From the NCBI GenBank assembly GCA_900317905.1, contig ONIN01000001.1, forward strand, positions 186,001 through 250,000: a stretch of 64,000 nucleotides of DNA, given 5' to 3'. The notes below the pieces were generated by a model. It ran no database searches. It saw nothing but the letters and a program-made list of their open reading frames with translations, and was not told where the DNA came from. How positions within the stretch are numbered: the stretch's first letter is position 1; each line of letters begins with the position of its first letter. Shown here piece after piece: positions 1 through 64,000 of this stretch. The position numbers were made by a program, and so were the translations under genes. This DNA is from an uncultured Eubacteriales bacterium. GTDB taxonomy: Bacteria; Bacillota; Clostridia; Oscillospirales; Oscillospiraceae.

Positions 1-1092
1 AGCCGCTCCGGCGTCGGCGCAGAGGAACTCCGCATTGGTGACGCCGTTCCTTTCTGCATTGGCTTTGGCGTTCTCAATGGCCTCCGGGACGATCTCCGCG
101 CCGATGACGCGCCCGGCCCTTTTCGCAAGACAGAGACTGATGGTGCCGGCGCCGCAGTAGAGATCCAGTACCGTATCGGCAGGGGAGTGGACAGCGTATT
201 CCACGGCCTTTTCATACAGCCGCTCCGCCTGTGCAGGATTCACCTGATAAAAGGCCTGAGGCGCGATCTCGAAACTGAGGCCGCAGAGCGTGTCGGTCAT
301 CTCGGCCTTACCCCAGAGGGTGTAGAAATCTCCGGTGAGCACTACGTTGCCCTTCTGCTTGTTGACGCAGAGGACGATGCCGGTGAGCGCCGGGCATTTT
401 TCCCGAATAAAAGCGACCAGATTCTCGGTCTGGGCACCAAATCCTCTGGCAGTGACAATGGTCAAAACTGCATCGGAGGTGTGCTTTGCTGTTCGGGTGA
501 AAATGTGCCGCACGGTGCCTTTTCCGGTCTGTTCATCGTAGGGGAGAACACCATGGACGTTCATCCAATCACACACCGCGTCCGCCGCCTGATCGGAAAG
601 TTCCGTCTGCAGCAAACAGCGATCCACCGGGGTCAATTCATGGGTTCCGGCACGGAAAAAGCCCTTGCAGACCTTGCCGTCCACCAGGCCAACAGCGTAG
701 ATCGCTTTGTTCCGATAGTGCTCTGTTTCAGCGGCCCCGAGAATCTCGGAGATCTGAAACTCCAGTCCGCCGATATGCCGCAGGGCATCATTGATTCTGC
801 CAAGCTTCATCTGCTGCTCCGCTTCGTAGTTCATATGCAGCAGCGCGCAGCCGCCGCATTTCCGATAGACAGGGCAGGGCGGCTCCTGCCTCGATGGAGA
901 GCCAGCAAGACAGCGCTCAGCCTTACCGTAGACAGCTGAGCGCGTGACTTTTAAGATACGAACTTCCCAGATCTCACCGACGATGGTATGCTTCACGAAA
1001 ACGGCGCGTCCCTCGATGCGGCAGACGCCCACGCCCTCGGAGGTGTAACCGGTGATCTCGGCGGTGTGGAGCTGGTTTTTCTTGAGTTCCAT
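1..1092 (-). CDS. rlmD: 23S rRNA (uracil-C5)-methyltransferase, RlmD/TrmA family (3' end cut by window edge)
   Basis: This is an SAM-dependent RNA uracil-C5 methyltransferase of the RumA/TrmA family that probably modifies 23S rRNA. Reading from the ATG at 1092, an N-terminal TRAM-like segment (about residues 1-57) is followed by a CX5CX2C cluster (Cys73, Cys79, Cys82) typical of the [4Fe-4S] site of RlmD-type enzymes. Further on come an RNKA-type segment and the SAM-binding motif DLYCGAGT. The window ends before the catalytic Cys region. Its ATG shares one base with the TGA of the ABC-F gene upstream (TGATG), so the two are translationally coupled. Which uracil is methylated (1939 or 747) cannot be told from sequence. 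The frame is open to the window edge. Confidence 0.9.
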   Translation of the reverse strand, partial: MELKKNQLHTAEITGYTSEGVGVCRIEGRAVFVKHTIVGEIWEVRILKVTRSAVYGKAERCLAGSPSRQEPPCPVYRKCGGCALLHMNYEAEQQMKLGRINDALRHIGGLEFQISEILGAAETEHYRNKAIYAVGLVDGKVCKGFFRAGTHELTPVDRCLLQTELSDQAADAVCDWMNVHGVLPYDEQTGKGTVRHIFTRTAKHTSDAVLTIVTARGFGAQTENLVAFIREKCPALTGIVLCVNKQKGNVVLTGDFYTLWGKAEMTDTLCGLSFEIAPQAFYQVNPAQAERLYEKAVEYAVHSPADTVLDLYCGAGTISLCLAKRAGRVIGAEIVPEAIENAKANAERNGVTNAEFLCADAGAA

Positions 1093-2693
1093 CAGGCTTC
1101 GTTCTGGCCCTCAGCGATGTGCATATACTCGTCATAGGTGCACATCCGGTCGATGCAGCCGTCAGGGGTGATCTCAATGATCCGGTTGGCCACCGTCTGG
1201 GTCAGCTGGTGGTCATGGCTGGTAAAGATGATGTTATAGGGGAAGGCGGACATGCCGTTGTTCAGCGCGGCGATGCTTTCCAGATCCAGATGGTTGGTGG
1301 GCTGGTCGAACACCAGGAAGTTGGCGCCGCTGAGCATCATCTTGGAGATCATGCAGCGCACCTTCTCACCGCCGGACAGCACCTTGACCTGTTTGTAGAC
1401 GTCGTCGCCACTAAACAGCATCCGTCCCAGGAAGGTGCGCAGATAGCTCTCACGTTTATCCACGGAGAACTGGCGCATCCAGTCGATCAGATCATATTCA
1501 CAGCCATCGAAATAGCTGCTGTGATCAACCGGGAAGTAGGCCTGGGTGGTGCTGACGCCCCATTTCACCGTGCCCTCATCGGGCTCCTCGTCGCCCATGA
1601 GGATCTTAAACAACATGGTCACGGCGCGCTCGTCCTTGCCGATGATGGCGATCTTGTCCTCCTTGCCGACGATGAAGCTGACCTTGTTCAGAAGCTTCTC
1701 GCCGTCCACGGTCTTGGAAATCTCTGTGACGAAGAGACGATCCTTGCCGGGCTCCCGATCGGCCTTGAATCCGACCCAGGGATAGCGGCGGCTGGAGGCG
1801 GGCATCTCTTCCACAGTCAGCTTGTCCAGCAGCTTCCGGCGGCTGGTGGCCTGACGGGACTTGGACTTGTTGGCGGAGAACCGGCGGATGAAATTCTGCA
1901 GTTCTTCGATCTTCTGTTCCGCCCGCTTGTTCTGGTCTTTGATCAGCTTCTGCATCAGCTGGCTGGAGTCGTACCAGAAATCGTAGTTGCCCACGTACAT
2001 CTTGATCTTTCCATAGTCGATGTCGACGATATGGGTGCAGACGTTGTTGAGGAAGTAACGGTCATGGGACACCACCAGCACGGTGCCGTCGTAGTCCATG
2101 AGGAAGTCCTCCAGCCAGACAACGCTGTTCAGATCCAGGTTGTTGGTGGGCTCGTCCAGAAGAATGATGGCCGGGTGACCGAAGAGCGCCTGGGCCAGCA
2201 GCACCTTCACCTTCAGTCTGGGATCCATATCTGCCATCATCGTGTAGTGGAATTCGGTGGTGACGCCGAGACCCTGGAGAATGCGGGAGGCGTCGGACTC
2301 GGCTTCCCAGCCGCCCAGCTCGGCAAATTCCTCCTCCAGCTCGGAGGCGCGCATGCCGTCCTCGTCGGTCATGTCCTCTTTGGCGTAGATGGCGTCCTTT
2401 TCCTGACCGATCTCATAGAGTCTCGGATTTCCCATGATGACGGTATCCATGACGGTATATTCGTCATACATGGTCTGATCCTGCTTCAGGACGGACATTC
2501 TGGCTTTGGGGTCGATATAAACGTGACCGGAGGTGGGCTCCAGGTCGCCGGAGAGAATCTTCAGGAACGTGGATTTGCCGGCGCCGTTGGCACCGATGAT
2601 GCCGTAGCAGTTTCCGGCGGTGAACTGCAGATCCACCTTAGAAAACAGGGGAGTGCCGCTGTACTGCAGCGAGAGATCTTCAACGGTAATCAT
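1092..2693 (-). CDS. ABC-F family ATPase, YbiT/YkpA-like
   Basis: This is a soluble duplicated ABC ATPase of the ABC-F class; such proteins act on ribosomes rather than in transport. Domain 1 has Walker A GANGAGKST (about residue 34), a degenerate signature region (DPRLKVKVLLAQ instead of LSGGQ) and Walker B LLDEPTNNLD. A charged linker containing FSANKSKSRQATSRRK follows. Domain 2 has a broken P-loop (GKDERAVT), an intact LSGGEK signature and a Walker B with Gln for the catalytic Glu (FDQPTNHLD). The linker and the ITPDG C-terminal motif are those of the YbiT/YkpA subgroup. Its stop overlaps the rlmD start. A GGAG-type ribosome binding site (AAAGGAGT) precedes the ATG. The cellular role is not assigned with confidence. 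Confidence 0.9.
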   Translation of the reverse strand: MITVEDLSLQYSGTPLFSKVDLQFTAGNCYGIIGANGAGKSTFLKILSGDLEPTSGHVYIDPKARMSVLKQDQTMYDEYTVMDTVIMGNPRLYEIGQEKDAIYAKEDMTDEDGMRASELEEEFAELGGWEAESDASRILQGLGVTTEFHYTMMADMDPRLKVKVLLAQALFGHPAIILLDEPTNNLDLNSVVWLEDFLMDYDGTVLVVSHDRYFLNNVCTHIVDIDYGKIKMYVGNYDFWYDSSQLMQKLIKDQNKRAEQKIEELQNFIRRFSANKSKSRQATSRRKLLDKLTVEEMPASSRRYPWVGFKADREPGKDRLFVTEISKTVDGEKLLNKVSFIVGKEDKIAIIGKDERAVTMLFKILMGDEEPDEGTVKWGVSTTQAYFPVDHSSYFDGCEYDLIDWMRQFSVDKRESYLRTFLGRMLFSGDDVYKQVKVLSGGEKVRCMISKMMLSGANFLVFDQPTNHLDLESIAALNNGMSAFPYNIIFTSHDHQLTQTVANRIIEITPDGCIDRMCTYDEYMHIAEGQNEA

Positions 2694-2743
2694 AGAAAAG
2701 GATACTCCTTTGAAAGCAGATTCTGAGATGAAACATGTGTCAA

Positions 2744-2774
2744 GCAGCAGAGTCGGAAAAACCGGCTCTGCTGC
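2744..2774 (-). terminator. Strong hairpin after pfp
   Basis: A 13-bp stem (one G-U pair) with a five-base A/T loop lies between the pfp stop and the ABC-F start. No clear U-tract follows on the minus strand, so it may be an inefficient terminator or an mRNA-stabilising end. Confidence 0.55.
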
Positions 2775-2780
2775 GGATGA

Positions 2781-4022
2781 TTATTTTGCAAGCACCTTTT
2801 TCAGTCTGGCGTAGCGGGGGAGGGCCTGCTCCTTCGGAATCACAGGCTCGCCCTGGATCAGCGGCAGCGCGTACTCGATGAAATCATCGGTGACCTGGTT
2901 CTTCTCGGGAGTGATCCACTCGATGGGGATCTTTTTCTCGAAGTTTGCAACCGCGCTCAGAGGCAGCAGCTTGGTGGCGCAGTGATACTTGCCGTCCACC
3001 ATCTCGCGCTCGAAGGCGACCATCTTGCCGGTCTCACCGTTCACAGCAGCTTCCACAGCCACCTTACCGGCGAGGAACGCCTCGTCCACGTCGGTCTGAG
3101 AGGCCAGATGCGCGCCGCAGCGCTGCAGCAGGCTCAGCTCAATGCCGCGCACCTTGGCACCGGTCTCTTCCTTCACGATGCGGGCCAGAAGCGCCGCCAG
3201 ACCGCCCAGCTGGGCGTGGCCGAAGCCATCGGTGGCAGAGGTCTTGGCCTCGGAGACAAAGGTACCGTCGGCATAGTGGATGCCCTCGGAGACGGCAACC
3301 AGAACCTTGCCCTTCTCATCATAGATCTTCTGCACGTCCTTGAGGAACTGACCCATTTCGAAGTCTACCTCAGGCAGATAGATCAGATCCGGGCCCGCAC
3401 CGAAGTGCTCGGCGAGCTTGGAACTGGCGGCCAGCCAGCCGGCGTGACGGCCCATGATCTCCACAATGGTGATCTGACCGTTATCGTAAACGGTGGAGTC
3501 CTTGCTGACCTCCATGCAGGTGGTGGCGATGTACTTTGCGGCGCTGGCGAAGCCGGGGCAGTGGTCGGTACCGTAAAGGTCGTTGTCGATGGTCTTCGGA
3601 ACGCCCATAACGCGGCATTCCCAGCCGCTCTTATCCATGAAGCGGCTGATCTTGCTGCAGGTGTCCATGGAGTCGTTGCCGCCGTTGTAGAAGAAATAGC
3701 GGACGTTGTACTTCTGGAAGATCTCCAGAATGCGCTTATAGTCGCGATCATCCTCGTCGGGATCCTTCATTTTATAGCGGCAGGAGCCCAGCTCGGAAGA
3801 GGGGGTGTTCAGCAGAAGGCTCAGCTCATAAGCATCCTCCTGGCCCATGTCGTAGAGCTTATCGCCCAGAACGCCCTTGATGCCGTGGGCGGCACCGTAA
3901 ACGTTGGTAATGCTTTCAGACTCCAGTGCGGTCTTGATGACACCATAAGCGCTGGCATTGATGACGGCGGTGGGGCCACCGGACTGGCCAATGATACAGG
4001 CCCCTTTCAGCTGATTCGCCAT
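2781..4022 (-). CDS. pfp: Pyrophosphate-dependent 6-phosphofructokinase
   Basis: This enzyme phosphorylates fructose 6-phosphate using PPi (reversible, EC 2.7.1.90) in cytosolic glycolysis. The two residues that decide the phosphoryl donor are both of the PPi type: Asp117 in GGNDS (ATP enzymes have GGDGS) and Lys143 in PKTIDND (ATP enzymes have PGTIDND). The substrate motif MGRHAGW is present. At 413 residues it is longer than the 320-residue bacterial ATP-PFK, as expected for this clade. The ATG at 4022 is preceded by GGAGG on the minus strand. It is divergent from fba, the next glycolytic enzyme, so the intergenic region 4023-4159 probably serves both. Confidence 0.95.
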   Translation of the reverse strand: MANQLKGACIIGQSGGPTAVINASAYGVIKTALESESITNVYGAAHGIKGVLGDKLYDMGQEDAYELSLLLNTPSSELGSCRYKMKDPDEDDRDYKRILEIFQKYNVRYFFYNGGNDSMDTCSKISRFMDKSGWECRVMGVPKTIDNDLYGTDHCPGFASAAKYIATTCMEVSKDSTVYDNGQITIVEIMGRHAGWLAASSKLAEHFGAGPDLIYLPEVDFEMGQFLKDVQKIYDEKGKVLVAVSEGIHYADGTFVSEAKTSATDGFGHAQLGGLAALLARIVKEETGAKVRGIELSLLQRCGAHLASQTDVDEAFLAGKVAVEAAVNGETGKMVAFEREMVDGKYHCATKLLPLSAVANFEKKIPIEWITPEKNQVTDDFIEYALPLIQGEPVIPKEQALPRYARLKKVLAK

Positions 4023-4061
4023 TTTTTAACCTCCAGTTTTATGAAAAATATAGAATAGCTA

Positions 4062-4090
4062 TTGATATTGGACGCAAAATTGTGTACAAT
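4062..4090 (+). promoter_or_regulatory. Putative sigma-A promoter of fba
   Basis: The -35 TTGATA (4062-4067) and -10 TACAAT (4085-4090) are separated by 17 bp, giving a leader of about 60 nt in front of fba. Confidence 0.6.
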
Positions 4091-4106
4091 AAAGAACAGT
4101 TACCCG

Positions 4107-4124
4107 GGACATCCAAAAATGTCC
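4107..4124. repeat. 6-bp dyad in the fba leader
   Basis: GGACAT and ATGTCC flank a six-base spacer just downstream of the predicted fba transcription start. The position fits a small operator or leader hairpin. The short length means chance is not excluded. Confidence 0.3.
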
Positions 4125-4159
4125 GCATATATAATAATAGAAAGGACGATGAATTGTCA

Positions 4160-5095
4160 ATGGCAATTGTAACTTCCAAGGAAATGTTTGAAAAAGCATA
4201 CAAAGGCGGCTATGCAATCGGCGCTTTTAATGTGAATAATATGGAGATTATCCAGGGTATCACCGAGGCTGCCAAGGAGTGCCAGGCCCCTGTGATCCTG
4301 CAGGTTTCCTCCGGTGCCCGCAAGTATGCCAACCGCACCTATCTGGTCAAGCTCGTTGAGGCTGCCGTCATTGAGACCGGCCTGCCCATCTGCCTGCACC
4401 TGGATCACGGCGACACCTTCGAGCTGTGCAAGAGCTGCGTGGACGACGGCTTCACCTCCGTCATGATCGACGCCTCCTCCAAGTCCTTTGAGGACAACAT
4501 CGCGCTCACCCGTCAGGTGGTCGAGTACGCACACGATCACGGTGTTGTGGTCGAGGCCGAGCTGGGCACCCTTGCCGGCGTGGAGGACGACGTGAACGTC
4601 TCCGCTGAGGATTCCTCCTACACCCGTCCCGAGGACGTGCAGGAGTTTGTGGAGCGCACCGGCTGCGACTCTCTGGCCATCGCCATCGGTACCAGCCACG
4701 GCGCTTACAAGTTCAAGCCCGGCACCAAGCCGCAGCTGCGCTTCGACATTCTGGAAGAAGTCAGCAAGCGTCTGCCCGGCTTCCCGATCGTGCTGCACGG
4801 TTCTTCCTCTGTGCCCCAGGAGTATGTCCAGATGATCAACGAGCACGGCGGCAACATGCCCGGCGCCATCGGCGTTCCCGAGGATCAGCTCCGCGAGGCC
4901 TCCCGTCTGGCCGTCTGCAAGATCAACATCGACTCCGACCTGCGTCTTGCCATGACCGGCACCATCCGCAAGTTCTTCGATGAGAACCCCGGCGAGTTTG
5001 ACCCCAGAAAGTATCTGGGCCCCGCTCGCGAGAACATCAAGCAGCTCGTTAAGCACAAGATCATCGACGTGCTCGGCTGCGACGGAAAAGCCTGA
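4160..5095 (+). CDS. fba: Class II fructose-1,6-bisphosphate aldolase
   Basis: This zinc-dependent aldolase cleaves fructose-1,6-bisphosphate to DHAP and glyceraldehyde 3-phosphate. GAFNVNNME near the N-terminus, the zinc-binding HLDHGD, the acidic EAELG segment and HGSSS are all present. The 311-residue length is normal for the family. The start chosen is the ATG at 4160 (MAIVTSKEM). AAAGGA at 4141-4146 sits 13 nt from it but only 7 nt from an in-frame TTG at 4154, so a two-residue-longer start is possible. An open extension back to 4082 crosses the promoter leader and lacks a ribosome binding site. A perfect 12-bp hairpin follows the stop. Confidence 0.96.
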   Translation: MAIVTSKEMFEKAYKGGYAIGAFNVNNMEIIQGITEAAKECQAPVILQVSSGARKYANRTYLVKLVEAAVIETGLPICLHLDHGDTFELCKSCVDDGFTSVMIDASSKSFEDNIALTRQVVEYAHDHGVVVEAELGTLAGVEDDVNVSAEDSSYTRPEDVQEFVERTGCDSLAIAIGTSHGAYKFKPGTKPQLRFDILEEVSKRLPGFPIVLHGSSSVPQEYVQMINEHGGNMPGAIGVPEDQLREASRLAVCKINIDSDLRLAMTGTIRKFFDENPGEFDPRKYLGPARENIKQLVKHKIIDVLGCDGKA

Positions 5096-5112
5096 TTTCC
5101 GATATTCTGCAC

Positions 5113-5141
5113 CGATGCGCCGGATAACCTCCGGCGCATCG
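5113..5141 (+). terminator. Hairpin after fba
   Basis: A perfect 12-bp GC-rich stem (5113-5124 with 5130-5141) and a five-base loop are followed only by a weak TTCT tract. It probably attenuates read-through into the gene at 5168. Confidence 0.65.
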
Positions 5142-5167
5142 TTCTAAAAAGGGAAGGGAGGGTTCGT

Positions 5168-6841
5168 ATGGACCTTCAAACCAGATTGGAGCAGCTCACC
5201 GACTGCGTGTTTCCCAGCGATCTTCCAGACTATGACTGGAGCAAGATGGATCTGATCCGGGAACCGGAACAGAAAATGCTGCTGCTGATTCGCCTTGCCG
5301 TTGCGGCGATGCTGTTTGCAGCCTCGCTGTTTCTGCCTACGGGCGGGTTCCTGTACACGCTGTTTCTGATTCTGTCTGTGGTGGTTTCCGGTTATGATTA
5401 CCTCCTCGGCGCGGTCAGGAGCGTGGTGGAGCGGGAGCCGTTCACAGGTTCCATGTTCATCTCCATCGCACTGATCCTGGCGCTGGCGGCGGGAGACCGG
5501 GTGGACGCTGCGGCCTTCATGATCCTCTATCGGGTCATCGGCCTGCTGGCGGCATTCATTACAAGCCACACGGTACGTGCCCTTGAGGAAGCAGTAGGGG
5601 AGTCACCGCGTTTTCGCAGTGCATGCGCCGCGCCCTCGTGGATTCGCTATGTGGCGCCGGTGGGCCTGGTGGCAGCGTTGGTGGTTTTCATCGTACAGCT
5701 TTGGGTGGCGGAGGCTGCGCCGGTTCTGGCAGCCCGTTCCGCGTTGAGCGTACTGGTGATCGCCAATCCCTTTACGCTGCTGGCATCTGTGCCGCTGACC
5801 TGGCTCTGCGCACTGTATGGTGCCTATGTCTATAAGATCCTGTTTCGCAGCAGCGCCTCTATGCGGAGACTGCTGCATGTGAAAAGTGTGGTTCTTGACG
5901 ATACCAGCGCTGATGAGGAATCTCTGCCAAAGCTGGTTTCTGTGAAGTCCGACAAGGTGCCGCCGGAGATGCTTCTGCGTCTTGCCGCCTACGCCGAGTC
6001 CAACTCCGAAAGCCGCACGGCCCGGGCCATTCTGGCTGCCTTCCATGAAGAAATCGACCAGAAACTGATTCAGAAGACTCTGGACATTCCCCAGTGCGGG
6101 GTGGAAGCATACATCAGCAATCTGCATCTGTTTGTCGGCACCCGGGAGCTCATGCTCTTACACGGCGTCACTGTGCCGGAAGAGGATCTGACTGATGACT
6201 ATGTGGTCTACGTGGCGGTGCAGGGCACCTATGCCGGCAAGCTGATTTTACAGGAGACCGCCAACGACGATACGGTGGATACCTTGGATGCCCTCCGTGG
6301 CCTCGGTGTCCGCACCGTGACCCTGTTCCGCCCGGCGCAGAACGAGTCCGTCACCAGTGTGGCGAAATCGCTCCACGCGCAGCTGTTCTGCAAGCTGACG
6401 CCGGAGGAGAAGAATCAGACCCTCTACAAGCTGCAGAAAGGTCTGCCGAAAGGGGAGTCTCTGCTCTATGTAGAGCGGGACTGCCAGGTGCGGGAGCACC
6501 GCACCCCTGCGGACGTGAACATCTGCATGATTCGCGGCGACAACATGCAGCAGTTTGACACTGACGTTCTGATCGTGGACGGCGATCTGCATTGTGTGGC
6601 TGAGACCATGGAGACGGTCAAGTGGGTCAACGGCCTCTGCAGCGATCATCGGCTGCTGACGGCGGCTGCCAAGATCCTCCTGGTGATTCTGGCCGTGCTC
6701 GGCTGCAGCACCATGTGGTTCGCGGCTGTTCTGGACGGAGCCGCCATGCTTACGACCCTGCTGCTCAGCGTCCGTGCCTTCCGATTCCGGGAAGAGCATA
6801 AGCGAATCTGGGATTTTGCACGGATCTACAAGAAAGTCTAA
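5168..6841 (+). CDS. P1B-type (heavy-metal) P-type ATPase-like pseudoenzyme lacking the actuator domain
   Basis: This 557-residue membrane protein has the overall layout of a heavy-metal P-type ATPase, but every catalytic signature is altered. About four membrane helices (residues 38-135) lead almost directly into the next pair (about 158-215), so the actuator domain with TGE is missing. The CPC metal site reads NPF (200-202). DKTGT reads DDTSA (244-248), with only the first Asp kept. The SEHP motif of the nucleotide domain reads SESR (280-283). TGD reads FRP (387-389). The hinge GDGxND reads VERDCQ (435-440). PEEK (412-415) and the two C-terminal helices (about 497-537) remain. The frame is intact with no stops, so this is a maintained protein, not a decayed gene. 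GGGAAGGGAGG precedes the ATG. Its function is unknown; metal transport by the usual mechanism is very unlikely. Confidence 0.8.
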   Translation: MDLQTRLEQLTDCVFPSDLPDYDWSKMDLIREPEQKMLLLIRLAVAAMLFAASLFLPTGGFLYTLFLILSVVVSGYDYLLGAVRSVVEREPFTGSMFISIALILALAAGDRVDAAAFMILYRVIGLLAAFITSHTVRALEEAVGESPRFRSACAAPSWIRYVAPVGLVAALVVFIVQLWVAEAAPVLAARSALSVLVIANPFTLLASVPLTWLCALYGAYVYKILFRSSASMRRLLHVKSVVLDDTSADEESLPKLVSVKSDKVPPEMLLRLAAYAESNSESRTARAILAAFHEEIDQKLIQKTLDIPQCGVEAYISNLHLFVGTRELMLLHGVTVPEEDLTDDYVVYVAVQGTYAGKLILQETANDDTVDTLDALRGLGVRTVTLFRPAQNESVTSVAKSLHAQLFCKLTPEEKNQTLYKLQKGLPKGESLLYVERDCQVREHRTPADVNICMIRGDNMQQFDTDVLIVDGDLHCVAETMETVKWVNGLCSDHRLLTAAAKILLVILAVLGCSTMWFAAVLDGAAMLTTLLLSVRAFRFREEHKRIWDFARIYKKV

Positions 6842-6864
6842 ATTTTAACAAATTATCTTATCAG

Positions 6865-6896
6865 AAAAACAGGTTGAGTATCCTCAGCCTGTTTTT
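6865..6896. terminator. Bidirectional terminator
   Basis: A stem of about 13 bp with A-tract and T-tract flanks lies between two convergent genes (stops at 6841 plus and 6900 minus) and can work in both directions. Confidence 0.85.
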
Positions 6897-6899
6897 CGT

Positions 6900-7913
6900 T
6901 TATTCTTCGTTGTGATCCTTTTCCTTTGGCGTAAAGTGTCCAAGGGGATTGGCTGCGGCAGCGGTACGCAGCTCCGCGTTGTCGATGTGGGTGTAGATCT
7001 GGGTGGTGTTCAGATTCTCGTGGCCCAGAACCTCCTGCAGGGTACGCACGTCCACGCCGTTTTGCAGCATCAGGGTAGCGGCGGTGTGGCGAAGCTTGTG
7101 CGTAGAGTAGAGGGAGGCGTCCAGCCCGGCCTTGGTGAGATTCTTTTTCACCATGACCTGTACCGCGTCCACACTCATTCTGGTGCGGCGGTTGGAGAGG
7201 AACAGGGCGGCCACCCTTGGCGGGGCGAGGCTGCGGCGAACCTCCAGATACCGGTCCAGCGCCGCCCGGCAGGCGTCATTTAAGTACACCGTGCGCTCCT
7301 TGTTGCCCTTGCCGACCACCCGGAGGTTGTCGCCGTGATCGTCGCTGATATTCAATCCCACCAGTTCCGAGATTCGCAGGCCACAGTTGAGGAACAGACA
7401 GAGGATGCAGTAATCCCGCTCCTGATTTCTCCCGTCCACGGCAGACAGCAGCCGCTGGCTTTCCTCAAGGGTGAGATAACGGGGAAGTGTCTTCGGCAGC
7501 TTGGGGGTATCCAGATCCTGCACCGGGTTTTCCTCCAGCAGCTTTGCTTTCACGGTGAGATACTTAAAGAAGCTGCGGATGGCGGCGATCTTCCTGGCTC
7601 TGGAAGTTGCGGTGAGACCGAACTCCGGCTCGGAGCTGTTGGGCTGCTTGATGCGGTCTCTGGCCAAAAACGACAGATAGTCGTAAATCTCTGCCAGTGT
7701 CACTTTGGAGAGGAAATTCACATCTACGTCCTGAATGGAGATCTCATCCAGTTCCGATTTCCGGGGAACCAGACCGCGGGAGAGTTTTAAATAGCGCAAA
7801 AAGTTTCTCAGATCCAGATAGTATTCGTCCACGGTATTCCGGGAGTGGCCGCGGATGGTCTCGTGATAGACAAGAAAGTCCCGCAAAACCTGCGGCGCGT
7901 CAGATCGATCCAT
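6900..7913 (-). CDS. Tyrosine recombinase, XerC-like
   Basis: This is a site-specific recombinase of the lambda-integrase family. The N-terminal SAM-like DNA-binding region (about residues 1-110) is followed by the catalytic domain, with NCGLRISEL (first Arg), HKLRHT (His/Arg), GHENLNTTQIY (His and nucleophilic Tyr). The start chosen is the ATG at 7913 (MDRSD), which has GTGAGGT about 11 nt upstream. The open frame extends about 110 codons further back, but that part crosses a terminator hairpin and is not family-like. It is one of two such recombinases here; the other (48,366-49,265) looks like XerD, so this may be the XerC partner. At 337 residues it is somewhat longer than usual XerC. Confidence 0.85.
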   Translation of the reverse strand: MDRSDAPQVLRDFLVYHETIRGHSRNTVDEYYLDLRNFLRYLKLSRGLVPRKSELDEISIQDVDVNFLSKVTLAEIYDYLSFLARDRIKQPNSSEPEFGLTATSRARKIAAIRSFFKYLTVKAKLLEENPVQDLDTPKLPKTLPRYLTLEESQRLLSAVDGRNQERDYCILCLFLNCGLRISELVGLNISDDHGDNLRVVGKGNKERTVYLNDACRAALDRYLEVRRSLAPPRVAALFLSNRRTRMSVDAVQVMVKKNLTKAGLDASLYSTHKLRHTAATLMLQNGVDVRTLQEVLGHENLNTTQIYTHIDNAELRTAAAANPLGHFTPKEKDHNEE

Positions 7914-8008
7914 GTTTGAAAACACCTCACAGGAACCCAGGTTCTCATTTTTTCTGATTTGATTATACCAGGGGAGGGACCTGCCGTCTATTCGCAAAAT
8001 ATACAAAT

Positions 8009-8038
8009 AATTCGGCAAAATAAAAATTTTGCCGAATT
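8009..8038 (-). terminator. AT-rich terminator after the HEYGH protein gene
   Basis: A perfect 13-bp stem (8009-8021 with 8026-8038) with an AAAA loop is followed on the minus strand by a T-rich tract. It ends the transcript of the gene at 8063-8566. Confidence 0.75.
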
Positions 8039-8062
8039 TAGAGGAGGCTTTTTCGGTATTTT

Positions 8063-8566
8063 TCAGGAAATCGGGGTTCCGATGGATTTTATGCCTGTGA
8101 ATCGCTCTCCGAGCCTGTTTGCCTGATTTTCCGGATAAACCGAAAAATACGAGATCTTTTTTTCTTTCCGCAGCTTCTTCATTGGCGGCAGTGTCGCCCA
8201 CAGCACCGACGGCAGTCCCACCGTGATCAGATACAGCGGTCCCCACACCAGACTCTGAATCGTGTGGCCGTATTCGTGCACCTTCAGTCCCTGCAGAAAT
8301 GTATTCATATTATGATCTTTTTGATTCTTCTGATAATAATAAAATGGCTTGTCCGTCAGGAACAAAAACATACCCAGCGACAGACTGGACTTGTGCGGCC
8401 AGTATGTCACATGCGCGCCGCAGAAGGTCTCCTGCGGGCAGTTTCGATAGTATAAACTGAGCGCAAGTCCCGCCAGCGTCTGCGGCAGCCCCCAGGTCCA
8501 CTGGGCAATCTGATATCCGGCATATTTTAAGTTTGGATTCTCTTTTTCAGGAGTCATCGGTATCAT
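8063..8566 (-). CDS. Membrane protein with HExxH motif, unknown function
   Basis: The family is not recognised. The 167-residue protein has a hydrophobic segment near residues 27-42. A HEYGH motif (HExxH, the zinc signature of many metallopeptidases) lies near residues 97-101 and is followed directly by a hydrophobic stretch that could be a membrane helix (GPLYL..VGLPSVLW). A basic stretch and a YPENQANRLG segment come near the C-terminus. Conservation of HExxH next to a hydrophobic helix suggests a small membrane metalloprotease, but no third zinc ligand can be assigned by eye. It follows the small membrane protein gene at 8596-8931 by 29 bp and may be its partner. An ATG nine bases downstream (8557) is an alternative start; neither has a strong ribosome binding site. 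Confidence 0.65.
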   Translation of the reverse strand: MIPMTPEKENPNLKYAGYQIAQWTWGLPQTLAGLALSLYYRNCPQETFCGAHVTYWPHKSSLSLGMFLFLTDKPFYYYQKNQKDHNMNTFLQGLKVHEYGHTIQSLVWGPLYLITVGLPSVLWATLPPMKKLRKEKKISYFSVYPENQANRLGERFTGIKSIGTPIS

Positions 8567-8595
8567 CTCGTCAAGATTGTTAAATAGTTAACATA

Positions 8596-8931
8596 TCAGT
8601 ATTCCCGCTTATATTTCTGATAGATTTTGTGGTATGTAAAAATCAGCACACCAAGTCCCACGGTGCAGACCAGCACCAAAAGGGTCGCTGCCGCTTCCGG
8701 ATACCAGATAAACAGAAACGTAGAGATCCAGTGCGGGATGGAATACACGCCCCACATGATCCCGTTGGCGTGGTTATAGTCCTCCACATCCGTGATTTCC
8801 TCACGCCGCACCGTGGAGCCGGACCAGAACCACATGGGTTCCTCGCGGCGATAAGCGTAGATCCCGATGCCGGTAAACGTCAGCGCACAGCCGCCGACAC
8901 AGATCAGCCAAACCAGTAATCCGCCATTCAT
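8596..8931 (-). CDS. Small three-helix membrane protein, unknown function
   Basis: This 111-residue protein has three predicted membrane helices (about residues 5-27, 58-75 and 80-98). A conserved-looking polar loop between helices 1 and 2 carries WFWSG, a run of charged residues and DYNHANGIMW. No function is known to me. AAGGAAA precedes the ATG. It starts 13 bp after the radA stop and precedes the HExxH protein, so it is probably the penultimate gene of the DUF3048-cwlD-radA transcript. Confidence 0.65.
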   Translation of the reverse strand: MNGGLLVWLICVGGCALTFTGIGIYAYRREEPMWFWSGSTVRREEITDVEDYNHANGIMWGVYSIPHWISTFLFIWYPEAAATLLVLVCTVGLGVLIFTYHKIYQKYKREY

Positions 8932-8944
8932 CGTATTTTCCTTT

Positions 8945-10300
8945 TCATCCGAATACTGCGCGCATGGCCTCCCGGATGTTTTTCACGGGGATCGTATCCA
9001 ATCCGGGAAAACTCTGTACATCGTCTCGCACGTGGGCCGGGATGATGCAGCGCTTGAATCCAAGGCGTGCAATCTCACTCAATCTCTGATTCAGATGGCT
9101 GACGCTTCGTACCTCGCCGGAGAGGCCGACCTCACCCACCGCGGCCAAATCAGAGCCCAGGGGCAGATCCTTGAAGCTGGAGGCAATGGCCAGCACCACG
9201 GCCAGATCCGTGGCTGTTTCGTCCAGTCTGAGACCGCCGATGACGTTGATATAGGCGTCGTGGCCGGAAAGTACCAGCCCGGCGCGTTTTTCCAGCACCG
9301 CCATCAGAAGCATGGCGCGGTTGTAGTCGATGCCGTTGGCGTTTCGTCTGGCACCGCTGAAGCCCGACGGCGTCACCAGGGCCTGGATCTCTGCCAGCAC
9401 CGGCCTGGAGCCCTCCATGACCGCCACCACGCAGGTGCCGGGAGCATTGGCGGGCCTGCCGGAGAGCAGCATCTCCGAGGGATTCGAGACCTCCGTGAGA
9501 CCCTTGTCATTCATCTCGAATACGCCGATCTCATTGGTGGAGCCGAAGCGGTTTTTGGCGGCTCTCAGAATTCGATAACTGAGGCTCTGGTCGCCCTCGA
9601 AGTACAAAACGCAGTCCACCATGTGCTCCAGAACCTTGGGGCCCGCGATGGAGCCCTCCTTGTTCACATGGCCCACCACGAAGGCAGTGTAGTCGTTGTC
9701 CTTGGCCGAGCGCATAATCCGCATGGTGCACTCCCGCACCTGGCTGATGCTGCCGGGCGTGGACGAAGTCTCGGAATCGAACATGGTCTGGATGGAATCC
9801 ACGATCAGCACCGAGGGCTTCAGTTCTTCAATGGCACCGAGAATCGAGGCGATATCCGTCTCTGCCAGCACATAAATGCTGCCGTATTCCACACCGAGGC
9901 GCTGGGCGCGCATCTTCAGCTGCCGCTGGCTTTCCTCACCGGTGACGTAGAGGATCTTCTCGTTATCAGAGATCTGCCCGCAGAGCTGCAGCAATAGTGT
10001 GGATTTGCCGATGCCGGGAGCGCCGCCCACCAACACCAGAGATCCTCGCACGGCGCCGCCGCCGAGGACCCGGTCGAACTCGTGGATCCCGGTGGAAAAC
10101 CGCAGTTCTTCCTCGGCGTCCAGCTCGCTCAGGAGCTTCGGCGCGGAGAATCTCCGGATGCTGCCCACCGAGACTGTGCGGGTTTCCGTGGGCGCCTCCA
10201 CCAGCGTGTTCCATGCGCCGCAGGACGGGCATTGGCCCATCCATTTTCCGGTCTCGTTGCCGCATTCGGAGCAGTAATAGGTCGTCTTAGCCTTCTTCAT
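8945..10300 (-). CDS. radA: DNA repair protein RadA
   Basis: RadA is a RecA-like branch-migration helicase used in recombinational repair. A four-Cys zinc finger (CSEC...CPSC, residues about 10-27) is followed by the Walker A GAPGIGKST. The RadA-specific KNRFGSTNEIG motif comes next, then a Lon-like C-terminal domain with SGEVR. The ATG at 10,300 (MKKAKTTYYCSEC) was chosen because the zinc finger must be near the N-terminus; it overlaps the cwlD stop as ATGA. The open frame extends 40 codons upstream inside cwlD but is not family-like. At 451 residues it has the usual length. Confidence 0.97.
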   Translation of the reverse strand: MKKAKTTYYCSECGNETGKWMGQCPSCGAWNTLVEAPTETRTVSVGSIRRFSAPKLLSELDAEEELRFSTGIHEFDRVLGGGAVRGSLVLVGGAPGIGKSTLLLQLCGQISDNEKILYVTGEESQRQLKMRAQRLGVEYGSIYVLAETDIASILGAIEELKPSVLIVDSIQTMFDSETSSTPGSISQVRECTMRIMRSAKDNDYTAFVVGHVNKEGSIAGPKVLEHMVDCVLYFEGDQSLSYRILRAAKNRFGSTNEIGVFEMNDKGLTEVSNPSEMLLSGRPANAPGTCVVAVMEGSRPVLAEIQALVTPSGFSGARRNANGIDYNRAMLLMAVLEKRAGLVLSGHDAYINVIGGLRLDETATDLAVVLAIASSFKDLPLGSDLAAVGEVGLSGEVRSVSHLNQRLSEIARLGFKRCIIPAHVRDDVQSFPGLDTIPVKNIREAMRAVFG

Positions 10301-11022
10301 AGGTTCCACCCTGTCTGAAAGTATTGCAGATAAGCGCTGAGCATTACCAGCGCCAGCTTTTGGTCGTAAGAATCGGACTTCAGTTTTTCCAGCTCCTCCG
10401 GATTGGAGAGAAAGCCGCATTCCACCAGCACCGCGGGACAGTTCACATTTCGCATCAGATAGATCTCATCGGAGATCGGCGCGGCCACCCGGCGGTTTTC
10501 CGGGTCCAGCGTCTTCTTCAAAACTTCGTGAAGCAGCTTCCCGAATGCCTCGCTGTGTTCCGTGTTTGCGTATAACGCTTCCGCGCCGTGGGGTCCGGGT
10601 GCGGGATAAAAGTTTTGATGTATGCTGATCAAAACGGCGTTTTGGATCGAGTTGATAAACGCTGCCCGCTGCTTCTGATCAGCTGCTTTTCGGGCGGCCA
10701 GCGTTTCAGCGTCGATAGGATAATCAATGGAAACAGTGTCCCTGGTCGTGGCAACGGGCACGCCGCAGAGCGCCGCCAGACTGCGCAGCCGAAGGGCGAT
10801 CTGCAGATTCACATCCGCTTCCAGAGTTCCGTCTGCTGCCACAGCGCCGCCGTCCTCACCGCCATGTCCGGGATCGATCACCATACAATAAGACGATGAA
10901 ATGGGCTCCAGTGTTTCCGCGCTGGGCTCCAGAAGCTGCAGTCCGATAGTGGCCACTAGAATGGCTATGCCGGATATGAACAACAGCACACCGATCCGTC
11001 GGCGGAGAAATCGAAGTTCCAT
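10297..11022 (-). CDS. cwlD: N-acetylmuramoyl-L-alanine amidase, CwlD-like
   Basis: This Amidase_3 family zinc hydrolase cuts the amide between muramic acid and the peptide stem. In spore formers CwlD acts in making muramic-lactam in spore cortex. An N-terminal membrane anchor (about residues 9-29) is followed by the zinc ligands in DPGHGG, Glu in LEADVN and His in SIHQN, then the catalytic Glu in VECGF. At 241 residues it matches CwlD rather than large autolysins. The stop overlaps the radA start by four bases. It shares a likely operon with the DUF3048 lipoprotein. Assignment to CwlD specifically rests on size, anchor and organism type. Confidence 0.85.
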   Translation of the reverse strand: MELRFLRRRIGVLLFISGIAILVATIGLQLLEPSAETLEPISSSYCMVIDPGHGGEDGGAVAADGTLEADVNLQIALRLRSLAALCGVPVATTRDTVSIDYPIDAETLAARKAADQKQRAAFINSIQNAVLISIHQNFYPAPGPHGAEALYANTEHSEAFGKLLHEVLKKTLDPENRRVAAPISDEIYLMRNVNCPAVLVECGFLSNPEELEKLKSDSYDQKLALVMLSAYLQYFQTGWNL

Positions 11023-11069
11023 TGTGCCTCACCCCCGTACAAATTATGCGGGAGTGCGGCCGGTCTATG

Positions 11070-12143
11070 TCAGGAGAAATCCACGCTGCCGGTGTCTGTG
11101 GGGATCACGGCGGCATAGGTTTTGCCAACTGCGAAGTTCAGCGGCGAGCCGGATTCGGTCGTGTAGACAAAGGGCGCGTGGGTGTCCGAGCGGCTCCAAT
11201 GGATCGGGACGCATTTGCCGCCTGTGAAATACCAGCCATTGCCGCTGCCGACCACATCTGCCTCCAGACGGCCATAATCATCATAAGCGCGCATTTGGGT
11301 TTGCAGCACCAGCACATTGGCGAAGGGTACCACTTCCCCGCTCTGCCCGTCGGCATAATCGCCTCCGTATTGGAAGGCGGTGTAGCAGCCTGTGTCGGCA
11401 TGGTAGGTGAAACTGGTGGTCTTCGAATTGTTAAAAGTTACACAAACTTGCACTGCCGTGGTAGTTCCCTGATCAGCCGCAGTTTCGGAAAAATGCAGGC
11501 TGCTTTGATAATCCGAATTGTGTGTGGTCCGAAAACCGTACTCCTCCACCAGCGCAGGAACCTTGTCGCCACTGAAAAACAACGTGTGTTCCGTCCCGGC
11601 AGATGCCCGGCTCATTTCCCGATAGAAAATCGATGCAAAGGCGCGGTCATCCCGGACGCCGTCGATGTGATCGGCGTTCAGAGCCGCCAGATCGCTGTAT
11701 GCATCCTCGCTGCCGCCGCCGTGGATCACGATGGCGTCATAGCTCAATGCGATGCTGAGATAATAGGGCCGGAGGCTCCGAATGCTTCCCACACTGGGGA
11801 CATCTTCGATATGGCTGAAGAGCGCCATCATTCTGGTGATGCCGCCCTCGGCCGGGATCTCATAGATCCAATCCGCTTTGGAAATACCCACCTGGGGCTG
11901 GGCCACGCTGATGTTGTTGATCATCACGGCATAGGGCCGCTGGCTGGAGGTATCGGCGGTCTGCTCCTCACCGGTGAGCGGCGCGGTAAAGGTGGTCTGC
12001 TTCGGTTCTTTCCGAAAGATCTGTTCGATGATGGAGGGCTTCTCCTCTGCTGCATCATCACCATAGTGCAGAACAAACTGTCCGCAGGCAGTGCAGCTCA
12101 AAATCAGAGCGATCATCAGGATGCTCAATAGTAGTTTCTTCAA
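11070..12143 (-). CDS. DUF3048 (YerB-like) lipoprotein
   Basis: This is a secreted lipoprotein of the DUF3048 family; the biochemical role of that family is not established. A signal peptide with Cys17/Cys20 candidates for lipidation (ILSC, CTAC) leads to an acidic linker. The two-part DUF3048 core follows, recognisable by RPYAVMINN, SKADWIYE, GGITRMMALF and GSIRSLRPYY in the first half and the FTYHADTGCY-type segment in the second. It lies 47 bp upstream of cwlD on the same strand, suggesting an envelope role. The 357-residue length is usual. Confidence 0.88.
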   Translation of the reverse strand: MKKLLLSILMIALILSCTACGQFVLHYGDDAAEEKPSIIEQIFRKEPKQTTFTAPLTGEEQTADTSSQRPYAVMINNISVAQPQVGISKADWIYEIPAEGGITRMMALFSHIEDVPSVGSIRSLRPYYLSIALSYDAIVIHGGGSEDAYSDLAALNADHIDGVRDDRAFASIFYREMSRASAGTEHTLFFSGDKVPALVEEYGFRTTHNSDYQSSLHFSETAADQGTTTAVQVCVTFNNSKTTSFTYHADTGCYTAFQYGGDYADGQSGEVVPFANVLVLQTQMRAYDDYGRLEADVVGSGNGWYFTGGKCVPIHWSRSDTHAPFVYTTESGSPLNFAVGKTYAAVIPTDTGSVDFS

Positions 12144-12206
12144 AATGGGTCTCCTTCCCTGCCGGGCTTTTTCTTTCTATATTCATGATACACGGAGGGA
12201 CGGCGA

Positions 12207-12235
12207 TTGTCAAATCGGAGAAAGTGTGGTAAAAT
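12207..12235 (+). promoter_or_regulatory. Putative promoter of the YwlG-like gene
   Basis: The -35 TTGTCA (12207-12212) and -10 TAAAAT (12230-12235) have a 17-bp spacer, and TGTGG in front of the -10 supplies an extended -10. The leader is about 20 nt. Confidence 0.7.
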
Positions 12236-12261
12236 ACATTTTAATCTTTCTTTGGAGATGA

Positions 12262-12819
12262 ATGAACATGTATGAAGAAATTCAGGCTTCCGCCGCTGCG
12301 GCCTTGAACGAGCTGCTGGAGCTTGCCAAATTGAAACCCGGTCAGCTGGTGGTCATCGGCTGCTCTTCCAGCGAGATCGTCGGTGAGAAAATCGGTAAAG
12401 GTTCCTCCCCGGAGACCGCTGCGGCTGTGGTGCAGACGATCCTGCCCATCCTCAAAGAGCACGATCTTCGACTGGCTGCCCAGTGCTGTGAGCACTTAAA
12501 CCGCGCCTTGATCGTGGAGCGGGAGACGGCGGAGCGTTTCGGCTATGAGATCGTCAGCGTCATGCCCCAGCCCAAGGCCGGCGGCTCCTTCGCCACGGCG
12601 GTCTATCAGTCCATGGAAGATCCGGTGGCGGTGGAGTTCGTGAAGGCGGACGCTGGATTGGACATCGGCAACACTATGATCGGCATGCACCTGAAGCACG
12701 TGGCTGTACCGCTGCGGCTCCAGACCAAAAAGATCGGTGAAGCTGCCGTGAATGCCGCCCGCACGAGACCGAAGCTCATCGGCGGCGTCCGTGCCCACTA
12801 TCCCGAAGAAATTCGATAA
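12262..12819 (+). CDS. UPF0340/DUF436 family protein (YwlG-like)
   Basis: This is a member of the conserved TIGR01440/DUF436 family of Gram-positive bacteria; no activity is established for it. The 185-residue protein shows the family features VIGCSSSEI near residue 33, CCEHLNRALIVE in the middle, and PKAGGSFATAVY then DIGNTMIGMHL in the second half. GGAG at 12254-12257 is 4 nt from the ATG at 12262 and 10 nt from an in-frame ATG at 12268, so the start may be two codons later. It is monocistronic, with its own promoter and a terminator just after the stop. Confidence 0.88.
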   Translation: MNMYEEIQASAAAALNELLELAKLKPGQLVVIGCSSSEIVGEKIGKGSSPETAAAVVQTILPILKEHDLRLAAQCCEHLNRALIVERETAERFGYEIVSVMPQPKAGGSFATAVYQSMEDPVAVEFVKADAGLDIGNTMIGMHLKHVAVPLRLQTKKIGEAAVNAARTRPKLIGGVRAHYPEEIR

Positions 12820-12824
12820 TAGCT

Positions 12825-12863
12825 AACAAGTCCCTCGGTCGTTGGATCGAAGGACTTGTTTTT
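12825..12863. terminator. Bidirectional terminator
   Basis: AACAAGTCC pairs with GGACTTGTT around an inner 6-bp stem (TCGGTC with GATCGA, one G-U pair), followed by a T-tract. It serves the convergent genes ending at 12819 and 12865. Confidence 0.85.
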
Positions 12864-12864
12864 G

Positions 12865-13863
12865 TTATGAGGCGTTCTCCGCGAAGGTGTTGTTCACCAG
12901 CTTGCTGAAATCCGCCCAGGCGCTGTGCTCCAGCTCGCCCGCGGTCTCCATGACCGTCTCCAGTCGCTCCAGAGCGCTCTGTTCCATGACCGGCGTGGTC
13001 TGCCAGGCGTCGATGTCCTTGTAGCGCTGGACCACGGTGGTCAGGGTTGCGATGGAGGTGTCCGGGAACTGGCGCGCGATGGCTTCGGCGGTCTCTCTGG
13101 CGTCATGCTCCTGCACCCATGTGAGCGCCTTCGCAATGGCATTGGTGAAACGCTGAACGACGTCGGCGTTTGCTTCCATGTAAGAGGGCGTTGTGAAGTA
13201 AGCGGTGTAGGGAATCTCGCCGCTCTCGGCGCCGATGCTGGTGAGAATGTATCCCTGGCCCTGCTGCTCCACCTCGGTGGCGGTGGGCTCAAAGAGGGTC
13301 ACATAGTCGCCGTTTCCACCGGTGAAGGCACCTGCCATCATGTTAAACTGCACGGAGGTGTCCACGGTGGCGTCCTCACCGGGGATCACGCCGTTTTGCC
13401 GCATGACGTACTCCAGGGTCATTTCCGGCACGCCGCCGGCTCTGCCGCCGATGATGGTGCTTCCCTTCAACTGCTCCCAATGGAAGGGCACATCCTCCCT
13501 GCCTACCAGGAAAGAGCCATCCCGCTTGGTCATCTGGGCGAAGATCACCGGGGCGTCATCCTTTTCCTGATTTTGCACATAAATGCATGCCTCCGGGCCG
13601 GCGAAACCGATCTGCGCCTCTCCGGTAAGGACGCTGGTCATGACCTTGTCGGCGCCGCCGCCGTTGACCAGCTCGATTTTCAATCCTTCATCCTCAAAGA
13701 ATCCCAGCTCCAGGGCAACGTACTGTGGCGCGTAGAATACCGAGTGTGTTACTTCACTGACCGTGAGGGACACGGTTTCTTCTATTTTCTCTTCATTTGT
13801 ACCGCAGGCGGCGCAGGCAAAGACCAGCACCGCCGCAAGCAGAATTGCAGCGATTCGATTCAT
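12865..13863 (-). CDS. ABC transporter substrate-binding lipoprotein (NMT1/SsuA-like)
   Basis: This is an extracellular lipoprotein that delivers a small solute to the adjacent permease. A signal peptide ends at Cys17 (VFAC) or Cys20 (CAAC). The mature part has the type-2 periplasmic binding fold seen in sulfonate, nitrate and thiamine-precursor binders: FYAPQYVALELGFF near the N-terminus, VTSVLTGEAQIGFAG-like helix, and the GGRAGGVPEM phosphate/sulfonate-type loop. The permease and ATPase lie directly upstream in the same minus-strand operon (gap 12 bp). No TPP riboswitch precedes the operon, so the substrate is left open. Confidence 0.85.
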   Translation of the reverse strand: MNRIAAILLAAVLVFACAACGTNEEKIEETVSLTVSEVTHSVFYAPQYVALELGFFEDEGLKIELVNGGGADKVMTSVLTGEAQIGFAGPEACIYVQNQEKDDAPVIFAQMTKRDGSFLVGREDVPFHWEQLKGSTIIGGRAGGVPEMTLEYVMRQNGVIPGEDATVDTSVQFNMMAGAFTGGNGDYVTLFEPTATEVEQQGQGYILTSIGAESGEIPYTAYFTTPSYMEANADVVQRFTNAIAKALTWVQEHDARETAEAIARQFPDTSIATLTTVVQRYKDIDAWQTTPVMEQSALERLETVMETAGELEHSAWADFSKLVNNTFAENAS

Positions 13864-13875
13864 AGTTCCTCCTAT

Positions 13876-14679
13876 TCAAGTCATCTTTCGCCAGCAGCGT
13901 TCGGCTGCCTGTACCAGCTGATACATCAGAATGGCAGCACAGGCCAGCAGCAGCACTGAAGCCATGACCAGATCCATATTGAACACCTGTGAGCCGTAGA
14001 CGATCAGATAGCCCAGTCCGGCCTTGGACACCAGAAACTCGCCCATGATGACGCCGACCCAGCTGAGGCCCACGTTCACTCTGAGGGTGTTGAACAGCGT
14101 ATCGGTGTTGGCCGGCAGCACCAGTTTTCTGAGGGTCTGCCCCTTGGAGGCGCCCAGGGTCTGCATCAAGCGAAGCTTTTCCGGATCCACACTGCAGAAA
14201 CCGGCATACATGTTCAGGATCGTGACAAACACGGAAATCGCGATGGTCATGGCGATGATACTCCCGGTGCCGGCACCGATCCAGACGATGAAGATCGGGC
14301 CCAGAGCCGTCTTCGGCAGAGCGTTCAGAACTACCAGATAAGGATCCAGAATCCTGGATGCCAGTTTGCTCCACCAGAGACCCACCGCGATCAGGATACC
14401 GGAGAGCGTCCCCAGGGTGAATCCAATCACAGTCTCATAACAGCTGACGCCCAGATGCTTCAGCAGGTCACCGGATTGCCAGAGATTCGCCAGTGTTCGG
14501 ATCACGCGGCCGGGACTGCTGACGATGAACACGTCGATCCAGCCCTTTCTGCCAGCCAGTTCCCAAAGCCCCAGCAGCAAGAAGAGCAGCGCGATCCGAA
14601 GGATGTGCACCGTGATCTGCTCCCGCTTTCTCTGCTGCAGGTAGACTTTTCTTTCGGGAGAGAGCTCCTGTTCAGACAT
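13876..14679 (-). CDS. ABC transporter permease (SsuC/TauC/ThiX type)
   Basis: This is the integral membrane subunit of the importer encoded with the genes on either side. About six membrane helices are visible (first about residues 25-43). The EAA loop that contacts the ATPase is present near residues 165-185 (MQTLGASKGQTLRKLVLPA). The glycine of the GAS motif is intact. Its ATG lies 8 bp inside the 3' end of the ATPase gene, indicating translational coupling. The 267-residue length is usual for this family. Confidence 0.9.
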   Translation of the reverse strand: MSEQELSPERKVYLQQRKREQITVHILRIALLFLLLGLWELAGRKGWIDVFIVSSPGRVIRTLANLWQSGDLLKHLGVSCYETVIGFTLGTLSGILIAVGLWWSKLASRILDPYLVVLNALPKTALGPIFIVWIGAGTGSIIAMTIAISVFVTILNMYAGFCSVDPEKLRLMQTLGASKGQTLRKLVLPANTDTLFNTLRVNVGLSWVGVIMGEFLVSKAGLGYLIVYGSQVFNMDLVMASVLLLACAAILMYQLVQAAERCWRKMT

Positions 14680-15430
14680 TCACATCCAGCTCCTCCCATA
14701 TTTGATTGAACAGCTTCTGAAATGCCGGGCTGCCGCGCCGCTCCATGGGACTGGTGTCCTGCAGATTCGTCAAATCGTGGATCGCCCGCACCGTACCGGG
14801 ACGATGGGACAGCACCACGATCCGGTCCGACATGCTGATGGCCTCGGAAATATCGTGGGTCACCAGAACGGCGGTCTTCCCTTTTTGCTTGATGATGCGT
14901 GCAATGTCTGCCGAGACTGCCAGCCGGGTCTGATAGTCCAGCGCGGAAAACGGTTCGTCCAGCAGCAGCACTCCGGGTTCCAATGCGAGTGTTCTGATTA
15001 GCGCGCACCGCTGCCGCATCCCGCCGGAGAGCTGGCTGGGGGCGCTGTCCCGAAAAGCGTAAAGCGCGTAGTCCGACAGCAGCGTCCGCACCATATCCCA
15101 ACGCTCTTTCGTATTGTCGCCGCGCACCTCCGGCCCCAGCAGGACGTTTCTCCAGATGCTGCGCCACTCAAACAGCTGATCCCGCTGGGGCATGAAGCCG
15201 ATCTTCTCCGAGGGGCCGCGGATGGGAGCTCCGTCCAGCCGGATCTCTCCATCTGTGGGTTGTTCCAATCCTGCCAGAATGGACAGCAGCGTTGACTTTC
15301 CACAGCCCGAAGGGCCGACGATGCTCACAAAGCTTTTGTCCTCCACCGAAAAGCACACGTCCCGCAGGGCTTCCACCTCGCCGTCGGGCGCCTGGTAGGT
15401 CATGGAGACGTGGTCGATCTCAATGTGCAA
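14672..15430 (-). CDS. ABC transporter ATP-binding protein (SsuB/TauB type)
   Basis: This is the ATPase of the nitrate/sulfonate/taurine-type importer. It has Walker A GPSGCGKST, a Q-loop with MPQRD, the signature LSGGMRQR, Walker B LLLDEPFSALD and the H-loop VTHDISEA. The start is a TTG at 15,430, chosen because AAGGAGG lies seven bases upstream; the open frame continues 28 codons further to an ATG at 15,514, but that part crosses the asparaginase terminator and has no ribosome binding site. It is the first gene of the operon. Confidence 0.92.
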   Translation of the reverse strand: MHIEIDHVSMTYQAPDGEVEALRDVCFSVEDKSFVSIVGPSGCGKSTLLSILAGLEQPTDGEIRLDGAPIRGPSEKIGFMPQRDQLFEWRSIWRNVLLGPEVRGDNTKERWDMVRTLLSDYALYAFRDSAPSQLSGGMRQRCALIRTLALEPGVLLLDEPFSALDYQTRLAVSADIARIIKQKGKTAVLVTHDISEAISMSDRIVVLSHRPGTVRAIHDLTNLQDTSPMERRGSPAFQKLFNQIWEELDVNV

Positions 15431-15498
15431 GCCGATTCCTCCTTTCCAGATGATCAGCGCGCTTCGGGTCATTCTATGGAGGAAACCGAACAGACGTG

Positions 15499-15529
15499 AA
15501 AACGCCGCAGGCATCGTACCTGCGGCGTT
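15499..15529 (-). terminator. Terminator after asparaginase
   Basis: A perfect 11-bp GC-rich stem (15501-15511 with 15519-15529) is followed by TTTT on the minus strand and insulates the ABC operon from the upstream gene. Confidence 0.8.
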
Positions 15530-15541
15530 CTGGAATGATTC

Positions 15542-16534
15542 TTAATAGATTTGATCTTTTTGGATGGGCGTGATGAAGAGCTTTCGAATTTGATCCCGGT
15601 CCCCGGTCTGGCCGAGGATCCACATGAGCTTGGTCACCACCGCTTCGGTGGTCATTCCATAGGCCTCGATGAGTCCCAGTTCCCGCTTTGCCCGCTGGCC
15701 TACCTGATAGACCTCCATGTCGCTACCCTCAAAGGGCACCTGGGTGGTCATGACGATGACGCGTCCGGAGTCGATCCAGTCTCTCACAGCATCGAAGAAT
15801 GTCTCATCACCGTACTGCGGCAGTCCGCCAACACCGAAGCTCTCCAGTACCAGAGCGCGGCAGTGGGGCTTCAAAGCTTCGAAGATCTTCGCGTCAGAAC
15901 CGGGCACCAGCTTCCAGACAAAGACGCCGCTGCTCATGCGGTCATGGAACAGAGTCTCTCCCCGCACCTGTTCCTGAATATAATACACCAGCTTCCGGTT
16001 GCGGATGATGGCGGTTTCAGGATAGTCCACACTCTCGAAGGCGTGATAGCTCTTGGTACGCATTTTTCGCGCCCGGGTACCGAGAATGACCCTGTGGTCG
16101 AACACCACGTGGACGCCGCAGGCCTGATCATCGGAGGCGTATAAAAAGGCGTCCCGGAGATTTTCTCTGGCGTCGGTGTCCCGGTTGGAGATGCTCTGCT
16201 GGGCGCCGGTGATGACTACGGGCTTTTCGTTGTTCTGAATGAGATAGCTCAGAGCGGCTGCGGTATAGGCCATGGTATCTGTACCGTGGGTCAGCACAAA
16301 ACCGTCATAGCGGTCATAGTTTTCCTGAACACAGGCCGCCATCTGGAGCCACTGGTCTGCGGAGATGTTGGTGCTGTCCAGATTCATCAGCTGCACTGTG
16401 TCTGCCAGGCAAATTTCTGACAGCTCCGGCACCAGCGCCATCAGATCCTCAGAAGACAGCTGCGGCGTCAGCCCCTCCCCCACATCTTTGCAGGCAATGG
16501 TACCGCCGGTGGCGATCAGAAGGATATGTTTCAT
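15542..16534 (-). CDS. ansA: L-asparaginase, type I (cytoplasmic)
   Basis: This enzyme hydrolyses asparagine to aspartate and ammonia. Both catalytic Thr motifs are present: TGGTIA at residues 9-14 and HGTDTMAYTA in the middle. GAQQ and a C-terminal domain with QVPFEGSDMEVYQVG follow. No signal peptide is seen, which fits the cytoplasmic type I enzyme, as does the 330-residue length. GGGGAGGAG precedes the ATG. It has its own consensus-like promoter and a terminator, so it is monocistronic. Confidence 0.93.
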   Translation of the reverse strand: MKHILLIATGGTIACKDVGEGLTPQLSSEDLMALVPELSEICLADTVQLMNLDSTNISADQWLQMAACVQENYDRYDGFVLTHGTDTMAYTAAALSYLIQNNEKPVVITGAQQSISNRDTDARENLRDAFLYASDDQACGVHVVFDHRVILGTRARKMRTKSYHAFESVDYPETAIIRNRKLVYYIQEQVRGETLFHDRMSSGVFVWKLVPGSDAKIFEALKPHCRALVLESFGVGGLPQYGDETFFDAVRDWIDSGRVIVMTTQVPFEGSDMEVYQVGQRAKRELGLIEAYGMTTEAVVTKLMWILGQTGDRDQIRKLFITPIQKDQIY

Positions 16535-16566
16535 GGGTTTCTCCTCCCCTTTCTCGTTCCGGTCAT

Positions 16567-16595
16567 ATTATAAACATAGAGGCAGAAAACGTCAA
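16567..16595 (-). promoter_or_regulatory. Promoter of ansA
   Basis: On the minus strand TTGACG (16595-16590) and TATAAT (16572-16567) are separated by 17 bp, close to full sigma-A consensus. Confidence 0.75.
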
Positions 16596-16612
16596 CATTT
16601 CCGGATCTTTGG

Positions 16613-16641
16613 TTGACCCAAAGGCGATTGTGCGGTATTAT
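16613..16641 (+). promoter_or_regulatory. Promoter of the polysaccharide operon
   Basis: TTGACC (16613-16618) and TATTAT (16636-16641) with a 17-bp spacer lie about 45 bp before the first gene. This promoter is divergent from, and immediately next to, the ansA promoter. Confidence 0.7.
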
Positions 16642-16685
16642 ATATATTTAGGAATCAAGAAACCCGTCGTAAAGTGAGAAGAATT

Positions 16686-18140
16686 ATGAAAGAACAAGAA
16701 TCCATTTCCAATACCCGGATCGCGCGGCTGCTGTTCGTCCTGTGCGTGATTCAGCCGTTTCTGGATGTGCTGTCCTATTGGATGAATGAGCTGGGCTACG
16801 GCACCACGCTGACCATGGGACTGCGTATGCTTCTTTTGGCAGCAACGGCGATCTGCGGCTTTCTGCTGTCCAATCGCAAACGGGCGTATCTGATCATGAT
16901 CGCTGTGCTGGCGGTGCTGGCGGCGGGACACGTCTGGGCATGTCTGCGGGCATCCGGCATCTGCGGAAAAGTATATGACCGCGGCGCCATGTTCACGGAT
17001 CTGGCAAACTTTGTCCGGGTGGCGCAGCTGCCGATCTTTGCCCTCTGCTTCATGACCTTCCTGAAACGGAGCGGTGAGCAGGGTTGGGACGCTGTAAAAA
17101 ATGCCATGGCGGTGAATCTCTTCGTGATCGCCGCGGTGGAGATCATCAGCGCCATTACCGGGACGAACCCCTATACTTATGAGAATAAATCCATCGGCCT
17201 CCTGGGGTGGTTCTACTTTGCCAACAGCCAGAGCGCCATTCTCTCCATGCTGGTGCCTCTGGTATTGTGTGCGGCTTTGAAGTGGAAATCCTTCTGGAAG
17301 ACGGTACTTACAGCCATTGTCTGTTTCGGGATCCTCTGGCTCTTCGCCACGAGACTTTCCTATCTCGCCATTTTCGCAACGGCATTTGGTACCCTGATCG
17401 TCTGGGCGGTGAATCATAAGCTCACCAAGCGGATCGCGGCGCTGCTGCTGATCCTGGCCATCGCCTGCGGAGCCACCTACTCCATCTCCCCCATGACCAG
17501 AAATCAGACCCTTGTGAACATTAACGCCCAGAAAAAGCAGGAGAAGATGGACCGCCTGATGCAGCGGGGCGTCAACGATTTCGGCTCTGACAGTGTGGAG
17601 CGATATCGCTACGCCTATGAGTGGTTCCAGCGCCGGATGGTGAACAAGTACGGGCTGGAGCGGCTGGTGGAGGCCTACAACGGCTCTGAGAAAGCCTCTG
17701 TGCTGGCGGATGCAAGGCTGCGGAAGCTGACCTACTGCCGCCTGATGCTGGAGGAGCTTCCGGCGAGCAGCCGCTGGTTCGGCTTAAATTATAACGACAT
17801 GGAGTACTGCCACGAGATTTTCGATGTGGAGAACGATTTCCACGGGATCCTGTATCTCTATGGCTACGCAGGCTTTGCTGCGCTGGCGGCATTTTTGCTG
17901 TATTTCATCATTCTGATCCTGCTGGCGCTGATTCGTAACTTCAAACAATACTTTACCACCGACGCCGGTGCCTGCGGCATCGCACTGTTGATGGGACTGA
18001 TCCACGCCTACGCCACTGCTGGTGTGTTGCGTCGGCCCAATGCTACATTTTATTTATCTCTTGTGCTGGCCTTGATCTGGTATCTGATCAAGGTACGGCA
18101 ATATGACGACCCGAAGGAGGACATGCCATGCCTGAATTGA
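16686..18140 (+). CDS. O-antigen ligase/polymerase-like membrane protein (first copy)
   Basis: This polytopic protein of the Wzy/WaaL superfamily is likely to join or polymerise lipid-linked glycans on the outer face of the membrane. About ten to twelve helices are spread over 484 residues. The N-terminal QPFLDVLSYW motif is typical of the Firmicutes members. A large extracytoplasmic loop (about residues 265-380) contains the Arg-rich region and a DVENDFHG motif. It is paralogous to the next gene, which repeats the same motifs in the same order. The ATG at 16,686 was preferred over an in-frame GTG four codons earlier; neither has a strong ribosome binding site. It is the first gene of a four-gene operon. 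Confidence 0.8.
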   Translation: MKEQESISNTRIARLLFVLCVIQPFLDVLSYWMNELGYGTTLTMGLRMLLLAATAICGFLLSNRKRAYLIMIAVLAVLAAGHVWACLRASGICGKVYDRGAMFTDLANFVRVAQLPIFALCFMTFLKRSGEQGWDAVKNAMAVNLFVIAAVEIISAITGTNPYTYENKSIGLLGWFYFANSQSAILSMLVPLVLCAALKWKSFWKTVLTAIVCFGILWLFATRLSYLAIFATAFGTLIVWAVNHKLTKRIAALLLILAIACGATYSISPMTRNQTLVNINAQKKQEKMDRLMQRGVNDFGSDSVERYRYAYEWFQRRMVNKYGLERLVEAYNGSEKASVLADARLRKLTYCRLMLEELPASSRWFGLNYNDMEYCHEIFDVENDFHGILYLYGYAGFAALAAFLLYFIILILLALIRNFKQYFTTDAGACGIALLMGLIHAYATAGVLRRPNATFYLSLVLALIWYLIKVRQYDDPKEDMPCLN

Positions 18141-19603
18141 AAACTACCCCCAGCTTCTCCGATCGGATCATTGAGCGGCTCCCAAGTATTCTGATCGTGC
18201 TCTTTGTGCTTCAGCCCTTCATGGACATCCTCTCATACTGGATGGATCGGCTTGGCATGGCGAACACCCTGACCCTGGCCCTGCGCTTTCTGGTATTGGC
18301 GGGCTTCGGTCTGCTGGGCTTCTGTCTTTCGAAACGGAAGCGGGTCTATCTGATCTTCGCCGGCCTCTGCCTCTCCCTTCTGATCGGTCATGTAATCGCC
18401 TGTTCGATCAAAGGATATCTAAATCCGGTGAGCGACATTACGAATCTGGTTCGCATCATTCAGATGCCGCTGTTTGCTTTCTGCTTCATCACGGCATTGA
18501 AACTGAATCGTCGCTGCGCCCGCGCCATCGAACAGGGCTGTGTCATCAACTTCTGGATCATCGGTGCGTCCATCGCCCTGGCATTGATCACCGGTACGGC
18601 CTCCCCCACTTATGAGGAGAGCGGCTACGGACTGATTGGCTGGTTCGCCACCACCAACGCCCAAAGTGCGGTGCTGAGCATCCTGACTCCCATCGTGGTG
18701 ACCCTGGCCTATCGGCGGAGGAATTTCCCGTTGTTCGTACTCACTGCTCTCGCGGCCTTCGCACAGCTCTATTTCCTGGCGACTCGTCTGGCCTTCCTGG
18801 CCATTGCGGTGACCTGCTTTGGCTTGCTCATCACGGCGATTGTCACGAAAAACGTCTCCAAGAAGTATTTCGTAGTTTTGTTCGTCCTGCTGGCGGTCTG
18901 CGTGGGTACCATCAAAATCTCCCCCATGTACAAAAACCAGACCCGCTACAATCAGGCTATGGCCGGAAAACAGGGGGACGCCGAGGTCATGATGGCCCGG
19001 CAGGCTGCCCGCGAGGGATCCAAGCCATGGAACGAACTGAGTCTGGTGGAGAAGCTGCCCCGGCTGCGGATCATCTATCGCTACTACAGCAAGCAGCTGT
19101 GCCTGCGCTTCAACGTCTATCGGGTCATGAAGGCTTACAACTATACATCCTCCATTATGAAGATCACTGCCACGCGGCACCAGAAAATCGTTTTCTGCCA
19201 AATGCTGCTGGATGAGCATCCCACCATTTCCCGGTTCTTCGGTATGGAACTGAGCCGCATGACCTTCCATGACAATATCTATGATGTGGAAAACGATTTC
19301 CACGGTGTCTACTTCCTCAGCGGCTGGTATGGTCTCGTCCTGATGCTGGCCTTCATCCTCTATTTCGTCTGGCTGATCGTCCGGGCTCTGATGAAGGATT
19401 TCAAGCATGTCTTCACCATCGAGGCCGGTGCCTTCGGCATGGCCTTCTGTTTGGCGCTGCTGTATTCCTATGAGACGGCCGGCGTCCTGCGAAGACCCAA
19501 CAGCTCCTTCTATCTCTCCATGCTGCTGGCTATGGTGTACTACCTCACGAAGCTGCGGTATTATCCCGCCCTTCCGGAGGAAACAAGCGAGGGAACAAAA
19601 TGA
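18128..19603 (+). CDS. O-antigen ligase/polymerase-like membrane protein (second copy)
   Basis: This is a paralogue of the preceding gene with the same layout: QPFMDILSYW near the N-terminus, multiple helices, a large loop with basic residues and DVENDFHG, and the ETAGVLRRPN segment near the C-terminus (AGVLRRPNATFY in the first copy). It overlaps the first copy by 13 bp, with AAGGAGG seven bases before its ATG. Tandem copies could have split tasks (polymerase and ligase) or different acceptors; sequence alone does not decide. Confidence 0.8.
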   Translation: MPELKTTPSFSDRIIERLPSILIVLFVLQPFMDILSYWMDRLGMANTLTLALRFLVLAGFGLLGFCLSKRKRVYLIFAGLCLSLLIGHVIACSIKGYLNPVSDITNLVRIIQMPLFAFCFITALKLNRRCARAIEQGCVINFWIIGASIALALITGTASPTYEESGYGLIGWFATTNAQSAVLSILTPIVVTLAYRRRNFPLFVLTALAAFAQLYFLATRLAFLAIAVTCFGLLITAIVTKNVSKKYFVVLFVLLAVCVGTIKISPMYKNQTRYNQAMAGKQGDAEVMMARQAAREGSKPWNELSLVEKLPRLRIIYRYYSKQLCLRFNVYRVMKAYNYTSSIMKITATRHQKIVFCQMLLDEHPTISRFFGMELSRMTFHDNIYDVENDFHGVYFLSGWYGLVLMLAFILYFVWLIVRALMKDFKHVFTIEAGAFGMAFCLALLYSYETAGVLRRPNSSFYLSMLLAMVYYLTKLRYYPALPEETSEGTK

Positions 19604-20586
19604 AATTCAGCGTTGTGATCCCGGTCTATAATGTCAAGGATTATCTGGAGAAATGCGTAGACTCTATCTTGGCACAGGCGAATGAGGAAACTGAAATTCT
19701 GCTTGTAGATGATGGGTCTACTGACGGCGTCTGCCCGGAGATCTGTGACCGTTATGGAGCGCAGTATCCGGATCAGATCCGCGTGATCCACCAGGAGAAC
19801 GGCGGCCTCGGCGCGGCGCGAAATACCGGCATTGAGGCGGCGCAGGGAGACTACCTGGTCTTTGTGGACAGCGATGACTATCTGCTGCCCGGTCTACTGG
19901 AGGACGTCTCCGCTGCCATTGAGGCGCATCCCTGCGATATCATCGACTTCGGGTTTCAGGTGGTGCGGGAAGACGGCACTGTTACCGAGACCCATGCGGG
20001 CGAGCTGCCTCATGATCGCGTTCTGAAGCTCTCGGAGTACCCGGAGATGCTGCTGGTGCTGCCCTCTGCCTGGAGACGGGTATACCGCAGAAGCCTGTTT
20101 CTGAATACCGGCATCCGATACCCCTCCAGAGTCTGGTATGAGGACATCCGAACGACGCTGAAGCTTTTTGCGGCGGCAGACGGGGTGTTCTCCATTCCAA
20201 AACCCTACTATGCCTATCTGGTGCGGGAGGGCTCCATCACCCGGAACACCAACGTCCAGCGCAATGCCGAGATTCTGGAGGCATTCGATGATCTGCGCAG
20301 CTGGTTTACGCAGCAGGGCCTGTGGGAAACCTACTATGACCAGTTCACCCGACTGGCGGTGGATCATATCCTTCTCGCAGCTTCTGTACGCGTGATCCGC
20401 ATCGACCCGAAAAGCGAGCTGATCGGTACCTTCCGCTCTTACATGGACGAGCAGTTCCCCAACTGGAGCGGCTGCCCTCTGCTGGAGTCTCTCCCGAAGC
20501 AGCACAAGCTGATTTTGAAGCTGCTGGACGGGAAACACTACCGGACGATCCGGAGTCTCTTTGCCATCAAGGACGGCCTAGGCTGA
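19600..20586 (+). CDS. Glycosyltransferase family 2
   Basis: This GT-A fold sugar transferase acts at the inner membrane face. It has VVIPVYNV at the N-terminus, the nucleotide-binding LVDDGSTD, GGLGAARNTG and the DSDD metal-binding DXD motif (about residues 91-94). The C-terminal half carries WYEDIRT, the likely base region of this subgroup. The 328-residue length is typical. The ATG overlaps the previous stop as ATGA. As the only glycosyltransferase in the operon, it is likely to add one sugar to a glycan mostly made elsewhere. Confidence 0.9.
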   Translation: MKFSVVIPVYNVKDYLEKCVDSILAQANEETEILLVDDGSTDGVCPEICDRYGAQYPDQIRVIHQENGGLGAARNTGIEAAQGDYLVFVDSDDYLLPGLLEDVSAAIEAHPCDIIDFGFQVVREDGTVTETHAGELPHDRVLKLSEYPEMLLVLPSAWRRVYRRSLFLNTGIRYPSRVWYEDIRTTLKLFAAADGVFSIPKPYYAYLVREGSITRNTNVQRNAEILEAFDDLRSWFTQQGLWETYYDQFTRLAVDHILLAASVRVIRIDPKSELIGTFRSYMDEQFPNWSGCPLLESLPKQHKLILKLLDGKHYRTIRSLFAIKDGLG

Positions 20587-20599
20587 AATCGAGGTTTCT

Positions 20600-22129
20600 A
20601 TGTCCAGAACATCCAATTCCCTGAAAAATGTGCGCTACGCCACGCTGCTGAAGCTGTTGGTTGTGGTGGTGAATTTCCTGGCCCGCCGGGTGTTCATCAC
20701 GGTGCTGACCGACGAGTATCTGGGTCTGAACGGCACCTTTGCGAACATCCTTTCTGTCCTCTCACTGGCGGAATTAGGCGTGGGCACGGCCATCACCTTC
20801 AGCATGTATCAGCCTCTGGCGGAGCACGACGACGAGCGGCTGCTGTCGCTGATGGCGCTCTATCGAAAATACTATCGGATCATCGGCTGTGTGATCGCGG
20901 TGGTTGGCGCCGCGCTGACTCCCGCACTCCCCTATCTGATTCACGACATCCCCAATGTTCCGCACATCGAGATCATCTATCTCATGTTCGTGTTCGACAG
21001 CGCGATGTCCTACTTTTTCGTCTACAAGCAGTCCATCATCATTGCGGATCAAAAGCAGTACATCGTCACTACATATCAGAACATCACTGCAGTCTGCATG
21101 GTGCTGGTGCAGATCGTCCTGCTGCTGATCACGAAGAACTACTTTGTCTACTTGGGCGTAAAGCTGGTTTCCACCCTGACCAACAATATGCTGCTGGCAA
21201 GAAAGGCGGACAAGCTCTATCCCTTCCTGAAAAAGAAGGAGATCCAGCCCCTTCCGGCGGACGTGCAGCAGGGCATCAGCCGGAACATCCGCGCCACCAT
21301 GATGCATCGGATCGGCTCCGTAGTCGTTTTCGAGACGGACAACGTGCTCATCATGTACTTTATCGGCGCCATCGCCGTGGGTTTTTATTCCAACTACCTG
21401 ATGATCACCCGGGGGCTGCAGGATATCTACATCCTGATCTACCGCGCCATCACTGCCAGCGTCGGCAACCTCTGCGCGGAGGAGGACAAATCCCACGCCC
21501 AGGCAGTTTTCTGGAAGCTGGATTTCTTTACGAGATGGCTCTACGGGTTTTCCTCCATCTGTCTGCTGGTACTGCTCAACCCCTTCATCAGTTCCGTGTG
21601 GTTGAAGGAAAACTATCTGTTTTCCATGCCCATCGTGCTGCTGATGTGTGTGAATTTCTATGTCACCGGTCTGCGGCAGAGCTCTCTGACTTTCCGGGAC
21701 GCCATGGGTCTTTACTGGTACGACCGCTACAAAGCGATTTTTGAGTCCCTGATTAATCTGGTGGTTTCCGTGATTCTGGCCATTCCCTATGGAATCGTCG
21801 GTATCTTCATCGGCACCTTTGTGAGTACCATGACCACCTGCTTCTGGATCGAGCCCTACATGCTCTTCAAGCACGGCTTCCACGCAAATGTGGGCGCGTA
21901 TTTCCGGAAATACGGTCTGCACACGCTCTACACCGTAATCATCGGCGCGGGAACCTGGTATCTGGCTTCTCTGCTGCCGGAGCTGGGATTTCTGCCCTTT
22001 GTTGGAAAGCTCTTCATCTGTGCCATTGTGCCGAATCTCTGCTACTGGCTGATTTACGGCCGGACGGAGGAATTCCGCTATGCTGTGGATCTGCTGAAAT
22101 CCAGACTCGGCGCCATTCTGAAACGCTAA
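20600..22129 (+). CDS. Polysaccharide flippase, Wzx-like (MOP superfamily)
   Basis: This is a membrane protein of about 12 to 14 helices that probably flips a lipid-linked oligosaccharide across the membrane. The N-terminal ARRVFITVLTDEYLGLNG segment and LAELGVGTAI are characteristic of Firmicutes Wzx-type flippases. The 509-residue length fits. It is the last gene of the operon and is followed by a strong terminator. Together with the two ligase/polymerase-like proteins and the GT2 it supplies the export half of a cell-surface glycan pathway. Confidence 0.87.
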   Translation: MSRTSNSLKNVRYATLLKLLVVVVNFLARRVFITVLTDEYLGLNGTFANILSVLSLAELGVGTAITFSMYQPLAEHDDERLLSLMALYRKYYRIIGCVIAVVGAALTPALPYLIHDIPNVPHIEIIYLMFVFDSAMSYFFVYKQSIIIADQKQYIVTTYQNITAVCMVLVQIVLLLITKNYFVYLGVKLVSTLTNNMLLARKADKLYPFLKKKEIQPLPADVQQGISRNIRATMMHRIGSVVVFETDNVLIMYFIGAIAVGFYSNYLMITRGLQDIYILIYRAITASVGNLCAEEDKSHAQAVFWKLDFFTRWLYGFSSICLLVLLNPFISSVWLKENYLFSMPIVLLMCVNFYVTGLRQSSLTFRDAMGLYWYDRYKAIFESLINLVVSVILAIPYGIVGIFIGTFVSTMTTCFWIEPYMLFKHGFHANVGAYFRKYGLHTLYTVIIGAGTWYLASLLPELGFLPFVGKLFICAIVPNLCYWLIYGRTEEFRYAVDLLKSRLGAILKR

Positions 22130-22169
22130 AAAACCGCTCTCTTCCTAACTTCGGAGAGAGCGGTTTTTT
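22128..22169. terminator. Bidirectional terminator
   Basis: A 14-bp stem, with its A-tract and T-tract paired at the base, separates the convergent flippase and ribU genes. Confidence 0.92.
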
Positions 22170-22182
22170 GATGGAATTGAAA

Positions 22183-22839
22183 TCAGAAGACGCCGGCGAG
22201 CTTCAGGAACAGAACCACCAGCAGCGCGAAGACCACAACCAGGACAATCAGGTTGAGGGGCTTGTACTCGGTTTTGGCGGGGCCGGCCTCAATCAGCTTC
22301 GCAGCTCTGAGAGAGCCTACCACAGGCTTATAGAGCAGCATGGTCAGAACCGCGTTCAGGGCGCCTTTGATCAGATTGAAGGGCAGAAACACGGAAGCCA
22401 GCATCCCGGCAACGACTTCCCGGGGCACGCCCATGTAGAGGGGCGTGACGATGTAGTTCCACAGAACCATGCAGATTGCCATGCAGACGATGCCGGAGAC
22501 AAGACCGACCACAGCGCCCTTCTGGTTGTGCATCTTCCGATAAATGATGGCGGCGGGAACGGCAAATGCGCAGGTGCTCAGCACGTTCATCAAGAAGCCG
22601 ATGGGACCGGTGCTGCTGACGGAGATCATCTCCAGCAGAGACGCAACCACAGAGACCAGAACGCTGGCGAGGGGCCCAAGGATGAAGCCGACGATGACCA
22701 CAGCCACGTCTTTGGGATCATAGCTGAGGAAGCCCGCCACGTTGGGGACGATTTTGCCCACCAGAGTGAGCACATAGGCAATGGCAATGAACATGCCGCA
22801 TACGGCTACGTACTTGGTGGAGAACTTTGATTTTGTCAT
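22183..22839 (-). CDS. ribU: ECF transporter S component for riboflavin
   Basis: This is the substrate-binding membrane subunit of an energy-coupling-factor vitamin importer; it captures riboflavin and works with a shared EcfAAT module encoded elsewhere. About six helices over 218 residues and the motifs DPKDVAVVIVGFILGP and GPIGFLMN are typical of RibU. The assignment is strongly supported by the FMN riboswitch in its leader. AGGAGGG precedes the ATG. A second candidate would be another ECF S component, but the riboswitch makes riboflavin the clear choice. Confidence 0.94.
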   Translation of the reverse strand: MTKSKFSTKYVAVCGMFIAIAYVLTLVGKIVPNVAGFLSYDPKDVAVVIVGFILGPLASVLVSVVASLLEMISVSSTGPIGFLMNVLSTCAFAVPAAIIYRKMHNQKGAVVGLVSGIVCMAICMVLWNYIVTPLYMGVPREVVAGMLASVFLPFNLIKGALNAVLTMLLYKPVVGSLRAAKLIEAGPAKTEYKPLNLIVLVVVFALLVVLFLKLAGVF

Positions 22840-22860
22840 GGTTTTAGAACCCTCCTGAAA

Positions 22861-22894
22861 AAGAAAATTACGCTCGAAGGAATGCCTTCAAGCG
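22861..22894 (-). terminator. Attenuator hairpin of the ribU leader
   Basis: A 10-bp stem (22871-22880 with 22885-22894, one G-U pair) with a four-base loop is followed on the minus strand by a TAATTTTCTTTTT tract. It is placed just after the riboswitch and before the ribosome binding site, as expected for transcription termination when FMN is bound. Confidence 0.8.
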
Positions 22895-22918
22895 CAACTT
22901 CATTTCTTAAGGGAAGCG

Positions 22919-23025
22919 CATCTTCTCTCATCCAGACTATACTGTCGGTATCGGAGTTTCACCGATTCGGCCTTTCGGCTCGCGGACTTTACCGCCGGTC
23001 GGGAATTTCACCCTGCCCTGAAGAC
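22919..23025 (-). promoter_or_regulatory. FMN riboswitch (RFN element)
   Basis: The minus strand carries the hallmark RFN blocks in order: AGGGCAGGGTGAAATTCCCG, then ACCGGCGGT, then GGTGAAACTCCGATACCGAC, and the closing GTCTGGATGAGAGAAG. The 5' and 3' ends pair (TCTTC with GAAGA). It controls ribU by the adjacent terminator hairpin. Confidence 0.97.
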
Positions 23026-23047
23026 GTTTCATTCGATTGTTGAGTTT

Positions 23048-23075
23048 ATTATAACACCATGTCGTAAAAAAGCAA
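23048..23075 (-). promoter_or_regulatory. Promoter of the ribU leader
   Basis: TATAAT (23053-23048 on the minus strand) is preceded by TGT, forming an extended -10, with a poor -35 TTGCTT 16 bp upstream. It lies 22 bp before the riboswitch. Confidence 0.6.
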
Positions 23076-23093
23076 GAGGTATTTTAAAAATTC

Positions 23094-24224
23094 TCAAATT
23101 CTGGTATCCAGGGTGGCGGAATACTGCTTCCGGAAGGCTTCATACTCCCCTGCATCCAGAGCGTCACGGATCTTCTCCATGAGCCGGTTATAGAACCGCA
23201 GGTTGTGGGTCACGGCAAAGCGCATGGCTAGCATCTCTTCGGCTTTGAACAGGTGCCGCAGATAAGCGCGGGAGTATCGCCGGCAGACCGGGCAGTCGCA
23301 CGCGGGATCGATGGGACTCTCGTCCAGCTTGTATTTCTCGTTTTTGATGTTGATGATGCCGCTCCAGGTGAACAGATGTCCGTGGCGGCCGTTTCTAGCC
23401 GGCATGACGCAGTCGAAGAAATCCACACCGCGCCAGACGCCTTCGATGATGTTCCCCGGCGTGCCGACACCCATGAGATACCGGGGCCGATCCTTGGGCA
23501 TGTATTCTTCCACAGCCTCGATGGTGTCGTACATCTCCTGGTGACTCTCCCCCACTGCGAGGCCGCCGATGGCGTAGCCGGGAAGATCCAGTTCGGCGAT
23601 CTGCTTCATATGCTCGATTCGAAGATCGTGGAATACAGCCCCCTGATTGATGCCGAAGAGCATCTGCCCGGGGTTCACGGCGTCATCCCGACTGTTATAA
23701 TCGGCGAGGGCTGTTTTGCAGCGCTGGAGCCAGCGGGTGGTGCGCTGGCAGGAGTCCCGGACATAGTCATAGGGCGACGGGATCTTGACACATTCGTCAA
23801 AGGCCATGGCGATGTCGGAGCCCAGATTCGCCTGAATACGCATGCTTTCCTCCGGCCCCATAAAGATCTTGCGCCCGTCCACATGACTGTTGAAGCTTAC
23901 GCCCTCCTCTTTGATTTTCCGCAGCTCTGCCAGAGAAAAGATCTGAAATCCGCCGCTGTCCGTGAGGATGGGGCCGTCCCAAGTCATGAATTTGTGGAGC
24001 CCACCCAGATCCCGAATCAGCTCGTCACCTGGGCGGACGTGGAGATGGTAGGTGTTGGACAGTTCGATCTGACAGCCGAGGGTTTTCAAATCGGCGGCGG
24101 ACAAGGCTCCCTTGATGGCACCCTGGGTGCCCACATTCATGAATACCGGGGTCTGCACCGTTCCGTGAGGGGTCTGAAATTTGCCGCGGCGGGCGTGGCC
24201 TTCCTGTTTCAAGAGTTGATACAT
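23094..24224 (-). CDS. tgt: tRNA-guanine transglycosylase
   Basis: This enzyme exchanges G34 of Asn, Asp, His and Tyr tRNAs for preQ1 in queuosine synthesis. DSGGFQIFSL holds the catalytic Asp region; GGLAVGE contacts the base; DCVMPARNGRHG carries the nucleophile Asp. The zinc site CxCxxC followed by a downstream His (CDCPVCRR, YLRHLF) is complete. At 376 residues it is the usual bacterial length. It lies 12 bp downstream of the PPTase gene. queA (43,996) and queH (59,239) are in the same window but not linked. Confidence 0.97.
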   Translation of the reverse strand: MYQLLKQEGHARRGKFQTPHGTVQTPVFMNVGTQGAIKGALSAADLKTLGCQIELSNTYHLHVRPGDELIRDLGGLHKFMTWDGPILTDSGGFQIFSLAELRKIKEEGVSFNSHVDGRKIFMGPEESMRIQANLGSDIAMAFDECVKIPSPYDYVRDSCQRTTRWLQRCKTALADYNSRDDAVNPGQMLFGINQGAVFHDLRIEHMKQIAELDLPGYAIGGLAVGESHQEMYDTIEAVEEYMPKDRPRYLMGVGTPGNIIEGVWRGVDFFDCVMPARNGRHGHLFTWSGIINIKNEKYKLDESPIDPACDCPVCRRYSRAYLRHLFKAEEMLAMRFAVTHNLRFYNRLMEKIRDALDAGEYEAFRKQYSATLDTRI

Positions 24225-24236
24225 GGCAATGATCCT

Positions 24237-24851
24237 TTACATTTCATTCTGATTTTTCAGTAATTGTTGTTGTTCAATAAAGCGGATGGTTTCCGGCGGC
24301 TGTTTGCCCTGACAGCAGACGGCAGCTGCACATTCGGGAATATCCGTGTATAGTTTGCAGAAAACTTTGTCCGCCCAATCCGGAAGGATGATTCTGCCGT
24401 TTTCACGGGAGATGGGAATGCTCCGCAAGTCCCCTTTCCCCGTGAGTTTAAACCAGCTCTCCCGCAGGGTCCAGAGCTCGAACAGTTCCAAATCACCGTG
24501 GGGCGTTTCCAGCAAGCGGCGCGCTGTGCTCTCATGGACAGAACGTCTGGATTCTACGTCGGCGCCCACCGGAAAATGAGAAATCGCCGCCAGTGCCGCC
24601 CCCTTGGTATGGCTCAGTGAGAAGTGCAGATTCGGCATTTCCGGGAACCAGGGCCTTCCTCCGGGCTGGATTTCGACCAAAGGAAGCTCCAGGCCGAAAT
24701 CATTTTTCAACGCATAGATCAGAAGAGACCAGGCTTCTGCGCTGCCGACTGCTGCGCTTCTCCCGGGGTGGAGCAGCTGTTCCGGGACAAATTTGCCGAC
24801 AGTTGTCCAATATAACAGCATATCTTGCCACCACCTCAGAAATTCTTTCAT
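24237..24851 (-). CDS. 4'-phosphopantetheinyl transferase, Sfp-type
   Basis: This enzyme transfers phosphopantetheine from CoA to carrier proteins. GRPWF, FSLSHTKG, the magnesium-binding VGADVE and WTLRESWFKLTGKG appear in the family order. It is of the Sfp/HetI two-domain type (204 residues), a class often dedicated to secondary metabolism, but no synthase cluster is seen in this window. It precedes tgt on the same strand. The start is uncertain: an ATG ten codons downstream (24,821) is possible because the ribosome binding site at 24,851 is weak. Confidence 0.88.
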   Translation of the reverse strand: MKEFLRWWQDMLLYWTTVGKFVPEQLLHPGRSAAVGSAEAWSLLIYALKNDFGLELPLVEIQPGGRPWFPEMPNLHFSLSHTKGAALAAISHFPVGADVESRRSVHESTARRLLETPHGDLELFELWTLRESWFKLTGKGDLRSIPISRENGRIILPDWADKVFCKLYTDIPECAAAVCCQGKQPPETIRFIEQQQLLKNQNEM

Positions 24852-24909
24852 TTCTTTTCAATAATATAGCATAAATTTAATTATTTGGCTACCATTCTTG
24901 AAAAAAGTG

Positions 24910-24918
24910 TGGTATACT
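24910..24918 (+). promoter_or_regulatory. Extended -10 promoter of the two-component operon
   Basis: TGG-TATACT forms an extended -10 about 80 bp before the response regulator, with no good -35 at normal spacing. A GTGTGG block in front of the -10 is also seen at the promoter near 12,230. Confidence 0.45.
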
Positions 24919-24998
24919 TAATTATTCAGTAGGATTTTAAGAGGAAACCTCTGATTATCTGTTAAAGTTTGTAAAATACACCGAAAGGAACGAAGTAT

Positions 24999-25682
24999 AT
25001 GAAAAAGATCCTGGTGCTTGAAGACGAATCCAGCATTCGCAGTTTCGTGGTCATCAACCTGCGCCGCAGCGGGTATGAGCCCATTGAGGCCGGGACCGGT
25101 GAGGAAGCCCTCCGCTGCATCCAGCAGCACCCTGACATTTTGGTGGCGCTTCTGGATGTGATGCTGCCGGATATCGACGGCTTTGAAGTCTGCCGCCGTA
25201 TCCGTGCCACCGGCTCCAAGATGGGCATTATCATGCTCACCGCCAAGAGTCAGGAGATGGACAAGATCACCGGACTCATGACCGGCGCCGACGACTATGT
25301 GACCAAGCCCTTCTCCCCTGCCGAGCTGCTGGCTCGCGTGGACGCGCTCTATCGCAGAATCGGCGGCGGCGACAACGGCGAGGACGCCATTTCCAGCGGC
25401 CCGTTCCTGCTGCATCTGCACTCCCGCACGCTGGATAAGAACGGTGAGCACATCCGCCTGACCCAGACCGAGTTTGCCATCATGAAGCTCTTTATGAACA
25501 ATCCCGGTCGCGCCCTCTCCCGCGAGGAGATCCTCAGCGCCGTCTGGGGTGAGGATTACAAGGGCGAGGTCAAGATCGTGGATGTAAACATCCGCCGCCT
25601 CCGCATCAAGATCGAGGATCAGCCCACGGAGCCGGAATATATCACAACCGTCTGGGGCTTCGGCTATAAGTGGGGTTACTGA
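24999..25682 (+). CDS. Response regulator, OmpR/PhoB family
   Basis: This DNA-binding regulator is phosphorylated by the kinase that follows. The receiver domain (about residues 1-118) has the acidic pair Glu8/Asp9, phosphorylation site Asp53 in LLDVMLP, and the conserved Lys in KPFSP. The winged-helix output domain (about 128-227) ends in TVWGFGYKWGY. AAAGGAACGA lies before the ATG. Targets cannot be inferred; downstream genes in the operon are DUF1385 and prmC. Confidence 0.95.
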   Translation: MKKILVLEDESSIRSFVVINLRRSGYEPIEAGTGEEALRCIQQHPDILVALLDVMLPDIDGFEVCRRIRATGSKMGIIMLTAKSQEMDKITGLMTGADDYVTKPFSPAELLARVDALYRRIGGGDNGEDAISSGPFLLHLHSRTLDKNGEHIRLTQTEFAIMKLFMNNPGRALSREEILSAVWGEDYKGEVKIVDVNIRRLRIKIEDQPTEPEYITTVWGFGYKWGY

Positions 25683-25687
25683 TCCCC

Positions 25688-26776
25688 ATGGACGAGCAAA
25701 AGCAATCCAACGATCGCGGCAAACAGCTTTCGGATAACCCCGCGCTGATTCCCGCACTGATCTTTGCGGGGCTGGTGCTGGCTGCATTCTGGATCGGCTA
25801 CGCACTGTTTTCCACCAAGCTGTGGATCGCCATCGTCGCCAGCCTGGTGGCTGCGTGTGCTGCCGGATATGTGGGCTGGCTGTGGTATGACATTCATGTG
25901 CTGGAGCCGCTTCGCCACATGACCGAGTCAGCCAAGCTGATCGCCGACGGCAGCTACGGCACCGAGCTTCCGCCCACGGAGGAAAAGCCCTTCCAGGAGC
26001 TGACGGAGGTCATCAACGCCGTTTCGAGAGAGATCAACCACTCCGAGAAAATGCAGTCGGAGTTTATCTCCTCCATCTCCCATGAGCTGCGCACCCCGCT
26101 GACCGCCATCACCGGCTGGAGCGACACGCTGATGTTTGATTTTGACATCAAGCACGAGTCTCGGGTGGGTCTGCAGACCATCAAGCAGGAGGCGGCCCGC
26201 CTTACCAGTCTGGTGGAAGAGCTGCTGGAGTTTACCCGCATTCAGGATGGACGCTTCAAACTGAACATCGAACTGTTGGACATTGAGAGTGAGCTGGAGG
26301 ACACGATCTTTACCTATCGGGAGTTCCTGCAGCGGGGCAAGATCGATCTTCGTTTCACGCCTTTGGAGGAGGAGATCCCCCTGCTCCCCGGCGACCCGCT
26401 TCGCCTGCGGCAGGTGTTCCTGAACATTCTGGACAACGCCGCCAAGTATGGGCGCACTGGCCCCGACAGCGGCATTATCGAGGTCTCTCTCACGGCGGAT
26501 CAGAATGCCGCCACGGTGATTTTCCGGGACTACGGCCCCGGCATCCCGGAAGATGAGCTTCCCCACGTGAAAGAGAAATTTTTCAAAGGCCGCATTTCCA
26601 AAGAGCGCGGCAGCGGCATCGGCCTCGCGGTCTGCGATGAGATCATCACGCGCTCCGGCGGCATGCTGACCATTTTGAACGCGCCCGGCGGCGGAACTGC
26701 CGTGGCCGTTACCCTGCCTTTCGCGCCTGAAAGCGCCAATGGCGGAAAAGCACATCACACTGAGGTTATGGAATGA
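25688..26776 (+). CDS. Sensor histidine kinase
   Basis: This membrane sensor kinase has two adjacent helices (about residues 19-41 and 44-66) with almost no extracytoplasmic loop, so it probably senses within the membrane or via a partner. A HAMP-like segment follows. His132 lies in SSISHELRTPL, the N-box in LNILDNAAKYG, and the G-boxes in DYGPGIP and GSGIGLAV. The ATG at 25,688 was chosen; an in-frame GTG at 25,670 inside the regulator gene is an alternative. The stop overlaps the DUF1385 start as ATGA. Confidence 0.93.
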   Translation: MDEQKQSNDRGKQLSDNPALIPALIFAGLVLAAFWIGYALFSTKLWIAIVASLVAACAAGYVGWLWYDIHVLEPLRHMTESAKLIADGSYGTELPPTEEKPFQELTEVINAVSREINHSEKMQSEFISSISHELRTPLTAITGWSDTLMFDFDIKHESRVGLQTIKQEAARLTSLVEELLEFTRIQDGRFKLNIELLDIESELEDTIFTYREFLQRGKIDLRFTPLEEEIPLLPGDPLRLRQVFLNILDNAAKYGRTGPDSGIIEVSLTADQNAATVIFRDYGPGIPEDELPHVKEKFFKGRISKERGSGIGLAVCDEIITRSGGMLTILNAPGGGTAVAVTLPFAPESANGGKAHHTEVME

Positions 26777-27762
26777 GCAAGCAAACCAAACAAGAGAATA
26801 ACGACCAGAAGGTCTGCTTCCGCACCAGCATCGGCGGCCAGGCGCTGCTGGAGGGCATCCTCATGCGCGGCCCGCTGAAGCAGGCCATCGTATGCCGCAC
26901 GCCGGACGGCCTGGTGGAAAAGGTCGAGGAGCTGCACTTTGTCAAGGATAAGTATCCAATTCTCGGCCTTCCGCTAATCCGCGGCGTCATCACCTTTATT
27001 GACTCCATGGTCAAGGGCATGCAGGCTCTGACCTACAGTGCTGATCTCCTTCCCATGGAAGAACAGGGCGAGCCGGACAAAATCGATCAGTGGATCGAGG
27101 CGCATTTCTCCGAAGAGAAGGCCAAGGACATCGTCATCGGTGTGGCTGTGGTGCTGGGCATTGCGCTGGCGGTTGGTTTGTTTGTTCTGCTTCCCACACT
27201 GCTGGGCAAGCTCTGCCTGCGTCTCTTCCCGGGCATGACCAGTCTGACGCTGAGCCTGGCAGAAGGCGTCTTTCGCATCATCATCTTCATCCTCTATCTC
27301 TGGGGCGTTACCCGGATGGACGATGTGGCCAGAATGTTTGCCTATCACGGCGCGGAGCACAAGACCATTTTCTGCTATGAAAAGCAGCTGCCGCTGACAG
27401 TGGAGAACGTTCGGGAGCAGTCCCGCTTCCACCCCCGCTGCGGCACCAGCTTCCTTTTTAATGTTGTTATCATCAGCATTCTGATCTTCTCTGCGGTGAG
27501 CTCTCTGCTGACCAACTGGCAGAGCTTCTGGCTGCGGTTTCTGCTGCATCTGGCGCTGCTGCCGGTGATCGTCTCCCTCACCTACGAGCTGAACCGCTGG
27601 GTGGGACGGCATGAGGATCTCTGGATCTGCCGCATTCTGGCCGCACCCGGAAAATGGATGCAGCATCTGACCACCAATGAGCCGGACGACAGCATGATCG
27701 AATGTGCCATCCGTTCTCTGGAGCTGGTCATCCCCGAAACGCAGGGCAGCGACGCCTGGTGA
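26773..27762 (+). CDS. DUF1385 membrane protein (YqhQ-like)
   Basis: This is a conserved DUF1385 family membrane protein of unknown biochemical role. The N-terminal GGQALLEGILMRGP motif and the AYHGAEHKTIFCYE block followed by RFHPRCGTSF are diagnostic. About four to five helices lie between residues 120 and 270. The start overlaps the kinase stop by four bases, so it is translated with the two-component system and may be its membrane partner. In many Firmicutes it precedes prmC and prfA; prmC follows here but prfA does not. Confidence 0.92.
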   Translation: MSKQTKQENNDQKVCFRTSIGGQALLEGILMRGPLKQAIVCRTPDGLVEKVEELHFVKDKYPILGLPLIRGVITFIDSMVKGMQALTYSADLLPMEEQGEPDKIDQWIEAHFSEEKAKDIVIGVAVVLGIALAVGLFVLLPTLLGKLCLRLFPGMTSLTLSLAEGVFRIIIFILYLWGVTRMDDVARMFAYHGAEHKTIFCYEKQLPLTVENVREQSRFHPRCGTSFLFNVVIISILIFSAVSSLLTNWQSFWLRFLLHLALLPVIVSLTYELNRWVGRHEDLWICRILAAPGKWMQHLTTNEPDDSMIECAIRSLELVIPETQGSDAW

Positions 27763-27780
27763 TAAAAGGAGCATTTTAAG

Positions 27781-28644
27781 ATGCCGAAAACCTACAATGA
27801 GCTGTATCTGCGCGCCCGCTCCGCCCTGAAGGCTGCCGGCGTTGAGAGCTACGCGTTGGAAGCGCGACTCTTGGCTTCAAGAGCCGCCGGGAAAGACAAA
27901 GAGGCATTTCTCCGGGATCTGCGGCTTTATACCTCTGACGAAACTGAGGAGAAGCTGGAAGCCCTTCTGCAGCGGCGTCTGAAGGGCGAACCACTGGCCT
28001 ACATTACCGGAGACTGGGAGTTTTATGGCCTTCCTATGAAGGTCACCCAGGACGTGCTGATTCCCCGCCCGGACACCGAGGTTCTGGTAGATACCGCCTT
28101 AAAAGCCCTGATGGGCCGGAAAATGGACGCCAGGATCCTGGATCTCTGCTGCGGAAGCGGCTGCATCGGTGTTGCACTGGCCCATGAGCTTCCTGCTGCC
28201 AGAGTCGTCATGGTGGACGTGAGCGAAAGCGCTCTGGAGGTCAGCCGTCAGAACATTCGATTGAATCGTGTCAACCGCACTGTTTGTCTGCGTGCAGACG
28301 CGCTGCAAAAGCCGCCCATGAGCATCGGCGAGTTTGATATGATCATCTCCAACCCGCCCTATGTGCCCAGCTTCGAGATCCTGACCCTGGACAGCTCCGT
28401 CCGGGACTTTGAACCTTTGGGTGCGTTGGACGGTGGCGAAGATGGGTTGATGTTTTATCGTTCGATCCTGCAGTATTGGCTCACGGCCCTACGCCCCGGT
28501 GGACTGATGCTGTTTGAAGTCGGTGAAGATCAGGCCTCTTCCGTCCGCGCATTGATGCGGGAGGCCGGCATGCAGGACGTGTTCTCTGTTCTCGATACTG
28601 CCGGAATTGAGCGGGTCGTGGTCGGACGGAGACCCAAAAACTGA
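27781..28644 (+). CDS. prmC: Release factor glutamine methyltransferase
   Basis: This SAM-dependent enzyme methylates the GGQ glutamine of peptide release factors. An N-terminal helical domain (about residues 1-85) is followed by RPDTEVLVD, the SAM motif LCCGSGCIG and the substrate motif NPPYVP. The 287-residue length is usual. AAAAGGAG precedes the ATG. It sits 18 bp after DUF1385 and 29 bp before recA. Confidence 0.95.
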   Translation: MPKTYNELYLRARSALKAAGVESYALEARLLASRAAGKDKEAFLRDLRLYTSDETEEKLEALLQRRLKGEPLAYITGDWEFYGLPMKVTQDVLIPRPDTEVLVDTALKALMGRKMDARILDLCCGSGCIGVALAHELPAARVVMVDVSESALEVSRQNIRLNRVNRTVCLRADALQKPPMSIGEFDMIISNPPYVPSFEILTLDSSVRDFEPLGALDGGEDGLMFYRSILQYWLTALRPGGLMLFEVGEDQASSVRALMREAGMQDVFSVLDTAGIERVVVGRRPKN

Positions 28645-28673
28645 AATCAAGAATAATGATATAGAGGTGTACT

Positions 28674-29783
28674 ATGGCAGACAAGAAAAAGAGCGTGGCC
28701 CCGCCTCCGGCGCAGGCCCGTCCCGAGGATCGTAAAAAAGCACTGGAGACCGCCATTGCGCAAATTGAAAAAGCCTATGGCAAGGGCGCGGTCATGCGTC
28801 TGGGTGACCACTCCGAGAACGTGAACGTGGAGGCAATCTCCACCGGCTCCCTGTCGCTGGATCTGGCGCTGGGTATCGGCGGTGTGCCGAAGGGACGTAT
28901 TGTGGAGATCTACGGACCTGAGAGTTCCGGCAAGACCACCCTGGCCCTGCACATTCTGGCCAGCGCGCAGAAGAACGGCGGCGAGGCTGCCTTCATCGAC
29001 GTGGAGCACGCGCTGGATCCCACCTACGCCCGCGCGCTTGGCGTGGACATCGATAACCTCCTGATCTCGCAGCCGGATACCGGTGAGCAGGCATTGGAGA
29101 TCACCGAGCAGCTGGTTCGCAGCGGCGCCATTGACGTTATCATCGTGGACTCCGTGGCGGCTCTGCTTCCCAGAAGCGAGCTGGAGGGCGAGATGGGCGA
29201 CAGCTCCGTCGGCGTCATCGCCAGACTCATGAGCCAGGCGCTGAGAAAGCTCACCGGCGCCGTCAGCAAGACCAACACCATCGTGGTTTTTATCAACCAG
29301 CTGCGTGAGAAGATCGGCGTTATGTACGGCAATCCGGAGACCACCCCCGGCGGCCGCGCGCTGAAGTATTTCTCCAGCGTCCGCATCGACGTGCGCCGCA
29401 TTGAGACCCTGAAGGTCAACGGCGAAATGGTGGGCAACCGCACCCGCGCCAAGATCGTGAAGAATAAGGTCGCGCCTCCCTTCAAAGAGGCGGAGTTTGA
29501 CATCATCTACGGCGAAGGCATCTCCAAGGTCGGCGAGATCATCGATCTGGCTGTGAAGCTGGACATCATCGACAAGGCCGGCGCGTGGTTCACCGTGGGT
29601 GAACAGCGCCTCCAGGGCCGTGATTCCGTGAAGACTTATCTGCAGGAGAATCCCGAAATCTGCGATGGCATTGAGCAGCAGATCCGGGAGAACGCCGTGA
29701 AGCTCATGTCCCCCCAGGCCCGAAAGGCCGCAGTGGCCGCGGGCCGCGCGGTGGACGTGACTGCCGATGATTTTGAAGGATAA
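28674..29783 (+). CDS. recA: Recombinase RecA
   Basis: RecA performs homologous strand exchange and triggers SOS cleavage. Walker [10 protein letters not shown], the L1 loop region [13 protein letters not shown]2 region around [20 protein letters not shown] and the KVVKNK-type motif ([11 protein letters not shown]) are present. The 369-residue length is slightly long, with an N-terminal Pro/Ala-rich extension ([10 protein letters not shown]). AGAGGTG precedes the ATG. recX follows directly. No clear LexA-type operator is visible in the 29-bp gap upstream, so transcription probably comes from the operon promoter. Confidence 0.99.
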
Positions 29784-29786
29784 TCC

Positions 29787-30416
29787 GTGATTATACTGAC
29801 GGAACTCAAGCAAACCGGGCCGGAGAATTTTCTTGCCCGGTTTGACACTGGCGAGGAGCTGAAAACTACCCTGAATGTGGTGACGGATCAGGCTCTCTTC
29901 GCCGGAAAAAAGCTGGATGACGAGCAGATGGACACGCTTCGCGACGCCTCTTCCCTCTCCAGATGCAAGCAGCGGGCATTACGGATCATCGGCGCCAGAG
30001 CCATGTCGGTGAAGGAGCTTACCGACCGTCTGAAGGAAAAGGGCGAGCGTCCGAAGGATGCTGAAGAAGTGGCCCAGTGGCTGCTGGAAATGCATCTGCT
30101 GGACGATCAGCAGTATGCGGAGATGTGCGTCCGGCATTACGCCGCCAAGGGATATGGACCGGGGCGCATCCGCAGCGAGCTCTACCGCCGTGGGATTCCG
30201 AAGGATCTTTGGGAGGACGCTTTGGATTCCCTGCCGGAACAGGATGACCAGATCGATCGACTGCTCCGACGGAAACTCAGAGGCGAATTTCCGGACAAAA
30301 ACGAGCTGCGCAAGGCGTCGGACTTTCTTTACCGCCGGGGCTTCCAGTGGGAGGAGATCCGCGCTGCTATCCAGCGCTATCAAGAGGAAATGGAGGACAG
30401 CACCAATGGGTTATAA
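29787..30416 (+). CDS. recX: RecA regulator RecX
   Basis: RecX modulates RecA filaments. The 209-residue protein is mainly helical with the family's repeated three-helix units: RALRIIGARAMSVKEL, LLDDQQYAEMCVRHYAAKGYGP and the SDFLYRRGF repeat. The start is a GTG at 29,787 with AAGGA six bases upstream and three bases after the recA stop, so the pair is coupled. The 3' end overlaps rimO by 11 bp. Confidence 0.9.
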   Translation: MIILTELKQTGPENFLARFDTGEELKTTLNVVTDQALFAGKKLDDEQMDTLRDASSLSRCKQRALRIIGARAMSVKELTDRLKEKGERPKDAEEVAQWLLEMHLLDDQQYAEMCVRHYAAKGYGPGRIRSELYRRGIPKDLWEDALDSLPEQDDQIDRLLRRKLRGEFPDKNELRKASDFLYRRGFQWEEIRAAIQRYQEEMEDSTNGL

Positions 30417-31725
30417 GATTGCGCTGATTTCCCTGGGGTGTCCCAAGAATCAGGTAAACAGCGAACAGATGCTGTATCTTCTGGATCAGGCCGGACACGA
30501 GCTGGTGGGAGACCCCACCGGCTGTGACGTGGTCATCATCAATACCTGCGGCTTCATCGACAGCGCCAAAAGCGAGGCCATTGATCATATCCTGCAGATG
30601 GCGGAACTGAAAAACAACGGACAGCTGAAAAAGATTCTGGTGGCCGGGTGTCTGTCTCAGCGCTACTGTGATGAGATTTTGGAGAGCCTTCCGGAAGTGG
30701 ACGGTATGCTGGGTACCGGCAGCTTCGGTGAGATCTGCACCGCCGTGGATGCGGTGATGCAGGGAGAAATGCCGCTGCTGTTTGCCGATAAGAACGGCCC
30801 CATCGAGGAGCTGGGCCGCGTGGTCAGCACCGGGCCGGGCTGGGCCTATCTGCGTATCGCAGAGGGCTGTGACAACTGGTGCGCTTTCTGTGCCATTCCC
30901 GCCATCCGCGGCAAATACCGCAGCCGGAAGCTGGACGCCATTCTCGCGGAGGCCAGAGCGCTTGCCGCCCAGGGCGTCAAAGAGCTCATTGTCATCGCTC
31001 AGGACATTACCCGCTGGGGTGTGGACCTTTATGGTAAGCCCAGCCTGGCACTGCTTTTGAAGGAACTGGTTCAGATCGAGGGCGTGGATTGGATCCGGCT
31101 CCACTACCTCTACCCCGACGCCTTTGATGATGAGCTGATCAACGTGATCGCCACTGAGGACAAGGTCCTAAAATATCTGGACATCCCCCTGCAGCATATC
31201 AATAATGAGATCCTCCGCCGTATGAATCGCCGGGGCACGGGAGATGAGATCCGTGTTCTGATCCGTAAGCTTCGGGAGCGGATCCCCGGTCTGGTGATCC
31301 GAACCAGCCTGATCACCGGGCTGCCCGGTGAAACAGAGGCAGAGTTTGAGGAGCTGTGCGAGTGGCTGCGTGAGGCGAGACTGGAGCGTGTGGGTGTCTT
31401 TCCTTTCTCTCCCGAAGAGGGCACCCCTGCGGCAAAGATGCTGGATCGCTGCGATGAAGAAGAGGCTCAGCGCAGAGCCGATTTGATTCTCGACCTGCAG
31501 GCGCAGATTATGGATGACTATAATGCCGGCTGTGTCGGAAAGACCATGCGTGTGCTCTGTGAGGGCGCGTCCAAATCCGGGCTCTGCTCCGGCAGAACCT
31601 TTGCCGATTCGCCGGAGATTGATGGTACAGTCTATTTCACCGGAGATGCCAAACCGGGGGTATTTGCTGATGTCCGTATCCTTGAAGTGGAGGATGGCGA
31701 GCTCAGCGGCGTGCAGATCCAATGA
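30406..31725 (+). CDS. rimO: Ribosomal protein S12 methylthiotransferase
   Basis: This radical-SAM enzyme adds a methylthio group to the conserved Asp of ribosomal protein S12. The N-terminal UPF0004 domain starts with SLGCPKNQVNSE and supplies three cluster Cys (with NTCGF and GCLSQ). The radical-SAM motif is CDNWCAFCAIP. A C-terminal TRAM domain follows. Start ATG at 30,406 has GGAGG nine bases upstream and overlaps recX. The 439-residue length fits RimO rather than the tRNA enzyme MiaB, as does SLGCPKN. Confidence 0.96.
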   Translation: MGYKIALISLGCPKNQVNSEQMLYLLDQAGHELVGDPTGCDVVIINTCGFIDSAKSEAIDHILQMAELKNNGQLKKILVAGCLSQRYCDEILESLPEVDGMLGTGSFGEICTAVDAVMQGEMPLLFADKNGPIEELGRVVSTGPGWAYLRIAEGCDNWCAFCAIPAIRGKYRSRKLDAILAEARALAAQGVKELIVIAQDITRWGVDLYGKPSLALLLKELVQIEGVDWIRLHYLYPDAFDDELINVIATEDKVLKYLDIPLQHINNEILRRMNRRGTGDEIRVLIRKLRERIPGLVIRTSLITGLPGETEAEFEELCEWLREARLERVGVFPFSPEEGTPAAKMLDRCDEEEAQRRADLILDLQAQIMDDYNAGCVGKTMRVLCEGASKSGLCSGRTFADSPEIDGTVYFTGDAKPGVFADVRILEVEDGELSGVQIQ

Positions 31726-31741
31726 AGGGAGCAAAACAATC

Positions 31742-32287
31742 ATGACAACTGCAAATAAAATCACCATTTTCCGTGTGGTTCTGGTTCCGGTTCTGGTGCT
31801 GTTTATGTACCTGAACTTCCCCGGGCACATCTATTGGGCTCTGGCTGTGTTCATTCTGGCGAGTGTCAGTGATTTTGCCGATGGTTATATTGCCAGACAC
31901 TACAATCAGGTGACAGATTTCGGCAAGTTCCTGGATCCGCTGGCAGATAAAGTTCTGGTCATCGCCGCCATGTGCGTGTTTGTGGAGCAGGGATATATGC
32001 CCGGTTGGGCGCTGCTGATCGTCGTGACCAGAGAGCTGGCAGTAACCGGTCTGCGTTTGATTGCCGTTGACAACGGCCGCGTGATCGCTGCCGCCTGGTC
32101 CGGTAAGATCAAGACCGCCAGCACCATGGTGGGAATCATCCTCATGCTGGCAATCGGCATTCCCTTCCAGATCCACTGGCTGAACACTCTGGTTTGGATC
32201 GTGATCGTTGCCACGACGGTATATTCCGGCGCTGAGTATTTTTACAAGAACAAAGACGTTTTGAGTGTGGATTCTACCAATAAATAA
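31742..32287 (+). CDS. pgsA: CDP-diacylglycerol-glycerol-3-phosphate 3-phosphatidyltransferase
   Basis: This membrane enzyme makes phosphatidylglycerophosphate, the first step to phosphatidylglycerol and cardiolipin. The CDP-alcohol phosphatidyltransferase signature is complete: DFADGYIAR then FGKFLDPLADK. Four to five helices are seen in 181 residues. GAAGGGAG precedes the ATG at 31,742; the open frame extends upstream inside rimO but is not family-like. It is the last gene of the prmC-recA-recX-rimO-pgsA run and is followed by a terminator. Confidence 0.95.
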   Translation: MTTANKITIFRVVLVPVLVLFMYLNFPGHIYWALAVFILASVSDFADGYIARHYNQVTDFGKFLDPLADKVLVIAAMCVFVEQGYMPGWALLIVVTRELAVTGLRLIAVDNGRVIAAAWSGKIKTASTMVGIILMLAIGIPFQIHWLNTLVWIVIVATTVYSGAEYFYKNKDVLSVDSTNK

Positions 32288-32303
32288 TCATATCCTTCCT
32301 ACC

Positions 32304-32334
32304 TGCACTCTCCCATTCGGGAGGGTGCATTTTT
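32304..32334 (+). terminator. Terminator after pgsA
   Basis: An 11-bp stem (one G-U pair) with loop ATTC is followed by TTTTT, closing the long plus-strand operon. Confidence 0.93.
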
Positions 32335-32510
32335 GCAGTATTCTGAGAATCAGACCATGAAATGCTCCTATTAAGTTTTAATTCTAAATTGAAAAAGATG
32401 TTTTAATTTACACGCCTGTGATTATTCACAGAAAAACCACAATTTCAGGAACATGAAAATATGCAAAACGGAGAAATCCTGTCAAATTTGCCTAATTGTC
32501 CCAAAATCCA
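32335..32510. other. AT-rich intergenic stretch upstream of the AbrB-like gene
   Basis: No coding frame or RNA structure is seen here. TGTCAAA at 32,480-32,486 is a one-mismatch match to the Spo0A box TGTCGAA; together with the exact copy 34 bp downstream it may form a control region. Confidence 0.4.
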
Positions 32511-32538
32511 TTGACATTTTGTCGAATAATGCTATACT
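32511..32538 (+). promoter_or_regulatory. Promoter of the AbrB-like gene with embedded Spo0A-type box
   Basis: TTGACA (32511-32516) and TATACT (32533-32538) are spaced 16 bp apart. The spacer holds TGTCGAA (32520-32526), an exact match to the 0A-box consensus TGNCGAA. A box between -35 and -10 would be expected to repress. The leader is about 65 nt and includes a small GCAT/ATGC dyad. Confidence 0.65.
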
Positions 32539-32609
32539 ATGAATTGTGCATTTATGCAATATGACGGTATTGGTTGGATGCCGCCATCATAGAAGGAGGA
32601 GCTAAGCAA

Positions 32610-32855
32610 ATGAAGTCAACTGGTATCGTTCGTAAGGTTGACGAACTGGGGAGAATTGTTCTGCCAATCGAATTGAGAAGGACGCTTGGTATCGAAGAGA
32701 AAGATCGTATTGAGATTTTCGTAGATGGAGACTCCGTGATTCTGCGGAAATATCAGCCCGGTTGCATCCTTTGCGGAAACGCAAATGACCTGATCCTCTA
32801 CAAAGGAAAGACCATTTGCCAGGAGTGCATCCGCAGTATGGGCGCCCAGCTCTGA
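32610..32855 (+). CDS. AbrB/SpoVT-family transcriptional regulator
   Basis: This is a small DNA-binding protein with an N-terminal swapped-hairpin AbrB domain (STGIVRKVDELGRIVLP, then IELRRTLGI). The 81-residue protein has, instead of the B. subtilis AbrB C-terminus, a four-Cys segment (CILC ... CQEC, residues about 51-74) likely to bind zinc. AGAAGGAGGAG lies before the ATG at 32,610. Its promoter carries a Spo0A-type box, suggesting the classic transition-state circuit. Monocistronic, with a terminator right after the stop. Confidence 0.93.
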   Translation: MKSTGIVRKVDELGRIVLPIELRRTLGIEEKDRIEIFVDGDSVILRKYQPGCILCGNANDLILYKGKTICQECIRSMGAQL

Positions 32856-32858
32856 AAC

Positions 32859-32893
32859 AAAAATCCTCTGATGTACAGCATCAGGGGATTTTT
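32859..32893 (+). terminator. Terminator after the AbrB-like gene
   Basis: A 15-bp stem (one G-U pair) with a five-base loop ends in TTTTT. Confidence 0.92.
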
Positions 32894-32894
32894 C

Positions 32895-32923
32895 TTGCGT
32901 TTCTATGGAAGAACAGGTATAAT
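32895..32923 (+). promoter_or_regulatory. Promoter of the deaminase gene
   Basis: TTGCGT (32895-32900) and a perfect TATAAT (32918-32923) with 17-bp spacing directly follow the terminator. Confidence 0.65.
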
Positions 32924-32945
32924 AGAAAAAATTGGAGGTGTCGGC

Positions 32946-33449
32946 ATGGACAAGCGTGTGAACAAAGAAAACTACTACCTCGACATTGCGGATGCGGTTC
33001 TCGGTCGCTCTACCTGTCTGCGGCGGAAATATGGCGCCATTATTGTGAAGAACGATGAGATCCTCTCCACTGGCTATAACGGAGCTCCCCGTGGGAGAGT
33101 TAACTGCAACGAGCTTGGCTATTGCAACCGTGAGCAGCTGAAGATCCCTTCTGGTCAGAGGTATGAGCTCTGCCGCAGCGTCCACGCCGAAGCCAACGCC
33201 ATCATTTCCTCCGCCAGACGGGATATGATCGGCGGTACTCTATATCTGGTGGGCAGAGACGCCAAAACCAACGAGCTGCTGCACGATACCACCTCCTGCG
33301 CCATGTGCCGACGCATGATCATCAACTCCGGCATTGCCAGAGTTGTGGCGCGGATCGGTGAGCAGGATATGGTGGTCACCGATGTACAGGAGTGGATCGA
33401 TCAGGACGAGTCCATCCAGCCCAAGGCGGAGAACTGCGAGTTCTGCTGA
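32946..33449 (+). CDS. Deoxycytidylate deaminase family protein (ComEB-like)
   Basis: This zinc-dependent deaminase probably converts dCMP to dUMP. The zinc and proton-shuttle motif HAEANAI lies near residue 81, and the second zinc motif reads SCAMC (PCxxC is usual, so Pro is replaced by Ser). An extra Cys-rich insertion (CNELGYCNRE) near residue 59 may be an additional metal site as in ComEB. TTGGAGGTG precedes the ATG at 32,946. The 167-residue length fits. Competence involvement cannot be inferred. Confidence 0.85.
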   Translation: MDKRVNKENYYLDIADAVLGRSTCLRRKYGAIIVKNDEILSTGYNGAPRGRVNCNELGYCNREQLKIPSGQRYELCRSVHAEANAIISSARRDMIGGTLYLVGRDAKTNELLHDTTSCAMCRRMIINSGIARVVARIGEQDMVVTDVQEWIDQDESIQPKAENCEFC

Positions 33450-33491
33450 GCCTCTTCCCTTTTTTGAAACTGATAGCAAAGGAACCTGTTT

Positions 33492-34364
33492 ATGCATTTT
33501 GAACCTCTGAGGCTGGAGGATATGGATCGGGTGCGCCCGTATCTCACACTGATTGGATCCCAGACCTGTGACTACACCCCCGGCTGCGTTTTTATCTGGC
33601 GCGATTTCTACCAAATGAAGAGCTGCTTTACGGAGCTGGGCTTCTTTTCCAAGCTGCACAACGAAGTTGGAGAAAAATATTACAACCTACCTCTCTCCCC
33701 GGAACCGGAGAAGGCATTGCTGGCGCTGTATGACTATGCCAGGAAGCCGCTTCGATTCTGTACTGTCCCGGAAAACTGGATCCCCACACTGCAAAAGGTG
33801 TTCCCCAACTGCGCCATTGAAGAGCAGCGGGACTATTACGACTATCTCTACCTTGCGTCGGATTTGATCGGTCTGCACGGAAAGAAATACAGTGGCCAGC
33901 GCAATCAGATCAGCCAATTTAAGCGAAACGTGGAAAGCTGGCGGTATGAAGCTCTGAGCGATCAGAATCTGAATGACGTCAAGGATTTCTTCCTTCATTC
34001 TGATTTCGTAACCGACCCGAAAAACGAATCGGCCCAGGAGGAAAGCCGAAAGGTCCTGGAGGTGCTGGACCATCCGGAACTCTACCGGATGCTGGGCGGC
34101 GTGCTCTATGCTGATGAAAAGGTCGTTGGGTTCTCTCTGGGTGAGATCGTAGGCAACACGCTTTTTATCCACATTGAGAAGGCTGACCGGAATGCGAAAG
34201 GCGCCTATCAGATGGTGGTGAACCAGGCTGCGATCCACTTCTCCACTCCAGAGGTGGAATACATCAACCGCGAGGACGACATGGGCGATCCCGGTCTTCG
34301 AACCGCAAAGCTTGCCTATCACCCGGTGGAGATGCTGAAAAAATACATAGTGACCATTCCATAA
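33492..34364 (+). CDS. DUF2156 (GNAT-like, LPG synthase C-terminal) protein
   Basis: This is a soluble 290-residue protein of the DUF2156 family, which corresponds to the tandem acetyltransferase-fold C-terminal part of lysyl-phosphatidylglycerol synthases but stands alone here without the membrane flippase domain. Family features seen are CDYTPGCVFIWRD near the N-terminus, GKKYSGQRNQISQFKR in the middle and EYINREDDMGDPGLRTAK then YHPVEML near the C-terminus. The substrate is unknown; aminoacyl transfer from tRNA is a possibility by family. A long perfect inverted repeat follows the stop. Confidence 0.85.
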   Translation: MHFEPLRLEDMDRVRPYLTLIGSQTCDYTPGCVFIWRDFYQMKSCFTELGFFSKLHNEVGEKYYNLPLSPEPEKALLALYDYARKPLRFCTVPENWIPTLQKVFPNCAIEEQRDYYDYLYLASDLIGLHGKKYSGQRNQISQFKRNVESWRYEALSDQNLNDVKDFFLHSDFVTDPKNESAQEESRKVLEVLDHPELYRMLGGVLYADEKVVGFSLGEIVGNTLFIHIEKADRNAKGAYQMVVNQAAIHFSTPEVEYINREDDMGDPGLRTAKLAYHPVEMLKKYIVTIP

Positions 34365-34366
34365 TG

Positions 34367-34417
34367 AATCCAGACGACCTGACACGGGAACGAACTCTGT
34401 GTCAGGTCGTCTGGATT
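34367..34417. repeat. 19-bp perfect inverted repeat
   Basis: Arms 34367-34385 and 34399-34417 are perfectly complementary around a 13-base loop. No T-tract follows on the plus strand, unlike the terminators elsewhere in the window. It could still end the DUF2156 transcript or protect an mRNA end. Confidence 0.75.
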
Positions 34418-34443
34418 GATATACCTTAAAAGGAGGATGCAGT

Positions 34444-35028
34444 ATGAAAAAGCTTCTTTCCATGTTGCTGGTCGCCCTGTTTGCGTTTGGTCTGGTGGGC
34501 TGTGGTTCTGAAACTGCGGATCCAGTCGTTTCCTCGGAACCGGAAGTGACTACTGAAATCGCTGCATTAGATGCATTTTACGCCCATCCTGCCATTGGGG
34601 AGTATGCCGACATCCGCACGCTGGACGATGACTACAGCACAGAGCAGGCGCAGTTGGACGGTTGCTTCGTCATCGGCGCCATGGATGTGTACAACGACGA
34701 TCTCTATGCAGAATTCATGGAGCACTACCAAAACCACGAGGATGCCTTTATCCGCGTGGCGCAGACAACGGTGGAGGGCGATTTGATTCTTAACGACGTT
34801 CTATATGACAGCGCGTCCGGAAATGTGTATCTGGTGCATGATTCCACCCGCGACGCTTTTTCTGCTGAATCGGATCGCATGATTACCCTGCGCACCTATG
34901 CTGGAACTGTGGAGTATGATTTGGACAGCCATCTCTACTGGATCGCTTACAATGGTGAGATTTCGGATCTGAACCTCAATGAGGAATACAGTTTGGATCA
35001 AGCCTATGTCATCGCCTGCATCAACTAA
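34444..35028 (+). CDS. Secreted lipoprotein, DUF4362-like
   Basis: This is a lipoprotein of 194 residues with a canonical signal peptide and lipobox LVGC (Cys20). After a Ser/Glu/Thr-rich linker, the pattern QLDGCFVIGAM, YAEFMEHY, DAFIRVAQTTVEGD and VYLVHDSTRDAF resembles DUF4362 proteins; this is judged by eye only. No function is known. AAAAGGAGG precedes the ATG. It stands alone between an inverted repeat and a terminator. Confidence 0.75.
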   Translation: MKKLLSMLLVALFAFGLVGCGSETADPVVSSEPEVTTEIAALDAFYAHPAIGEYADIRTLDDDYSTEQAQLDGCFVIGAMDVYNDDLYAEFMEHYQNHEDAFIRVAQTTVEGDLILNDVLYDSASGNVYLVHDSTRDAFSAESDRMITLRTYAGTVEYDLDSHLYWIAYNGEISDLNLNEEYSLDQAYVIACIN

Positions 35029-35031
35029 GAA

Positions 35032-35066
35032 AAACCAGCTGCAAGCGTTCTGCCTGCAGCTGGTTT
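35032..35066. terminator. Hairpin between convergent genes
   Basis: A 12-bp stem (AAACCAGCTGCA with its complement) lies between the lipoprotein and the SseB-domain gene, with short A and T runs at its base. Confidence 0.75.
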
Positions 35067-35083
35067 GATCTCTTTTTATGGGA

Positions 35084-36139
35084 TTATTTATCCTTCTTCC
35101 ACCACTCGTTGACCTTGGGCTTCTGGGGCTGGTAGCCCTGCTTCTGCTCAATGGGAGGCTCCATTTTGGAAGGATCGAAGTTCATGGGATCAAAGCCCGC
35201 CTCCGCCATGGAGTTCAGGAGGCTGTTCATCATCTCATACTGACTCTGGAGAGACTGGAGCATCTCACGGGTAAGGCAGAGGTTGGCGCCCACATAGGGA
35301 TCTACCACGATGCCCGCGTCCTGGGAGTGAAGCACCAGCTCCGAGTATTCCTTGAAGCCCAGCTCCACGCAGCCCATCTGCTTCCATTTGAACATCTGGG
35401 CACGATCGGTGAAGGCGAGGAAGTAGGCCTTGCCGCTCTCGGAGCGGGCCTTGCCGAACTGGAGATGGACCTCCCCTTCCTTCGCGTTCTCGGGCTGCTT
35501 ATCCGGGCGCTCCGCCGGGAAATACAAAGGCGTGGCGAGCAAAGCGGCTGCCAGCTGCTGAGAATTCTCGTCGCTCTGATCCTTCTGGTTTCTCTCAATG
35601 ATCTGGCGCAGATTCTCCGCCAGCGCACGCTGTGCCTCCTCCTTGGGATCCCGCTCGCTGAGCAGGATGTTCCAGTTGGGATAGGCCATGCGCAGGATAT
35701 CCATGGTCTGCTTCAGCGGGTCCACGGTCTCGGTGAGCTCCGGATTGGCGCAGATCACATAGTACACCGGGCGAGTCTTGCTGTTGCGCTCGGCACCCTG
35801 GGCACGCAGCTCCTCCAGTTTGGTCTGGATGCAGAGCGCGATGCAGTAGGGCTTGGTGGAGGTATCCCGCACGGCGACGGCGTAGGACTCGTTCCCCTCC
35901 TGATTGGGAAGCTTGCTGGACTCCAGAATGCTCTGCAGACCATAGGCATATGCTGCCTCGGCTCTCCGGGCGGCCAGCTCCTCATCGGTCATGGAGTCGG
36001 AGTCTTCCGGCTCGGTGTAGACGCCGGCGTTCTGCAGCTCACGGACAGCGCCGCGGCGAATCTCCTGGATGGCGTGAAACTGCATACCTCTGCTCTTGTC
36101 GGCAGCAGCCAGTTCGTACAAATCCTGAAAACTGCTCAT
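35084..36139 (-). CDS. SseB-domain protein with long N-terminal extension
   Basis: This cytosolic 351-residue protein has an SseB-like domain in residues about 195-315: ATPLYFP at its start, AYFLAFTDRAQMFKW, then GIVVDPYVGANLCLTREML. About 190 residues precede it, with charged helices and a strand-rich part (RPVYYVICANPELTE), which I do not recognise. The C-terminus is Pro/Lys-rich. SseB was named for serine sensitivity in E. coli, but its biochemical role is unclear. It lies downstream of tRNA-Leu on the same strand, and GGAGGAATTTAGAT precedes the ATG. Confidence 0.75.
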   Translation of the reverse strand: MSSFQDLYELAAADKSRGMQFHAIQEIRRGAVRELQNAGVYTEPEDSDSMTDEELAARRAEAAYAYGLQSILESSKLPNQEGNESYAVAVRDTSTKPYCIALCIQTKLEELRAQGAERNSKTRPVYYVICANPELTETVDPLKQTMDILRMAYPNWNILLSERDPKEEAQRALAENLRQIIERNQKDQSDENSQQLAAALLATPLYFPAERPDKQPENAKEGEVHLQFGKARSESGKAYFLAFTDRAQMFKWKQMGCVELGFKEYSELVLHSQDAGIVVDPYVGANLCLTREMLQSLQSQYEMMNSLLNSMAEAGFDPMNFDPSKMEPPIEQKQGYQPQKPKVNEWWKKDK

Positions 36140-36171
36140 ATCTAAATTCCTCCGGTTTTAAGATCGTTTTT

Positions 36172-36205
36172 AGGGCTTTGAAAAGGAGGATCTTTCCAAA
36201 GCCCT
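36172..36205 (-). repeat. Inverted repeat between tRNA-Leu and the SseB-domain gene
   Basis: AGGGCTTTG and CAAAGCCCT form a 9-bp stem just after the tRNA 3' end. There is no U-tract in the minus-strand direction, so a processing or partial termination role is as likely as true termination. Confidence 0.5.
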
Positions 36206-36210
36206 TGTTT

Positions 36211-36293
36211 TGGTGCGGGTAACAGGGCTTGAACCTGCACGGTCTCCCACCAGAACCTAAATCTGGCATGTCTACCAATTCCATCATACCCGC
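36211..36293 (-). tRNA. tRNA-Leu (anticodon TAG)
   Basis: A class II cloverleaf with a long variable arm is read on the minus strand. The acceptor stem GCGGGTA pairs with TACCCGC. The anticodon stem CCAGA/TCTGG encloses TTTAGGT, giving anticodon TAG. The T-arm GGTTCAAGCCC is intact and the 3' CCA is encoded. Confidence 0.96.
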
Positions 36294-36317
36294 ATACTGC
36301 AAATTGCAAGCTTATTC

Positions 36318-36346
36318 ATTATAAAGAATTTTGTGACTTCTGTCAA
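36318..36346 (-). promoter_or_regulatory. Perfect-consensus promoter of tRNA-Leu
   Basis: TTGACA (36346-36341), a 17-bp spacer and TATAAT (36323-36318) on the minus strand match the sigma-A consensus exactly. Confidence 0.9.
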
Positions 36347-36392
36347 TCTTCTTTTAGAAAGGCAGCAGGACGGAAGAACCGCCCTGCTGATA

Positions 36393-37604
36393 TCATTTGA
36401 TTTTCCTGCACTCCAGATAATAGCGCTTGTCCGGGCCGAGCCCGATGGAGAAGCTCTTTCTGGGAAATGGGCCGCTGTTTTCAATGGAGGAGAACAGTTC
36501 ATCCTTTTCAATCGGCGGAAGCAACACGCCGCAGCTGTTGGGTGCGGAGCTAAGCATGACCGTCTCGTCATCCCCGTGGATGTAGTCGATCTCTCCGCCG
36601 TGACGCGCCAGATAAGCCCGACAAAACCGCTCCACATTGCCGATCAGGGAGCCGATGGTCTCGCCCTTTGCAAGAAGCTTGCAGCGCCTCTCCCCTGCCA
36701 GAAGCGTAATTTCACGGCCCTCTGGATCGAACAGATCTTTTTGTGCCTCTTCGAACCAATGCTCCGCATCGGTTTTAAAGAGAACTCTGTGAATAGGCGC
36801 AAAGATGATGGCAGGATCGTGGATGTTCACCAGTTCCACAAGAGCATAGCGGGCAGGATCCCGCTGTGCTTCCTCCGAGGTCAGATGCTGTTTCTTTTCC
36901 AGCCAGCATTTTCGTGCTGCCGCGAGACTGTGGTTTCCGTCTCCCACGGCAAATTGTACCGTTTGTTCGCCGGTAACTTCAGCAATCTCGCGCTGCAGCG
37001 TTCTGGCGTTTTCGCCGGCAACTTGCCGTCCCAGAAGATGTCCGCCTCCGCCCATGAGATCAAAATCATAGACCGGAGCCCCCGCCACAGTCTGTGCACA
37101 CTGCATGACAGCGTCGGCGGCATCATCCAGAAACAGCATGATATGGGGCATCTCCAGCAGCGCCTGACTACGCACACGGACTCTCGGCGGGAGACGCTCC
37201 TCCACCGTATCCTCCGTTGCACGAATGGGCGCGTCCGCGTCCGGGCGGTAGTCATAGGCTTCCAGGTCGATCCTGCCAACGATGCCCTTGCGCGTAACGC
37301 CATTGGCCAGCCTGCGCTCCAGATAGACGAAGCTCTGTTCCAATGTATGAAACTGCCCTTCGTCCAGATAGCGGCGCATCGTCTTCTGAATCTGCTCCGT
37401 TGCCTTGGCTTCGTCACAGCGGCCGAGATAGTATTCCGGAAGGATCATCCGGAGGGTGGATGGCGCGTCGCCGACGACCCGTTCCACCTCCTGCCAGTAA
37501 TCGGCGTCAGAGGTGAACTGGTCGCAGGCGATGACGCTCCATCGATGGAAGTCTGTGTGATCCGGCAGCAGAATGTCTGCCGGAAGGAAAATGTCAGAGA
37601 TCAC
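36393..37604 (-). CDS. DUF1015 family protein
   Basis: This is a conserved 403-residue cytosolic protein of the DUF1015 family, whose function is not established. FLPADILLP at the start, VIACDQFTSD, and FAVGDGNHSLAAA followed by ARYALVELVN are the recognisable family blocks; the GDGNHS motif recalls ParB/Srx-type nucleotide-binding folds. The ATG overlaps the glpK stop as ATGA, so the two are coupled. The gene is the second of a glpK-DUF1015 operon. Confidence 0.87.
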   Translation of the reverse strand: MISDIFLPADILLPDHTDFHRWSVIACDQFTSDADYWQEVERVVGDAPSTLRMILPEYYLGRCDEAKATEQIQKTMRRYLDEGQFHTLEQSFVYLERRLANGVTRKGIVGRIDLEAYDYRPDADAPIRATEDTVEERLPPRVRVRSQALLEMPHIMLFLDDAADAVMQCAQTVAGAPVYDFDLMGGGGHLLGRQVAGENARTLQREIAEVTGEQTVQFAVGDGNHSLAAARKCWLEKKQHLTSEEAQRDPARYALVELVNIHDPAIIFAPIHRVLFKTDAEHWFEEAQKDLFDPEGREITLLAGERRCKLLAKGETIGSLIGNVERFCRAYLARHGGEIDYIHGDDETVMLSSAPNSCGVLLPPIEKDELFSSIENSGPFPRKSFSIGLGPDKRYYLECRKIK

Positions 37605-39106
37605 TTCTCAATCCAGTTCAGAGCGCGATCGGCGGCACGCAGCCAGCCGCGGTGATACTTCTCTGCAGTTTCGGCATCCATCACGGGCTCGAACACGCGG
37701 TCGGACTCACGGATCGTCTTGATGTCCTCGAGATCGTTCCAAACGCCAACCGCCAGACCGGCCAGGAAGGCGGCACCGAAGGCTGTGGTCTCCACCATCT
37801 TCGGACGGTCGATGGGCTTGCGGATCATATCGGACTGGAACTGCATCAAGACGTTGGAAACAGATGCACCGCCGTCCACACGCAGAACGGAGATGTTGTC
37901 GCCGGCGTCGATGGCCATGGCGTCCAGCAGATCCTTGACCTGATAGGCAATGCCCTCCAGGGCGGCACGGCAGACGTGCGCCTTCTTGGAGCCGCGGGTC
38001 AGACCCACGATGACGCCGCGGGCGTACATATCCCATCTGGGTGCGCCGAGACCGGTGAAGGCGGAAACAAGATAGACGCCGCCGTTGTCCGGAACGGTTT
38101 CGGCCAAGATGTCGCATTCACGGGAGGTCGTGATGAGCTCCAGCTCGTCACGCAGCCACTGGATGGAGCTGCCGGCATTGAAGACGCTGCCTTCCAGAGC
38201 ATAGGTGGTCTTGCCCTTCACGGACCAGGCCACGGTGGTGACCAGACCGCTGACGCTGCGGACGCTGCGCTCGCCGGTGTTCAGAAGGGTGAAGCAGCCG
38301 GTGCCGTAGGTGTTCTTTGCCTGGCCGGGCTCGATGCAGGCCTGACCCAGAAGCGCGGAGGTCTGGTCGCCGGCGCTGCCGCAGACCGGAACGCCTTCCA
38401 GCAGCTCGAGGCCGGGAATCTCAGGAGCTACGCGGCCATAGATCTGAGAGTTGGGAACGGGCTTCGGCAGCATGCACATGGGGATGCCCAGCTCTTCGCA
38501 GAGCTTCTCGTCCCAGGTGAGGGTATCGATATCGAACAGCATGGTACGGGCACAGTTGGAGTAGTCGGACACGTGGGCCTTGCCGCCGGTCAGGTTCCAG
38601 ATCAGCCAGCAGTCCACGGTGCCGAACAGCAGATCGCCGCGCTCCGCGCGCTCACGGGCGCCCTCGACGTTATCCAGGATCCACTTGATCTTGGTGCCGG
38701 AGAAGTAGGCGTCGATCAGCAGACCGGTTTTATCACGGATGTAAGCGGCCATGCCCTTGGCTTCCAGTTCATCGCAGATGGGTGCGGTGCGGCGGCACTG
38801 CCAGACGATGGCGTTGTAAACAGGCTTACCGGTGTTCTTGTCCCAGACGATGGTGGTCTCGCGCTGGTTGGTGATGCCGATACCGGCGATGTCCGTGGGA
38901 GACAGACCGCTCTTCTGGAAGGCCTCGCTCAGAGAATGGAACTGGGATTCCAGAATGACCATGGGATCATGCTCGACCCAGCCGGGCTGCGGATAAATCT
39001 GCGGGAAGGGGTACTGTGCCAGAGAGACGATGCTGCCCGTATGATCGAATACGATGGCGCGGGAGCTGGTGGTGCCCTGGTCCAGTGCGATGACATAGCC
39101 GTTCAT
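37601..39106 (-). CDS. glpK: Glycerol kinase
   Basis: This FGGY-family kinase makes glycerol 3-phosphate from glycerol and ATP. ALDQGTTSSRAIVFD at the N-terminus, NQRETT, GDQTSALLGQ and the C-terminal RVDGGASVSN ATP-binding region are all present. The start is ATG at 39,106 (MNGYVIALDQG) with GGAGG eight bases upstream; the open frame extends twelve codons further into the promoter region. At 501 residues it has normal length. The divergent neighbour is a monoacylglycerol-lipase-like enzyme that could supply glycerol. Confidence 0.97.
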   Translation of the reverse strand: MNGYVIALDQGTTSSRAIVFDHTGSIVSLAQYPFPQIYPQPGWVEHDPMVILESQFHSLSEAFQKSGLSPTDIAGIGITNQRETTIVWDKNTGKPVYNAIVWQCRRTAPICDELEAKGMAAYIRDKTGLLIDAYFSGTKIKWILDNVEGARERAERGDLLFGTVDCWLIWNLTGGKAHVSDYSNCARTMLFDIDTLTWDEKLCEELGIPMCMLPKPVPNSQIYGRVAPEIPGLELLEGVPVCGSAGDQTSALLGQACIEPGQAKNTYGTGCFTLLNTGERSVRSVSGLVTTVAWSVKGKTTYALEGSVFNAGSSIQWLRDELELITTSRECDILAETVPDNGGVYLVSAFTGLGAPRWDMYARGVIVGLTRGSKKAHVCRAALEGIAYQVKDLLDAMAIDAGDNISVLRVDGGASVSNVLMQFQSDMIRKPIDRPKMVETTAFGAAFLAGLAVGVWNDLEDIKTIRESDRVFEPVMDAETAEKYHRGWLRAADRALNWIEK

Positions 39107-39125
39107 AAAAAAACCTCCAATTTCC

Positions 39126-39154
39126 TTGACTAAGTACGTCAAATATATTAAAAT
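39126..39154 (+). promoter_or_regulatory. Promoter of the lipase gene with overlapping dyad
   Basis: TTGACT (39126-39131), a 17-bp spacer and TAAAAT (39149-39154) point to the plus strand. TTGAC and GTCAA (39126-39142) form a dyad over the -35 that could be an operator shared with glpK. Confidence 0.65.
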
Positions 39155-39198
39155 ATCGGTAGCTTTTATCAGTATACCACAAAGAAAGGAAGAAATCT

Positions 39199-40131
39199 AT
39201 GCCTACCTTCAATGAATTTACTTTTTTATCAAATGACAAAGTTCACAATATTTTCTTCCGGGAATGCGTTCCGGATGGAAATATCCGCGGTGTGGTGCAG
39301 ATCGTTCATGGTATCGCGGAGCACTCCAAGCGCTATGAGCACTTCATGAGCTTCCTGGCTGAAAACGGCTTTGTCGCGGTGGCGGACGACCATCTGGGCC
39401 ATGGCTACAGCATCGGCAGCGATCCCACGGATCAGGGCTGGTTTGCTGAGAATGACGGCTGGATGACCGTTGTGAGAGACCTGAACAGCCTGCGTCTCAT
39501 TGAGCAGGAAAAGTATCCCGGTCTCCCCTATTTCTTCCTTGGACACAGCATGGGCAGCTTCCTGACCCGTACCTATATCATCAACTATCCCGACGCCCTC
39601 ACCGGCGCGATCATCAGCGGTACCGGCCAGAACCCTGGCCCCGTCATCGCCGCCGGCAAGGCCATCGGCAAGGCGGACATCGCCGACCATGGCTCCAAGC
39701 ACCTGAGCGACTTCATCCACAATATGGCTTTCGGCGCCTACAACAAGAAGTACAACAATCCCCGCACGGAGTTTGACTGGCTCTGCCGCGACACTGCTGT
39801 GGTGGATACTTATATCGCCGATCCTCTCTCCGGCTTTCAGGAGACCGTCGGTCTGTTCGTCGATATGATGGGCGGTCTGCAGTACATCTGGAAGAGCGAG
39901 AATCTGAATCGCATGAACAAGGCCATGCCGGTGTACTTCATGTCCGGCGACATGGATCCCGTGGGCGACTATGGCAAGGGCGTGAAGAAGGTCTACGAGC
40001 GCTTTAAAAAGGTCGGCATGCGCGACGTGCAGATCAAGCTCTATCCCCAGGGCCGCCACGAGATGCTCAACGAGCTGAATAAGGACGAGGTTTACACCAA
40101 CGTCCTCAACTGGCTGGAGAGCAAGATCTGA
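39199..40131 (+). CDS. Alpha/beta hydrolase, monoacylglycerol lipase/lysophospholipase-like
   Basis: This serine hydrolase has the nucleophile elbow GHSMG (about residues 114-118), the oxyanion segment VHGIAEHSKRY near residue 34, the catalytic Asp in SGDMDPVG and His in GRHEML. These features match Hydrolase_4 family monoacylglycerol lipases and lysophospholipases (310 residues). No signal peptide is seen, so it acts in the cytosol or at the membrane face. AAAGGAAGAAA precedes the ATG. Its divergent pairing with glpK suggests use of glycerol released from monoacylglycerols; this is inference. Confidence 0.88.
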   Translation: MPTFNEFTFLSNDKVHNIFFRECVPDGNIRGVVQIVHGIAEHSKRYEHFMSFLAENGFVAVADDHLGHGYSIGSDPTDQGWFAENDGWMTVVRDLNSLRLIEQEKYPGLPYFFLGHSMGSFLTRTYIINYPDALTGAIISGTGQNPGPVIAAGKAIGKADIADHGSKHLSDFIHNMAFGAYNKKYNNPRTEFDWLCRDTAVVDTYIADPLSGFQETVGLFVDMMGGLQYIWKSENLNRMNKAMPVYFMSGDMDPVGDYGKGVKKVYERFKKVGMRDVQIKLYPQGRHEMLNELNKDEVYTNVLNWLESKI

Positions 40132-40144
40132 TTTCAAAATCCAT

Positions 40145-40184
40145 AAAAAGCATCGTACCGAGTTTTTCGGTACGATGCTTTTTT
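40145..40184. terminator. Bidirectional terminator
   Basis: A 16-bp stem including paired A and T tracts separates the convergent lipase gene and the MMPL operon. Confidence 0.93.
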
Positions 40185-40185
40185 G

Positions 40186-41763
40186 TTATCCGATGGAAGC
40201 GAGCTTATAGACGAAGGAGACAGAGCTGGTCATGGAGTCCGTTCTTTGGGTGAAGATATCGTATTCTTCTCCGAAGTCCAGCCAGGCGCGCAGTCTTCCT
40301 GCAAGATTCGTCTGCCGGGCTGTGTTGAGACTGTCCAGCTGCGCGTACTTCTGCGTTACGCCAAGGATCGTCTGGAGCCCGTTAGTCACGCTGGGGTCCT
40401 GAATCTTTTCCAGATCATCAAACAGATCTCGATTGTCCTCCAGCGTCTTAAGAAGGGTGCGCAGGCGCTCCGCAGTCTCAGGCAGGCGTTCCATGGCTGC
40501 CTGTGCCTCCGGCGTGTCCAGTTCGGCTTTCATAGCGTCCAGGGTAGGCTGGATCGCCACGGCGTCTTCCGCCACGGTGACCACATCCCGCACCTCCTGA
40601 TCGATCAGGGAGATCAGATCCACCAGCTGCTGGAACAGGTCACAGCTGAGCAGCGCCTGCAGCCGCACCATGTCGATCTGTTCCAGATCCGTCAGGAGCT
40701 TTTCCATCTGACGGATGTTTTCTTCGGTTGCATAGCCGGCAATGGCCTGGATCAGCGCTTCGTTCTCCTGATACAACAGCGCAGCCTCGCCGACTGCGGA
40801 AATGAGGCTCTGTGCCTGCTCCATGTCGCCGTAGAGCATCTGAATGAGCTCTTGAATCTGCATGGCGGAAAATGCGTTCATGACGGTTTCAATATCCGAA
40901 AACACCTGCTTCACACCGGTGAGTCCTGCGGAGAGATCGCCGCTGCTGAAGGCCTCCAGAGAGGAAAAGGGCACTGCCGCGAACATCATGTTGCCGAGGG
41001 CGAAGTTTTCCACATCTGCGGAGATGGTATAGGTGGTATCCGCCATGGAGCCACTTAGGAAGGGCAGATTCATAGCTTCGGTGCCGAGACTCTCCGCCAT
41101 GCCGGGAACACCGGTGAAAAGGATGATCCGGTGAGCGCCGTCACCCAGCATGGAGCCACCGGTGACCTTTACATTTTCGAAGCCATCTTCCGGCAGAAGC
41201 GTGCCGCCAACCAGCAGGATCGGACAGGAGACGGTATAGCCGCCCACGTCTTTTTTCAGGGTGTTTTCCGCAGAAATGGTCATGGTCAGGTGTCCGCTCT
41301 GCCCAGCCAGATTTTCCGGTGTGATTGCAGCATCGTTCAGAGTGTAAGTAACCGTGAACTGTACCGGAGGCTCGTCGAAGGATCGACCGTTGTAGTAGAG
41401 ATCCGTGCCGTCCAGAGCCCAGTAGATCCGATCCGTTCCGGAGACAGGATAGAGATTTGTCTTCACGTCCTGAATTTGGGTCAGGTCGCTGGCGTCCTCG
41501 ATCCGCACCTGAGGCAGATCCGAATGGAGATGGTCGGTGACGCTCACCAGCTGCGTGGAGCCGTCGGCATTGAGATTCACATAGACCGTCTCGGTCTTGG
41601 AGATCTGCGCCGCCTGGGTTTCGCTGCTCTCCACCACATGGGCAGCCGCCAGATAGCTCTCCCCTGCTTGGTCGGATTCCACCCTGGGACTCAGGGAAAT
41701 CAGACAGGTTGCAGCCGCCAGGACGAGTCCCAGCAGGCGCCGGATGATATCATTGTAACGCAT
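40186..41763 (-). CDS. Secreted/anchored partner of the MMPL exporter, coiled-coil rich
   Basis: This 525-residue protein has an N-terminal hydrophobic segment (about residues 8-25) that is a signal or anchor. An extracytoplasmic beta-rich part follows (about 40-260: VYVNLNADGS, YYNGRSFDEPP, TYTISADVENF). A long helical part (about 270-500) is rich in Gln, Glu and Leu heptads. It resembles the YhgE/Pip-type partners found beside MMPL exporters. The ATG at 41,763 has GAGGAGG upstream and lies 14 bp inside the MMPL gene. No C-terminal membrane helices are visible, unlike full YhgE proteins. Its role is likely structural, linking the exporter to the wall. Confidence 0.7.
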   Translation of the reverse strand: MRYNDIIRRLLGLVLAAATCLISLSPRVESDQAGESYLAAAHVVESSETQAAQISKTETVYVNLNADGSTQLVSVTDHLHSDLPQVRIEDASDLTQIQDVKTNLYPVSGTDRIYWALDGTDLYYNGRSFDEPPVQFTVTYTLNDAAITPENLAGQSGHLTMTISAENTLKKDVGGYTVSCPILLVGGTLLPEDGFENVKVTGGSMLGDGAHRIILFTGVPGMAESLGTEAMNLPFLSGSMADTTYTISADVENFALGNMMFAAVPFSSLEAFSSGDLSAGLTGVKQVFSDIETVMNAFSAMQIQELIQMLYGDMEQAQSLISAVGEAALLYQENEALIQAIAGYATEENIRQMEKLLTDLEQIDMVRLQALLSCDLFQQLVDLISLIDQEVRDVVTVAEDAVAIQPTLDAMKAELDTPEAQAAMERLPETAERLRTLLKTLEDNRDLFDDLEKIQDPSVTNGLQTILGVTQKYAQLDSLNTARQTNLAGRLRAWLDFGEEYDIFTQRTDSMTSSVSFVYKLASIG

Positions 41764-43840
41764 GGTGGGCCTCCTCTCTCTGCGGCCAGTCTTTCGTGGT
41801 TTTGGAAATGATTCTTTCAGCAAGACAAAGCACCGGCGCCAGGAAAAGCATGATCACCAGCTCGCTGATAATCGCGCCTCTTGCCAGCAGCACGCACATA
41901 CCCTTGATGATGTAAATATCACAAGTGAGATAGACGCCGAAGGTGGCCATGAAGAACACCGCAGCGCTCTGGAATACAGAGCGCATGGTGGTCTCCGCGG
42001 CTCGGAAAATCGCGTCGTTCCGATTGTGGAAATGCAATTCCTCCTGAAACCGCGTGGTGAGCAAAATCGCGTAGTCCACGGTGGCGCCCAGCTGGACGCA
42101 GTTGATTACGGTAGAGTCCACGAAGGAGCATACCTTCCCCATGAGAACGGAAATGCTCAGGTTGATCCAGATTGCAAGTTCGATGGAGAGTACCAAAATC
42201 ACAGGCAGTGAAATGGACTTAAACACGATGGCGATCAGAATAAAAATCGCAATGATGGAAAGCCCCGCGGTCACCCGGAAGTCCCGGTCCGTGGTGTCAA
42301 TCAGACCTTGCGTAACTGCTCCCTCGCCGGTGAGCAGTGCGTTGGGATCACAGGCATAGACGATTTCCTCCATCTGATGCAGCTGCTCCGTCATCTCCGG
42401 GGTTGCCGGACTGTATTCGGAGTTTATCATCATCAGCTGCAGGCCATCCTGCTTGCAGAGCGCCAGAATCTCATCCGGCAGGATCTCCCCCGGAATGGCC
42501 GGGCCAATCAGCTGATCGTAAGCCAGCACCAGAGAAATGCCGTCCAATTTGGAGATGGCCTTCTCCATGGCAACCACATCCTGCTGGGGCAGGGAATCGT
42601 CGAAGATCACAAACTGGGTGCTGGCCATGTTGAAATCTTCCTTCATCCGGTGCAGACCGGAGATGGAAGGCAGATCGTCCGGCAGCGCCTGATCCATGCT
42701 GTAATACTTTTGCAGCCCGGTCTGGGTCAAATAGGCCGGAACCAGAAGCAACAGAAAGAGCAGTGCAAACAGGCGCTTGTGCTTCAAAACAAACCGGTTG
42801 CCAGGGGTGAAATTCGGAATATAACTCTTATGGCGATAGCGCTCCATGAGGTTTTCCAACAGCAGCAAGATCGCCGGCAGCACGAAAATGACCGTCAGAA
42901 CGCCGAAGGCCACGCCCTTGGCCATCACAAAGCCGATGTCAAAGCCCAGCTTCAGACGCATGAAGCACAGTGCCGCGAAGCCGAACACCGTGGTCAGAGA
43001 GCTTCCGGTCAGAGCTGTGAAGGACTTCACCACGGCGCTTGCCATGGCCTCTTCCCGGGTATCATACTGACCGCGCTCCTCATGATAGCGGTCGATCAGG
43101 AAGATGGAATAATCCATGGTGACGCCCAACTGCAAAACCGCTGCGACACATTGGGTGATAAAGGAAATGGACCCCATGAAGAAGTTCGTTCCCATATTGT
43201 AGAGCACCGCAATGCCGAGGGCTGCCAGGATCACCAGCGGCTGGAGCCAGGACTCCATGGTGACTGCCATGATCAGAAGCGCCAGGGTGACGGCGATGGC
43301 GATATAGATGGGCGCCTGCTCATCGGCCATCATTTTGGTGTCCGCTACAATGACGGACAGGCCGCTGATGAATTGATTTTCCGCCAGCAGATCCTTAATC
43401 TCGTCAATGGTGATCATCAGATCGTCGGCGGTGTATTCCGGGTCGTACTGCACCATCATCATGGTGGCGTTGCCGCTCTCACTATAGAAAACCTTCTGAA
43501 TCAGATCCGGCAGAATCTCTCTCGGCACCGTAATGTCCGCGATGGAATCCACCCAGATCACGTTGCCCACACCGTCTACCTGCTCGATCCGATCCTTGAG
43601 GGCCGCAGCCTCCTTGGCAGGGGCGTTTTCCACCACAACGATAGAGATTCCAGCAGTGTGGAAGGTTTTATCCAGCACCAGTTCTCCCTGCACTGACGGC
43701 AGATCATCCGGCAGATAGGAAAGAATATCGTAATTCACCCGGGTGCAGACGAAGCCGATGAGCGCCGGAATGCACAACAGCAGGGCGATCAGCAGCACCT
43801 TCTTCGGGTGCCGCGCCTCCCAGAGCGCAATCTTCCGCAT
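41750..43840 (-). CDS. MMPL/RND family exporter
   Basis: This is a proton-driven exporter of the MMPL (RND superfamily) type with two repeats of helices, about 12 in total, and two extracytoplasmic domains (about residues 35-190 and 400-535). LQLGVTMDYSIFLIDRYHEE and its repeat VQLGATVDYAILLTTRFQEE carry the family's Asp-Tyr pairs for proton relay. The ATG at 43,840 (MRKIALWEARHPK) is preceded by AAGGAGG; the open frame extends ten codons further. Likely substrates are lipids or hydrophobic compounds; this is inference from family. Confidence 0.92.
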   Translation of the reverse strand: MRKIALWEARHPKKVLLIALLLCIPALIGFVCTRVNYDILSYLPDDLPSVQGELVLDKTFHTAGISIVVVENAPAKEAAALKDRIEQVDGVGNVIWVDSIADITVPREILPDLIQKVFYSESGNATMMMVQYDPEYTADDLMITIDEIKDLLAENQFISGLSVIVADTKMMADEQAPIYIAIAVTLALLIMAVTMESWLQPLVILAALGIAVLYNMGTNFFMGSISFITQCVAAVLQLGVTMDYSIFLIDRYHEERGQYDTREEAMASAVVKSFTALTGSSLTTVFGFAALCFMRLKLGFDIGFVMAKGVAFGVLTVIFVLPAILLLLENLMERYRHKSYIPNFTPGNRFVLKHKRLFALLFLLLLVPAYLTQTGLQKYYSMDQALPDDLPSISGLHRMKEDFNMASTQFVIFDDSLPQQDVVAMEKAISKLDGISLVLAYDQLIGPAIPGEILPDEILALCKQDGLQLMMINSEYSPATPEMTEQLHQMEEIVYACDPNALLTGEGAVTQGLIDTTDRDFRVTAGLSIIAIFILIAIVFKSISLPVILVLSIELAIWINLSISVLMGKVCSFVDSTVINCVQLGATVDYAILLTTRFQEELHFHNRNDAIFRAAETTMRSVFQSAAVFFMATFGVYLTCDIYIIKGMCVLLARGAIISELVIMLFLAPVLCLAERIISKTTKDWPQREEAHHALQ

Positions 43841-43880
43841 GGCCTCGCCTCCTTCCGATAATCCCGACAAAATATATTAT

Positions 43881-43908
43881 ATTTTATCATATTTTTGAAT
43901 TATGTCAA
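43881..43908 (-). promoter_or_regulatory. Promoter of the MMPL operon
   Basis: TTGACA (43908-43903), a 16-bp AT-rich spacer and TAAAAT (43886-43881) on the minus strand. Confidence 0.72.
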
Positions 43909-43952
43909 CAGTAATTGATTAAATTTGTTATTAAATTGTAACTATTTACGAG

Positions 43953-43988
43953 AAAAACCGCAGAGCACAGTTTGTACTCTGCAGTTTT
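43953..43988 (-). terminator. Terminator after queA
   Basis: A 12-bp stem with one G-U pair and an 11-base loop ends in TTTTT on the minus strand. Confidence 0.88.
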
Positions 43989-43995
43989 GTCCTAT

Positions 43996-45018
43996 TCAAT
44001 GAATGAACATGGCATCTCCAAAGGAGAAAAACCGATATTTCTCGTTGACGGCCTCCTGGTAGGCGCTGAGAATGTGCTCCCTTCCGGCCAGCGCCGAGAC
44101 CAACATGATCAAGGTGCTCTCCGGCAGATGGAAGTTGGTCACCAGGGCGTCGATGCATTTGAACGTATAGCCCGGATAGATGAAAATGTCTGTCCAGCCG
44201 CCTCTGGCTTCCGTGATGCCTTCCGCGGTGGTGAAGCTCTCCAGGGTGCGGCAGGAGGTGGTTCCCACAGCGATGACACGCTTCCCTTCCGCCTTGGTCG
44301 CATTGATGACAGCGGCAGTCTCTGCGGGGATTTCACAGTATTCCGAATGCATGATGTGGTCGGTGATTTCTTCCTCCTTCACAGGCCGGAAGGTGCCGAG
44401 TCCAACATGGAGGGTCACATAGCAGATTTTGACGCCTTTGTCCGCGATCTTCTGCAGCAGCTCCGGGGTGAAATGCAGTCCGGCGGTGGGCGCCGCCGCG
44501 CTGCCGATGGCTCTGGAATAGACGGTCTGGTAGCGCTCCTGATCCTGCAATTCCGCTTTGATATACGGCGGCAGCGGCATCCGGCCCAGCTCCTCCAGGA
44601 TCTCCAGGAAGATGCCGTCATAATGGAACTGCACCACTTTATTGCCGTCAGGCAGGGCGTCGGTCACCGTGGCGGTGAGCTTCCCCTCTCCGAAGGTGAG
44701 ATCAACCCCCGGCTGGGTCTTTCGGCCGGGACGGGTGAGACACTCCCACTTCCCTTCACCGAGATCCCGCAGCAGCAGCACCTCCACGGCGCCGCCGGTC
44801 ATGCGGTTGCCCATGAGTCTGGCGGGCAGAACCCGGGAGTCGTTCAGCACCAGGCAGTCGCCGGGCCCCAGATAATCCGGGAGATCATAAAAGTGCTTGT
44901 GCTCCGTCTCGCCGGTTTCCTTATTCAATACCAGTAAACGAGAGGCATCCCGCTGCTCCAGCGGGGTCTGGGCGATCAATTCTTCAGGCAGGTCAAAATA
45001 GAAATCCGATTTTTTCAT
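43996..45018 (-). CDS. queA: S-adenosylmethionine:tRNA ribosyltransferase-isomerase
   Basis: QueA transfers and isomerises the ribose of SAM onto preQ1 in tRNA, giving epoxyqueuosine. [22 protein letters not shown] at the start is the family signature (shown here in part), followed by [23 protein letters not shown] and NFHLPEST. The 340-residue length is normal. Its ATG overlaps the SpoIID-like stop as ATGA. tgt and queH elsewhere in the window supply the steps before and after. Confidence 0.97.
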
Positions 45019-46562
45019 CCGACGTAGGCTCCGGTAAAGTAAAAGCTGATGATCTGGTCATAGGTCATGTTGTGAACCTTGGCCATGGAATAGGCGCCCC
45101 ACTGGCTCATGCCCAGGTTGTGACCGTACCCGCCGCCGCTGATGACGTAGTTGTCACCCTGCTCGGTAACGGTGAAGTGGCGGCTGGTGTAGCGCGCACC
45201 GATGTTTTTGAGGAAGTCGCGCACGTTGTCTTTGGTGTAGGTCTTCCCGCCGGCAGTGATGCTGAGGATGTTGCCGATGGGAGTCTTGGTGGTGGTGACC
45301 TCTCCGGTCTGAGACTTCGGAACAGTCATGCTCCAGGATTTGCAGTAGAAATCAATATCTGCCTCATAGGGATCCTGAACTGCCCGGAGGTACGGAACCA
45401 CGGTGTCCGACCAGACGTTCTCGGAATCCTCGGTAGCGCCGCCATCGGCAGCGAAGTAGTAAACCGCACAGACCGCGCCCTGATAGCGAACGAACTTGCC
45501 CGCGGTCTCGTCCACGGCCTGGTTGGTCTTGTCCGTGGCGTTGTGAAGGCCGTTATAGACCTGAGATTTTGTGTCGGGAGAGAGATCAAAGCCGTAGGCA
45601 CGGAATTTGTTCTGATTTGCCACGGCGTAGGTGCGGGCCATCACTGCCTGGGCCTTCAGCGCCTCCAGGGGCCAGTCGGCGCCCATCTCGTTGGCCAGAA
45701 CACCCTTGGTGTAGTCCTCCAGACCGATGAAGTTAACAACCGTCAGCTTATCACCGGTGAGACGGGTGAACTGAAAGTCACCATAGTAGCCGTATTCCCC
45801 GCATTTGGTGACAGCCTTTCCATCGGAGATCGGGGATACCGCCAGAGAATAGCTGGAGCCGCAGTCGAAGCCGAAGAGCACCCTTTCAGAGCTATTTTTG
45901 AGAATCAGTACGCTGCGGTCGGTGCCGGTGTAGACTGCGCCGGAATAGCCCTTGTTTTTCAACGCTGCATCGGCATCATTTCTGGAGGTGTAGCTTCCAA
46001 CCAGAACCACAAAAGTTCCATTCTGATAAAACGGGAATCCGCCCGCCGCATCGGCAGCCGCGCGAGCAGCATCCAGGGATTCGTAGGTCTGGTTCAGACG
46101 GATGTGATAGCCGCCGGTGGTGCCGGCAGCAATGTCCGCCGTGTGATCCGGAACTACGTTGATGTCCGCGGCGCCGATGGTGCCCAGACTGACGAAGCTG
46201 CGGTTGGCGTCAAAATAGCCCACCCGGAAGCCGCTGCCGTTGGTCAACGTCAGAGGCATTTCCGCTCTCGCGTCAGAGCCATAGAAGAGTCCCACGCGCA
46301 CCAGATTCAGTTCTACCGGAATCGGTGCATAGGTCTCCTGCTTGCCTCCCACCTGCTGCAGGCCGGAAGCGGTCAGCGCGCTGGCAGAGGCATTTCCCAG
46401 CTGCTGGGTTCCGGTAGAGCCGACGGCGTAGGTCTCCGACAGATCGCCGGAGATCCTCCCGCCGGCGTCATTCACATAGACCTCCCCCGCTGCCATGGCA
46501 GCGCCGCAGAGCAGCGCCATAATCAGCAGAGCGGAGAGCATTTTCAACCATAATCTTTTCAT
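45015..46562 (-). CDS. SpoIID/LytB domain protein
   Basis: This is a secreted cell-wall protein with a signal peptide (about residues 1-25) and a C-terminal SpoIID/LytB domain (about 280-515), the fold of the lytic transglycosylase that SpoIID uses to strip stem-less peptidoglycan during engulfment. [13 protein letters not shown] with the catalytic Glu, [21 protein letters not shown] and [15 protein letters not shown] are present. Residues about 150-205 resemble a SPOR-like repeat ([18 protein letters not shown]), which would bind glycans. The protein is longer than SpoIID itself, so the exact sporulation role is open. It is coupled to queA. Confidence 0.88.
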
Positions 46563-46736
46563 ATGAGAACCTCGATGAAACGTGTTTTCGAAATGTACTG
46601 CTCTATTATATACAAAATAGTGTCATAAAGCAAGAGAAAATGAAGAAAAATACTAATTATTTGTTTAAATTTGTTTCTTTTGAAAAAATGCACCAAATTC
46701 AGAATCGGATTTTCGAAAAAAATGTGAAAATAGGAA
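46563..46736. other. AT-rich spacer
   Basis: This stretch holds the promoter area of the SpoIID-like gene (TATAAT with a TG upstream on the minus strand, no good -35). A 73-codon open frame is very AT-rich and has no family resemblance. No RNA gene is seen. Confidence 0.5.
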
Positions 46737-46765
46737 TTGACAAACTGTTTGCTTTCGTATATAAT
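46737..46765 (+). promoter_or_regulatory. Perfect-consensus promoter of tRNA-Val
   Basis: TTGACA (46737-46742), a 17-bp spacer and TATAAT (46760-46765) match the sigma-A consensus exactly, 15 bp before the tRNA. Confidence 0.92.
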
Positions 46766-46780
46766 CGCTTTTGTTGACAC

Positions 46781-46857
46781 GGACGATTAGCTCAGCTGGT
46801 ATGAGCATCCGCTTGACGTGCGGAGGGTCACAGGTTCAAGTCCTGTATCGTCCACCA
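46781..46857 (+). tRNA. tRNA-Val (anticodon GAC)
   Basis: The acceptor GGACGAT pairs with ATCGTCC. The D-arm GCTC/GAGC, anticodon stem TCCGC/GCGGA around TTGACGT and T-arm CAGGTTCAAGTCCTG are intact. The anticodon is GAC, which reads Val codons ending in C or T. 3' CCA is encoded. Confidence 0.96.
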
Positions 46858-46859
46858 TG

Positions 46860-46891
46860 AAATCCCGAAATCAGCTTTGATTTCGGGATTT
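46860..46891 (+). terminator. Hairpin after tRNA-Val
   Basis: A perfect 14-bp stem with loop GCTT follows the tRNA by two bases, with a short T-run at its 3' base. Confidence 0.85.
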
Positions 46892-46932
46892 ATCATACTA
46901 TTTTGAAATTTCCCATGATCAGGTGTGTATCG

Positions 46933-48303
46933 ATGGCTGAAGAACGGATTCAGGAAAACAAGATGGGCTACATGCCCGAAAACAAGCTGCTATTGAGTAT
47001 GGCGATCCCGATGGTGATCTCCATGCTGGTACAGGCGCTTTATAATGTGGTCGACAGCATTTTCGTCGCGCGGCTCAGCGAGAATGCGCTGACGGCGGTT
47101 TCGGTGGCCTTCCCTCTGCAGAATATCATGATCTCTGTTTCCGTGGGCTTCGGCGTTGGTATCAATGCGCTGCTCTCGCGGGCACTGGGACAGAAGAATC
47201 TGAAGCGCGCCAACGATGTGGCGATTCAGGGCTTGATCCTGGAGGTGCTCAGCTGTTCGGTCATGATGCTGGTCGGCGCCTTCGGTGTGGAGGCGTTCAT
47301 GCGCTCCCAGACCCAGATCGACGAGATCGTGCACTATGGCGTTACCTATCTTCGCATCTGCATGTGCCTGAGCTTCGGTATCTTTATCTCTATCTGCTAT
47401 GAGCGTTATCTTCAGTCCACCGGGCGAACGATCTACTCCATGGCCATCCAGCTGGTTGGTGCAGTCATCAACATCATCTTCGACCCTATCCTGATCTTCG
47501 GCCTGTTGGGCTTCCCAAAAATGGGCATCGCCGGCGCTGCTGCGGCTACGGTGCTTGGCCAGTGGATCAGCGCGGTGGTGGCCATTGTCCTGAACAAGAA
47601 GAAAAACCCGGAGATCCATATTGATCTGCGAAAGATCCGGCCGGACTTCCCCCTCCAGGGTGAGATCTGCAAAATCAGTATCCCCTCCATCGTCATGGCC
47701 AGCATCGGCTCTGTGACCACTTACATCATGGACGTGATCCTATTCAAGTTCTCCTCCACAGCGGTTGCAATCTACGGCGCATTCTTCAAGCTCCAGAGCT
47801 TCTTCTTCATGCCGGTCTTTGGCCTGAACAACGGCATGGTTCCCATTATCGCCTTTAACTACGGCGCACAAAAGCCGGATCGTATTCACAAGACCTTCCG
47901 TCTGGCGATGACCTACGCTGTCTGCATTATGCTGGTGGGTTTTGCACTGTTCCAGTTGATTCCCAATGTGCTGCTGGGCTTCTTCGATGCCTCGCCGGAT
48001 ATGCTGGCCATCGGCGTTCCGGCACTCAGACGCATCAGCCTGTCCTTCCTCTTTGCCGGTATCTGTATCATCAGCTCCTCCACCTGCCAGGCCCTGGGAT
48101 ACAGCGTCTACGGTATGTTCATTTCCATTGCCCGTCAGATCGTGGTGTTGATCCCCAGCGCTTATCTGCTGAGTCTCACCGGCGTGCTGGACAACGTCTG
48201 GCTGGCCTTCCCCATCGCAGAGCTCATGTCGCTGTTCATGTCGCTGCTGCTGCTGCGCACGGCGCTCAGAAAGACCGGTATGGACAAAAAGGCAATCGTC
48301 TGA
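46933..48303 (+). CDS. MATE family efflux transporter
   Basis: This is a cation-coupled multidrug/metabolite exporter of the MATE family with about 12 helices. PMVISMLVQALYNVVDSIFV near the start and the repeated PLQNIMISVSVGFG motif are typical, as is LDPILIFG-type text (FDPILIFGLLGFPKMGIAGAA, given in part). The ATG at 46,933 (MAEERIQ) has AGGTG seven bases upstream; a TTG start ten codons earlier is less likely. 456 residues is normal. It follows the tRNA-Val terminator, so it may rely on read-through or on a promoter I cannot see. Confidence 0.92.
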   Translation: MAEERIQENKMGYMPENKLLLSMAIPMVISMLVQALYNVVDSIFVARLSENALTAVSVAFPLQNIMISVSVGFGVGINALLSRALGQKNLKRANDVAIQGLILEVLSCSVMMLVGAFGVEAFMRSQTQIDEIVHYGVTYLRICMCLSFGIFISICYERYLQSTGRTIYSMAIQLVGAVINIIFDPILIFGLLGFPKMGIAGAAAATVLGQWISAVVAIVLNKKKNPEIHIDLRKIRPDFPLQGEICKISIPSIVMASIGSVTTYIMDVILFKFSSTAVAIYGAFFKLQSFFFMPVFGLNNGMVPIIAFNYGAQKPDRIHKTFRLAMTYAVCIMLVGFALFQLIPNVLLGFFDASPDMLAIGVPALRRISLSFLFAGICIISSSTCQALGYSVYGMFISIARQIVVLIPSAYLLSLTGVLDNVWLAFPIAELMSLFMSLLLLRTALRKTGMDKKAIV

Positions 48304-48320
48304 ATCCAAATCCAATAAGT

Positions 48321-48358
48321 ATCCCTGCTCTCCATGCAATCGGAAAGCAGGGATTTGT
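48321..48358. terminator. Hairpin between convergent genes
   Basis: ATCCCTGCT pairs with AGCAGGGAT, followed by TTTGTTTT on the plus strand. Confidence 0.8.
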
Positions 48359-48365
48359 TTTACGG

Positions 48366-49265
48366 TTAAGCTCTGGGATGTGCCTTGGAATAGACGTCCT
48401 TGAGCTGCTTTTTGACCAGCTGGGAATAGACCTGGGTGGAAGAAATATCCGCGTGTCCCAGCATCTCCTGAATGGAATGGAGATCCGCACCGTTTTCCAG
48501 CAGGTGCGCCGCGAAGGAATGGCGCAGCGTGTGAGGCGTGATAGTCTTTTCGATACCGGCCTTCTGCTGATAGTGCTTGATGATCTTCCAAAAGCCCTGG
48601 CGGGACATGCGCTCGCCGCTGATGTTCACAAAGAGGGACTGCTCGTCCGGGGTGGCAAGCATCTGCGGCCGAATGAATTCGATGTACTCAGACAGTGCCA
48701 TAACCGCCTTGGGATAAAGCGGAATGGCGCGCACCTTGTCCTTCTTCTGACAGTGGATCACAGCGCTCGCCAGATCCACGTCCGTGATGTTCAGGCTAAT
48801 CAGCTCGCTGACACGAATGCCCGTGGCATAAAGAAGTTCCAGCATGGCCTTGTCGCGGTAACCCTTCATGTCCACACACTGGGGCTGTTCCAGCAGGAGA
48901 TCGACCTCCTGGCTGCTGAGGATCTGCGGCAGCTTCTGGGTCGCCTTATCCGGCACCAGTTTCCCGGTGGGCAGGGATTCCACCACATGCTCCTCCAGCA
49001 GGAACTGATAGAAATTCTTCAGAGAGGCGATGGCGCGGGAGACGGTTGCCACCGATTTTCCCTTTGCGCGCAGTGATTCGATGTATTCTGCCAGATCGTC
49101 CTCCGTGGCCGTATCCAGCTCCACATTCGTATTTGCATCCAGGTATTCGCCCAGCTGACGGATATCACGCAGATAGGAAGCCAGCGTGTTGTTCGACGCT
49201 TTCTTCACTTCCGTGAGATACTGTTCGTAACGCTTCAGGCTTTCCGCATTGGTCACCGGACGCAC
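48366..49265 (-). CDS. xerD: Tyrosine recombinase XerD
   Basis: XerD resolves chromosome dimers at dif and, in Firmicutes, also unloads SMC near the terminus. The N-terminal domain (about residues 1-95) has the pattern of SAM-like core-binding. The catalytic residues are Arg in ATGIRVSEL, Lys in KKDKVRAIPL, HTLRHS, GHADISSTQVY with the Tyr nucleophile. At 299 residues it has standard XerD size, and its neighbour is the spoIIM-like gene, as in Bacillus. A GGGGG-type ribosome binding site lies upstream of the ATG at 49,265. Confidence 0.93.
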   Translation of the reverse strand: MRPVTNAESLKRYEQYLTEVKKASNNTLASYLRDIRQLGEYLDANTNVELDTATEDDLAEYIESLRAKGKSVATVSRAIASLKNFYQFLLEEHVVESLPTGKLVPDKATQKLPQILSSQEVDLLLEQPQCVDMKGYRDKAMLELLYATGIRVSELISLNITDVDLASAVIHCQKKDKVRAIPLYPKAVMALSEYIEFIRPQMLATPDEQSLFVNISGERMSRQGFWKIIKHYQQKAGIEKTITPHTLRHSFAAHLLENGADLHSIQEMLGHADISSTQVYSQLVKKQLKDVYSKAHPRA

Positions 49266-49289
49266 CCCCTCTCTCTTTTTTTGTACAGA

Positions 49290-49886
49290 TTAAAGCCAAT
49301 TCCACATGGCTGGAATTCCATAGGTTCTGACGGCCGCCGTCATCAGCAGCAGGATCGCAGCCAATGCAAGGTGACGCGCTTCATTATCCTCCGGCGGAAG
49401 CGGCTGATCGCTCCACCGAAGTGCGAAGAGTCTCGCCGACCGTCCCATACTGAACTCCCCCAGCAAAAACAACGCCGGGAGCAGAAACAGTCCGGGAAGG
49501 AGAATCTGCAGCACAGCTGGAAGCAGGTCTGCGGCACCGCCGCGAAGACAAACCGTAATCGAGCAGCCGGACAAAAAGCCCTTGACAGCCAGAATCAACG
49601 GAACCATGGCAAATCCCAGATAGGATGTGCTCGCAATGAGCATTCCAAATCCGTAGGTTCCGCAAACCGCCAGTTCCGTGAGTAAATCCTCTGTCGAGGT
49701 AACCCCCATTAAATCCGCTTGAAGCCAGGTTACCGGCAAATTCGCCGCAGCCCCCAGCCAGACGCCTCCTACGCAACCGAGCAGATACCCTGCTGCAAGG
49801 ACAATTCTTCCCAAAGAAGGTGGATTTCGCAAGGGCCGATAAAGCTGCCGAAATCGGCGGATTTGCCTGTATCCTGCTCGTTTCAT
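49290..49886 (-). CDS. spoIIM: Stage II sporulation protein M-like
   Basis: This 198-residue membrane protein has about five helices. The core YLGFAMVPLILAVKGFLSG matches the SpoIIM/DUF95 helix pair that holds the SpoIIDMP engulfment complex together. Its position directly upstream of xerD on the same strand is the order found in Bacillus subtilis, which supports the call. The sequence is divergent and the N-terminus (RQIRRFRQLYRPLR) is unusually basic, so the family assignment is moderate. The upstream region contains repeated ATTATGT motifs. Confidence 0.72.
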   Translation of the reverse strand: MKRAGYRQIRRFRQLYRPLRNPPSLGRIVLAAGYLLGCVGGVWLGAAANLPVTWLQADLMGVTSTEDLLTELAVCGTYGFGMLIASTSYLGFAMVPLILAVKGFLSGCSITVCLRGGAADLLPAVLQILLPGLFLLPALFLLGEFSMGRSARLFALRWSDQPLPPEDNEARHLALAAILLLMTAAVRTYGIPAMWNWL

Positions 49887-50184
49887 CTTCCATCACCGAG
49901 GACAGAATATGCGGCAAACAGACATAACAGAACAATTTACATAATTGACGTAAACATAATATAGTACAAATTTTACTTATTTTCAAGAGTTTCGTAAATT
50001 TTTTTCATTTTTTGTTTATTATGCTCAAAGAATTATGTTAACAATATTATGTAAACATAAAAATATTTGTGAAAACAGAAATCAAAAGGAATACGGTTAA
50101 TCAACCATATTTAGAAAAAACTTCTACTCCAATCACCATATCTTGGTTATCAAATACACATTATGTCAACTAATTAATTGAATA
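49887..50184. repeat. AT-rich region with repeated ATTATGT(N)AAC motifs upstream of spoIIM-xerD
   Basis: This 298-bp stretch holds no gene. ATTATGT followed by NAAC occurs at 50,032-50,042, 50,046-50,056 and 50,160-50,170. The reverse ACATAAT occurs at 49,939-49,945 and 49,954-49,960. The motif resembles the XerD-binding right arm of dif sites (TTATGTTAA in E. coli, TTATGTAAACT in Bacillus). No complete 28-bp dif with a good XerC arm is visible. Confidence 0.5.
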
Positions 50185-50598
50185 CTAATTGTAATTTCTT
50201 CTCCGATTCTTGTGATCACGTTTTGTATAGTTGCGGGGCTTTTTATGAAAAATGCACGAACCGAGCCATGCGCCCAGCAGGATGCAAAGGAACCCAATCA
50301 GCGTTTCGGAGGCGAAAAATGCTTCCGGATGAAAGATCCCCTTGCCCAGAACATAAATCAGCGCCAGCAAACACCCGGTGAGCAGTCCCCGCTTCCCTGC
50401 CCCGCCGGAGAGAGCGCCGCCGATCACAGCAGACAGCAGCAGCGCACCCAGCATAACAGGCGACGCCATCTCCATGGGCAGGCTCCCCTCCTCTGTCAGC
50501 TTCGCAGCAGCAAAGGACAGGACCGCGAATGACATCAGTCCTGCCAGCGGCCCCCGGAGCAACGCCAGTCTCCTGCCTGGTTTTACAGTCGGTTTCAA
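50185..50598 (-). CDS. TIGR04086 family membrane protein
   Basis: This is a small four-helix membrane protein of 137 residues, of a family common in Clostridia and often placed beside yajC, as here. Helices are about residues 15-33, 44-62, 68-86 and 95-115; the small-residue-rich SAVIGGALSGGAGKRG between helices 2 and 3 is typical. The C-terminus is very basic (KKPRNYTKRDHKNRRR). No function is established. Confidence 0.75.
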   Translation of the reverse strand: MKPTVKPGRRLALLRGPLAGLMSFAVLSFAAAKLTEEGSLPMEMASPVMLGALLLSAVIGGALSGGAGKRGLLTGCLLALIYVLGKGIFHPEAFFASETLIGFLCILLGAWLGSCIFHKKPRNYTKRDHKNRRRNYN

Positions 50599-50602
50599 AA
50601 TA

Positions 50603-50656
50603 AAAATCCCCCTTGCAGAAATCGGATGCTACATCCTATTCCCGTAAGGGGGTTTT
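50603..50656 (-). terminator. Branched hairpin after yajC
   Basis: CCCCCTT and AAGGGGG form an outer stem that encloses a 5-bp GGATG/CATCC hairpin, with A/T runs at the base; on the minus strand the stem is followed by TTTTTATTTT. Confidence 0.75.
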
Positions 50657-50684
50657 CATGTGTTATAAAAGATTGAGAAATGGA

Positions 50685-51005
50685 TTACTCGTCCTTTTTC
50701 TTGCCGGCCTTCTTTTCCTCGGCGGCTTTCTTCTCCTGGGCTTCCACACGGGCGTTGGTGGAAATGGCCCACTTGGTCACCTGAATGCGAACCTGATCCT
50801 CGCCGGTCTCGAAGGTAACAGTGTCATCATTGACGGAGACGACTCTGCCCATCAGGCCGCCGATGGTGACGATCTCATCACCGGGACGCAGGCTGTCGCG
50901 CATCTCGTTGAGTTTTTTCTTCTTACGGTTCTCCGGCAGAATCAGGAACACATAGAAGATCAGAATCATGACAACAAGAAGAATGATGGAAGAATAGTTC
51001 ATCAA
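50685..51005 (-). CDS. yajC: Preprotein translocase subunit YajC
   Basis: YajC is a single-pass membrane protein accessory to SecDF. One helix (about residues 6-24) is followed by LPENRKKKKLNEMRDSLRPGDEI (given in part), IGGLMGRVVSV and a Lys/Glu-rich tail. The 106-residue length is usual. secD and secF are not nearby. GGGGAGAA precedes the ATG. Confidence 0.94.
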   Translation of the reverse strand: MMNYSSIILLVVMILIFYVFLILPENRKKKKLNEMRDSLRPGDEIVTIGGLMGRVVSVNDDTVTFETGEDQVRIQVTKWAISTNARVEAQEKKAAEEKKAGKKKDE

Positions 51006-51069
51006 GTTCTCCCCTTTCTTTATTTATATCAGAAGTTATTATAGCGCGTTTACACCCGGATTGCAAGCA

Positions 51070-52104
51070 TTAGTTTCCCTTCAGTTGACGCTTGCGGGCA
51101 AGGTTCACCATGCCGTCTGGCATATCATCCAGATTCAGCAGCATCTTGCCGCCGCCGAAGGCAGTGCAGGAGACTGCGTCCTCTACCACTACGGTGGGAA
51201 TGCCGGTGTCCTTCTGGACGATGGTATCGAAGCCGTAGATCAAGCTGCCGCCGCCGGACATCAGGATGCCGTTCTGGCCCACATCGGAAGCCAACTCCGG
51301 TGGCGTCTCCTCCAGAACCATATGGATGGCCTCGAGAATGGTCTCGGCAGGCTCCCGGATGGCTTCGATCAGCTCTGTGGAGGTGAGCCGTACGGATTTT
51401 GGCAGACCGGTGAGAATGTCACGGCCTCTCACTTCCTCCAGACCGACTTCCGGACGCTGTACCAGACAGCCAATGCTGATTTTGACCTCTTCCGCCGTCC
51501 GTTTACCGATCAGCACGTTGTGCTTCCGCCGGACATAGCGGATGATGGCCTCATCAAAGGCGTCGCCTGCGACCTTGATGGACTTGCACTCCACCACGCC
51601 GCCCAGGGAAACCACAGCGATTTCCGTGGTGCCGCCGCCGATGTCGATGACCATGTGGCCGTCCGGCTTGGAAATGTCCACACCGGCGCCGGCAGCAGTC
51701 GCCACGGCGGACTCCACCAGATAGACCTTTCTTGCGCCGGCCTCGATGACTGCGTCGATGACGTTGCGTTCCTCTACGCCGGTGATGCTGCTGGGCACCG
51801 TCACCAGAACTCTGGGCTTAAAGAGGCTGAAGGAGGTGATTCGTCCCAACATCTCGTGGAGCATGGCGGCCGTCATGTCATAGTCGGAGATGACACCGTT
51901 CTGGATCGGGTGAATGGCGACGATGTTGGCCGGGGTACGTCCCAGCATCTTTTGTGCCTCCTGGCCCACCTTCAGCAGGCGTCCGGTATACTTGTCCACC
52001 GCCACAATGGAGGGCTCCCGCAGGGTGATGCCCTTGCCGCGGACATAAATCAGCAGATTGCTGGTGCCAAGGTCGATGGCAATGTCGCGTTCAAAAATCA
52101 ACAT
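51070..52104 (-). CDS. mreB: Rod shape-determining protein MreB/Mbl
   Basis: This actin-like filament protein guides lateral wall synthesis. The actin-fold motifs are present: phosphate 1 DLGTSNLLIY, VESAVATAAGAG, phosphate 2 DIGGGTTEIAV and GILMSGGGSLIYG. The absence of mreC/mreD beside it suggests the Mbl or MreBH type rather than the founding mreB. GGAGGAACAG precedes the ATG. The 344-residue length is normal. The gene appears to have its own transcript between comF and yajC. Confidence 0.95.
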   Translation of the reverse strand: MLIFERDIAIDLGTSNLLIYVRGKGITLREPSIVAVDKYTGRLLKVGQEAQKMLGRTPANIVAIHPIQNGVISDYDMTAAMLHEMLGRITSFSLFKPRVLVTVPSSITGVEERNVIDAVIEAGARKVYLVESAVATAAGAGVDISKPDGHMVIDIGGGTTEIAVVSLGGVVECKSIKVAGDAFDEAIIRYVRRKHNVLIGKRTAEEVKISIGCLVQRPEVGLEEVRGRDILTGLPKSVRLTSTELIEAIREPAETILEAIHMVLEETPPELASDVGQNGILMSGGGSLIYGFDTIVQKDTGIPTVVVEDAVSCTAFGGGKMLLNLDDMPDGMVNLARKRQLKGN

Positions 52105-52152
52105 AAGCTGTTCCTCCGTATATCACAGGATCAGGATTCCTGTTAGTTTCAT

Positions 52153-52794
52153 TTAATCTCGTGCTCGCGCCACTGCGGCGCAGTAGACCGCATCCGCTCC
52201 GGCGAGACCGAGGGTTTTGGCGCACTCCCGCACCGTGGAGCCGGTGGTAACGATGTCATCAATCAAAAGGATGCTTCTTCCCTGCACCAACTCCGGTTTC
52301 AAAACGCTGTAAGCACCTGCAATGTTGGCTCTGCGCTTTTCCGCACTGCCGGTACCGGATTGCGGCTGGGTGTTGCGGATTTTTCTCAAAACCGGCTCTG
52401 CCTTCAGATTCATTTCCTTCGCAACTGCTTTTGCCAGCAGCTCCGACTGATCGTATCCCCGCTCCCGCAGCCGCTTCCGGCTTACCGGAACCCAGGAAAG
52501 GACATCAAACTTGTCCGAAATGGTTTGCCGGATGCAGTCTGCCACCAGCGGCGCGTAGGCTTTGGCATAGCCGGTGCAGCCATCAAACTTGTACCGCCGC
52601 AGCGAATCACGTACATCCTTTTCATAATAAAGCGGCGCAACGCACTGTGTGACAAACTCAATTATTTGTTTTCCGTAGTCTTTCGTGAAAGGCAGTTGAG
52701 CTTCACATGAGCAGCAAATCCGTACAGACCCATCTTTGACAAATTTATGACAGAATGCGCATCTGGGAGGATAGAGCAAATCCAGTAAGATCAT
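52153..52794 (-). CDS. comF: ComF family phosphoribosyltransferase-like protein
   Basis: This is a ComF-type protein with a four-Cys zinc finger (CAFC ... CCSC, residues about 12-32) and a phosphoribosyltransferase domain with the PRPP motif LLIDDIVTTGST near the C-terminus. ERGYDQSELLA and NTQPQSG are further family motifs. In naturally transformable bacteria ComF helps ssDNA uptake. The ATG at 52,794 overlaps the recD2 stop as ATGA, linking it to the helicase. 213 residues. Confidence 0.93.
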   Translation of the reverse strand: MILLDLLYPPRCAFCHKFVKDGSVRICCSCEAQLPFTKDYGKQIIEFVTQCVAPLYYEKDVRDSLRRYKFDGCTGYAKAYAPLVADCIRQTISDKFDVLSWVPVSRKRLRERGYDQSELLAKAVAKEMNLKAEPVLRKIRNTQPQSGTGSAEKRRANIAGAYSVLKPELVQGRSILLIDDIVTTGSTVRECAKTLGLAGADAVYCAAVARARD

Positions 52795-55058
52795 CGACTC
52801 TGCCCGCACTCTCCGCACATCCGTGCCCGAAGACCGCTGTAACGTCTCCCCTGCCGGTTCTGATCGATCATGCGGTCGGCGATCTCCGGCTCACCCACGG
52901 CGATCAGAAGAGATTTGGCGCGAGTTATGGCCGTATAGAGCACACTCCGAGTCAGGAGCATGGGGCCGGCCCTGCCAACTGACAGGATCACGGCACGATA
53001 TTCACTGCCCTGGGATTTGTGGACGGTCATGGCCCAGGCGTGCTCCAGCTCATTGAGCTGTTCAAAACCGTATGTGGCATACTTACCGTCGTAATCCACC
53101 ACCAGGGATTCGGTGGCGCGGTCGATGCTGAGGATCTGTCCCACATCCCCGTTAAAGACGCCCAGACCACAGGTGAGGCCGCCGGGAGTCTTGAGCATGA
53201 TGTCATAGTCATTCCGAATCTGCATGACCCGGTCGCCCTCACGGAAGACGACATCTCCGAAGCTGTATTCCGTCTTTTTCTCATCCTTGGGATTCAGTAC
53301 CGCCTGCAGTCTGGCGTTCAGCGCCACGGAACCCAGCTCCCGTTTTCGGGTGGGTGTCAGCACCTGGATCTCTGTGGCAGGAATGCCCATTTTCTCCGGC
53401 AGGCGCTTGGAACAGAGCTCCACAATGGTCTCCACTGCCTTCTCCGGATCATTCCGGCGCAAGAAGAAGAAGTCTCCCTGATTTTTGGCCAGCGGCGGAT
53501 GTTCACCGCGGTTGATGGCATGGGCGTAGGAGATGATCTGACTTCCCGCGGACTGGCGGAAAATCTCCGTCAGCCGGATGGTTGGAACCCTTTCAGAACG
53601 GATCACATCTGCAAACATACAGCCCGGTCCTACGGAGGGAAGCTGATCGGCGTCGCCCACCAGAACCAGACGGCATTCCGGCGGCAGTGCCTGCAGCAGC
53701 GCGCTCATGAGGGAAATGTCCACCATGGAGCACTCGTCCAGAATCACGGCGTCACACTCCAGTGGTTCTTCTTCATCGTGACCGAATACGATGCTTTGAC
53801 GGTCTTCGGAAATTCCGGCACCCAGAAGCCGATGGATGGTCTGGGCATTCTGGCCGGTGAGCTCACTCATCCGCTTGGCAGCCCGTCCGGTAGGGGCGGC
53901 CAGCAGCGTCTCCAGGCGGAGGCTTTCAAACAGAGCCAGAATCGCCCGGATGGAAGTTGTTTTGCCGGTTCCCGGGCCACCGGTGATGGCAATCACCTGA
54001 TGGCGACAGGCAAGAGCAATGGCCTCCTTCTGCTGCTCGGCCAACTGGATCTCCAGCTGGTTTTCGATCTTTGCTGCAATGGCGTCAAAATCCTGATCGT
54101 AGCGATAGGTCTCCTCCGCCATCATCAGCAGGCGGCGGGACACTTCGCACTCATCCTCATGGATCCTGGCGAGATAGCACCCCTCCACGTTGGCCACCCG
54201 CTCACAAACGATGGCGCCAAGTTTGATTTGCTCATCCAGGCTCATCTCCACCAGAGTCTCCGGGACGTTGATCAGCTGTGCCGTAGCGGCGGCGAGCTTG
54301 TTTCTGGGAATGAAGCAATGCCCGTTTCTGGCATTGTAGCTGAGTTCAAACTCAGCGGCAGCCGCCACACGCTCCGGACTGTCTCCGGCAAACCCGTGAT
54401 TGAGCGCAAGAGCATCGGCCTCCGCAAAGGTGGCGCCGATCAAATCAGAGGCGAGGATGTAGGGGTTCTCCTCCACCATCCCCATGGCGCGATCACCAAA
54501 GTATTGATACATCCTTACCGCGACCACCGGACGGATGGAGGCGGCAGCCAGAAGCTCAATGAGCCTGCGCAGACCTACCTGCTGTCGGAACTGTTTGGAG
54601 ATCTCCTTGGCCTTCTGGTTGGAGATTCCTTTGATCTCTGATAGCAGTTCCGGATGAAACTCCAGCACATTCAGTGTGTCGTTGCCGAAGCGATTCACCA
54701 GCATGGAGGCGGTGGCGGGGCCGATGCCCTTTACGGTACGTCCGGAGAGATAGCGATAGATGGCCTCAGCGGTCTCCGGCATGGTGCGCTCGGTGTATTC
54801 TGCCTTAAATTGTTCCCCGTGGGCAGGGTGTTTTACCCAGGTACCCACAGCGGTCATCAACTCACCCGGCGCGGCGTAGGGGATGCAGCCCAGCACCGTG
54901 GCCTGGCTGCCATCGTCTACATCCATGCGCAGGATCGCGTAGCCGTTTTCCTCGTTCTGATAAATGACAGAGGCAATGCTCCCGCTGAGCTCGGTCAAAT
55001 TTTCAGATTGCGGTTCCTCCACGGGTTCACTCCCTCTCAACGAATCGAATGTGTTCAC
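52791..55058 (-). CDS. recD2: RecD2-type ATP-dependent helicase
   Basis: This is an SF1B 5'-3' DNA helicase of the RecD2 type that works without RecBC. The N-terminal OB-like and helix-hairpin-helix region (GIGPATASMLVNRFG) precedes Walker A GGPGTGKTTS (motif I), AAPTGRAAKRM (Ia), DECSMVD (II), GDADQLPSVG (III) and TVHKSQGSE (V/VI). At 755 residues it is the right size. The ATG at 55,058 has GGAG seven bases upstream and lies 32 bp inside the upstream small gene. It is coupled to comF. Confidence 0.95.
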   Translation of the reverse strand: MNTFDSLRGSEPVEEPQSENLTELSGSIASVIYQNEENGYAILRMDVDDGSQATVLGCIPYAAPGELMTAVGTWVKHPAHGEQFKAEYTERTMPETAEAIYRYLSGRTVKGIGPATASMLVNRFGNDTLNVLEFHPELLSEIKGISNQKAKEISKQFRQQVGLRRLIELLAAASIRPVVAVRMYQYFGDRAMGMVEENPYILASDLIGATFAEADALALNHGFAGDSPERVAAAAEFELSYNARNGHCFIPRNKLAAATAQLINVPETLVEMSLDEQIKLGAIVCERVANVEGCYLARIHEDECEVSRRLLMMAEETYRYDQDFDAIAAKIENQLEIQLAEQQKEAIALACRHQVIAITGGPGTGKTTSIRAILALFESLRLETLLAAPTGRAAKRMSELTGQNAQTIHRLLGAGISEDRQSIVFGHDEEEPLECDAVILDECSMVDISLMSALLQALPPECRLVLVGDADQLPSVGPGCMFADVIRSERVPTIRLTEIFRQSAGSQIISYAHAINRGEHPPLAKNQGDFFFLRRNDPEKAVETIVELCSKRLPEKMGIPATEIQVLTPTRKRELGSVALNARLQAVLNPKDEKKTEYSFGDVVFREGDRVMQIRNDYDIMLKTPGGLTCGLGVFNGDVGQILSIDRATESLVVDYDGKYATYGFEQLNELEHAWAMTVHKSQGSEYRAVILSVGRAGPMLLTRSVLYTAITRAKSLLIAVGEPEIADRMIDQNRQGRRYSGLRARMCGECGQSR

Positions 55059-55329
55059 TCCGGCAAAAGGTTTGTGCCAGAGCTCTGGCCTCTGCTGTGA
55101 GGCCCAGATCGCGCACCATGATTTCAGCGCGCAGGAATTGATTGTTTCGCAGCCAGAGCAGGTCTTTCAATAATGTTTCCAGCTCCGGCGCGTCATTGTT
55201 TGCGTCCACCACAACAGAAAGCGCGGTGTTCTCTCCGGGCTCGGCTGCATGGAGCCTGCATTTCAAAAGCAGAACCAGGCATCCCAGCAGCAGTGCCAGA
55301 AGCAGCGTGTAGATCAGATTCCATTCCAT
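55027..55329 (-). CDS. Small single-helix membrane protein
   Basis: The family is not recognised. The 100-residue protein has one N-terminal helix (about residues 5-23) and a soluble part with VVVDANNDAPELETLL and LLWLRNNQFLRAEIMVRDLG, a strand-helix pattern that loosely recalls the start of a GT-A glycosyltransferase fold, but without catalytic motifs. It overlaps recD2 by 32 bp, so it is probably cotranscribed and translated just ahead of the helicase. A GGGAGGGG ribosome binding site lies upstream. Confidence 0.7.
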   Translation of the reverse strand: MEWNLIYTLLLALLLGCLVLLLKCRLHAAEPGENTALSVVVDANNDAPELETLLKDLLWLRNNQFLRAEIMVRDLGLTAEARALAQTFCRSEHIRFVERE

Positions 55330-55373
55330 AGAATCCCCTCCCGCGGCAGTCTATGCCGAAGGCGGTAAACTGG

Positions 55374-58196
55374 TCACAGAACGGATTTCAGAAACTGACC
55401 GGTGAAGCTCTCTTCACAGGCGGCGCATTCCTCCGGCGTGCCGGAAAAGACCACATAGCCGCCCTGATCGCCGCCCTCGGGGCCGAGATCAATGATATGA
55501 TCGGCAACCTTGATGACGTGGAGGTTGTGTTCGATGACAACCACAGTATTGCCGGCGTCGGTGAGCTTCATGAGCATATCCGTCAGCCGGTGAACGTCCG
55601 CGATGTGCAGACCGGTGGTGGGCTCGTCCAGTACGTAGATGGTCTTTCCGGTGCTCTTTCGGCTCAGCTCGGTGGCCAGCTTGATTCGCTGGGCCTCACC
55701 GCCGGAGAGCGTGGTGGCGGGCTGCCCCAGCTTCACGTAGCCGAGACCCACATCGTAGAGCGTCTGGAGCCGATCCCGGATCTTCTGCTGGTTCTGGAAG
55801 AACTCCAGCGCCTCCTCGATGGTCATGTCCAGCACTTCTGCGATGTTTTTCCCTTTGAAGCGCACCTCCAGGGTCTCACGGTTGTAGCGAGCGCCGTGGC
55901 AGACCTCGCATGGGACGTACACATCCGGAAGAAAGTGCATCTCGATTTTCAGCAGACCGTCGCCGGCGCAGGCTTCACAGCGACCGCCGCGGACATTGAA
56001 GGAGAACCGTCCCGGGCCATAGCCGCGCAGTTTCGCGTCCTGGGTGGAGCTGAACAGATGGCGGATATCATCAAAGAGCCCGGTGTAGGTAGCCGGATTG
56101 GATCGCGGTGAGCGACCAATGGGGCTCTGATCGATGGCGATGATCTTGTCCACATATTCGATGCCTTCAATATCGTCGCACTTTCCCGGTCTGGTCTTGG
56201 CACGCTGGAGTTCAGCCGCCAGCTTTTTATAGAGAATCTCGTTGATCAGAGAAGATTTGCCGCTGCCGGAGACGCCGGTGACACAGGTCATGACGCCCAG
56301 GGGAATGCTGACGTCGATGTGCTTCAGGTTATTGTGGCTGGCGCCACGGATCAGCAGTTCGTGGCCGTTCCCCTTCCGGCGTTCGGTCGGAACCGGGATA
56401 AAGCGCTTCCCGGAGAGATACTGCCCGGTGACAGAATTCTCACAGCTACAGATCTCTTCGGCAGTCCCCTGGGCCACCACGTTGCCGCCGTGGATCCCTG
56501 CGCCGGGACCGATGTCGATGATATGGTCGGCGGCCCGCATGGTATCCTCATCGTGCTCTACAACGATCAGGGTATTGCCCAGGTCCCGCAGACGGCAGAG
56601 GGTTTTCAATAGTTTATCATTGTCCCGCTGGTGCAGACCAATGCTGGGCTCGTCCAGAATATACAGGACCCCCATCAGCGAGGAGCCGATCTGGGTCGCC
56701 AGACGGATGCGCTGGCTCTCACCACCGGAGAGTGTGGAGGCCGTGCGGGAGAGTGTCAGGTACTGCAGACCCACGTCCTGCAAAAACTGCAGTCTCGCCC
56801 GCAACTCTCTCAGGATAGTATCGGCAATCATGGCTTCCTTTTCTGAGAAGGAAACAGAGTTCAGGAAATTCAGTTCCTCCGTGATGGGAAGCTGGGTGAA
56901 ATCCGACAGATTCATGCCGCCCACGGTGACTGCAAGAACTTCCTTCTTCAGTCGGGCACCATTGCAGGTGGGGCATTCGATCTCGGCCATGCTGGCCTCC
57001 AGATCCGTGCGCATGCCGGGACTCTGAGACTCCCGATAGCGGCGCTCCAGGTTGTTCACGATGCCCTCAAAGGGACGGGTCAGGGTGCCGTTTCCGTGAT
57101 CGCTTTCATAGCGGAGATTCAGCTTTTCATCCCCGGTTCCGTAGAAAATCACGTCCTGCGCAGGCTTCGGAATCTCCCGGAAAGGTGTGGTAAGCTTGAA
57201 GCGGTACTTTCTGGCGATCGCCTCGAAGTACATCCGGCTGACGGTGTCCTCTTTCGGCTTTGCCCAGCCGCTGGCCACGATGGCGCCGTCCATCAGGGAC
57301 AGAGACGGATTCGGCACGATCAGACTGGGATCCACCCGAAGCTGGGTACCGAGACCGCTGCAGGTGGGGCATGCGCCGTAGGGATTGTTGAAAGAAAACA
57401 TTCTCGGCGTGATCTCTTCGATGGAGATGCCGCAGTCCTCGCAGGCATAGTTCTGGCTGAACAGCAACTCCTGCTGCAGATCGATCACATCCGCCAGCAC
57501 GATGCCGCCGGAGAGGGCCGAGGCAGTTTCCACCGCGTCGGTCAGGCGCCGGTTCATGTCGGGGCGGATCACCAGACGATCCACCACGATCTCAATGTTG
57601 TGCTTGAGGTTCTTGTCCAGTTTGATCTCTTCCGAGAGATCGTAGATACTCCCATCCACCCGGACACGGACATAGCCGCTGCGGCGGGCATCCTCAAATA
57701 CCTTGGCGTATTCGCCCTTTCTGGCGCGCACCACCGGAGCAAGGATCTGCACCTTGGTGGCTTCCGGCAGGGCCTTGATCTGGTCCACGATCTGATCCAC
57801 AGTCTGCTGGCGAATCTCTTTGCCGCAGTTAGGGCAGTGTGGAATGCCCACACGGGCCCACAGCAGACGCAGATAGTCATAAATCTCTGTCACGGTCCCT
57901 ACCGTAGAGCGGGGATTGTGGCTGGTAGTCTTCTGGTCGATGGAAATGGCCGGGGACATGCCGTCGATGGAGTCCACATCCGGCTTATCCATCTGGCCCA
58001 GGAACATTCTAGCGTAGGACGAGAGACTTTCAATATAACGCCGCTGGCCCTCGGCAAAGATGGTGTCGAAGGCGAGGCTGGATTTTCCCGACCCGGACAG
58101 GCCGGTGATAACGACGAGCTGATCTCTCGGGATCTCCACGTCGATGTTTTTCAGGTTGTTTTCCCGTGCGCCTTTCACGGAGATACTGTCGCGCAT
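55374..58196 (-). CDS. uvrA: Excinuclease ABC subunit A
   Basis: UvrA is the DNA-damage-recognition ATPase of nucleotide excision repair. It has two ABC modules with [12 protein letters not shown] (residues about 31-42) and [11 protein letters not shown] (about 630-640). Signatures [12 protein letters not shown] and [12 protein letters not shown] are intact. Zinc-finger Cys pairs (CEDC ... CPTC; CEAC ... CEVC) are present. At 940 residues it is full length. uvrB and uvrC are not in the window. GGAGGAC precedes the ATG. Confidence 0.99.
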
Positions 58197-58217
58197 CGTG
58201 TCCTCCTGGGTAATAGT

Positions 58218-58706
58218 TTAATCTATGGTAAGGTCGGCAGTGCTGCCACGTGTGATGTCGATGAGATTTTGAGGTGCTGTCTCCACCTGGGCGCCGATCT
58301 TCCCGGCGCTGACCAGAATGTTCTCCTGCTGAAGGCAGGAAGCGTCAAACACTGTTCCGAACTGCTTTTTCATGCCGATGGGAGAACAGCCGCCGCGGAC
58401 GTATCCGGTGAGCGGGGTCAGTTCGCTGACATGGAGCATGGCGATGGACTTCTCCCCCACCGCCTTGGCGGCTTTTTTGAGATCCAGCTCCCCACAGACC
58501 GGGATGACGAAGACATAGGGCGTTTTGCTGGCGCCTCTGGCAACCAGGGTCTTAAATACCCGCTTCGGCTCCACACCGATCATTCCCGCAACCGTGAGAC
58601 CGTCCACGGCCTCGTCCCCGTGGGGATAGCTGTGGGGCGTGTAAGGAATCTTTTTCTGCTCCAGAACACGCATGACATTGGTTTTGTCTGCGCCCTTTTT
58701 GGCCAT
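58218..58706 (-). CDS. ybaK: YbaK/EbsC family aminoacyl-tRNA deacylase
   Basis: This enzyme probably hydrolyses mischarged Cys-tRNA(Pro). KTLVARG near residue 48 holds the conserved Lys, and GGCSPIGMK is the YbaK-type GxxxPxG loop. The ATG at 58,706 was preferred because GGAG is nine bases upstream; an ATG at 58,715 lies directly on the ribosome binding site. 162 residues. It precedes uvrA by 21 bp, and together with the DtdA-like gene at 61,612 gives the window two translation-proofreading enzymes. Confidence 0.92.
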   Translation of the reverse strand: MAKKGADKTNVMRVLEQKKIPYTPHSYPHGDEAVDGLTVAGMIGVEPKRVFKTLVARGASKTPYVFVIPVCGELDLKKAAKAVGEKSIAMLHVSELTPLTGYVRGGCSPIGMKKQFGTVFDASCLQQENILVSAGKIGAQVETAPQNLIDITRGSTADLTID

Positions 58707-58803
58707 GGAAATCATCTCCGATCAGCAGACATATGATAACAACTTATTATATCGAATTTCACAGCAGGATTCAAGAAGAAAGCGTAAACTTTTTTATATA
58801 GAA

Positions 58804-58837
58804 TCAGACCATCGGCAAATCCATGCCAATGGTCTGA
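58804..58837 (-). terminator. Terminator after RNase P RNA
   Basis: A long stem (TCAGACCAT with ATGGTCTGA, extended by GGCA/TGCC with one mismatch) directly follows the RNA 3' end on the minus strand. Confidence 0.8.
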
Positions 58838-59190
58838 AGATGAGCGGATCTATAAGCCGGGTTCTGTAATCGACAGCCATCTATCTAGGCGCACCGTTGC
58901 CGATGCGCTCCAGCCACCTCCTCGGGACGGCCGGGCCGGCCATATGTCCCTCCACGGTGTTGCTCCGGATAGAGTTTACATCACCGCACTGTCTCCAGCC
59001 GGCGCGTGCGCTCTTACCGCACGTTTCCACCCTTACCCGGCAGGAACTGCCGGGCGGTATCTCTCTGTTGCACTTGTCCGAGGGTTACCCCTGGCGGGCG
59101 TTACCCGTTATCCTTGCCCTGTGGAGCCCGGACTTTCCTCACGCGCAGCCTTTCGACTTGCGCCCGCGGCTGTCCGACCCGCTCGATTTG
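58838..59190 (-). ncRNA. rnpB: RNase P RNA, bacterial class A-like
   Basis: This RNA is the catalytic subunit of RNase P, which removes tRNA 5' leaders. The minus strand carries the universal blocks: GAGGAAAGTCCGGGCTCC near the 5' side, CACAGGGCAAGGATAACGG (P3/P4 area), GGTAAGGGTGGAAACGTGCG and the 3' ACAGAACCCGGCTTATAG. The 5' and 3' ends pair as P1 (GAGCGGGTC with GATCCGCTC, one G-U). A terminator follows. Exact ends are approximate to within a few bases. Confidence 0.96.
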
Positions 59191-59238
59191 CTATTGTACG
59201 CATTTTCAGGTGATTCGTCAAGAGAAAACCGGAGGAAA

Positions 59239-59850
59239 TCATCCTTCCTTCGTTTTGCTATAAAGGCAGCCACAGTATTCCTGCCGATAAAGACCATACT
59301 GTTTTGAGAGCTCAATGCTGCGCTTGTAGCCCTCCCGCTTCTTGAAATCCGACGGCAGGAAAGGTACGCCGTACCGCTCCCCAAGCGCCGCGCCGATTTT
59401 ATTCAATCGTTCTGCGTCCTTATGGGGAGAGACGGTCAAGGTAGTGCAAAACCAGTCGAAGCCCTGCTCCTTTGCAAGCTTCGCCGTCTGCTCCAATCGA
59501 AGCCGGAAACAGACCGTGCACCGGGCGCCGCCCTCCGGTTCCTTCTCCAAACCCTTTACCGCAGTGTCATAGGCTTCCCCGTCGTAATCGCACTCCAGAA
59601 TTTTGACCTCCGTGGGCGTGGGAAGCTGCGCGATGATCCGACGCTGGTTTTCCAGTCGGAGGTCGTATTCCGCTTTCGGCTGGATGTTGGGGTTGTAATA
59701 CAGCACCGTCACCTGAAAGTGCGGCGTCAATGCCTCCAGCACGTAGCTGCTGCAGGGGCCGCAGCAGCTTTGCAGCAGAAGGGTAGGCTTCTCCCCTTCC
59801 GGAATCGCTGCCACCACGGCGTCCATTTTCTTTTGATAGTTTTCTTTCAT
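59239..59850 (-). CDS. queH: Epoxyqueuosine reductase QueH
   Basis: QueH reduces epoxyqueuosine in tRNA to queuosine, replacing QueG in many bacteria. It has the N-terminal CCGPCSSY motif, YYNPNIQP, RCTVCFRLRL and the C-terminal EYCGCLYS; the Cys pairs hold an iron-sulfur cluster and a second metal. 203 residues is typical. With tgt and queA in this window, three of the last four steps to queuosine are present. It lies downstream of cysS after a short hairpin. Confidence 0.93.
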   Translation of the reverse strand: MKENYQKKMDAVVAAIPEGEKPTLLLQSCCGPCSSYVLEALTPHFQVTVLYYNPNIQPKAEYDLRLENQRRIIAQLPTPTEVKILECDYDGEAYDTAVKGLEKEPEGGARCTVCFRLRLEQTAKLAKEQGFDWFCTTLTVSPHKDAERLNKIGAALGERYGVPFLPSDFKKREGYKRSIELSKQYGLYRQEYCGCLYSKTKEG

Positions 59851-59867
59851 AAACCCATATTAATGGA

Positions 59868-59900
59868 CGGAGTGTGAAGCGCTCTTCACTCCACACTCCG
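59868..59900 (-). terminator. Hairpin between cysS and queH
   Basis: CGGAGTGTG and CACACTCCG form a 9-bp stem with a 15-base loop in the 65-bp gap. There is no T-tract, so read-through into queH is likely. Confidence 0.5.
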
Positions 59901-59915
59901 AATCTCGAAACGCGA

Positions 59916-61325
59916 TTATGCTTTCTTCCACTTGACGCCCTGGGGAGTATCCTCCAGAATAATGCCCTGCGCCTTCAGCTCATCGCGGATGCGGTCGGCT
60001 TCGGCCCAGTTCTTCTCCTTGCGGGCAGCCTGACGGGCAGCGATCTTCTCCTCGATCTCCTTGGCGAAGTCGTCGTCCGCAGAAGCCTCCTCGAAGGGGA
60101 TGCCCAGCACGTCGCAGAGCTCCAGGAAGATGGCGCGGCAGCCATCGGCCAGCGCCTTGGTGGGATCGGAGGCCGGAGAGACGGCGGAGTTGATCTCACG
60201 CACCATCTCAAAGATAACGGAGATGGCGTCGGCGGTATTGAAGTCATCATCCATGACCGCGTCGAACTTCTCACGGTACTTGCCGAGGCTCTCCACAAAA
60301 GCGGCGTCCTCAGCGGAAATCTCTCCGTCCCTGCCGTTCTGCACGAAGAAGTCCAGATTGCTCTTGGCGGTGCGCAGGCGCTCCAGTGCGGCCTTGGCCT
60401 GCATGAGGATCTCGCCGGAGTAGTTCAGCGGGCTGCGGTAGTGGCTCATGAGCATGAACATGCGAATGCAGTCATAGCCGTAAGCTTCAGCGGCCTCGCG
60501 GACGGTGAAGAAGTTGCCCAGAGACTTGGACATCTTCTTGTTGTCGATGTTGATGAAGCCGTTGTGGATCCAGTAATTGACGAATTTGCAGCCGTTGGCG
60601 GCCTCAGACTGGGCGATCTCGTTTTCGTGGTGCGGGAAGGTCAGGTCGCTGCCGCCGCAGTGGATGTCGATGGTCTTGCCCAGATAGCGGTTGGACATGG
60701 CGGAGCACTCGATGTGCCAGCCGGGACGGCCGTGGCCCCAGGGGGACTCCCAGGAGGGCTCACCGGGCTTGGCAGCCTTCCACAGCGCGAAGTCCAGGGG
60801 ATTCTCTTTGATGTCGTTGACGTCGATGCGGGCGCCGGACTGGAGATCCTCGATGGGCTGGTGGCTGAGCTTGCCGTAATCCTTGAACTTCAGGGTGCGG
60901 TAATAGACATCGCCCTGCACCTCGTAGGCGTAACCCTTTTCGATCAGGGTCTCGATGATTTCAATGATCTGCTGGATGTTCTCGGTGGCTTTCGGATGCA
61001 CCGTAGCGGCGCGGACACCCAGAGCCTGGGCGTCGACGAAATACTCCTCAATATACTTCTTCGCCACTTCCTCAGAGGTAATGCCCTCCTCATTGGCTCG
61101 ATTGATGATCTTATCATCCACATCGGTGAAGTTCTGCACGAAGGTCACTTCGTAGCCGCGGTACTCCAGATAGCGGCGCAGCACGTCGAACATGATGATC
61201 GGACGCGCGTTGCCCACATGGATGTAGTTATACACCGTGGGGCCGCAGGCGTACATGCGAACCTTGCCCTCTTCAATGGGAACGAATTCTTCCTTCTGCA
61301 TGGTCATGTCGTTATAAAACTTCAT
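59916..61325 (-). CDS. cysS: Cysteinyl-tRNA synthetase
   Basis: This enzyme charges tRNA-Cys. It has CGPTVYNYIHVGNAR (zinc Cys and HIGH-type motif), HCGGSDLTFPHHENE (zinc ligands) and KMSKSLGN (KMSKS loop). The start is ATG at 61,325 (MKFYNDM) with TGGAGG upstream; the open frame continues 46 codons back through the T-box, where it cannot be coding. 469 residues is normal. It is under control of a cysteine T-box. Confidence 0.97.
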   Translation of the reverse strand: MKFYNDMTMQKEEFVPIEEGKVRMYACGPTVYNYIHVGNARPIIMFDVLRRYLEYRGYEVTFVQNFTDVDDKIINRANEEGITSEEVAKKYIEEYFVDAQALGVRAATVHPKATENIQQIIEIIETLIEKGYAYEVQGDVYYRTLKFKDYGKLSHQPIEDLQSGARIDVNDIKENPLDFALWKAAKPGEPSWESPWGHGRPGWHIECSAMSNRYLGKTIDIHCGGSDLTFPHHENEIAQSEAANGCKFVNYWIHNGFINIDNKKMSKSLGNFFTVREAAEAYGYDCIRMFMLMSHYRSPLNYSGEILMQAKAALERLRTAKSNLDFFVQNGRDGEISAEDAAFVESLGKYREKFDAVMDDDFNTADAISVIFEMVREINSAVSPASDPTKALADGCRAIFLELCDVLGIPFEEASADDDFAKEIEEKIAARQAARKEKNWAEADRIRDELKAQGIILEDTPQGVKWKKA

Positions 61326-61349
61326 GGAAATAAACCTCCAAATAAAAAT

Positions 61350-61590
61350 ACAAACAAAAACGCCTCTCACGCACATGGCATGAGAGGCGATACAAACATG
61401 ATCGCGGTTCCACTCTCGTTTTTCACTCGTGGATGCCTTAACGCGGCACAGACGGCGGGGCATTTCCTCCCCACAGCTCCAGGGCGCACTTCCGCTTGCA
61501 GCCGGCGGATTCCTCTCAGCACACGGGAACCCTCTCTGAGCCGGCGGGATAAAGCGTACTCTTCCCTTTCACAGCAAGTGATATTTTATC
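61350..61590 (-). promoter_or_regulatory. T-box riboswitch, cysteine-specific
   Basis: On the minus strand the leader begins with GGGAAGAGTACGC (kink-turn block), then CAGAGAGGG and GCTGAGAGGAA of the stem I apical part. GAAG-TGC-GCC contains the likely specifier TGC (61,488-61,486), a Cys codon, followed by CTGGAGC. The T-box TGGAACCGCG lies at 61,412-61,403. A terminator stem (61,362-61,369 with 61,381-61,388) and T-run follow. Uncharged tRNA-Cys would favour cysS expression. Confidence 0.93.
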
Positions 61591-61611
61591 ACAGGAATCA
61601 GGCGCTGTCAA

Positions 61612-62556
61612 TCAATCTTTCGAAGCAAACTCCATGGTTTCCAGATTTCTGAGACGCTGGTGCTTGTAGATTGGAACGTTGTACTTTGCGCCCAGGGCAC
61701 GAACCAGATCCTTGTAGCAGCCCTTCATCTTATCGTGGAACACAATGGCCTCGATGCCGCCCTCGATAGAGTCCACACACTTGGAAGCCCGCTCCACACC
61801 GGTCTCGTTTTCATACTCCCCTGCCACCAGCCACTGGTTGGCGAGACAATGGGTAACGCCGAAGGCCTCGTCGCCCCAGCTTTTCAGCGCGGCTTCCGCC
61901 CAGTTGGGTTCAAAGTGGACGCCGCCGACGCAGAGCAGATTGTGGACCTTCTTGCCGTCATCATCAAACACATGGGTCAGCGTCCGCGCAAGGGCCAGAC
62001 ACGCGGAGTCATCGTTCCAGCTCTTCGGCGCGCTGCCGACTTCGATATCCACCATGGGCACCGGGAACTGCAGCAGCAGATTCGGATCCCCGTGACCGTC
62101 GTGAACGCCGGACCAGTGGGTGGCCTCGGTGACCACATGATACTGCTCCAACCCCAACTCCACACGATTGCGCTCGAAAGCCATCAGGAGATTGCGCATG
62201 AATCTGGGATGGGCTTTTCCGTAACAGCCGGAGGCCATATCTCCAAGAGAGTGCACCGTCAGCACGTCATCCGGCGCGTTTCCGCCCTCATGCCAGGTAA
62301 TCATGCCGGACATGTCCGCATCCATAAAGTGTGCCTGCATCTCTGGGAGAAATCTGGGATAATCCAGGCAAAGGGCAATGTCTGTGGGAACGAAATAGTA
62401 TTCATGGGTTCCGTCGGTATAGCGCTTCACATCTTCTCCGCAGAAGGTAAAGCCGGCGCTATTATTCAAAATGCCCTCTGCAGCCAGATGATCCCAGACG
62501 CGAAAAGAAACATGGCCCCAGTTGTGGTTGTTGCAGATGAAGTAGACAGCTTTCAT
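61612..62556 (-). CDS. D-aminoacyl-tRNA deacylase, DtdA/GEK1-like
   Basis: This 314-residue protein matches the archaeal/plant DtdA (GEK1) pattern from end to end: a His-rich LTVHSLGD (archaeal LTTHVTGN), EATHWSG (archaeal EATHHGP), VDIEVGSAPKSW (archaeal IEIGSSEEEW), CVGGVHFEPN (archaeal GIGGGHYAP) and IEAIVFHDKM near the C-terminus. Such enzymes remove D-amino acids from tRNA and bind zinc. The active-site loop differs (THW-SG for THH-GP) and a short insert follows it. It is unlike the usual bacterial Dtd. AAGGAGCC precedes the ATG. It sits 12 bp after the Nit-type amidase gene, probably in one operon. Confidence 0.75.
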   Translation of the reverse strand: MKAVYFICNNHNWGHVSFRVWDHLAAEGILNNSAGFTFCGEDVKRYTDGTHEYYFVPTDIALCLDYPRFLPEMQAHFMDADMSGMITWHEGGNAPDDVLTVHSLGDMASGCYGKAHPRFMRNLLMAFERNRVELGLEQYHVVTEATHWSGVHDGHGDPNLLLQFPVPMVDIEVGSAPKSWNDDSACLALARTLTHVFDDDGKKVHNLLCVGGVHFEPNWAEAALKSWGDEAFGVTHCLANQWLVAGEYENETGVERASKCVDSIEGGIEAIVFHDKMKGCYKDLVRALGAKYNVPIYKHQRLRNLETMEFASKD

Positions 62557-62568
62557 GTATATGGCTCC

Positions 62569-63387
62569 TTATTTATGATATTCCAGTTGATAGAGATCCG
62601 TGCGGCGGTTCTTCAGAATCGGGATCTGATCCTTGATGCGGTCAGCGTATCCCAGATCCAAATCCTGCACCAGCAGACCGGGCTTCTCTTCCAGGTTTCC
62701 CAGGACGTTGCCCCATGGATCACAGATCATGGAGTGACCCCAGGAGGTGTAGGAGGCCACGGAATCTCTTGCAGGAGCGCAGCCGGCGGTAAAGCACTGA
62801 TTGTCCACCGCCCGCATCCGAAAGCTTAGCTCCCAGTGCGCAGGCCCGGTGGTCATATTGAAGGCTCCCGGTACCAGAATCAGCTTTGCACCCTCCAGAG
62901 AGAGAATTCGAAACAGCTCCGCAAAGCGAATGTCGAAGCAGATGGCGACGCCGATCTTTCCGAAGGGTGTATCGAATATCGTCCAGGAATCTCCGGGGGT
63001 GAAGGTATCGCTTTCCATGAAACGGACGCCGCCTGGGACATCAATATCGAACAAGTGCGTCTTGCGGTGCCTCGCAACTTGCTCCCCCTCCGGTGAAAAG
63101 ACAAAGCAGGTATTGTAGAGTTGCTCTCCATCCCGTTCCGGGACACTGCCGCCCACCAGCCAGATATGGTGCTGTTTCGCCGTATCCCTGAGGATCTGCC
63201 AGGTGGGGCCGCCCTTCGGCTCGGCGTAGGAGACAAAGGCGGAGTTTTCATAGGGGCAGGGCCACATCTCCGGCAGACAGACCATCTCGCAGCCCTGCCT
63301 TGCCGCTTCAGACACCATGGAAACCATAGCGTTATGGTTCTGTTCCAAAGACTCGATCACCGGCAGCTGACACAGTCCCAGCTTCAT
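62569..63387 (-). CDS. Carbon-nitrogen hydrolase, Nit2/omega-amidase-like
   Basis: This nitrilase-superfamily amidase has the catalytic triad Glu in CLPEMWPCPY, Lys in HRKTHLFDID and Cys in AICFDIRF. The HLFDIDVPG segment is typical of Nit2 omega-amidases, which hydrolyse alpha-ketoglutaramate and alpha-ketosuccinamate and so clean up side products of amino-acid metabolism. The ATG at 63,387 has AAAGGAG upstream; an ATG six codons earlier lies in front of it. 272 residues. It is the first gene of a pair with the DtdA-like gene. Confidence 0.9.
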   Translation of the reverse strand: MKLGLCQLPVIESLEQNHNAMVSMVSEAARQGCEMVCLPEMWPCPYENSAFVSYAEPKGGPTWQILRDTAKQHHIWLVGGSVPERDGEQLYNTCFVFSPEGEQVARHRKTHLFDIDVPGGVRFMESDTFTPGDSWTIFDTPFGKIGVAICFDIRFAELFRILSLEGAKLILVPGAFNMTTGPAHWELSFRMRAVDNQCFTAGCAPARDSVASYTSWGHSMICDPWGNVLGNLEEKPGLLVQDLDLGYADRIKDQIPILKNRRTDLYQLEYHK

Positions 63388-63428
63388 TCTGACCGCTCCT
63401 TTCATTTCATTTCTTTAATTTGGTAAAT

Positions 63429-63457
63429 ATTTTAGCACAGAACAACCGTTTTGACAA
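63429..63457 (-). promoter_or_regulatory. Promoter of the amidase-DtdA operon
   Basis: TTGTCA (63457-63452), a 17-bp spacer and TAAAAT (63434-63429) on the minus strand. Confidence 0.7.
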
Positions 63458-63540
63458 GAAAAAGCCTCTCCATATGAAAAAATGAAAACCATCCCATCAG
63501 AATTCATATTCTTTTGCATAAATGTTCACAATAAATTGCC

Positions 63541-63569
63541 TTGCATTTCCAATCCATTTGGTGTAAATT
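63541..63569 (+). promoter_or_regulatory. Putative promoter of pckA
   Basis: TTGCAT (63541-63546), a 17-bp spacer and TAAATT (63564-63569), preceded by TG. A TGAGG/CCTCA dyad just downstream could be an operator. Confidence 0.45.
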
Positions 63570-63620
63570 ATACAGGTGAGGCATGCAATACCTCAAATGA
63601 CAACAACAGGAGGATTTCCA

Positions 63621-64000
63621 ATGGCAGTCATTGATTTAACCCGGTACGGCATCACCGATACCACCGAAATTATTTACAATCCCTCTTATGAGTTCCTCTA
63701 TGAGGAAGAAATGAAGCCTGAGCTGACCGGCTTTGACAAGGGTCAGGTCAGTGAGCTGGGCGCCGTGAACGTTATGACCGGCATCTACACCGGCCGTTCC
63801 CCCAAGGACAAGTTCATCGTCATGGACGAGAACTCCAAGGACACCGTCTGGTGGACCAGCGACGCTTACAAAAATGACAACCACCCCGCCTCTGAGGAGA
63901 CCTGGGCTGCCGTGAAGGCCCTGGCCCAGAAGGAGCTCTCCGGCAAGCGTCTGTTCGTGGTCGACGCCTTCTGCGGCGCCAACAAGGACACCCGCATGGC
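63621..64000 (+). CDS. pckA: Phosphoenolpyruvate carboxykinase (ATP), N-terminal part
   Basis: This enzyme interconverts oxaloacetate and phosphoenolpyruvate with ATP/ADP. Only the first 126 codons are inside the window. [17 protein letters not shown] near residue 55 and [11 protein letters not shown] near residue 110 are characteristic of the ATP-type enzyme. AGGAGG lies nine bases before the ATG. In gut Clostridia it often works in the carboxylating direction; this is family knowledge, not visible here. It lies divergent to the amidase operon. Confidence 0.95.

Follow-up and report, generated by a model that had tools for sequence, protein, structure and literature searches.

P-type ATPases rank among the best-studied molecular machines, and the locus analysed here raises the question of what becomes of one when the parts that use ATP are gone and the gene is still there. 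The window, a stretch of 64,000 nucleotides from an uncultured member of the Oscillospiraceae, carries such a candidate behind a glycolytic aldolase gene (Table 1). The initial annotation, made from the letters and open reading frames alone, had taken it for a P1B-type ATPase without catalytic motifs or actuator (A) domain, kept for a non-transport role in what would be a maintained family of pseudoenzymes. We examined this proposal through homology, phylogeny, selection and gene order.

Table 1. Features of the window that bear on the pseudo-ATPase and its locus
Feature	Position	Strand	Basis or remark
Diphosphate-dependent phosphofructokinase, divergent from the aldolase	2781..4022	-	NF010675, 557.8 bits (cut-off 273); conserved at the locus
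Class II fructose-bisphosphate aldolase, 72 nt upstream of the pseudo-ATPase	4160..5095	+	TIGR01859, 364 bits (cut-off 343); PF01116
Strong hairpin between the aldolase and pseudo-ATPase genes	5113..5141	+	No clear T-run; gap MFE -29.7
Degenerate P1B-2-type ATPase (putative pseudoenzyme), 557 aa	5168..6841	+	TIGR01525, 4umv profile match, dN/dS
D113, equivalent of ZntA E202 (M2)	5504..5506	+	Alignment to 4umv, numbering counted by hand
A-domain deletion site, residues about 138-157, short M2-M3 linker	5579..5638	+	M2-M3 length against intact pumps
NPF (N200-P201-F202) in place of the CPC metal motif	5765..5773	+	Alignment
DDTSA (D244-D245-T-S-A) at the DKTGT site; position of the phospho-acceptor Asp retained	5897..5911	+	Alignment
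N domain, residues about 251-364	5918..6259	+	Boundaries by eye; relatively most conserved cytoplasmic part in the window genus
K502, equivalent of ZntA K693 (M5)	6671..6673	+	Alignment to 4umv; 50/50 core rows
D523, equivalent of ZntA D714 (M6)	6734..6736	+	Alignment to 4umv; 50/50 core rows

Descent and catalytic motifs of the window protein

The 557-codon frame is open throughout, as first read, and the P1B-like order of helices and P/N-like region that had been proposed for it were upheld by profile matches. The protein matched the heavy-metal P-type ATPase model TIGR01525 (E 4.7e-29) and TIGR01512 (E 2e-23), each below the curated cut-off of the model, as well as the LpCopA structure 3rfu (E 2.5e-16), and for a profile of the window protein with eight relatives (A2) the best match to any solved structure was to the zinc ATPase 4umv (E 8.8e-58). 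All 27 members of another profile (A4) matched TIGR01525 too, and the hydrophobic stretches of the window protein agree with an MA-MB, M1-M4, M5-M6 layout. Pfam alone nearly misses it, with PF00122 at E 0.0032 and below cut-off. On the evidence of homology over the membrane, P and N regions, with matches far above chance, the protein is a P1B ATPase by descent, and the same comparisons place its ancestry among the zinc/cadmium-type P1B-2 ATPases.

Set beside ZntA and other P1B-2 pumps (TIGR01512; PDB 4umv), the window protein is alike in helix order and in its P and N regions, as judged by profile alignment, and shares the acid of M2, the Lys of M5 and the Asp of M6, but it is without an A domain, its CPC cysteines, HP, TGD and GDGxxND are replaced, and its DKTGT is altered. 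In the alignment, HP corresponds to S282-R283, TGD to R388-P389-A390 and GDGxND to E436-R-D-C-Q-V; the replacements had thus been read correctly, except that FRP and VERDCQ, as the last two had been given, were each one residue off. The claim that all catalytic motifs were replaced was slightly too strong: CPC, HP, TGD and GDGxxND are indeed gone, but the Asp that is phosphorylated in DKTGT remains as D244, which is present in all seven aligned members of the window genus. Lys415 and the Asp at 449 are also largely kept. None of the features that define P1B ATPases as enzymes (a full DKTGT, a TGE-bearing actuator domain, TGD and GDGxxND) was found in the window protein, and of those of the P1B-2 subgroup CPC is absent and the M5 Lys and M6 Asp of ZntA are present.

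The absence of a TGE-bearing A domain between the membrane pairs was confirmed by length: the stretch from M2 to M3 spans 51 aa in the window protein, whereas two intact pumps have 154 aa there, and the roughly 103 residues by which it is shorter are those of the A domain. Supply of this domain in trans was considered and dropped, since a stand-alone A domain was not found in the protein's own genome (79.6% complete), where all four PF00122 matches over cut-off sit in frames of 645-859 aa. Across eight other genomes (G006, G007, G009, G013, G328, G193, G199 and G161) the smallest frame with a near-full match (2-181) measured 524 aa; the shorter matching frames were those of G193 (194 aa, a fragment at the edge of a contig) and, with weak matches to part of the model, those of G006 (295 aa with one stop; E 0.0045) and G199 (406 aa; E 0.0047). 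With neither GDGxxND nor an A domain and its TGE, and with DKTGT and TGD altered, the chemical cycle is almost surely dead as far as the motifs can tell, and ATP-driven pumping by the window protein is very unlikely.

A degenerate family under purifying selection

In seven of the nine other genomes of the window genus (G002 and G004-G009) there is an orthologue, 95-43% identical, with zero internal stops and, in G005, some undetermined bases close to the end of the frame; no orthologue with intact motifs, which would have pointed to a copy in decay, occurs among the seven. The remaining two (G001 and G003, 82% and 57% complete) gave weaker matches alone (E 6.9e-24 and 9.5e-23), comparable with the matches that intact pumps give. 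When 400 genomes of the taxonomic family were searched with a profile and 71 loci were read, at least 50 degenerate sequences in 49 genomes and 10 genera came to light among the matches listed, and more members may exist beyond these. Fifty core degenerate rows share one side of a branch, with SH-aLRT 81 in a tree of 80 rows (which leaves out G412, a 321-aa fragment) and 70 in a reduced tree of 64 rows (17 of 81 omitted); both are quick trees with a midpoint root and SH-aLRT support only, and the genomes sampled are mostly incomplete. G119, G248, G139 and G104 branch elsewhere and were therefore kept outside the core; G119 is just mildly altered and the other three are degenerate. Among these, G248 (locus L105) is pump-like, with an intact DKTGT, TGSS for TGES, GAS for CPC and GDGASD for GDGxND, and is possibly a separate onset of degeneration.

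Within the core, no row has a full DKTGT or a GDGxND, DKTG is kept in 6/50 and CPC in 10/50. The positions of the CPC motif hold Pro in 48/50, the first Cys in 12/50 and the second in 21/50, and the position of the phosphorylated Asp is Asp in 40/50. The equivalent of ZntA E202 is Glu in 42 rows and Asp in eight, and the equivalents of K693 and D714 are Lys and Asp, and the M6 Trp is kept, in every row. An A domain is absent from 33/50 and present in 17/50, with TGE at the aligned place in two of those 17. Motif loss is therefore conserved across the family as regards DKTGT and GDGxxND, whereas the missing A domain is a trait of part of it and the Asp has mostly stayed. Because a tree that forces the 26 A-less rows of the reduced set into one group was rejected at a cost of 58.7 log units (AU p 0.000477; the group was defined by the trait, though after sight of a first tree), and because the M2-M3 stretch measures 51 aa in the window genus and 66-69 aa in genera g5, g65, g125, g118 and g52, the A domain was, on these sequence comparisons, probably lost at least twice. 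All 17 forms with a mutated A domain are without GDGxND, which suggests that GDGxND was lost before the A domain.

At the level of the order, profile A4, which includes A-domain-bearing members, gave no separation of degenerate from intact pumps, and the search was therefore redone with A2. Matches at E <= 1e-93 occurred in 13 of 394 genomes, two of them the protein's own genome and G012; the ten others that were read (an eleventh, L172, was left out) were all intact by motif, so that no degenerate pump outside the taxonomic family was found among them, though pumps that degenerated independently elsewhere could score under this threshold and escape detection.

Purifying selection acts on the gene. 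NG86 dN/dS ranged from 0.039 to 0.288 in 13/13 pairs from five genera, with estimates that are rough where dS is near 1, and the window protein gave 0.049 against G008, 0.077 against G002 and 0.175 against G004; the neighbouring aldolase, phosphofructokinase, XerD-like and RadA genes mostly gave lower values (0.011-0.170). An open frame without catalytic residues is thus being maintained by purifying selection, which is how a maintained pseudoenzyme is recognised, and the proposed family of maintained P1B pseudo-ATPases is supported by orthologues without stops, by dN/dS, by occurrence in 10 genera and by conserved synteny. Since the parts that use ATP are gone and selection nevertheless keeps the gene, the former pump probably has a new job. 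Its effective number of codons is 44.0, like that of the XerD-like gene (43.9), against 31.4 for the aldolase (phosphofructokinase, 32.1), and it is therefore probably expressed less than the aldolase.

Constraint is unevenly spread along the protein in several lineages. In 990 of 1225 degenerate pairs, which are not independent of one another, the N domain shows higher identity than the remainder of the protein; among canonical pairs this holds for 1 of 276. Within genera the same shift appears in g1 (28/28), g75 (13/15), g125 (12/15) and g4 (10/15) and is weak or absent in g5 (13/28), g107 (2/6) and g118 (0/21); regional dN/dS in three close pairs did not single out the N domain.

The locus behind the class II aldolase

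The proposed comparison of gene neighbourhoods revealed conserved synteny with the aldolase: in 44/50 core rows a same-strand class II aldolase ends at most 105 nt upstream (a gap value of -29 in four rows is a floor, where the chosen start codon falls within the aldolase end), and the phosphofructokinase usually lies beyond the aldolase in divergent orientation. The six exceptions are four members from g107, G034, which lies beside the phosphofructokinase, and G413, at a contig edge. The hairpin of the aldolase/pseudo-ATPase gap recurs in four of eight loci of the window genus and may thin out read-through; a promoter scan found no plus-strand match between 4136 and 7000.

The same slot behind aldolase and phosphofructokinase is held by intact P1B-2 pumps in G086, G213 and G064, 478-609 nt downstream of the aldolase, and the G086 pump is the intact row nearest the degenerate side of the midpoint-rooted tree. 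These pumps differ from the window protein in having all motifs intact, an A domain, and an ArsR/SmtB-type regulator (NF033788) that fills the gap between aldolase and pump in 3/3 cases. In G066, an intact-looking N-terminal part of a pump lies about 2.3 kb behind the aldolase and is again preceded by an NF033788 regulator. An ancestral order of aldolase, ArsR and pump, with later loss of the regulator, is suggested by this arrangement. Since intact pumps hold the same slot, the link to the aldolase predates degeneration and does not prove that the two genes work together.

Several further observations concern this locus. In G022, a lone ArsR-family gene (L217 2524-2901) stands between the aldolase and the XerD-like gene with no pump, perhaps a relic of a lost pump operon. 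G060 (6% contamination) has two pairs of aldolase and pseudo-ATPase on two contigs (L085 and L097); both of its pseudo-ATPases keep CPC, and one begins with a Cys/His-rich stretch. A survey behind the aldolase in 60 genomes from 60 genera, five with less than 2 kb readable, added two degenerate members that were recognised later and are not among the 50 core rows: G178 (L191, g94), where Glu replaces the M6 Asp, and G148 (L223, g21), which has decayed further and has also lost the M5 Lys and M6 Asp, each lying directly behind the aldolase. In the window, two small ORFs (167 and 111 aa; 8063-8566 and 8596-8931, minus strand) lie between the XerD-like gene and RadA; a Pfam search with both gave no match, and both occur in part of the genus.

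Possible roles of a former pump

In ZntA, as described in two papers, D714 and the CPC cysteines bind the metal together, K693 and D714 form a pair in the closed E2.Pi state and E202 sits on the exit path, and in plant HMA4 the K and E mutants are reported to be inactive (PMC8880997, PMC6305203). The reading that we favour, with less than even confidence, is that of a selected pseudoenzyme family with a dead cycle and a closed membrane domain, in which the N domain serves the aldolase, its metal or glycolytic flux. Because the Lys-Asp pair is kept while the CPC cysteines are lost, the membrane domain would be held in a closed, metal-free, E2-like state. With the A domain gone, the N domain would be free to act as the working part and bind a ligand or a partner protein; in several lineages it is, in relative terms, better conserved than any other soluble part. 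The likeliest client would be the aldolase, its metal or the flux through glycolysis, given the near-touching gene order, an argument weakened by the intact pumps that share the slot. Several observations speak against this reading: the buried Lys-Asp pair may be kept merely for stability, and G148 has lost both residues and G178 the Asp; the N-domain shift is not general, as g118, g107, g5 and the regional dN/dS indicate; four g107 members live away from the aldolase; and the codon bias is unlike that of the aldolase. A more specific proposal, which we consider unlikely, is that dead pumps whose actuator domain was deleted more than once now provide the aldolase step of glycolysis with a platform at the membrane or a source of metal, with the nucleotide-binding domain rebuilt to bind another ligand or protein.

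Other roles would draw on the same observations. The N-domain constraint seen in g1, g75, g125 and g4, taken with the g107 members located away from the aldolase, would also suit a sensor in the membrane that responds to a metabolite, nucleotide or metal, signals by way of its N domain and is not directly linked to the aldolase; we regard this as rather unlikely, since searches with Pfam and NCBIfam-type models found no attached signalling domain in the window protein and residues of the ATP site in the N domain, such as HP, are changed. Class II aldolases use a divalent metal, and the P1B-2 membrane domain could conceivably persist as a passive or secondary conductor, a path or carrier that lets metal or protons cross without ATP and provides, for example, zinc to the neighbouring class II enzyme. 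The three charged residues of the ZntA pathway, kept in 50/50 core rows, and the ten rows that still have CPC would fit such a conductor, which we nonetheless hold to be distinctly unlikely: the CPC cysteines are mostly lost, so that the high-affinity site is gone in the window genus, and an unregulated metal leak would presumably be harmful. Improbable to a like degree is a regulatory partner of, or metal sensor for, a second, intact P1B pump of the cell. Intact pumps are encoded on contigs C23 and C8 of the protein's own genome, and at least 45 of the 49 core-member genomes hold a further match at E <= 1e-45 among the matches listed (counted by eye, not each read for motifs), but the pseudo-gene is linked to the aldolase and not to intact pumps, four genomes, which may be incomplete, are without a second match among those listed, and P1B pumps are not known to need a partner of this kind.

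Residual, altered catalysis, such as slow phosphatase activity or phosphoryl transfer at the kept Asp, is a very unlikely role. Retention of the DKTGT Asp in 40/50 core rows speaks for it, as do Lys415 and the Asp at 449, which are largely kept; the Asp itself is gone from the other ten, and all 50 have lost GDGxxND, the motif by which P-type ATPases hold the catalytic Mg ion. Hardly credible is a decaying gene without function, for all the breadth of motif loss, the far-decayed members such as G148 and the identities of just 21-28% among genera, for the 13 dN/dS values and the seven stop-free orthologues of the window genus, down to 43% identity, contradict it; a decaying pseudogene was ruled out on dN/dS and conserved frames.

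For such a pseudoenzyme family, we found no close precedent in the open-access papers searched, where none joined 'P-type ATPase' with 'pseudoenzyme' and nothing on inactive, degenerate or truncated P-type ATPases came up, though a description elsewhere is possible. The P4-ATPase-like module of Plasmodium guanylyl cyclase alpha is likewise a P-type-ATPase-like membrane module tied to another function, but it is eukaryotic, of P4 type and fused to a cyclase, and its activity is reported to matter, hence it is no dead pump (PMC7858053). Matches to heavy-metal-ATPase models in these genomes can be pseudo-pumps and call for caution. With its graded forms, from intact pumps through proteins that retain an A domain with its motifs lost to those from which the domain has repeatedly gone, the family makes the order of loss testable, and with it non-pumping uses of the P-type fold.
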